A stretch of DNA of 26,244 nt from a virus, in IMG/VR virus record IMGVR_UViG_3300040770_000241, positions 1 to 26,244 of that record; one strand, 5' to 3'. Below the pieces are notes generated by a model, which saw only the letters and a program-made list of their open reading frames with translations, did no database searches and had not been told where the DNA came from. The position numbers and the translations under genes are program-made. Positions 1-26,244 of this stretch are shown piece after piece (the first letter of the stretch is position 1; each line of letters starts with the position of its first letter).

Positions 1-283
1 GAGGATTGTTAAGACTTCCTGCTGGAACTAAATGATCTACATTTATTTCTTTTTCAGGAAAATAAAGTTTACATTCATTACATTGATATTCAAACTTTTG
101 TCTCTTGTTAACACCTGTATAAGGTCTTTTTGCTAAAAGTTTTGCTTGTGTTATAGGTGCCCAAAATCTTGATTTTTGTCTTAATGCACTTCTAATAAAA
201 CTCCAAAAAGCACTTTCACTCATTGTTCCTCCATTTCTGGGTTTAGCTACTTTAGATGTAACTACTTTCTTTGACTTTGCCAT
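1..283 (-). CDS. HNH-like endonuclease, partial (C-terminus outside window)
   Basis: Ninety-four codons are visible; the gene continues past position 1. The start is the ATG at 281-283, preceded on the minus strand by an A/T-rich leader. A basic N-terminus is followed by a treble-clef-like core: a CxxC pair (Cys68, Cys71), then Asp83-His84 in the context NVDHLVPAGSLNN. Pairing of CxxC with a V-D-H-x-x-P-x-G segment is typical of phage HNH nucleases and HNH-fold DNA-binding proteins. The downstream His/Asn residues cannot be seen, so catalytic competence is unknown. It is the last gene of the minus-strand run, 66 nt after the rIIB-like gene. It could be a free-standing homing enzyme or a packaging-associated HNH protein. 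Confidence 0.75.
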   Translation of the reverse strand, partial: MAKSKKVVTSKVAKPRNGGTMSESAFWSFIRSALRQKSRFWAPITQAKLLAKRPYTGVNKRQKFEYQCNECKLYFPEKEINVDHLVPAGSLNNP

Positions 284-349
284 ATTTTAAAAATTAGTGG
301 GACAACAAAGATACATAATATATCCTGTTATCCCACATAACTTTTTTAG

Positions 350-1762
350 TTAGTCAACTGTTTGTACTCTCTTGTCAATAGTATCTTTCATACTGTTTAA
401 AGAATTAACAATACCTGTAATTTCTTTTAAAGAAATACTAGGCAAATTAAACTGATATTTAGTTGTCTCTATAGTAAAACCTTCTTGGGCTTTAATTTGT
501 AGAGATTCTAATTCCTTTATAACATAATCTTCATCAAGTTGAAGAGTATCAAAAGCACCATCATGTAAAATTTGTGTAACTTCTGCTGCTGGAACAGCCA
601 TTATTGGAAGATATTCATAACATCTACCTTTTTTATCACCAATACCAACCACCTTCATAGGGTTAATAAGAATAATAACAGAAGTGTCTCCACATCCAAC
701 ATAATTAATCTCATCAGCAGTAAAATGTAATCCTGCGTGAGCACAATCAGCTCTACTCCAGTTACACTCTTCAGAAGGCATATTAACCACTTTTCCTATA
801 CGAATATCAAATGTTCTAGTATGAGCATCAGTAAACCTGTTTTCTCTCATATTAGGCAAATCTACATACAGCTCAGACAAAATTCCCAGCTTAGTGTGTG
901 TAGTAGTTTGTGATCCTATTTTTTCTAATTCATAATCACCTGTTATAGTTTTAACTACAAGATAATTTGCAGGATTCTTTTTCCAAACAGCTTTAATTTT
1001 ATTGTAAGCATTGCTTATAAATTTAACTAAAGCAGTATCATCATCATTTGCAACTGTAACAACATTACGTAATGCCACAAAGAAACCTTGTTTAGTGATT
1101 CTAAAGGAATTTTTAGCTAAGAAATTATAAAGATCATCTGCAACTTCAGCACGTGGGTTTAAACAACACCACATAAAGAATCTTTTTAATGATAAAAATT
1201 CTTCATCTTCACTAACTGCTTTTTTCAAAGAAATTTCATCAGGACGAGCATTGTTTATTTCTGCTATAACAGCGATAAACTTTTCAATTAACATTTGTGG
1301 AAGAGTTCTAGATATTCCTTTTAAGAAAAATGATCCATTATGCTCTTCAAAATCTCCTGATTCAAGCAAAAGATCAAATCCTTGTGCTAAAGCAGCCATT
1401 CTGCTTTTTTCTTTTGCATCCACTTGTCTTTGTATAAGAATTTCAGGAGAAGTCATCAAATCATAAATTTCTGATAAAGAAATACTATTTTGAATATTTC
1501 TAAAATCATCAGCTGTTGCATCAGATTTCATAAGAATTTCTCCATCATATAATATAACACTTAAAGTGTCACCAATAAGTTTTACTTGCTTATATGGTTT
1601 AATAGAAGGACCTGGTTCATAACAATCCTCTTGAGGCTCGTTTTTAGAATCATCTTCTACTAAATTATCTAACATTTTTTCTAATCTTCTTTCAATAACT
1701 GTAGCAGTTACAGTTTCTATTTTACTTTTAAACCACTCTAAACTTAAAAATTTTTCTTTCAT
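350..1762 (-). CDS. rIIB: rIIB-like protein
   Basis: This 470-residue protein lies 12 nt downstream of the rIIA-like gene, reproducing the T4 rIIA-rIIB order. The middle region (NPRAEVADDLYNFLAKNSF, then a G-F-F-V-A-L-R-N-V segment) and the later block with DAHTRTFDIRIGK, a Cys-Ala-His and AGLHFTADE match the rIIB-type layout, in which D.H....F....G.....R plus C..GLH is conserved. The N-terminal about 100 residues and the C-terminal helix look family-specific. In T4, rIIB acts with rIIA at the inner membrane and is needed to grow on lambda lysogens carrying RexAB. Its biochemical role is unresolved, so the function here is inferred from family and gene order. The start is preceded by AAATAAAAAACAAA. 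Confidence 0.75.
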   Translation of the reverse strand: MKEKFLSLEWFKSKIETVTATVIERRLEKMLDNLVEDDSKNEPQEDCYEPGPSIKPYKQVKLIGDTLSVILYDGEILMKSDATADDFRNIQNSISLSEIYDLMTSPEILIQRQVDAKEKSRMAALAQGFDLLLESGDFEEHNGSFFLKGISRTLPQMLIEKFIAVIAEINNARPDEISLKKAVSEDEEFLSLKRFFMWCCLNPRAEVADDLYNFLAKNSFRITKQGFFVALRNVVTVANDDDTALVKFISNAYNKIKAVWKKNPANYLVVKTITGDYELEKIGSQTTTHTKLGILSELYVDLPNMRENRFTDAHTRTFDIRIGKVVNMPSEECNWSRADCAHAGLHFTADEINYVGCGDTSVIILINPMKVVGIGDKKGRCYEYLPIMAVPAAEVTQILHDGAFDTLQLDEDYVIKELESLQIKAQEGFTIETTKYQFNLPSISLKEITGIVNSLNSMKDTIDKRVQTVD

Positions 1763-1774
1763 TTTGTTTTTTAT

Positions 1775-4093
1775 TTAATTAATTAATTGTTCTACTGATG
1801 CAATCTCTTCTAATGTTATTTTTTCATCAACAACATCATCATTTAAAACTAAATCATAGTTTTTGTAATCTAATCTAAATTTATAATATTTCAATAAATC
1901 AGATATAACATCAATCATTTCAGAATCTCTTGTTCTGTAGTTAGACATAGTTTTCATAACAGGATTTAAAAAAGGAAGACTTTCTAATAAAGCTTTCATT
2001 TTTTCATAGACAGGATATATATCACCATCAAACAAATTATGTTCTTTAGCTACTTCTAGCATAGCATCATTAATTTTATCATGTGTATTTACATAATTTT
2101 TTGATTTATAAACTGATAATGTTTCCAAATTATCTACAAGAGAATTAGACAAAACTCTTATTTCTTCTCTATTATTAAAAACAGATTGAAAAGATATCAT
2201 TAAGTCATTTATCAAACTTGCTGTTACTACTCTTTTAAATATTTTATTCTTACCTTCCATAAATGTTTTTATTGACATTAAATTATGTATTTCCAATTTA
2301 TCAATAACTTTTAATTCTCTTTCAGAAAATACAATCGTTTTTAATTTTTGTTTTTCTCCAACAATATCAAACAATAAGTCTAATCTAGAAGTGTCAGCTG
2401 CTGTTCCATAAACATATAAACAAGGTTGTTTATGAATGTCTTCTAATTTAAGTGTTAATGGTTCTAATTTAGAATTTTTACCATCAACATATCTTAAAAG
2501 AGGTACACCCACTTTACATGTAACTTCTCCTGCAAGTTTTGCTTTTCTTGGACCTTTACCAAGACTTACAGCTATTTTTTTGCGAGCATCAAGCCAAGCT
2601 TCTGGTACTACAACTAAATCAAGATTTGTAGCTTTATCCATTAATAAACTTTGTAGAAATTGAAATTCTTCAATATGTTTTCTCCATAGATTTTTATTAA
2701 CAGCATGCAAGTCTAACATTTTAAAATAATTGTTTAAACCTGTAGACCCTTTTATTGGAAATAATTTATAAGGAGTCTCTTTTTTAATAAAATTATAAGT
2801 AACTCTACTAGACAATGTATCTTTTAAATACTGTTTTTTAAGAGTTCCTATTTTTTCTTTAAAAACATAAGTTTTTTCAGTTACATCTCTTGCTGCTACA
2901 GTTCTATTCCAATAGTTTTTAACTTCAGAAAATCTATCATTATCTAATTTAGATTTAACTGTGTATTCAGAGAATAAAGTATCTTGTACTCCTGCTAATC
3001 TTTTTAAATTAAGATGTGTAATTCCTGTAATATTAGGAGTTGCTATAGAAACAGTTGCAAAAGATAACAATGTGCTAAGATTAAGTCTGTCTTTTGTAAA
3101 CCCTAAAGTTACCCATTTATCTCTATTTGTGTAATAATTAAAAACTTCTTGAGGATCTAATGAATCTTTAATATTTTCATTAAACTTTGTTACAAAATAA
3201 TCAGATACTTCTACAATCTTTGCTAAAATTGTTTTTATTGCTTCAGGAGTATATCTAAGACTTTCTCTATTTGGTGTGGGAAAAATTCCATCTGCTAAAC
3301 TAAATCTTAATCCTACAGGAACATTTACGTTGATTATACCTAATTTAGAAAAATCTAATGGATAATAAACATTATCTAAACAAAGATGTAAATTAGAATC
3401 AATTGCTAATTCTGAAAATTGAAAATTATCATTTCTTGAAATAACAAAACTGTTATCAACAACATTTCCTTCAACGTAAACATCAAAATACACACTTTCA
3501 AAATAAGCCAGCTGTTCTTTTGTTTTCTTTAAGAAATCAAATCTATCAGAATACTTAATAGGAACAATAACCTTTACACCATTTCTTTCTGTTGTAGGCA
3601 CTTCATAAAGAAGATCAATTGTATTAAGGTCTTCTCCTTCATACATCATATACTTTCTTTCAATACCATCTTTTCTACATGTAAAAAAGAAAGATGAACA
3701 ATAAGCTAATGGAGATTTAAATCCAAGACCAAACATTCCTAATGCATTTGCATCTGCTCTTTTAGTAGATTTACCATATTTACTTATGATATTTTCTACA
3801 TCATCAGCATCTAATCCTGATCCAAAATCTTCAACTGTAAATTCATAATTACTTTCAGCGTTAATTCTTAATCCTACAATAATTGGATCTGTCACTCCTG
3901 CTCTTCTGTGAGAATCTAAAGCATTACTTGCTGTTTCTCTAATAGTAGAACCTATACCATCTGAATAGAGGTTTTTACTTAACATCTGCATCAACATCTG
4001 AGCAGAATCTAAGTCTAAGGACATTCCAATTGATGCTTGACTTTCTTCACCATCACTTAATATTACAATTTCTGTTTGTTTTTCTAGTATCAT
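1775..4093 (-). CDS. rIIA: rIIA-like GHKL-fold ATPase
   Basis: This 772-residue protein has an N-terminal GHKL (Hsp90/gyrase/MutL-type) ATP-binding domain. The N-box is at about 51-60 (IRETASNALD, with Glu53 and Asn57). The G1 box is DFGSGLD at 89-95 and the G2 box GMFGLGFKS at 119-127. These are the residues that bind Mg-ATP in this fold. The remaining about 550 residues have no motif I recognise, and the length is close to T4 rIIA. Immediate linkage to a rIIB-like gene supports the assignment over a generic Hsp90-like protein. The start is preceded by AAATAAAAAAAGAT and no Shine-Dalgarno. A role in superinfection or exclusion control at the membrane is known for T4 and only inferred here. 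Confidence 0.82.
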   Translation of the reverse strand: MILEKQTEIVILSDGEESQASIGMSLDLDSAQMLMQMLSKNLYSDGIGSTIRETASNALDSHRRAGVTDPIIVGLRINAESNYEFTVEDFGSGLDADDVENIISKYGKSTKRADANALGMFGLGFKSPLAYCSSFFFTCRKDGIERKYMMYEGEDLNTIDLLYEVPTTERNGVKVIVPIKYSDRFDFLKKTKEQLAYFESVYFDVYVEGNVVDNSFVISRNDNFQFSELAIDSNLHLCLDNVYYPLDFSKLGIINVNVPVGLRFSLADGIFPTPNRESLRYTPEAIKTILAKIVEVSDYFVTKFNENIKDSLDPQEVFNYYTNRDKWVTLGFTKDRLNLSTLLSFATVSIATPNITGITHLNLKRLAGVQDTLFSEYTVKSKLDNDRFSEVKNYWNRTVAARDVTEKTYVFKEKIGTLKKQYLKDTLSSRVTYNFIKKETPYKLFPIKGSTGLNNYFKMLDLHAVNKNLWRKHIEEFQFLQSLLMDKATNLDLVVVPEAWLDARKKIAVSLGKGPRKAKLAGEVTCKVGVPLLRYVDGKNSKLEPLTLKLEDIHKQPCLYVYGTAADTSRLDLLFDIVGEKQKLKTIVFSERELKVIDKLEIHNLMSIKTFMEGKNKIFKRVVTASLINDLMISFQSVFNNREEIRVLSNSLVDNLETLSVYKSKNYVNTHDKINDAMLEVAKEHNLFDGDIYPVYEKMKALLESLPFLNPVMKTMSNYRTRDSEMIDVISDLLKYYKFRLDYKNYDLVLNDDVVDEKITLEEIASVEQLIN

Positions 4094-4105
4094 ATCTTTT
4101 TTTAT

Positions 4106-4432
4106 TTAATAATTAATTTTCCACATTCTTTTATGATTTAAATCTACTTTTTTTGATTCTCCTTCTCCAACTTCACAAGTTTCTAAAACATTTGTTTTAA
4201 TATTTTTAAACCCTGGCAAATATCTTCTTGCTGTAGGACTCCAAATGTGCGATGGAGTACTAATTACTTGTACATTATTTCTGCATCTCACATTTTTATA
4301 ATTTATTCTATGAGGACTCCATTTACTTGGAGTTCCTATTACAGGGAGTTCTAAAACTACTAAAAGCTTAGGAACTTGACCTAAAATCAAAATTTCATCC
4401 CCTATTTGTAAATTTTCTATTGTAATTTCCAT
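4106..4432 (-). CDS. Small unknown protein, paralogue of the 4434-4688 product
   Basis: This 108-residue protein of unknown function resembles its upstream neighbour. Both begin with a short stretch leading to L-Q-x-G-D-E-I, then a hydrophobic strand with V-L-x-x-P, an I-N-Y-K-x-V or I-N-G-Y-K-S-V segment, and a C-terminal D-L-N-x-K-x-x-W. This looks like a small beta-barrel (SH3-like) fold, which is inferred from the strand pattern only. The gene lies 12 nt from the rIIA-like start and 1 nt from the paralogue. It has an extra loop (about residues 55-80) that the paralogue lacks. Confidence 0.65.
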   Translation of the reverse strand: MEITIENLQIGDEILILGQVPKLLVVLELPVIGTPSKWSPHRINYKNVRCRNNVQVISTPSHIWSPTARRYLPGFKNIKTNVLETCEVGEGESKKVDLNHKRMWKINY

Positions 4433-4433
4433 A

Positions 4434-4688
4434 TTATTCGTTTTTTCTTTTTACTAACCAAGCACTTTTATAATTTAAATCAAAATAAACTATTCTAGGT
4501 TCATTTTTTAATCCCACTTCTTCAAATGTTTCATAAACTTTTACAGATTTGTATCCATTAATTTCATTTCGCCATCCTGTTGCTTTTGTTCTTACTTCTG
4601 GCTTTCTTAAAACTGTAAAATAACGTAAATCTAGTCCTGAAACTATAATTTCGTCTCCTTCTTGTAATTCATTTACTTGTTGTATCAT
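4434..4688 (-). CDS. Small unknown protein, paralogue of the 4106-4432 product
   Basis: This 84-residue protein has an LQEGDEI motif near the N-terminus, a VLRKPEV segment and a C-terminal FDLNYKSAW. All are shared in order with the next gene downstream, so the two look like a tandem duplication. Its ATG overlaps the primase stop by 4 nt (ATGA type), suggesting translational coupling with primase. There is no signal peptide or membrane segment, and the function is unknown. Confidence 0.65.
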   Translation of the reverse strand: MIQQVNELQEGDEIIVSGLDLRYFTVLRKPEVRTKATGWRNEINGYKSVKVYETFEEVGLKNEPRIVYFDLNYKSAWLVKRKNE

Positions 4689-5689
4689 AATATTCCTTTT
4701 TCTTTAAATTGTTGTTCTAATTTACTTAATCCATGTATTCTTCCTAATTCTGCGTAATCATTAATTCCTTCTGATAGATAAGATTTTGGTACATTACAAT
4801 ATTCAAAATCAAAAATCTGTGTTATCTGTTGGGAGTTTGTAACTCCTGCTTCATCAGAATCAAACAACAATATCTGTTTTTTTGAATTTGCTTTTAAAAA
4901 TTCTATATTATCTTCAGGGAAACATGCAATACCTTCATTTTGTACAGCACACACACAAGGAAAAACTTTTCTAATAACCATTTTGTCTTTCTTACTTTTA
5001 GTAATTAAAGCAACATCACAGTTTTGAATATTTTCTTTTCCTTCTAAATAATTTATTGGCACATTATTAGGCACCCATTTTGTCTTTTTAGGACTATGAG
5101 GCTTATAAATCTTCCAATTACCTTCATAAAAATACCCAAATCTTAACTCTGTATCCTTTAATGGAAACAATTGTTTGTTTAAGAAAACTTTATCTACTGA
5201 ATAGATGTGTTCTCTTTTAAGATCTGAAATATCTTGATGATATTCATTCCAATAAGCAAGCTCAAGATTTGTAAACTTCCTAGTTTTAACTTGTACTAAG
5301 GAATATCTCTTTCCTAAATTTTCAGGCTGCTTATACTCACTAACAATCTTTTTATATTCTCCTGTATATATTCCTGAAGCTATACCAAGACTAAAGTCTT
5401 TATCTATTAATTTCAACACAGCATCCATAGAGTCAAGATCATATAACATTTTTACAAATGTAAAACAATCTCCTTTTTTGCTTGTGTCTCCAAAATCTAT
5501 AAAACTTAATAATCCACTTCTGTTACCTATTAAAAATGATGGATGTGTTTCCTTTCTAAAAGGAGAAATAGTTACATCATTTACATGCCAATTCTTTTGT
5601 GGCATATACATAACAAAAATATCAAAAGAACTAATCTTACTTAAAACTGCATCAGGAGTTAATGTTATTTTTTTTGAACCTTGTATCAT
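4685..5689 (-). CDS. DnaG-type primase with TOPRIM domain
   Basis: This 334-residue protein would synthesise RNA primers for replication. The N-terminal region contains SPFRKETHPSF (about 42-52) and a G-D-C-F-T-F-V segment (about 73-79). These correspond to the CPFHxxKTPSF and GDxxxF motifs of DnaG-type primases, but the zinc-binding Cys/His set is missing. The TOPRIM core lies at about 225-285, with the acidic pair in LLFDSDEAG (Asp277, Asp279). The usual first TOPRIM Glu is replaced by Lys/Ser in ITKSKKDKMV. The start is an ATG with the stop of no gene near it. A strong terminator hairpin lies just upstream, so this gene probably starts a new transcription unit or depends on read-through. 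Confidence 0.85.
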   Translation of the reverse strand: MIQGSKKITLTPDAVLSKISSFDIFVMYMPQKNWHVNDVTISPFRKETHPSFLIGNRSGLLSFIDFGDTSKKGDCFTFVKMLYDLDSMDAVLKLIDKDFSLGIASGIYTGEYKKIVSEYKQPENLGKRYSLVQVKTRKFTNLELAYWNEYHQDISDLKREHIYSVDKVFLNKQLFPLKDTELRFGYFYEGNWKIYKPHSPKKTKWVPNNVPINYLEGKENIQNCDVALITKSKKDKMVIRKVFPCVCAVQNEGIACFPEDNIEFLKANSKKQILLFDSDEAGVTNSQQITQIFDFEYCNVPKSYLSEGINDYAELGRIHGLSKLEQQFKEKGIL

Positions 5690-5710
5690 ATAGATATGTA
5701 TAAAAATAAA

Positions 5711-5733
5711 AAGCCTCTCATATAGAGAGGCTT
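5711..5733 (-). terminator. Rho-independent terminator after SSB-like gene
   Basis: A perfect 9-bp stem (AAGCCTCTC / GAGAGGCTT) encloses a 5-nt ATATA loop. On the minus strand it is followed by a run of T interrupted by one A (positions 5710-5700). It lies 19 nt beyond the SSB-like stop codon and separates that gene from the primase gene. Confidence 0.85.
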
Positions 5734-5751
5734 TCTACTAAAAATTATTAT

Positions 5752-6630
5752 TTAGAAACCAACTTCGTTCTCTTCATCTTCTTCTCCTACAAAAGCTTCG
5801 TTTGATGTAACGATGTTTTCTGCAGGGTCATAATCTTTGATATCAGATAATAAAAAGAAATCTTTACAACCGTGCTCACTTGTCACTCTTACAGCAAACT
5901 TTTCGTGAACTTTTTGATCTCTAGTAGGTTTTGATCTAATTGCATCTAAAACAGCAGGATTATTATAATCAGTCATCTTAAATTGTTTAAGAGCATAAAC
6001 AGGTAAAAATCCTCTATTATAAACTCCTTGATATTCTTGAATAGCACCTTCTTTTTCTTTAATAACAACAGTGGCTAATACACCAACGTTAGTAGCCCAT
6101 TCACCATTGATTTGATCTTGCAAGTCTTTAGTGTTGTTCTTCATTAATTTTTTCCACTCTATTTCTAATGTGGTTGCAGCACTACGATAATCAAGATTAC
6201 CTAACCAAGTACGTAAAAATTCATAAAATTCTTCCTCACCCACTTTAGCCACTCTATAATCACGAGCTTTAAACCAATCTGGTAAATCATTAGGATCTTC
6301 TGCCCATGAACAATTACCAACATTATTTATATATTGCTTTTTTGTTTCATCTTTATTCTGACGTTCTTTATCTTCTAAGAAGAAAGATACTTTCATTCTT
6401 TTTGTTAGTTCTTTAGCATCTGCTAACCAAACATCCATACGTAATGTTGTGTTACCATCTCTACTTTCTCCTATATATTCTGCAGCTTTAGATTCTTCTT
6501 TTAATTCCATGCCAAGCTTGTCTTTGTATTGCTCCATAGTAGGATTAATAGCTATAACTTTAGCTTCCATTATACCAACTCTCTTTCCGTATTCACTTGT
6601 TTCTTTTTTAACTCCGCCAATTGCACTCAT
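5752..6630 (-). CDS. Putative single-stranded DNA-binding protein
   Basis: The 292-residue product ends in a strongly acidic tail with a terminal aromatic residue (GEEDEENEVGF). This is the hallmark of phage and bacterial SSBs, which recruit partners through it. The body is mixed alpha/beta with no catalytic motif. Neighbours are primase, a Sak4-like ATPase and helicases. Sak4 family recombinases are commonly paired with SSB, and that context is the main support. No OB-fold can be proven by eye. The start is preceded by AAATAAAAAAAGAGAGT. The gene ends just before a strong terminator, consistent with a separately controlled abundant product. Confidence 0.6.
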   Translation of the reverse strand: MSAIGGVKKETSEYGKRVGIMEAKVIAINPTMEQYKDKLGMELKEESKAAEYIGESRDGNTTLRMDVWLADAKELTKRMKVSFFLEDKERQNKDETKKQYINNVGNCSWAEDPNDLPDWFKARDYRVAKVGEEEFYEFLRTWLGNLDYRSAATTLEIEWKKLMKNNTKDLQDQINGEWATNVGVLATVVIKEKEGAIQEYQGVYNRGFLPVYALKQFKMTDYNNPAVLDAIRSKPTRDQKVHEKFAVRVTSEHGCKDFFLLSDIKDYDPAENIVTSNEAFVGEEDEENEVGF

Positions 6631-6641
6631 ACTCTCTTTTT

Positions 6642-6797
6642 TTATTTGTTAATTGTTAAATTCATGTTATTCAAATCTTTCGTTATATTAAATATATTGT
6701 GATTTGTAAAAATAGACTCAGTTTTAGCTTGTTCTACTGTAAGCTCGCTTTTTAAATAAGCTGCATAATCTTTTTGATCTTGTTTTGAAAATTTCAT
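6642..6797 (-). CDS. Small unknown protein, 51 aa
   Basis: This short frame fills the gap between the Sak4-like and SSB-like genes: ATG at 6795-6797, stop at 6642-6644. The product begins MKFSKQDQKDYAAYL and continues with a charged helix followed by an Asn-rich tail. It is 10 nt from the downstream stop-side neighbour on each side, the spacing seen throughout the operon, and its leader is A/T-rich. There is no recognisable motif; the evidence is frame length, context and codon use alone. Confidence 0.5.
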   Translation of the reverse strand: MKFSKQDQKDYAAYLKSELTVEQAKTESIFTNHNIFNITKDLNNMNLTINK

Positions 6798-6807
6798 TTT
6801 TTATATA

Positions 6808-7653
6808 TTAAAGTGGATAAATTGTGTCCCAGAAAGTTTCTATACTTCCATCCTCACGTTTTTTTGATATTAATATTCTACCTTCTAATTGAGGAGCTCT
6901 GCTTCCTGCAAGAACACTATCATTTTGAACTTCAAAATTTAAATGTCTTTCATCACCTTCTGCAATAATTTTAGCTAAAGAAGTCACTTTAGAAGCAAAG
7001 ATTCTTTTTAACTGTCCTGTTAATGCAATTTCTGATGCAATCACTTCTTCTTTACCATTATCTTTAATATACTTATCAGCAATATGTGCTGCATAAAGTC
7101 TATATGGTGCTATTTGTGTAAAAATTTCAACTTGTGCTAAAAACCATTTTCTTGTGTGCATATAACCTGCTCCTTCTGGAAGTGTCAAAACAGATTTATA
7201 TTCAGGATCTGTAGGAGATAATTGTTCTCCATACATACCAGTCGATAGTTTTTTTCTATTGAAGTTCTTACCTATGATAGTTTGCATATATGATAATGTT
7301 CCTCCTATCTCTGATAAAGCATCAAGATCTGATAAACCATCTATAATTAAATAATCGTATTTCCCTTTTTGATCAAGCAACATTTTTCTAATTTTGATAA
7401 AGTTTTGAAAACTTTCCCATTGAGTAGTTTGTTGTGAAGGATATACACAAATCTTTCTTGCTTCAATATATTCATATCCACCTTTTTCAAGGTCTAAAAT
7501 AAGTGCATTTCTTTTTTTTGTAAAATCTCCTAATATTGCACCTTTTCCAATTTTTGGTTGTCCTATAATAACAAGATCTCTAGGTGCCACCATTGTAACT
7601 GCCTCAATCTCGTCTGGTAATGTAAAAACATTTTCTTCTTTTTTTTCTTTCAT
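6808..7653 (-). CDS. Sak4-like / RecA-fold ATPase
   Basis: This phage nucleotide-binding protein of the Sak4/AAA_24 type is a RecA-core ATPase thought to promote single-strand annealing recombination with SSB. With the start used here, the Walker A-like GQPKIGKG is at about 31-38 and the Walker B YLIIDGLSD at about 100-108. The last P-loop residue is Gly instead of Ser/Thr, which is unusual. An upstream GTG at 7683 would add 10 residues (MTNSNNKSKK) and overlap the helicase stop. I prefer the ATG at 7653 because an A-rich stretch of operon type (AATAAAAGTAAAAAA) sits right before it. It lies between the SF2 helicase and the SSB-like gene, as expected for a replication/recombination module. 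Confidence 0.78.
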   Translation of the reverse strand: MKEKKEENVFTLPDEIEAVTMVAPRDLVIIGQPKIGKGAILGDFTKKRNALILDLEKGGYEYIEARKICVYPSQQTTQWESFQNFIKIRKMLLDQKGKYDYLIIDGLSDLDALSEIGGTLSYMQTIIGKNFNRKKLSTGMYGEQLSPTDPEYKSVLTLPEGAGYMHTRKWFLAQVEIFTQIAPYRLYAAHIADKYIKDNGKEEVIASEIALTGQLKRIFASKVTSLAKIIAEGDERHLNFEVQNDSVLAGSRAPQLEGRILISKKREDGSIETFWDTIYPL

Positions 7654-7675
7654 TTTTTTACTTTTATTGTTACTA

Positions 7676-8773
7676 TTAGTCACAAATATACGAAATTTTT
7701 TCTTTATTTATACCACTTAATGCGAGATTTAACCAATTAATTTGGAAGTCTTGGTCACTCACAAAGATGTGAATATCAGCATCTTCCGTGTCTGTAAGTA
7801 AGCTTCTACCAAGCATTTGCTCTAGGTTTTCTCCATTACTATTTATAGCTGTAATCAATACAGTTTTTAAGTTTGGATACGTTATTCCTGCAGAACCTTT
7901 TTTAATTAAACACAGTTGATTGATACTCCCATTTAAAAAAGAAAGCATTACGTCATTTGTTTCACTCTTGCTATTGTACATTGGAAGATTGTATTTAAGC
8001 CCAATCTTCTCATCTCCTGTAAACAATATAAATCTTTCATTTGGATTTTTAACAATCCATCTATTAACACATGCTATTAAAGAATTAGTACTATTTATAA
8101 ATCTCATTCTATTTAGTGCAGCAAACATTTTTGCTTGACCAAAAGCTTTCGAAATTTGTTTAGACATTCTTAAACATTCTGCTAATTCAGTATTCTTCCA
8201 TTTTTTTACTTTACCATATTGAACAGGTATAGTGCTATTTAGTTTATACTGGTGTACAATAATTTTAAAATCACTAACAATACCATCTTTAATAGCATCT
8301 TCTGTTGAATAATTTACAATCTTTTTTAGAAAAGTTTCACTTCTTATAGCAGCCATGGTTTCTTCACTAAAAGTACCAGAGGCAAGGATTAAATGTTTAT
8401 TGTTTTTTGCTAATAAGGCCACTGCTGGAAGTTGATTTTCTTCTCCTAAAAGATGTGCTTCGTCTACTACAACATAATCAAACTTTTTGTCTTTAACTTT
8501 TTCTATAGATGCAAATGTTGAATAAGTAATATTTGGATGGTAATCCATTTTATCACATTCATCTGTCCAAGACTTTTTAATATCTATATTTGGATATAAA
8601 ACTAAAATAGTTTTTGCTGCAACTTTTTTGTCAAACGCTTGAGAATGAATTCCAATAGCACTTAACAAAATACGAGTTTTACCACTTCTTACTGAGGACA
8701 AAACTATTCCTCTAAAATTGCTATCAATAATTTTGTTAATAATTAATTTTTGTACTTCGTCTTTTTTTGTCAT
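7676..8773 (-). CDS. SF2 DEAH-box helicase
   Basis: This 365-residue superfamily 2 helicase has motif I SSVRSGKT at 26-33, motif II DEAH at 104-107, motif III ASGTF at about 131-135, and a C-terminal RecA domain with GSAGITY and motif VI QMLGRSL. It is compact, close to the minimal two-domain core, like UvsW/RadD-type phage helicases that remodel forks and recombination intermediates. There is no nuclease or zinc domain. Its ATG overlaps the stop of the small 8773-8958 gene by one base, suggesting coupling. The specific substrate cannot be read from sequence; recombination-dependent replication is inferred from the adjacent Sak4-like gene. Confidence 0.88.
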   Translation of the reverse strand: MTKKDEVQKLIINKIIDSNFRGIVLSSVRSGKTRILLSAIGIHSQAFDKKVAAKTILVLYPNIDIKKSWTDECDKMDYHPNITYSTFASIEKVKDKKFDYVVVDEAHLLGEENQLPAVALLAKNNKHLILASGTFSEETMAAIRSETFLKKIVNYSTEDAIKDGIVSDFKIIVHQYKLNSTIPVQYGKVKKWKNTELAECLRMSKQISKAFGQAKMFAALNRMRFINSTNSLIACVNRWIVKNPNERFILFTGDEKIGLKYNLPMYNSKSETNDVMLSFLNGSINQLCLIKKGSAGITYPNLKTVLITAINSNGENLEQMLGRSLLTDTEDADIHIFVSDQDFQINWLNLALSGINKEKISYICD

Positions 8774-8958
8774 TATTCTTCAATTTCCATCTGTTCTACA
8801 AATTGAGATGCTATAGTTGTTGCAAGTATAACAAAATTATTAGTTGTGTCATCATCGTCCCATAACTCTCTAAATTTTTTTTTATGACAAGAAAGTAAAC
8901 CTGTCAATGCAGCTAATGCTGCTTTTTCTTTTAATTCTATTTTTTTTTCTACTGTCAT
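8773..8958 (-). CDS. Small unknown protein, 61 aa
   Basis: This short, mostly helical protein has a lysine-rich N-terminus, a CHKKK segment and an acidic DDDD cluster mid-protein. It lies between the DnaB-like helicase (7 nt upstream) and the SF2 helicase (1-base stop/start overlap). The leader AAATAATAAAATT precedes its ATG. No family is recognised. It is too small for an enzyme and might be a helicase accessory factor, but that is only positional inference. Confidence 0.6.
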   Translation of the reverse strand: MTVEKKIELKEKAALAALTGLLSCHKKKFRELWDDDDTTNNFVILATTIASQFVEQMEIEE

Positions 8959-8965
8959 AATTTTA

Positions 8966-10033
8966 TTATTTATCTTTTATAAAAAAAGTTTTGTTAGTCA
9001 CTGCAGTATAGTCAGCATCTGTCATATCTTTTCTTTTAGGGAGTTCTTTAAACATTCCTATTTGTCCCATAAATCCAAGACCAATTCTAATATCATCTTC
9101 TCCATAAGAGTTTTTGATTAATCTAACGCTTCTATAATATTTAGCACCATTACCATCTACAAGTTTATCAAGATCATATCCTGATGTATCATCAACTTTA
9201 TAACGTAGTGGATCGAATAATGCAAGAATAACATCAGCATCATTTTGTGTAGATGAACTATCACTAAAATCTTCTAATTGTGGTTCTACATCTCCTGCTT
9301 TAATCCTCATTGGATTAGCAATACTTCTATTAAACTGTGAAACAACCACTGGTGTAAAACCATAAAAATCTCTAGCATATCTAAGTTCATCTGACATCTT
9401 GTCAATAACTTGCTTTTTAGTTGGGAGATCTTTAGTTGTTTTAAGTAAACCAATATGATCAATAACCACTATAGTTACAGTGTTAGGATCATTTGGAACA
9501 TACATTTTACTGTATTCATCTCTTTTAACAATTTCTCCATTCTCTTCAGCATATGCTTTAAGATCTTTAGCTATTCCAACAGGGTTCTCTGCTCCATCTA
9601 TAAGCACAATTACATCCTCCATAGCGTCTATATACCATTTGTATGATAGAAATAGCTCGTGTTCTTGTGGTGTCATTCTAGAGGTCCATCCTAATAATCT
9701 ATCTACAGGAATAGTTATCCCTGTATCTATAAAAATCTTTCTAGCCACCCACTTAGCAATCTTATATGTTCTACTTCTTTCCATAGAACGATAAATGATT
9801 TTAAGCTTAATATTTGTTGTATTCTCCTTACTTATGTACCAATCAAAAGGATTTAAAACAAAACAGTCATCAATAAATGATGTTTTACCACTTCCTGTTA
9901 ATCCTCCCACTAAAAAGTACATAGATTTTCTAATTCCAATATATCTATTAAGCCTATTAAAACCCATAGGTATACCAGAATTCTTTCCTTCCATTCCTGC
10001 TTTAACAGCTTCTGCTAATGTATCAAATCCCAT
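8966..10033 (-). CDS. DnaB-like replicative helicase (RecA core only)
   Basis: This 355-residue protein would unwind DNA ahead of the fork. The Walker A GGLTGSGKT is at 43-51. A YRSMERS segment at 81-87 corresponds to the SLEMS-type H1a motif of DnaB. Walker B is TIVVIDHIG around 187-195, and the H3-like sensor is PVVVSQFNRS at about 227-236. The N-terminal domain of cellular DnaB (about 100 residues) is absent, so this is the C-terminal motor alone, as in several phage helicases. A DnaD/O-like protein that might load it is encoded three genes upstream. Confidence 0.9.
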   Translation of the reverse strand: MGFDTLAEAVKAGMEGKNSGIPMGFNRLNRYIGIRKSMYFLVGGLTGSGKTSFIDDCFVLNPFDWYISKENTTNIKLKIIYRSMERSRTYKIAKWVARKIFIDTGITIPVDRLLGWTSRMTPQEHELFLSYKWYIDAMEDVIVLIDGAENPVGIAKDLKAYAEENGEIVKRDEYSKMYVPNDPNTVTIVVIDHIGLLKTTKDLPTKKQVIDKMSDELRYARDFYGFTPVVVSQFNRSIANPMRIKAGDVEPQLEDFSDSSSTQNDADVILALFDPLRYKVDDTSGYDLDKLVDGNGAKYYRSVRLIKNSYGEDDIRIGLGFMGQIGMFKELPKRKDMTDADYTAVTNKTFFIKDK

Positions 10034-10219
10034 TTACAATTTTTTTAAACGCTTATAACAGCGTAATTCACAATCAAAGGTATGATTAAAAAAATGAATA
10101 GTTTCAGCACTCCAATTAAAATGTGTTACTAACCAAATATGTTCTGACCACAAATAAGGTGTCTTTTTATATTTTCTAAGTAATCTTCTTTTTTTCCATA
10201 ATTTTAATAGATTTTTCAT
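10034..10219 (-). CDS. Small basic unknown protein, 61 aa
   Basis: This Lys/Arg-rich protein (N-terminus MKNLLKLWKKRRLLRKYKK) is also rich in Trp, His and Phe. The stop directly abuts the helicase start and the ATG overlaps the upstream stop by 4 nt, so translation is probably coupled. The basic charge would allow nucleic-acid binding, but no motif supports this. Function unknown. Confidence 0.6.
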   Translation of the reverse strand: MKNLLKLWKKRRLLRKYKKTPYLWSEHIWLVTHFNWSAETIHFFNHTFDCELRCYKRLKKL

Positions 10220-10572
10220 AACTCATACCCTTTTAATTTTCTTTTTGCTGCTTCATCCTTCAATATTTTTAATTTTGAATTAGTATTACCATATTTTACC
10301 ATATATTGAATAAGATTTAGTAAATGATCATTATCTATTTTTGGATAAATTGTGGATATTCCTTTTATATCTACATAATGTCCATCAGAACATTTATGTA
10401 AATAAGGAGTGTTACCTATAGTTCCATATCCACTACTTTCTACACTAATAATTTCATCAAGACTGGCAAGTTTTTTTAAATCTGCTAGACTTTCTTCTTC
10501 AATTTTCTCTAAATTAAGAAGCATCTTTTCAAAGTCTTCATTAAGACTATTATTATATATTTGTGTTTTCAT
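10216..10572 (-). CDS. Unknown protein, 118 aa
   Basis: An N-terminal acidic coiled-coil-like helix (about 10-45, NEDFEKMLLNLEKIEEE) is followed by a small Gly/Tyr-rich region and a basic C-terminus. The gene overlaps the next downstream gene by 4 nt and the DnaD/O-like gene by 1 nt, so it belongs to the same translationally coupled group. No family recognised. Confidence 0.6.
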   Translation of the reverse strand: MKTQIYNNSLNEDFEKMLLNLEKIEEESLADLKKLASLDEIISVESSGYGTIGNTPYLHKCSDGHYVDIKGISTIYPKIDNDHLLNLIQYMVKYGNTNSKLKILKDEAAKRKLKGYEL

Positions 10573-11189
10573 TATATGTCTGTTCCTCCGTACGTTTTTG
10601 TTATTTTTATATCTTGTTCTGTGTTTATTAATTCTATAAAAGGCTCATAAGAACGTTGATTTAAATACGTTAAAGAGTTTTGTAAATAAGTTAACTTATT
10701 TGAACTGTTTGTTACAGAATTCTCTTTTTTTTGTAATACATCATATTCTAGCGCACCAATTAATACAGAAGGTTCATATTCTCCTTCATTTACTATTTTT
10801 TCAAACTTTAATCTACAATTTTCTTTATCTGCTTTAAGACTTCTACACCCTTTAAAAGATTTCCCTTTATGAACAAATGTATCTGTTCCTGGAAAGGCTA
10901 ACCACCATGCATCAAAATCAGTGGTGGTTTTTTTCTTTTTAATTAATTTTACTGTGCTAGTTGTATTTAAAAATGCTAACAATTCTTTACCTGTTACAGT
11001 TAATTTGTCTTTTACAATCAAATCTTTTCTTAACAAAGTTAAATACAAAACTTCAATTTTAGCAGATTGACTACACAACTCATAAACATCACAACCATCA
11101 TCTATTAATTTTAGTAAATAGATTATGTCAAGACTATGTCCCTTTTTTTGTAACTCCACAAAATGATTTGGAAGTATTGTCATCTCCAT
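10572..11189 (-). CDS. DnaD/O-like replisome organizer or helicase loader candidate
   Basis: The 205-residue product has an N-terminal region resembling a winged helix (ILPNHFVELQKKGHSLD, then L-L-R-K-D-L-I-V-K-D-K-L-x-V-T-G-K-E-L). The C-terminal region reads DAWWLAFPGTD, a basic stretch, C-R-L-K-F-E-K-I and finally LTYLQNSLTYLNQRSYEPF. That last half follows the pattern seen in phage replication proteins with a DnaD-like or O-like tail: F-x-x-W-W-x-x-Y/F-P, K-x-x-x-x-x-F, and P/Q-x-x-x-x-Y-L-N-Q-x-x-W/Y-E. Closeness to the DnaB-like gene fits a loader role. The start overlaps the upstream gene by 56 nt; a second ATG two codons in hardly changes this. Confidence 0.55.
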   Translation of the reverse strand: MEMTILPNHFVELQKKGHSLDIIYLLKLIDDGCDVYELCSQSAKIEVLYLTLLRKDLIVKDKLTVTGKELLAFLNTTSTVKLIKKKKTTTDFDAWWLAFPGTDTFVHKGKSFKGCRSLKADKENCRLKFEKIVNEGEYEPSVLIGALEYDVLQKKENSVTNSSNKLTYLQNSLTYLNQRSYEPFIELINTEQDIKITKTYGGTDI

Positions 11190-11349
11190 ATGTTAATAAT
11201 TTAGGTTTTGTTACAACAATTGCTGCTGTTTTTCTTTCTATAGTCTCCTGATGCCAATCATCTATGTCTTTTTTGTGTGACATAAGTGCATAATATTGAA
11301 CATCATTCTCTTTTTCCCAATCGAATAAATCTACAAATGACAAACTCAT
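11134..11349 (-). CDS. Unknown protein, 71 aa
   Basis: This short hydrophilic protein (MSLSFVDLFDWEKEND) has its last 18 codons overlapping the start of the DnaD/O-like gene in another frame. It overlaps its upstream neighbour by 4 nt. Both partners of the long overlap look coding, so it is probably a true overlap rather than a wrong start. No motif recognised. Confidence 0.5.
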   Translation of the reverse strand: MSLSFVDLFDWEKENDVQYYALMSHKKDIDDWHQETIERKTAAIVVTKPKLLTYGDDNTSKSFCGVTKKGT

Positions 11350-11570
11350 GTTATATTAGATAAAGGGTAAGCATCTAAAACACTATTTTCGTCTATAAAT
11401 CCTGTACACCCTCCTTCGTCTGCATAAACAAGGGCTTCTAAACTAGCTTGTTTTAACGCTGCTGTTACATGCATTTTTGCAAATTCAATCATAAATTCTT
11501 CAATATTTTTTAAAACAAAAATTCCATTATGATTAGGAAATTTTTGTTGTATTAATTCTGTTGCTTTCAT
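11346..11570 (-). CDS. Unknown protein, 74 aa
   Basis: This helical protein begins MKATELIQQKFPNHN and has an acidic middle, with no motif recognised. It follows thyA by 4 nt and overlaps the next gene by 4 nt. The leader AAAATT sits directly before ATG, as in many genes here. The helix-then-Asp/Glu layout resembles small phage proteins of unknown role found near thyA and polA, but I cannot name a family. Confidence 0.55.
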   Translation of the reverse strand: MKATELIQQKFPNHNGIFVLKNIEEFMIEFAKMHVTAALKQASLEALVYADEGGCTGFIDENSVLDAYPLSNIT

Positions 11571-11574
11571 AATT

Positions 11575-12396
11575 TTACGTTTTAATTGGTGCTAACATTT
11601 CCACAGAAACCCATTTATCAGGTCTATAATTTCCTATTTGAATAGTTTCTGGATTAATGTTCATTAGATTTTCAGGTATTTCTTCTAAAAACACTGAATA
11701 TGGCTCATTGTATGCTTTAACTTTTGTGTTCATAAGCAAAATTCCTTCTAAAATAGCATTATCGTAAAGATGTACTAATTTTAGATCACCTTGTATTCCT
11801 AAAAATTTACGTCCTGTCACTCTTTCAAGAAACTCTCCTAATAAATAATAAGAAGCTATGTTAAATGGTAAACCAAGAAACACATCCACTGATCTTTGTG
11901 ACCAATGTAATTCAAAACCACCTTTACATCCTACAATTTGAAAACCTGTATGACAAGGAGGTAATGTTGTTTCTGTAATTTCTGCAGGATTCCATGCATC
12001 CACTATTAATCTACTGCTGTTTATGTTTTCCTTCATATTATCAATAAGAATCTGTATTTGGTCAACTTTACCAGCATAATTTCTCCATTGGACACCATAG
12101 TTTTTACCTGCATCAACACCATTCCAATTAGCAATATCTTTGTCCCAAATATGATTATCATATTTATGAAGGAATTCAAGAGTGTTGTCACCATTTAAAA
12201 ACCAAACTAATTCAGAAACTATATGTCTAAAAGGTACTCCTTTAATAGACAACAAAGGAAATCCGTCTTCTGCTGAATGTTTAATAGTATATGAAGGTAT
12301 TTGTAATCTATTCACTTGTCTAGATTCATCCCAAACTTTTTCTCCTTTAGTTATAACAGCTTTTAAAACTTTTTGAAAATTTTTATTTATATCCAT
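11575..12396 (-). CDS. thyA: Thymidylate synthase (ThyA)
   Basis: This enzyme converts dUMP to dTMP using methylene-tetrahydrofolate, supplying thymidine for an AT-rich genome. At 273 residues it is full family length. The catalytic motif LPPCHTGFQ carries the nucleophile Cys148. The phosphate- and folate-site motif SQRSVDVFLGLPFN, the YGVQWRN segment and the N-terminal IPSYTIKHSAEDGFPLLSIK region are all intact. Nothing indicates truncation. It sits between small unknown genes in the replication block, close to polA and the helicase genes. The terminal family sequence (usually M-A-V) is replaced by an extension ending APIKT. Confidence 0.96.
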   Translation of the reverse strand: MDINKNFQKVLKAVITKGEKVWDESRQVNRLQIPSYTIKHSAEDGFPLLSIKGVPFRHIVSELVWFLNGDNTLEFLHKYDNHIWDKDIANWNGVDAGKNYGVQWRNYAGKVDQIQILIDNMKENINSSRLIVDAWNPAEITETTLPPCHTGFQIVGCKGGFELHWSQRSVDVFLGLPFNIASYYLLGEFLERVTGRKFLGIQGDLKLVHLYDNAILEGILLMNTKVKAYNEPYSVFLEEIPENLMNINPETIQIGNYRPDKWVSVEMLAPIKT

Positions 12397-12398
12397 AA

Positions 12399-12605
12399 TT
12401 AAAGAGAACTAGTTGTTTCTGAAGGTGTTTTTGTTCTAAATCTATCTTGTTGTGTTTCATAATACCATATATGAACAAGAGGAAAGTTTCTAACTACATT
12501 GTCTTTAAATAATAAAGCTAATGTTGAACCTTCTAAAAAGTGACTCAATACATCCTCATAATAAATAGGGGTTGTAGTGTCTTTCATTTTAATTTTTACT
12601 GTCAT
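12399..12605 (-). CDS. Unknown protein, 68 aa
   Basis: This short beta-rich looking protein (MTVKIKMKDTTTPIYYEDVL) has alternating hydrophobic positions and a Ser/Thr-rich tail. It is 2 nt upstream of thyA, so likely co-translated. The leader AGAAATT directly precedes ATG. No motif recognised. Confidence 0.55.
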   Translation of the reverse strand: MTVKIKMKDTTTPIYYEDVLSHFLEGSTLALLFKDNVVRNFPLVHIWYYETQQDRFRTKTPSETTSSL

Positions 12606-12610
12606 AATTT

Positions 12611-12874
12611 CTAATTTTTAATTCTTAATCCATACGCTAAATTAAACCAATCAAATGTTGTTGTTGCAACACTTTTATTACATTTAAATGTTTTTCTTAA
12701 CAAAGCTAAAGCATACTTTTCAAAAGTTGCAAATTCTTCATCAGTCAATGTCATATTAAAATGCCAATTATCATCATCAAGAGTATCAATCAATGTTTTA
12801 TTAATAAGATTTAATTGATACTCTATTAAATGTTTAGCAATATTATCTCTTGTTACTTTAGGTTTTTCTTCCAT
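12611..12874 (-). CDS. Unknown protein, 87 aa
   Basis: This helical protein has notable aromatic and basic conserved-looking segments: W-H-F-N, TDEEFATFEKYALALLRKTF, C-N-K and F-D-W-F-N-L-A-Y-G-L-R. It has no membrane segment and only one Cys. It lies 5 nt from the next gene and 4 nt from the previous one. No family recognised. Confidence 0.55.
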   Translation of the reverse strand: MEEKPKVTRDNIAKHLIEYQLNLINKTLIDTLDDDNWHFNMTLTDEEFATFEKYALALLRKTFKCNKSVATTTFDWFNLAYGLRIKN

Positions 12875-12878
12875 AACT

Positions 12879-13109
12879 TTAGTTTAAAATGTGAAGAATA
12901 CGAGAAGGATAAACTCCAAAATCTATAAAAATAATTTGTTTATCTTGATATCTAGGTTTTATTTCTTCAAATTTTTTTAATCCTTCTTCTAATGTTTTAA
13001 AAGAACACCAAGTAGAACTTGCAGGTTTTTCCATAGTGGCATAAGCTGAATAAACATAAGCTCTTATAGGCTTGCCTGTTCTAATTTTTGTTTTACATTT
13101 TGCTTCCAT
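12879..13109 (-). CDS. Unknown protein, 76 aa
   Basis: A basic N-terminus (MEAKCKTKIRTGKPIRAYVY) is followed by W-C-S-F-K-T-L-E-E-G-L-K-K-F and a terminal hydrophobic strand. This is compatible with a small alpha/beta fold. Its first base is shared with the stop of the upstream gene. Function unknown. Confidence 0.55.
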   Translation of the reverse strand: MEAKCKTKIRTGKPIRAYVYSAYATMEKPASSTWCSFKTLEEGLKKFEEIKPRYQDKQIIFIDFGVYPSRILHILN

Positions 13110-13471
13110 TATTTCTTAAATTTATTATATAACTTTATATACCATGGTTTAGTTATGTTTATCATTTTATTAATAAACAACCTTCTTATTTCTAATTCTC
13201 TTGCTTCCCACCAAAACCCATATGTAGTTGATTCATTTTTTCTAAAAAATGCAACATGTTTAAATTCTGTAGGTTTATGAGATAAAAAATGTTTTTTTAA
13301 TTTTTCATATTCTTTTTCAGAAATATGACTATCAATAAATAACATATATAAAAGATTACATAATCCAAGACTATGTCTCATTCCTTGCCTTTTTAATCTT
13401 TTAAAAACAAGTATATACAGTTGATTTAATGTTCTATTTCGCTTCTCCCCAACTTTGACCTGTGTTTGCAT
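13109..13471 (-). CDS. Basic unknown protein, 120 aa
   Basis: This strongly basic, helical protein overlaps the 3' end of polA by 38 nt (start 13471, polA stop 13434). The start MQTQVKVGEKRNRTLNQ lies inside the polA frame. A later ATG (the MRHSL segment, residue 31) would remove the overlap. High Lys/Arg content and several aromatic residues would suit nucleic-acid binding, but no motif is present. Confidence 0.5.
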   Translation of the reverse strand: MQTQVKVGEKRNRTLNQLYILVFKRLKRQGMRHSLGLCNLLYMLFIDSHISEKEYEKLKKHFLSHKPTEFKHVAFFRKNESTTYGFWWEARELEIRRLFINKMINITKPWYIKLYNKFKK

Positions 13472-15443
13472 CTGCTTTAATTTTTAAATTAGTTAAATAA
13501 TGATTTCCTCCTGCTAACATACAAACCTCTAACATTCCTTTAGCCCATTCTGCATGTTCTTCTGGTGTTTCTAATACAATCTCGTCATGTATTGTGTTAC
13601 AGATTTTAACTATATTAATTAAACCTTTTTCTTCAATAGCTTCAAAAACCATAGCTGTTGCTAATTTTAATTGATGAGCAGAACGAGATTGAACAGGATT
13701 GTTCAAACAAAGTCTTTGATACTCACTTTTTAATTTAAAAAAACCTGAAACATTCATCTTATGTCTATTGTAAATATTTACATTAGCTTGTATTTTAATA
13801 ACATAAGGCACTTCATTCTTTTTTAATGGTTCTTTTGATGCTTTCCATTCTTTTTTTCCAGCAGAATACATTTGCCATTCAAGCTTTGTGATAGCTTTCA
13901 CTTCTTTTTCTAATTCAAGATATATGTCAAACTTAGGAAGTTTTAATTTCCAACCATCTGCAGATTCAATATAACCTGTTTCAACACTCTTTTTAAAAAC
14001 AGAATCACCCCAAGCATACAATCCTGCATGTAAATCTTTAAATCCTGTTTCAATTTCTTGAGCTCTTTTTAATGGAATTCCTTCATTCATATGAAGAGTA
14101 AAAGCATTTCCTCCATAAGACATAGCAAATCTAGGTGCTTTAGAAGCATTTCTTTTTTCTTTATGATCTTTTACAATTTCATCATCTGTTAATGATTGTA
14201 TTTCTGGAAACAAAACTCTTGCTAACAAACAATGTAAATCAGCCCCTTCAACAACAGATTTAGTCATTGCTGCATCTCCTGAAAGATCTGCTGCTACAAC
14301 AGTTTCTTGTCCTGAATAGTCACAAACAATAATAACATTACCTGGCTTTGCTTTAAAACAATACCTTGTTGCTTTATCTGAAGGAAAATTTAAGAAATTT
14401 ATATTACCTCTCCTGGTAGAAAGTCTAGCAGTATCCACCATGGGATTAAAATTAGTATAAATACGACCATCTTCAATTTTATCATAAATACCCTGCCCAA
14501 AAGTTGTTACACGGTGATTAGCATTTTGATACTTTAACCACAATGGAACGAATTCATGTTTAGTTTTACTTAAAATATTCTCGTTAATAGAATCTTTACC
14601 ATCTTTATCTTTAGTTGGAATTTCTAACTGCTCAAACACTTTCAACATTTGCTTAGGACTATTAATAGAAACTTTAATTCTTTTAATAGAATCAAACATG
14701 TCTATTTGTCTATCAGCAAACTTAGGAATGTTATCATAGATATATTCTTCTATAGAATCTTTTCCTTTAGCAGCATTTAAAATATCATCGTCCATCTTCT
14801 CCTTCCATTTAAGTGGATCAAGAGGAAGACCACATTGTTCCATATAAGCTAAAGAACGTATATATCTACAATGAAGGTCATACGTGGCTCTGTATCCATT
14901 AGCATCTATTTTTGATAACATTACATGATGCAATTCAATTAATCGATCTACGTCGTTAAAACTGTACTTAATAGTGCTCTGTTGACTTAATTTTACAAGA
15001 TGTATATTTTTTTGATCTGTCTTATCATATGTAAGACCTAATTCTCTAGTCATAACAGATCCAAAATCATGTCTTGAATTCCAAAAATCTCCATTATATA
15101 ATATTTTACTAGCAAGCATTGTATCTAAAACTTGTTTTGGATAGAAATTATACTTATACATAAATCCAATATCAAACAATATATTATGTCCTATTAGAAT
15201 TTTTTTGTCTAAATAAGGAGCAAGATCTGCAAATTCATAATTGTCATCATACATATGTATAATGTAATTGTTTGTACTTGTTCCTATCTGTACACAAAAT
15301 ATGTCACAATTTCTTGGTTGTAAGCCTGTAGTTTCAGTATCTAATGCTAGTGTTTCTGGAAGAATCATGTCTTCCAGATTACAATAATTGTATTCTCCTA
15401 TTTTTTCAAAATACTCTTTATTCTTTGTTATGATGTAATTCAT
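13434..15443 (-). CDS. polA: Family A DNA polymerase with 3'-5' exonuclease
   Basis: This 669-residue replicative polymerase has two domains. In the exonuclease domain, Exo I is ALDTETTGL (Asp35, Glu37), Exo II contains LIGHNILFDIGF (about 83-94) and Exo III is YSFNDVDRL (about 160-168). In the polymerase domain, motif A is VCDYSGQE (Asp375), motif B is R431-x3-K435-x3-F439-x3-Y443-G, and motif C is the His-Asp-Glu at about 619-621. All catalytic residues are present. There is no 5'-3' nuclease domain, as expected for a phage replicase (T7-like organisation). Its ATG overlaps the upstream small gene by 4 nt. Confidence 0.95.
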   Translation of the reverse strand: MNYIITKNKEYFEKIGEYNYCNLEDMILPETLALDTETTGLQPRNCDIFCVQIGTSTNNYIIHMYDDNYEFADLAPYLDKKILIGHNILFDIGFMYKYNFYPKQVLDTMLASKILYNGDFWNSRHDFGSVMTRELGLTYDKTDQKNIHLVKLSQQSTIKYSFNDVDRLIELHHVMLSKIDANGYRATYDLHCRYIRSLAYMEQCGLPLDPLKWKEKMDDDILNAAKGKDSIEEYIYDNIPKFADRQIDMFDSIKRIKVSINSPKQMLKVFEQLEIPTKDKDGKDSINENILSKTKHEFVPLWLKYQNANHRVTTFGQGIYDKIEDGRIYTNFNPMVDTARLSTRRGNINFLNFPSDKATRYCFKAKPGNVIIVCDYSGQETVVAADLSGDAAMTKSVVEGADLHCLLARVLFPEIQSLTDDEIVKDHKEKRNASKAPRFAMSYGGNAFTLHMNEGIPLKRAQEIETGFKDLHAGLYAWGDSVFKKSVETGYIESADGWKLKLPKFDIYLELEKEVKAITKLEWQMYSAGKKEWKASKEPLKKNEVPYVIKIQANVNIYNRHKMNVSGFFKLKSEYQRLCLNNPVQSRSAHQLKLATAMVFEAIEEKGLINIVKICNTIHDEIVLETPEEHAEWAKGMLEVCMLAGGNHYLTNLKIKADANTGQSWGEAK

Positions 15444-15688
15444 GCTGGTTCTAATTTTTGTTCTATGAACTTTCTCACTTTATCAGAAGATGTAATGGAA
15501 AGTTTTTTTGCTTCAATTTCAGAGTTAATAATACTATTATAAACTGCTCTGGAAATGATAAACTTTCTACCAAACCTATGTCTAGGGTTAGCAGAAGCTA
15601 GTTCTGTTGCTATATATTTAAGTTCTTTACAAATCTTAATAGCTATTCTATATTCTGGCATTGATTTGTCTGAACTTTTTGTAAACAT
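15440..15688 (-). CDS. Unknown protein, 82 aa
   Basis: This basic helical protein (segment NPRHRFGRKFIISRAVYN mid-sequence) has its stop overlapping the polA start by 4 nt, so it is probably coupled to polA. Upstream at 15709-15716 is TATATTTG on the minus strand, resembling the -7 box of Bacteroidota promoters (TAnnTTTG), but no TTTG -33 box is seen at the right distance. Function unknown. Confidence 0.55.
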   Translation of the reverse strand: MFTKSSDKSMPEYRIAIKICKELKYIATELASANPRHRFGRKFIISRAVYNSIINSEIEAKKLSITSSDKVRKFIEQKLEPA

Positions 15689-15721
15689 ATTTTAATTTTT
15701 AAGGGTTACAAATATACAATA

Positions 15722-16009
15722 TTATAAGTTATTAATTTCATTCATAATAAAATCTAAACTATTTTCTTTTTCTTCCCTTTTCATTTCTGCTTCTTTTATT
15801 TTTAAAACAGTTAAAACAGCAGGGTGATCAAATTCTGAATGACTAACATATCTCCAAAATTTCATTCCTTCTGGAGTTTTATTATAATTAAAACCACAAG
15901 AAGCTGCATCTTTTCCTAATGTAATAAATTCATTTGCATCATTTTGTTGTAATTCTTGGTTTTTAAGAGCTAATGCTTTAAAAACAGAAGGTAAATCTTC
16001 TATTAACAT
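15722..16009 (-). CDS. Repeat-family protein 5 (ALxNQ..Q / EGxxFW domain), 95 aa
   Basis: This is the last of five consecutive paralogues. The order of motifs is LPSVFKALALKNQELQQND, then CGFNYNKTPEGMKFWRYV, a charged linker and the C-terminus DFIMNEINNL. The family pattern (L-A-L-x-N-Q-x-x-Q, G-x-F-N-W, E-G-x-x-F-W) is known to me from uncharacterised phage proteins of gut Bacteroidota and Firmicutes; I know of no function. The Q-G-N of other copies is Q-Q-N here, and Tyr replaces the Trp of G-x-F-N-W. The shared C-terminal octapeptide suggests a common partner or degradation signal. Confidence 0.65.
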   Translation of the reverse strand: MLIEDLPSVFKALALKNQELQQNDANEFITLGKDAASCGFNYNKTPEGMKFWRYVSHSEFDHPAVLTVLKIKEAEMKREEKENSLDFIMNEINNL

Positions 16010-16021
16010 AATTTTTATATT

Positions 16022-16348
16022 TTAAAGATTATTAATTTCGTTCATAAGATCTTGTAAAGAAATTTCAGCTTGTTTTTGATCTTGTAAAACATTTTCTTTC
16101 TTTTCTATTGCTTTTTTTTCTCTAATTTCTCTTAGTTTTTTTAATACATAAGGACTATCATAAAAACCATTTTTTACATCTGACCAAAAAAGAGGACCTT
16201 CTATTGTTTCTTTAACATTAAATCCTCCTTTAGACTTAGTTGTGCCTATTCTCAAATAAGCATCTTCTCTATTTCCTTGTATTTTCTGATTAGCTAGTGC
16301 TAATGTTGAAAACTTTTTAGGTAATTCATATATATAATCAAATACCAT
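16022..16348 (-). CDS. Repeat-family protein 4, 108 aa
   Basis: Motifs in order are LPKKFSTLALANQKIQGNRED, GGFNVKETIEGPLFWSDV, a long charged coiled linker (KKLREIREKKAIEKKEN) and LQDLMNEINNL at the end. The Trp of G-x-F-N-W is Val in this copy. It has the longest linker among the single-domain members. It is 12 nt from copy 5 and 2 nt from copy 3, so the set is one operon. Function unknown. Confidence 0.65.
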   Translation of the reverse strand: MVFDYIYELPKKFSTLALANQKIQGNREDAYLRIGTTKSKGGFNVKETIEGPLFWSDVKNGFYDSPYVLKKLREIREKKAIEKKENVLQDQKQAEISLQDLMNEINNL

Positions 16349-16350
16349 AA

Positions 16351-16587
16351 TTATAAGTTATTAATTTCGTTCATAATTTCTTCTAAAGTTTGTGTAGTTT
16401 CTTTATTACGATTAGCAAAAACATCTTCCCAAAACTCTTCTCCTTCTTCTGACATATCCCAATCAAAATTTCCAACGACTCTACTATCATCTAATAATAA
16501 AGTTGAATTAACTTTATTTCCTTGAAGAATTTGATTATTTCTAACTTTTACTTTTATGTGAAAAGGATAATCTGATATTTTTTTCAT
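16351..16587 (-). CDS. Repeat-family protein 3, 78 aa
   Basis: This copy reads YPFHIKVKVRNNQILQGNK, VGNFDWDMSEEGEEFWEDV and LEEIMNEINNL. The L-A-L-x-N-Q opening is diverged (VKVRNNQ), while the EEFW and C-terminal motifs are intact. It lies 2 nt from both neighbours of the array, with a CTTATAATT leader before ATG. Function unknown. Confidence 0.65.
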   Translation of the reverse strand: MKKISDYPFHIKVKVRNNQILQGNKVNSTLLLDDSRVVGNFDWDMSEEGEEFWEDVFANRNKETTQTLEEIMNEINNL

Positions 16588-16589
16588 AA

Positions 16590-16829
16590 TTATAAGTTTT
16601 TAATTTGATTCATAATATCTTCAATACTTTCTGTTTCTGGAAATTCTCCTTTACTAATGTTTTGCCAAAATTCTTCTCCTTCAAAAGACTCACTCCAATT
16701 AAAATTTCCTTGACTTTTACCATTAGAAACTAAAAGACTATCATCTTTTAAATTTCCTTGTTTTGATTGATTTTTAAAAGCTAAAAGCTGTAAATCAAAC
16801 GGAATTTCTTTTATTCTAAGTTCTACCAT
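16590..16829 (-). CDS. Repeat-family protein 2, 79 aa
   Basis: This is perhaps the most typical copy: IPFDLQLLAFKNQSKQGN, then QGNFNWSESFEGEEFWQNI and the C-terminus IEDIMNQIKNL. The first half may be helical and the second contains the aromatic F-N-W/F-W pair. Its leader (AAATAAATAAAATT before ATG) is of the operon type. Function unknown. Confidence 0.65.
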   Translation of the reverse strand: MVELRIKEIPFDLQLLAFKNQSKQGNLKDDSLLVSNGKSQGNFNWSESFEGEEFWQNISKGEFPETESIEDIMNQIKNL

Positions 16830-16849
16830 AATTTTATTTATTTAATAAT

Positions 16850-17302
16850 TTATAAACTTGCTATTTGACTCATAATATCTTCTAAAGTCTCTGATTTTTC
16901 TAAAACATTTTTATCTTTAACAGCATAATCTTTATTAACTTCTGACCAAAAAGCATGTCTTTCTCTAGATCTTGCCCAATCAAATGCTCCTGTTAAAGAA
17001 ACATTTGGATTATAATCTTTTTTTTGTGCTTTTTGATTGTTAAGTGCTAATATTCTTAAATTATCTGGTAAATCTTTTAATGATAAAAGATTGTTATAAC
17101 TGTCTCCTGTAGCATAAAATCCCATGTTAGCTTTTTCCCAAAAGCTAGCTCCTTCAAGACTTAAATCCCAACTAAAATTTCCGTCTCCTTTACTCGCTCT
17201 TATTAAAAGCTCTCTATTTGAGCTATTTCCTTGTTTTCTTTGATTACATAATGCTAGTTTTTGTATAGCTATTGGTAATTCACTTATTTTAAGACTTATC
17301 AT
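16850..17302 (-). CDS. Repeat-family protein 1, two-domain, 150 aa
   Basis: This protein has two copies of the family domain in tandem. Domain one (about 1-65) reads LPIAIQKLALCNQRKQGN and GNFSWDLSLEGASFWEKA. Domain two (about 70-125) reads LPDNLRILALNNQKAQ and GAFDWARSRERHAFWSEV. The end is LEDIMSQIASL, a diverged version of the MNEINNL tail. It is the first gene of the array and follows the tRNA. A fusion of two copies suggests ongoing duplication. Function unknown. Confidence 0.65.
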   Translation of the reverse strand: MISLKISELPIAIQKLALCNQRKQGNSSNRELLIRASKGDGNFSWDLSLEGASFWEKANMGFYATGDSYNNLLSLKDLPDNLRILALNNQKAQKKDYNPNVSLTGAFDWARSRERHAFWSEVNKDYAVKDKNVLEKSETLEDIMSQIASL

Positions 17303-17328
17303 TTTGTGTGTTTTTAGTTAATAATTGT

Positions 17329-17401
17329 GGACTAGGTGGGAGTCGAACCCACTTTTCCAGATGAAGACTGGCGCATTCCCCAATGTTACATACCCAAATC
17401 C
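17329..17401 (-). tRNA. tRNA, probably Glu (anticodon TTC), atypical
   Basis: The span is exactly 73 nt on the minus strand. The acceptor is GGATTTG / CTAGTCC (6 of 7 paired, including one G-T), followed by discriminator A; CCA is not encoded. The T arm is perfect: GTGGG, loop TTCGACT, CCCAC. The anticodon arm CCAG-TCTTCAT-CTGG has four pairs and a 7-nt loop giving anticodon TTC, but position 33 would be C rather than the near-universal T. The D stem GTAT/ATGC has a large loop containing GGGG. The T arm and acceptor make tRNA identity likely; the amino-acid call is tentative and a decayed gene is possible. Confidence 0.6.
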
Positions 17402-17408
17402 CTCTTGT

Positions 17409-17459
17409 GAGGGCACTTATCAGTTCGGTAGCGTAGCACAAGTCAATAGACTGTGCCTC
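17409..17459. other. Hairpin element between tRNA and VWA gene
   Basis: GCAC-A-AGTC, AATA loop, GACT-GTGC forms an 8-bp hairpin with one bulged A (17436-17456). A competing outer stem pairs GAG(G)GCAC (17409-17416) with GTGCCTC (17453-17459). Just outside, CCCTC-TTGT-GAGGG (17400-17413) is another hairpin that touches the tRNA 5' end. No T-run follows on either strand, so this is not a classical terminator. It may be a processing signal or tRNA-like remnant. Confidence 0.4.
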
Positions 17460-17473
17460 GATTCTTAATAACT

Positions 17474-19090
17474 TTATTCTTTAACAACTTTTTCTCCTTC
17501 AGATGAATAAGAAATTATACTATTATCTGAAGAAACTCTAACTTGTTTTCCTCCTGTGTTAACACATAGAGTTTTAAGTTCAGAACTAAATTGCATAAGA
17601 GAAATAGCATTAACCTTGTAAGGAAATGCAGAAGAACCAACTGAATCTTGACCATCGTTAATAATTAAGATTTCTGGTTTTTCAAAAGAAAGATTAACGT
17701 TTAAGTTTTTAAGAGTTTTACCTCCTTTAACTTGTTCAGCTACATATCTAACAATTCTTCCCATATCTGTTCCACCTCCTGATGGATAGTTTGAAAATGT
17801 TTTCCAAAATTTTTCTACATCTTCTGCATTTTTAACATGCTGAAAATGCAAATCATCTGCTCTACTGACAAAATTACTAATATAAATTTCAGCTTCTCCT
17901 TTGATAACATATCTAAATCTATCAATAAGAATAGCATTAACCCAAATTTGTTTTTCTGTATTATTCATACTACCAGAATAATCTAACAATATAATAATCT
18001 TTTGTTTCTTTTCCCCAACTTGTACAGGTACATCAACAATAAGATTTTTTGTTATAAACTTAATTTCATAATTAGGAAACAAAGTTTGGTAAGTATTAAT
18101 CCTGTCCATTTGAGAATAATCTCTCATGACTTTTTTACGATATACATCAGAATTTGCAACAACTTTTTCTCCTGTTTCTTTTTCAACCATAAATTGTTGA
18201 CCAAGCTCCCCAATTAAAGATATTTTGTTTAAAATATTCATTTTTCTTCCTGCACTTAATGAATTCATATCAAGTTGAGTATTTAAAGCAGGATTAGAAA
18301 AATCTTCTCTTTTAAAAATTGTTATCTCATTACCACGATCTCCAGCATGTTTTTTAGTATTATTAACTGCTTCTTTATCTAAAATAGTTTGATAATAATT
18401 AGTAGCTTGTTCTAATGGAGTGTATCCAGGAATAAAAGAATTATACAAAGTTGTATACATTTCTTTCTTTTTACTAAATGTTTCATGATCCATTGTATTT
18501 TTCTTTTCTTCTTCAATAAAACTAGAATCATCTAGCATTTTAAAATAAAATAATCTACAAAGATCTTTAATCATATCAATTGATTCCTTTTTAACAACAT
18601 GAATCTTCTGTCTAATTTCTAAAGCAGTTGGCGTTAAATAACTTTCTGGTTCTTTGATAAACAAATTTGAATCATCATCATCACTATAAGCAGTAAAAAA
18701 AGTATTAAAATTTGACCATCTAGTTGGTGCCCAAGCAAAATCTTTTTTAACAGCTACTGGCGCTTTATAAGTAGCAATACCTCTAGTTCTATAAGAAGTA
18801 CTATACCCTGCAGCTTCAAACTCTTGATTATAATAATCCTCATTAGCATACAAATCAGCATATGAACGCATTGGTCTTGGTTCATAATTTGATCTAAAAT
18901 GCTTTGAATTTAACTTTCTTAACTCTTTTGCAGCTAAGTATCTATCTTTGGACTCTGATACAGTTTTATCTGCTTCTTCTCCTTTTCTAACAACATTAAT
19001 CCTATAAGAATTAGAACCAACTTGTGTTTCTCTGATATTAGAAACCTCGGATTTTTTTTTCCAAGGTTTCTCTGGTCTAAACCATGCCAT
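17474..19090 (-). CDS. VWA-domain protein, partner of MoxR-type ATPase
   Basis: This 538-residue protein has a C-terminal von Willebrand A domain with a complete MIDAS metal site: DYSGS (Asp370, Ser372, Ser374), Thr441 in GGGTDMG and Asp479 in INDGQD. The N-terminal about 340 residues are charged and of unknown fold. MoxR-type AAA+ ATPases and VWA proteins encoded side by side act as chaperone-like pairs for metal insertion or remodelling of complexes in bacteria. The ATPase gene lies 3 nt upstream here. What the phage pair remodels is unknown. The product has no signal peptide or membrane helix, so it should be cytoplasmic. Confidence 0.85.
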   Translation of the reverse strand: MAWFRPEKPWKKKSEVSNIRETQVGSNSYRINVVRKGEEADKTVSESKDRYLAAKELRKLNSKHFRSNYEPRPMRSYADLYANEDYYNQEFEAAGYSTSYRTRGIATYKAPVAVKKDFAWAPTRWSNFNTFFTAYSDDDDSNLFIKEPESYLTPTALEIRQKIHVVKKESIDMIKDLCRLFYFKMLDDSSFIEEEKKNTMDHETFSKKKEMYTTLYNSFIPGYTPLEQATNYYQTILDKEAVNNTKKHAGDRGNEITIFKREDFSNPALNTQLDMNSLSAGRKMNILNKISLIGELGQQFMVEKETGEKVVANSDVYRKKVMRDYSQMDRINTYQTLFPNYEIKFITKNLIVDVPVQVGEKKQKIIILLDYSGSMNNTEKQIWVNAILIDRFRYVIKGEAEIYISNFVSRADDLHFQHVKNAEDVEKFWKTFSNYPSGGGTDMGRIVRYVAEQVKGGKTLKNLNVNLSFEKPEILIINDGQDSVGSSAFPYKVNAISLMQFSSELKTLCVNTGGKQVRVSSDNSIISYSSEGEKVVKE

Positions 19091-19093
19091 TTA

Positions 19094-20236
19094 TTAAAAG
19101 TCAGTATTTAAATCATCTACAAGCTCAACTGATTTCTTCTTAGAAGATTTTTCTTTAACAGAATCTGATTTTGCTACAATCTCAGCATAAACAGGAGTAG
19201 TTGCAGAAAGAAAATCAGATGTAACTTTAACTAATTTAGCATGAATAGCAGCTAAAGAATCATTTACAACTAATTTTTTAACTTCGGAAGCTTTATCATT
19301 TAATCCTTTCCAGTTTTCAACATAAGCTTTTTTACCTTCTTCTGTGTTAATATCTGCAGATTTAACAGCATTAATAAATTCATTTATAACAACACCTGCC
19401 TCTTTAAATTTAATAGTAGCTTCAAATTTCTTTAATGCATCTGCAATTAATTCAGGTTTTTTACTGAATTCAGCAATGAATGATAAAGAATCAGGTCCAC
19501 AAACTTCGTAAATCTTGTAGCACTGTAAAGCAATTCTAGGACTAATCGTAATACCAGCTTTAACATACTCTTGTAACAAGAAAGGTATAACAGGATCAAT
19601 TTGTCCTTTACCAAACTTATTTTCAAGAAGAGTTGTGTAACTAATATCAGTATAGTTTGCCCATACAACATTATGTTCTAATGGAAATCTTTCCATAAGG
19701 GCTTTTAAAGAGTCATTCTTAGAAAACTCTGCACGAGTTTTATTAGTATTACCTACAATGAATCTAGTTTTAATAGGATATACTTGTGTACCATTTCTAA
19801 ACACTCCTGAAGATAGAATATCTTTCAACTGCTCTAAAATAAAATCAGGTGAATCCATTAATTCTTCAAATACAACGTATTCATGGTTCATGAAACTATT
19901 TTCAACTAAGTATTCAAGTTTACCATCATTGTGATATTTAGGAATATCTAACCCACCAAACAATCTATCAGTAGTCATACCAGTTCCCATTGTTAATACA
20001 TATGGATTAATTCCTTTCTCATAAAAGAATTCCATTGTAAGCTCTGATTTACCATGACCACCTGGTCCGTATAAAACTATATTAGTTTCTGTTTTCAAAC
20101 CAATTTCAAGAAGTGCTAATGGTTTATCCATAAACACAAACTTTTTTAGTAAAGAAACTTCCACTGCTGCTTCTTCTTGTTTTTTAACTGTTGTTCTAGT
20201 TTTTCTTACTACTTCTTTTTTAACCGCTGTTGCCAT
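19094..20236 (-). CDS. MoxR-type AAA+ ATPase
   Basis: This 380-residue AAA+ protein has a Walker A in LYGPGGHGKSE (Gly57-Ser64) and a Walker B-like YVVFEELMD (about 121-129) in which the usual Asp is Glu, followed by a Glu. A sensor-1 Asn lies in FIVGNTNKT, and the predicted insertion SGVFRNGTQVYPIKTRF is typical of the MoxR/CbbQ clade (YPLP-like helix 2 insert). The N-terminal 20 residues and the last about 20 are basic linkers. It is followed 3 nt later by a VWA gene, the classic operon pair. The start is preceded by AAATAATAAATCAAAAAAAAC. It is the first gene after a terminator, so it begins a unit. Confidence 0.88.
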   Translation of the reverse strand: MATAVKKEVVRKTRTTVKKQEEAAVEVSLLKKFVFMDKPLALLEIGLKTETNIVLYGPGGHGKSELTMEFFYEKGINPYVLTMGTGMTTDRLFGGLDIPKYHNDGKLEYLVENSFMNHEYVVFEELMDSPDFILEQLKDILSSGVFRNGTQVYPIKTRFIVGNTNKTRAEFSKNDSLKALMERFPLEHNVVWANYTDISYTTLLENKFGKGQIDPVIPFLLQEYVKAGITISPRIALQCYKIYEVCGPDSLSFIAEFSKKPELIADALKKFEATIKFKEAGVVINEFINAVKSADINTEEGKKAYVENWKGLNDKASEVKKLVVNDSLAAIHAKLVKVTSDFLSATTPVYAEIVAKSDSVKEKSSKKKSVELVDDLNTDF

Positions 20237-20275
20237 GTTTTTTTTGATTTATTATTTATAATTAATTTTTTAAAA

Positions 20276-20305
20276 AAAGCTGTGTTATATTTCACCCACA
20301 GCTTT
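20276..20305 (-). terminator. Rho-independent terminator after 20324-21115 gene
   Basis: A 9-bp stem AAAGCTGTG / CACAGCTTT encloses a 12-nt loop. On the minus strand it is followed by a run of T (20278-20265, interrupted by A residues further on). It lies 18 nt beyond the stop of the 263-residue gene and about 40 nt before the MoxR-type ATPase start. Confidence 0.8.
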
Positions 20306-20323
20306 GATAGTATGTGTATAATA

Positions 20324-21115
20324 TTATTTTCTTCTTTGTGACTTCAAATTAGAGTGTTTAATTCTTTCGGTTGTACCTTTTTCTTCAGAAAACTTAATTT
20401 CAACGCAAGGATTACGATTTACATCATAATCAGATCCAACTTTATAGAGTTTTTCTTCATGAATATCTTTCACTTTTCTAGCAGCTTCTTTTTTATAAGC
20501 AGTTCTACGTAAAAATTGTGAAAATCCTTCTTCAGATTCTTCAACACTTTGATGTCTTACTGTTCCTTTTGATCTTCTTTGTTCAAATGTAGGAATAGGA
20601 GGCATTGCATATTCTTTTTTAGGCATATGATGTCTAGTGTTATGTCTCCATGTATTTCTAGAAGACCCTGTTAATAATGAATTAATAACGTGCAAAAGAG
20701 ATTCATCCTTTTGAGTGTTAATAACTAATTGACCATAACCATCCCAAGAATCTTTATCCACTTCAAATAATTCTTCAAAAGGATTAGCCATAGGAAGAGA
20801 ATCTTCAACATCTTCATCATCCCATGTATCATCTTGTCCAGTGTATGTAAATACAGGAAGATTTTTTCCTCCTTCAAATCCTTTAATAAAAGAATCAATA
20901 GCAAAAAATGAATTCTTATTTACTGGAAGTACATCAGCAAAAGGAATAGCTGAATTAGGAATATAAACAAAGCAAGCACATTCAGATGGTTCAGGACCAT
21001 CCCCATATTCGATTATTTCTATATCTGGAATACGTAAAAGATTGGACTTGACATATTCAAAATCAAATCCACTAGCTAAGTTAGACTTAGCTAGATAGAC
21101 TTTTTTATTGAACAT
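20324..21115 (-). CDS. Unknown protein, 263 aa
   Basis: No family recognised. The N-terminus KVYLAKSNLASGFDFEYVKSNL, then a P-x-I-E-I-I-E-Y strand and C-A-C-F-V-Y-I-P-N, has the alternating strand/helix layout of a small Rossmann-like domain (about 1-60). It is reminiscent of TIR-like or nucleoside deoxyribosyltransferase-like folds, but a catalytic residue cannot be assigned. The middle is acidic (about 95-140: DDTWDDEDVEDS) and the C-terminal half is very basic with many Arg/His/Lys, as in nucleic-acid- or structure-binding tails. The ATG is 1 nt past the stop of the upstream gene. A strong terminator follows. Its product may be expressed with the 122-residue gene. Confidence 0.6.
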   Translation of the reverse strand: MFNKKVYLAKSNLASGFDFEYVKSNLLRIPDIEIIEYGDGPEPSECACFVYIPNSAIPFADVLPVNKNSFFAIDSFIKGFEGGKNLPVFTYTGQDDTWDDEDVEDSLPMANPFEELFEVDKDSWDGYGQLVINTQKDESLLHVINSLLTGSSRNTWRHNTRHHMPKKEYAMPPIPTFEQRRSKGTVRHQSVEESEEGFSQFLRRTAYKKEAARKVKDIHEEKLYKVGSDYDVNRNPCVEIKFSEEKGTTERIKHSNLKSQRRK

Positions 21116-21116
21116 A

Positions 21117-21485
21117 TTATACTACTGCTGTTGGTATAACAAAATATTCTTCATTCACTTCTTCAGCAAGATCAATATCTTCATCAATTAAAGCCATTTC
21201 AGCTTTAAGCTCAAGAAGTTGACCCAACCACTCAGATGGATTGAAATTCTTATTACCTGGAGACAAAGAGTCTCTAGTTTTAACAGAAAGGTCTGTTAAA
21301 TTCAATATTTCAAGCTCAACTGCATTTCTTTTTCTACGTAGAGTAGTTAAATGATCCTGCATAGCATCATTAGTACCAGTATAAATGAGTTGTGATCTTC
21401 TTTCGATTAGGTCTTGACCTGATGCTGCTAAGATTTGTTGAAATTTTGAAGTGTTTGCGTTTGATAATTTTTTAGCTACTGCCAT
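21117..21485 (-). CDS. Unknown coiled-coil protein, 122 aa
   Basis: Its helical heptad-rich segments (about 40-65 HLTTLRRKRNAVELEILNL and 88-110 LGQLLELKAEMALIDEDID) predict a coiled coil. It is the first gene downstream of the RNA island, ends 1 nt before the next start and begins with MAVAKKL. Its leader is A/T-rich without a Shine-Dalgarno. No catalytic motif is present; a structural or adaptor role is possible but not shown. Confidence 0.6.
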   Translation of the reverse strand: MAVAKKLSNANTSKFQQILAASGQDLIERRSQLIYTGTNDAMQDHLTTLRRKRNAVELEILNLTDLSVKTRDSLSPGNKNFNPSEWLGQLLELKAEMALIDEDIDLAEEVNEEYFVIPTAVV

Positions 21486-21669
21486 AATGTTTAGATTTAA
21501 TTTTTGTTTTTAAAATTTTTAGATTTGAAATGCGTATTATATATGCTTATTCTTCGTATGTGTATGCTTATTCTTCTTATGTGTAATGTTGTTTAGCACC
21601 CTCTTTTTTACTCAGTGGATTGATTCAGCCGAGAGTATTGTAAAAGTAGGGTCAAGCTAAGAACTCATT

Positions 21670-21733
21670 TGCATAGCCATGGCTTGAATTAATCATGGTT
21701 CCAACACACGCTCTTTCTCAAGGAGCCTATACA
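21670..21733 (-). ncRNA. tRNA-like element, degenerate
   Basis: On the minus strand TGTATAG pairs with CTATGCA (7 bp, one G-T) over 64 nt. A D-arm-like GCTC-CTTGAGAAA-GAGC directly follows the 5' strand, and TTCAAGC (T-loop-like) lies exactly 5 nt before the 3' strand. However, there is no matching T stem and no normal anticodon arm. It may be a decayed tRNA or an unrelated structured RNA. Confidence 0.25.
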
Positions 21734-21748
21734 CCTAGAATTACTTCA

Positions 21749-21816
21749 TTATACTGTAAGATTCGAACTTACATTTCTCAATTAAGAGCGCGCACTACCA
21801 ATTGGACGAAGTATAA
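21749..21816 (-). tRNA. tRNA-like gene, short and atypical (Lys CTT or Leu TAA possible)
   Basis: A perfect 7-bp acceptor TTATACT/AGTATAA and a perfect T arm GTAAG-TTCGAAT-CTTAC are at the correct spacing. The D loop AATTGGTAG contains the invariant GG, although the D stem is weak. The stretch between D and T arms is about 4 nt short and the anticodon stem is reduced to CTC/GAG. The loop reads CTCTTAA or CTTAATT depending on alignment, so the identity is unclear. It is only 68 nt long. A pseudogene or unusual tRNA is likely; CCA is not encoded. Confidence 0.5.
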
Positions 21817-21923
21817 CATCCTGTCAATTCAGGATTAGTATCTTTATGCTGCGTCAGGGATTCCCTAACCACGCAAAGGATCAATGTTTAGCCCTTTATC
21901 TTTATGTATATATGTAAAAAAAA

Positions 21924-22003
21924 ACAATAGAATAGATCGTTAATCTATATTCCCGTTTTACTCTCGTTGAGGTTACGGATGTTACACTTACACCATCTAT
22001 TGT
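21924..22003 (-). ncRNA. tRNA-like structured element
   Basis: It is closed by ACAATAG / CTATTGT (7 bp, extendable by one). On the minus strand a D-stem-like GGTG/CATC and a T-stem-like ATAGA-TTAACGA-TCTAT sit at tRNA-like distances. The T loop lacks the TTC signature and the middle (28 nt) does not fold into a normal anticodon arm. The length is 80 nt. This is a structured RNA or tRNA remnant, not an assured tRNA. Confidence 0.25.
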
Positions 22004-22060
22004 CTTAAAACACACACACATTTTAGTGGAGGCGGAGAGGCTCGAACTCCCAAAAAACCA

Positions 22061-22567
22061 TTACTCCCTAAGTATTTCTAATAAAAACATCATTTGTTTG
22101 TGAGACATTGAGCTTTTCATTAAATTCATAGAAATACTTATAAATTGAATATTACCTTTAATATACCCTTGACTGGAATCAATCCTGTCTAATGAAGCAG
22201 TATATAAAGGAGAATTATTTTTAGCAGGATGAACAAGAGATACCCTTGAATAAGAACAAATTCCTTTTTGTAAATCCCACTGTTCTTTTAGGTTTTCCAA
22301 AGACATTGTAACCAATTTGTTTCTTCTAGTAGCTCTTCTAAAATGTTCTCTAAATGGTGTAAACTCATCTCTTCTATTACTAGGATTTAATTTAGATACA
22401 TCTTTATTACTAACAGTAGCTAAATGAGCTAGATTAGCAGAACTTTTTCCTACACAACTTCTAGAACAATATTGTCTTCTTTTTAAACTAACAGAACGTC
22501 TAACCTCTCTTGAACTTTTTTCAAAAGATTTACCACAATGCTCGCACATTACATTTTCATTTTTCAT
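22061..22567 (-). CDS. HNH homing-type endonuclease
   Basis: The 168-residue product has a zinc-finger-like N-terminus (Cys8-x-x-Cys11 and Cys34-x3-Cys38) followed by an HNH core. That core is G-I-C-S-Y-S (Cys104), SLDRIDSSQGYIKGNIQF (about 125-142) and S-M-N-L-M-K-S. This is the pattern of free-standing phage HNH nucleases that cut DNA to spread their own gene. The start chosen is the ATG at 22567, preceded by an A-rich GTAAAAAAGAAATT leader. An upstream ATG at 22594 would add nine residues (MYYLCKKEI) and no leader motif. It lies inside the RNA island, flanked by the tmRNA 3'-end repeats. The remainder of the island has no coding sequence. Confidence 0.85.
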   Translation of the reverse strand: MKNENVMCEHCGKSFEKSSREVRRSVSLKRRQYCSRSCVGKSSANLAHLATVSNKDVSKLNPSNRRDEFTPFREHFRRATRRNKLVTMSLENLKEQWDLQKGICSYSRVSLVHPAKNNSPLYTASLDRIDSSQGYIKGNIQFISISMNLMKSSMSHKQMMFLLEILRE

Positions 22568-22580
22568 AATTTCTTTTTTA

Positions 22581-22612
22581 CAAAGATAATACAAATATGT
22601 GTAATGTGCAAG
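22581..22612 (-). promoter_or_regulatory. Possible Bacteroidota-type promoter for the HNH gene
   Basis: On the minus strand TATCTTTG (22588-22581) matches the TAnnTTTG -7 box. CTTG (22612-22609), 20 nt upstream, is one mismatch from the TTTG -33 box. Transcription would begin only a few bases before the HNH start codon. It lies between the right repeat and the gene, so the cassette would carry its own promoter. Confidence 0.4.
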
Positions 22613-22628
22613 GAATTTGTGTGTAAAG

Positions 22629-23005
22629 TGGAGGCGGAGAGGCTCGAACTCTCGTCTTACTTATTTCAATTATAAAATTTTATACAGCTTCTTGTATCAT
22701 TTAATCTTTAACGTCCCTTAAACAATACTAAATGTGGACAATGCTCAATGCTTCTTTTCCTCATAAGCTAGAGGTAATCACCTAATCTTTGGTTAGGCAG
22801 CCACAGCTAGTTCTCCCATTATAATATCAGAAGATTGACGAACTGAAATTTCACCATTTAAAATGTTGTGAACTACAGTCATGTTAGCTTGTACTTGGGT
22901 ATTCTCTTTTGTGTTTCCATTTAGAATGATTTCACCTTAGTTTACAGTTATCTCTCTGGCTGAATTTTATAAAATATACTAAGCAATCAAATCCATGTCG
23001 CCCCC
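22629..23005 (-). ncRNA. ssrA: Transfer-messenger RNA (tmRNA) with long tag frame
   Basis: This tmRNA rescues stalled ribosomes and tags the nascent peptide. The tRNA-like domain is complete: 5' GGGGGCG (23005-22999) pairs with 3' CGCCTCC (22636-22630), discriminator A at 22629, and T arm GAGAG-TTCGAGC-CTCTC (22653-22637) preceded by GAC as in E. coli. The D-loop-like ATGGATTTGA follows the 5' strand. A long-range P2 helix pairs TATAAAATT (22971-22963) with AATTTTATA (22679-22671), plus CTTA/TAAG. The tag frame starts at GGA (22918-22916, nucleotide 88; E. coli 90) with U-A at -5/-4, and runs 41 codons to ...GELAVAA and TAA (22795-22793). The stop sits in a hairpin (CCTAA/TTAGG), as in known tmRNAs. 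CCA is not encoded. Total 377 nt. Confidence 0.85.
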
Positions 23006-23265
23006 ATGTTTTTTAATACAACCAAGTAAGCTCTCCAAAAGATCGTCTCTTATGTATCCCCTCATGTAAGGAGAGCTATGTTGGAAGTTGACTGTTTACT
23101 CATACCGCAGACAAGAAATGCGATTTTGTACTAAAACCACCAAAAAAGTGAGTGTTTAACCATAAACACACAAGATATGAAGTTAACCTGTACACTTCCA
23201 GTTCAATTGTAGTGACAATTCTTTGTAAATCTCTTTACAGGTACTAAGCCAGGTACAATATATTA
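23006..23265. other. Non-coding spacer with hairpins between AAA+ ATPase gene and tmRNA
   Basis: About 260 nt without a frame. The stems are AGCTCTCC/GGAGAGCT (23029-23036 with 23070-23077), GTGTTTA-ACCA-TAAACAC (23152-23169) and AATTGT-AGTG-ACAATT (23205-23220). A 57-nt unit closed by ACCTGTA/TACAGGT (23186-23192 with 23236-23242) contains that last hairpin. No canonical tRNA T loop is seen. This may hold leader or processing signals for the tmRNA, or additional small RNAs. Confidence 0.45.
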
Positions 23266-24924
23266 TTAACCATTAATATTATCAGAATAAACTTCTTGTG
23301 AAATAGCAGCTATTTTATCAAAATAAGCAGCATCCATAAGATTTTCTTTCAATGCACCAACAAGAATCATTTCTTTACTTAAAGAAGTGTCTTTTGTTTT
23401 GGACAATGAAACTTGTCTTAAATAAGATTCAACACAAAGCTTGAAATGTTCAGCTTTAATTGTTTCATCTCCTCTGATAACCATATTAGATTTAACATTT
23501 TCAATAATTTCTGCCATAAAAGCAGGAGCAATTCCTGAATCTTCTATTAATTGATATATAGGAGCAAAATCTCCTGTTAATGTTACATCATCACAAAATA
23601 CATCAATGTATTTTTTAGCAGTTTCTTTTGTAAGCATAGACATTGATACAATAGTACCAATTCTTTTACCTCTCAAGAATGTTGGCTCAATCAATTCCAA
23701 ATGATTAGTTGTAAACAAAGATATAACATTCATATCTTTTGTATCACCACCATCTAAAGTATTTAAGATGTCTTGCATTGCTGCATTTCTATCTCCTCTA
23801 GCCACTTGGTCAATATCTTCAACAAATACAATGATACCATGACCATTTTTGTCAAGAGTTTTGGCCATTCTTAATGTGTCAGCTAACAATTCAGGTGATT
23901 TAAGATAGATGAAACTCCAATTGTTTTGAATAGCTTTAGCAGCTAATTTAAAAGCATATAAAGTTTTACCAGTTCCATATCCTCCTTCTAATAAACAACC
24001 AAATTTCATTGGAATGTTTTTAGCTTTACATTTCTCAGGGAAATCAATTCTTGCTGTTAATGGACTAAGATCATATTCTGTTGCTTCAGATAAAATCATG
24101 ATTTCATTAGATATGTTACCAAGATTCATAATTTGAGGCTGTCCTTGATCATTACTAGCATTGATTTCAATTGCTTGAGATTTGTATATTGAATCAGTGT
24201 TCAACAATACATTGGTTCTATCAATAATAGTATCAATTAATGATTGAAACTTAAACTGACACAACCCTTTAACAGAAAGATATTTATCTTTATCAGAATA
24301 ATATATTTCAATACAAGCATCTTCACCCATATCTGGCAATTGAATAGTTCCATAAGGAATCTTTTTTCTTGTACCATCAGCAAGAATAATATCTATTGTA
24401 TCAATAGCATTTTCTCCACCACCTGATGGCTTTTGATCTCCTTTAGATGTAGCAACACCAATATTCTCTTCAATTGATTTATACAATTGATACACACCAT
24501 CATTTCTAAAACATGGTATTTTATATCTAAAATTAACCATTTTCTGAGAGTTGGCAATTTCATTTTCTAAATAAGCTAAAATTTCAGGATAGTTTTTCTT
24601 TCCTTCACCTAAAGCTATAAGATCTCTTTTCTTTTCTGCTTCCCATGTGTTTGTAACGTCCTGAATTGCTTGAATTTTTGTAGTTTGCATAATTGATTTT
24701 TTTAATGTTTGTGTTTCTTGTTTGTTTTTTATTATTATTTCTTCTTCTATAACAGGTATTTCTTCTGTATTTTCATAACATTCGGAAGGTGTTACAGGTT
24801 TTAAAGCAATGCTATCAATAAAGTCACATGGATCTATACCATAAATTTTTGAAGCTTCAATTGCCATCCATTCCATGATAATATCTCTTGCTTTTGTTAT
24901 TTTTGTTCTTTCAAGATCTTCCAT
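23266..24924 (-). CDS. AAA+ ATPase of the classical (FtsH/proteasome-like) type
   Basis: The 552-residue product has a single AAA+ module in its C-terminal half. Walker A is GGYGTGKT (314-321) and Walker B is IIVFVEDID (about 364-372). A sensor-1 like FTTN is at about 404-407, and an Arg in FLRGKR (about 417-422) is possibly the arginine finger. The lid contains IAPAFMAEII. The N-terminal 310 residues are unrecognised, with a Gly-rich joint (about 167-171). There is no metalloprotease domain, so this is a remodelling ATPase or unfoldase rather than FtsH. A second ATG at 24690 has a stronger A-rich leader and would give 474 residues. It lies just before the tmRNA on the same strand. Confidence 0.82.
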   Translation of the reverse strand: MEDLERTKITKARDIIMEWMAIEASKIYGIDPCDFIDSIALKPVTPSECYENTEEIPVIEEEIIIKNKQETQTLKKSIMQTTKIQAIQDVTNTWEAEKKRDLIALGEGKKNYPEILAYLENEIANSQKMVNFRYKIPCFRNDGVYQLYKSIEENIGVATSKGDQKPSGGGENAIDTIDIILADGTRKKIPYGTIQLPDMGEDACIEIYYSDKDKYLSVKGLCQFKFQSLIDTIIDRTNVLLNTDSIYKSQAIEINASNDQGQPQIMNLGNISNEIMILSEATEYDLSPLTARIDFPEKCKAKNIPMKFGCLLEGGYGTGKTLYAFKLAAKAIQNNWSFIYLKSPELLADTLRMAKTLDKNGHGIIVFVEDIDQVARGDRNAAMQDILNTLDGGDTKDMNVISLFTTNHLELIEPTFLRGKRIGTIVSMSMLTKETAKKYIDVFCDDVTLTGDFAPIYQLIEDSGIAPAFMAEIIENVKSNMVIRGDETIKAEHFKLCVESYLRQVSLSKTKDTSLSKEMILVGALKENLMDAAYFDKIAAISQEVYSDNING

Positions 24925-25163
24925 ACTTTTATCTTTAATTGTTTATATTGTGTTTTAGACAATGTTAAACAACCAAACTCCATAAATTCATCTCTTTTTA
25001 CACAGAATAAATTATGAGCTAGCTCAACTTTATCAAATCCACTGTTAACAGCATCATTTATCTTTGAAACTAAAACAGATACATTGCTATAAACAATTTC
25101 CTTTGTAAGATCATCTAATACAATTGGACGACCTCTTTTACAATAATCTAACACGTGTTGCAT
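24897..25163 (-). CDS. Unknown protein, 88 aa
   Basis: The sequence MQHVLDYCKRGRPIVLDDLTKEIVY continues with a helical middle and a basic C-terminus. The G-R-P-I-V-x-D start of the first segment followed by helices is loosely like the HTH region of small phage DNA-binding proteins, though this is weak. The end overlaps the AAA+ start by 28 nt. Upstream lies a promoter-like TATATTTG (25189-25182) overlapping a perfect inverted repeat. Confidence 0.55.
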   Translation of the reverse strand: MQHVLDYCKRGRPIVLDDLTKEIVYSNVSVLVSKINDAVNSGFDKVELAHNLFCVKRDEFMEFGCLTLSKTQYKQLKIKVWKILKEQK

Positions 25164-25186
25164 TTGTGTATATTATTAATACAAAT

Positions 25187-25217
25187 ATAAGCTTTAATTA
25201 CTAGAATTAAAGCTTAT
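25187..25217. promoter_or_regulatory. Perfect 13-bp inverted repeat, possible operator or terminator
   Basis: ATAAGCTTTAATT and its exact complement flank a 5-nt ACTAG loop. It lies between the 56-residue gene (stop 25232) and the 88-residue gene (start 25163). There is no long T-run on the minus side (ATTTGTATTAATA follows), so a terminator is possible but weak. A TATATTTG -7-like box overlaps its edge (25189-25182), which would also suit an operator. Confidence 0.6.
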
Positions 25218-25231
25218 AATATATATAGTTA

Positions 25232-25402
25232 TTAATTAAGACTTGGTTGTTCTTGGACTATAAACTTTCTATATGAATGAACATAAGTTCTCCAATTTCG
25301 GAAGTGTTCAAGATCTTTCTCTACTGGGGAAAGTCTATCAGTTTTAATAATAGCCTCTTTTTTTAAGTCATATTTCTTTTTTATTTCAAGTTTTGTTGAC
25401 AT
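25232..25402 (-). CDS. Small basic unknown protein, 56 aa
   Basis: ATG at 25400-25402, stop at 25232-25234. The product starts MSTKLEIKKKYDLKKEAIIK and has a helical middle (VEKDLEHFRNWRTYVHSYRK). It fills an otherwise empty gap in the operon and has an A/T-rich leader. No motif recognised. Confidence 0.5.
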   Translation of the reverse strand: MSTKLEIKKKYDLKKEAIIKTDRLSPVEKDLEHFRNWRTYVHSYRKFIVQEQPSLN

Positions 25403-25423
25403 ATAATAAATATTAGAATGTTA

Positions 25424-25600
25424 TTATTCACGTAAGTAACGTCTATTTTTTTCTATGACATAGTCACTTGTAACTGAATAGTTAGCATAATATCTAACTC
25501 TAACAACAAATTTGTGAGCAGCTTTGTTTACTATGTCTGTTGACTCAACCAATGTTCCCATTAGGAATCTTCTTCTTTTCTTTTTTGGTGTGTGTTCCAT
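25424..25600 (-). CDS. Small basic unknown protein, 58 aa
   Basis: ATG at 25598-25600, stop at 25424-25426. The N-terminus MEHTPKKKRRRFLMGTLVES is very basic, followed by two predicted strands (KFVVRVRYYANYSV). It lies 6 nt after the membrane-protein gene. The fold could be a small nucleic-acid-binding beta protein, but this is guesswork; no family recognised. Confidence 0.5.
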   Translation of the reverse strand: MEHTPKKKRRRFLMGTLVESTDIVNKAAHKFVVRVRYYANYSVTSDYVIEKNRRYLRE

Positions 25601-25606
25601 AATTTA

Positions 25607-25825
25607 TTATCTTTTTAATGCGTTAAGAATTATAAATAAAGCTGCAAAAACAAATAATGATATTAATAAAGCTGATAAATATAAAATCATTAAAACATTT
25701 GAATTTAATTCATGACTACAATTTTCTACATACATGCAATCATCTGCTATTAAATAAAAAGGAGCCCATAAGACTCCTATTATTAATAATGATAACAATG
25801 CATTAAAATTTGCTTTTTTATTCAT
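25607..25825 (-). CDS. Small membrane protein, 72 aa
   Basis: Two hydrophobic helices are seen: about 10-26 (LLSLLIIGVLWAPFYLI) and about 44-68 (LMILYLSALLISLFVFAALF). A short loop with two Cys (CMYVENC) joins them. By the positive-inside rule both ends (MNKK and LKR) should face the cytoplasm and the Cys loop the periplasm. The layout resembles small phage holin or spanin-like proteins, yet it is in a replication/accessory region, so it may modify the membrane instead. It overlaps the upstream gene by 8 nt. Confidence 0.6.
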   Translation of the reverse strand: MNKKANFNALLSLLIIGVLWAPFYLIADDCMYVENCSHELNSNVLMILYLSALLISLFVFAALFIILNALKR

Positions 25826-26244
25826 CGTCTTTATTTTTACGATTGTTATTTCTATCGTCTAATCTATTCTGAATATCTTCAAAAGTTTTAGGATCTTTGT
25901 TTTTATTTTTCAAAGGAGATAGATTTTTTAAGAATTCTAGCAATTTTTCAGAGTTAGCATCGTCATTGCTTAAATCAATAGTATGCATAGCAACATTACC
26001 AGGCAATTTGATTCCTTCTGGATCATTAGATAATGATTTTAAGAATCTTTTAAGATCGTCTATACCTTTTGGTGTACTTCCGTCATCTTCAAGTCCTTTT
26101 CTACCTCCTACAAGATCTTCAAGTTCTTTTACCTTTTTTGCAGTTTCCTGCGTGGTATTACCAAGAAATTGTGTACTCATGTAAATAAGTTCTGTAAATG
26201 ACAAATTTTCAGCTATCCATTCAGCAATTTTGCCTGCAGATAAT
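25818..26244 (-). CDS. Unknown protein, partial (N-terminus outside window)
   Basis: The frame is open from the window end at 26244 to the stop at 25818, with no ATG before the internal Met at about 26180 (MSTQFLGN). The upstream codons (AGKIAEWIAENLSFTEL) read naturally, so the true start lies beyond the window. The visible 141 residues are helical at first, then Gly/Lys-rich, with an acidic and Asn/Lys/Asp-rich tail. No motif is recognised. It overlaps the membrane-protein gene by 8 nt, suggesting coupling. It could be a scaffold or regulator; nothing points to one. Confidence 0.6.
   Translation of the reverse strand, partial: LSAGKIAEWIAENLSFTELIYMSTQFLGNTTQETAKKVKELEDLVGGRKGLEDDGSTPKGIDDLKRFLKSLSNDPEGIKLPGNVAMHTIDLSNDDANSEKLLEFLKNLSPLKNKNKDPKTFEDIQNRLDDRNNNRKNKDDE

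Follow-up and report, generated by a model that had tools for sequence, protein, structure and literature searches.

The window (the whole stretch of DNA analysed, a virus record of 26,244 bases) carries on its minus strand a tmRNA gene with an exceptionally long tag. This gene belongs to a family of phage tmRNAs in which a core within the tag is conserved at the peptide level. Taken as a whole, the observations are best explained, with a probability of roughly 0.55, by a working phage tmRNA whose two-part tag would combine a docking element with a ClpX-type degradation signal. tmRNA tags are usually viewed as brief signals for degradation that can hold little else. Tags three to five times longer, with a conserved and probably helical peptide, show that a tag can evolve in the way a small protein does. 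A literature search for such long conserved tmRNA tags found none described, and the family is real, conserved and apparently undescribed as a class.

We read the minus strand of positions 22500-23150 and scanned it with Rfam. The RF00023 model matched over its full length (model positions 1-374) at 23005-22626 with 63.1 bits and E = 1.1e-22, above the gathering cut-off of 47 bits. The initial annotation had claimed a minus-strand tmRNA here and had proposed a covariance search and an ARAGORN run as checks; the former thus bears out the claim, and the latter did not detect the window gene. The 7-bp acceptor, the T arm, the GAC flank, the long P2 and the resume codon at nt 88 were all found as first described. 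Together with the acceptor and the T arm, a D-loop analogue without a D stem makes up the tRNA-like domain. The acceptor contains G3.U70, the alanine identity pair. That the element is a tmRNA is, in our judgement, virtually certain. Its parts, in the order of transcription after the gene itself, are:

22629-23005, minus strand: tmRNA gene, mature RNA without CCA, A73 at 22629; RF00023 at 63.1 bits, perfect acceptor and T stems
22999-23005, minus strand: acceptor stem, 5′ strand GGGGGCG, partner 22636-22630, with G3.U70
22959-22988, minus strand: P2 helix, 5′ strand, forming a duplex with 22688-22654
22932-22952, minus strand: conserved pre-tag element GATAACTGTAAACTAAGGTGA (PK1 region), the motif that collected the family
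22916-22918, minus strand: resume codon GGA (nt 88) with UAAAU just before it, assigned by family-wide resume-site conservation
22793-22918, minus strand: tag reading frame, 41 codons plus TAA, open in 86/86 tags with the other frames closed in 86/86
22859-22897, minus strand: conserved tag core QVQANMTVVHNIL, from codon-position conservation, with a predicted helix at residues 7-20
22796-22810, minus strand: degron-like C-terminal LAVAA, from tag ends across the family
22630-22792, minus strand: post-tag part, 163 nt, which holds the 3′ halves of P2, the T arm and the acceptor
22654-22688, minus strand: P2 helix, 3′ strand, starting GCTGTATA, from own versus swapped partner pairing
22637-22653, minus strand: T arm GAGAG-TTCGAGC-CTCTC, from sequence, RF00023 and a perfect 5-bp T stem
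22630-22636, minus strand: acceptor stem, 3′ strand CGCCTCC, followed by A73 at 22629; CCA is not encoded

The window tag reads GNTKENTQVQANMTVVHNILNGEISVRQSSDIIMGELAVAA over 41 codons (22918-22796) and is followed by the stop TAA at 22795-22793, in agreement with the frame first proposed. The GCT at 22888-22886, which had been named as an alternative resume codon giving a 31-codon tag, is codon 11 in that frame. GGA was favoured over it, as the U-A at −5/−4 is kept and a conserved Q lies between GGA and GCT. The hairpin said to hold the tag stop was seen in the minimum free energy fold of the single sequence, and in that fold alone.

The relatives were collected with the motif GATAACTGN{2,8}AACTAAGGTGA, which sits upstream of the tag; since it is RNA outside the tag, the tag conservation described below is not circular. 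The motif matched at least 119 stretches in IMG/VR, yielding at least 100 tmRNA relatives. It matched three times in 84,980 cellular genomes, with no resume site, no T arm and no tmRNA around any of the three. The distribution of the long-tag tmRNA is therefore restricted to viruses in the collections searched, and recent acquisition from a host was rejected, the three matches in those cellular genomes being attributable to chance. Three isolate lineages matched: Callevirus, Akihdevirus (Crassvirales) and Fipvunavirus. By DNA search, tmRNAs were located in the Callevirus phages Calle_1, phi38:1 and phi40:1 (Pervagoviridae), in phi14:2 (Crassvirales, Steigviridae) and in the Fipvunavirus of Flavobacterium psychrophilum, and the isolates' long tags share a common core (GNDTDNTQLKANMTVVHNILNGSDALIGSSVQKLAMVA, GNTNNSVVSLEDNAQVEANMNMAFSLIREDVAVAA, GNNTNAVNAQIEANMEAVNAILNLEVAVGV). 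Known hosts of the family were Bacteroidota in every case. Bacteroidota dominate in the gut and the sea, where crAss-like phages rank among the viruses of highest abundance.

We delimited 79 distinct complete tmRNAs (the window gene and 78 relatives) of 300-473 nt. Acceptor and T-stem pairs were formed in 12/12 positions in each of them, a count biased upwards by the choice of ends for best pairing. The family has 11 fully paired versions of the acceptor; G3.U70 is present in all, and CCA is encoded in none. P2 covaries across the family: pairing with the own partner averaged −14.2 kcal/mol, compared with −8.9 kcal/mol when partners were swapped between members.

Tags were compared as 86 distinct DNA sequences, corresponding to 83 peptides. 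Their length ranged from 24 to 49 codons, most often 35 (29/86). Internal stops were found in 0/86 tag frames, and both other frames were closed in 86/86, so length changes are always in frame. A tag frame broken while the stems are kept, which the initial annotation had named as evidence against its claim, was looked for among the relatives; the frame was open in all 86 with the stems kept, and the exceptional length is borne out by these unbroken frames. The resume site had U at −5 in 85/86 and A at both −4 and −3 in 86/86, and the resume codon began with G in 86/86 (GGA, GGC and GAC were seen). Tags ended in AA (80/86), VA (5/86) or GV (1/86). LAVAA, which had been presented as uncommon, is indeed the end of the window tag; it is not unusual, as VAA closes 43/86 tags of the family. 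The tags therefore represent a variant rather than a standard short tag, from which they depart in length but not in their end (AA or VA in 85/86). The full long tag is very probably translated, and its length is probably functional.

tmRNAs usually have four pseudoknots around the tag. The proposal that the tag takes their place was not supported. Tag and post-tag lengths were uncorrelated (Spearman rho 0.005, p 0.96, n = 79 distinct tmRNAs), and replacement of the pseudoknot ring by the tag was rejected on that basis. The post-tag part measured 125-280 nt family-wide and was short in many members. The short members, with only 125-129 nt, had few consensus helices after the tag; the pre-tag element was conserved.

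In the tag alignment, the core has the consensus Q-[VI]-x-A-N-M-x-x-V-[FH]-[SN]-[LI]-[LI]. Bases 1 and 2 of the Q, A and N codons were fixed in 70/70 distinct cores, with base 3 variable, and the codons of V and of both L/I positions followed a like pattern. Mean entropy at codon positions 1, 2 and 3 was 0.86, 0.56 and 1.25 bits (Met excluded), and in-frame pN/pS was 0.39, with pS near saturation. Variation of the third base with the first two fixed is what a peptide that is translated and under constraint leaves behind, and the pattern includes the codons upstream of the internal ATG; we are left with hardly any doubt that the core is selected as a peptide. Its conservation lies far above that of the flanking parts: the N-terminal part is variable, beginning with G-N, G-K, D-N or D-K, and the linker between the core and the tag end is very variable in length.

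Read directly from the sequence, the hydrophobic residues of the core are spaced 4-3-4, the pattern of an amphipathic helix. AlphaFold2 predicted a helix at residues 7-20, with a mean pLDDT of about 85 over 11-20, and another, weaker one at 30-40; overall confidence was low (pTM 0.38). A known protein for the core was looked for and not found: neither Pfam models nor solved structures in the PDB matched it, and its matches in the phage collection were tmRNAs only. An antisense gene over the tag, considered on account of spurious CDSs in phi40:1 and phi14:2, was rejected, the antisense frames having stops in 84, 46 and 85 of the 86 tags.

Two core types, NKVFSLL and TVVHNIL, were noted, and N-terminal parts, cores and linkers occur in differing combinations, a mosaic that suggests recombination between tags. 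The record IMGVR_UViG_3300025853_000041 has two family tmRNAs, at 7947-8326 (L010) and 103911-104311 (L034). Their N-terminal parts and cores are nearly equal and their linkers differ, as if one copy had been duplicated and its tag end had then diverged. In a divergent member found on two contigs (L059 and L120), the tag has 49 codons and the ANM core is absent; the N-terminal part, an -AIAA end and all RNA stems are retained.

The family may have gone unnoticed owing to the behaviour of the usual annotation tool. ARAGORN called 58 of the 79 family genes and missed 21, including that of the window; most of the called tags were truncated. Its stop was the same as ours in all 58, and its longest tag had 33 codons; longer tags were begun at internal codons, for example AQIEANMEAVNAILNLEVAVGV. 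These internal starts differ among close relatives, which, together with the ceiling of 33 codons, indicates a limitation of the program itself. The tmRNA of Cellulophaga phage Calle has been counted as one tmRNA and nothing more (PMC8776804; MT732432). It is a member of the family. Its Rfam match spans 42950-43311, about 50 nt off the deposited coordinates (43002-43361), and ARAGORN loses the first 8 of its 30 tag codons. The phi14:2 record has a spurious CDS at the locus and no annotated tmRNA. In the tmRNA database, with 97,179 tmRNAs, the commonest tag length is 10 aa; the 2025 paper describing the database mentions 2-aa tags and no long class (PMC11915505). Sequences of the RefSeq members of the family may be present there, uncommented.

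As to mechanism, SmpB and ClpP were each found above the cut-off in 0/30 phage records; phage-encoded copies were thus ruled out there, and the RNA has to rely on factors of the host. The phage tmRNA would work with host SmpB, AlaRS, EF-Tu and proteases: it would enter a stalled ribosome, add alanine and switch to GGA at nt 88, after which the 41-residue tag would be appended to the stalled chain. The tag would have two parts, an amphipathic helix (QVxANMxxVxxIL) joined through a variable linker to a ClpX-type end, -AVAA. An -AA end fits ClpX-type recognition as known from ssrA degrons. The helix would most likely dock on a protease, adaptor or chaperone of the host; proteins tagged in infection would then be degraded faster than with the host 9-residue tag, or by a different route. 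The best analogy is a docking element that determines or accelerates proteolysis, as in Mesoplasma, whose longer tag is read by Lon (PMC9382460); for such a docking-degron role we put the chances a little below even. Against it, the canonical -AA end alone might suffice for degradation, and the core would then be unexplained by degradation.

The same conservation of the core, far exceeding that of the flanking parts, could also reflect an activity apart from degradation, in which a target of host or phage origin (for example a protease, the ribosome or a defence component) is bound by tagged fragments or by the tag peptide, the -AA end serving only to limit their lifetime. The contig with two tmRNAs that share a core and differ in their linkers would agree with this. 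However, a degradation-type end is found in 85/86 tags and would be needless for a stable effector, and the core resembles no known protein family; we consider such an activity unlikely. A broader proposal, in which Bacteroidota phages of several families share one tmRNA lineage where the proteolysis tag has become a conserved two-domain peptide whose helical core has a role other than ordinary degradation (for example in recruitment of a specific host factor or in interference with host proteolysis or defence), is somewhat less doubtful, and we put it forward tentatively. About 35 residues is close to the length of the ribosomal exit tunnel. As 35 codons is also the commonest tag length, the tag might matter by its length, filling the tunnel until the truncated protein has wholly emerged ahead of release, or the core might work within the tunnel as a regulatory nascent peptide. 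The range of tag lengths and the widely varying distance from core to stop speak against this, and a pure length effect would not keep Q, A, N, M and V as protein; we regard it as improbable.

Two further readings would make the long tag itself illusory or divide it. The truncated tags that ARAGORN gives for many relatives would suit a short true tag with an internal start, the tag region being conserved as RNA structure. Yet third codon bases vary freely over fixed first and second bases, a pattern by which conservation as RNA only was ruled out. Moreover, resume determinants precede GGA, GGC or GAC in all 86 tags, and the internal starts are inconsistent among close relatives; we hold this reading to be very improbable. 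The internal ATG (22882-22880), to which the initial annotation had drawn attention, occurs in every core-bearing tag and might start a separate 29-residue protein from the same RNA. It is indeed invariant there, encoding the Met of ANM, yet the codons on either side are conserved as protein, which makes it a part of the tag and not clearly a separate start. Met has no codon other than ATG, and conservation of the peptide is thus enough to fix it; the preceding Q, A and N are conserved with synonymous changes, and the divergent member on L059 and L120 is without the ANM motif. We give a separate protein scarcely any credence. The docking and degradation tag remains our preferred account, and the long-tag family gives direct access to the question of why phages carry tmRNA. 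With the cultured phages Calle, phi14:2 and FpV4, these questions are testable now.

Relative to the canonical one-piece tmRNA (RF00023), the family shares the G3.U70 acceptor, the T arm, P2, the pre-tag element, UA ahead of a G-starting resume codon and a small hydrophobic tag end; it differs in its 24-49 codons with a conserved core, against a commonest tag length of 10 aa (PMC11915505). Bacteroidota-type tags (GENNYALAA, GETNYALAA, GESNYALAA), taken for this comparison from IMG/VR contigs outside the family that show the D- and T-loop signatures of a tmRNA, likewise have Gly first and a small hydrophobic end. In contrast, they have 9 codons, no core and another pre-tag sequence. The Mesoplasma florum tag has 27 residues. 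It resembles the family tags in being longer, with an extra part that sets the protease, mf-Lon (PMC9382460), but it is cellular, ends in NYAFA and is unrelated in sequence. The tmRNAs of Bxz1-group mycobacteriophages, Bacillus phage G and Melnitz are, like those of the family, phage-borne ssrA dependent on host factors; PMC4131195 and PMC9004378 report no long conserved tag for any of these, and the tmRNA of Melnitz is in addition two-piece, permuted and derived from the host lineage.

The window also encodes a family A DNA polymerase, a DnaB-like helicase, a thymidylate synthase, an RIIA-like protein and an AAA ATPase. Relatives of the helicase in phage records were from crAss-like, Flavobacterium, Cellulophaga and Bacteroides phages, except for one Leptolyngbya phage and a few names uninformative as to host; these hosts point to Bacteroidota as the likely host of the window virus. 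Most genomes had no conserved partner gene beside the tmRNA, and such a gene next door was ruled out: the commonest neighbour family reached 18/86 loci, spread over kilobases. In the window, that recurrent family is represented by a protein that matches a vWA domain only weakly (below the Pfam cut-off) and adjoins a MoxR-type AAA ATPase, the two lying at 17474-20236 (minus strand). Just downstream of the tmRNA lies an HNH endonuclease or endonuclease VII-like gene (22061-22594, minus strand). Two tRNA-like genes, at 17328-17395 and 21748-21816 (both minus strand; the latter near the tmRNA), scored 31.5 and 31.3 bits with Rfam, above the cut-off, and ARAGORN called neither. Five adjoining small ORFs at 15722-17302 (minus strand) have in common NQ...QGN, G.F.W...EG..FW and an IMNEINNL-like end, and they look like a tandemly duplicated family of a small phage protein.
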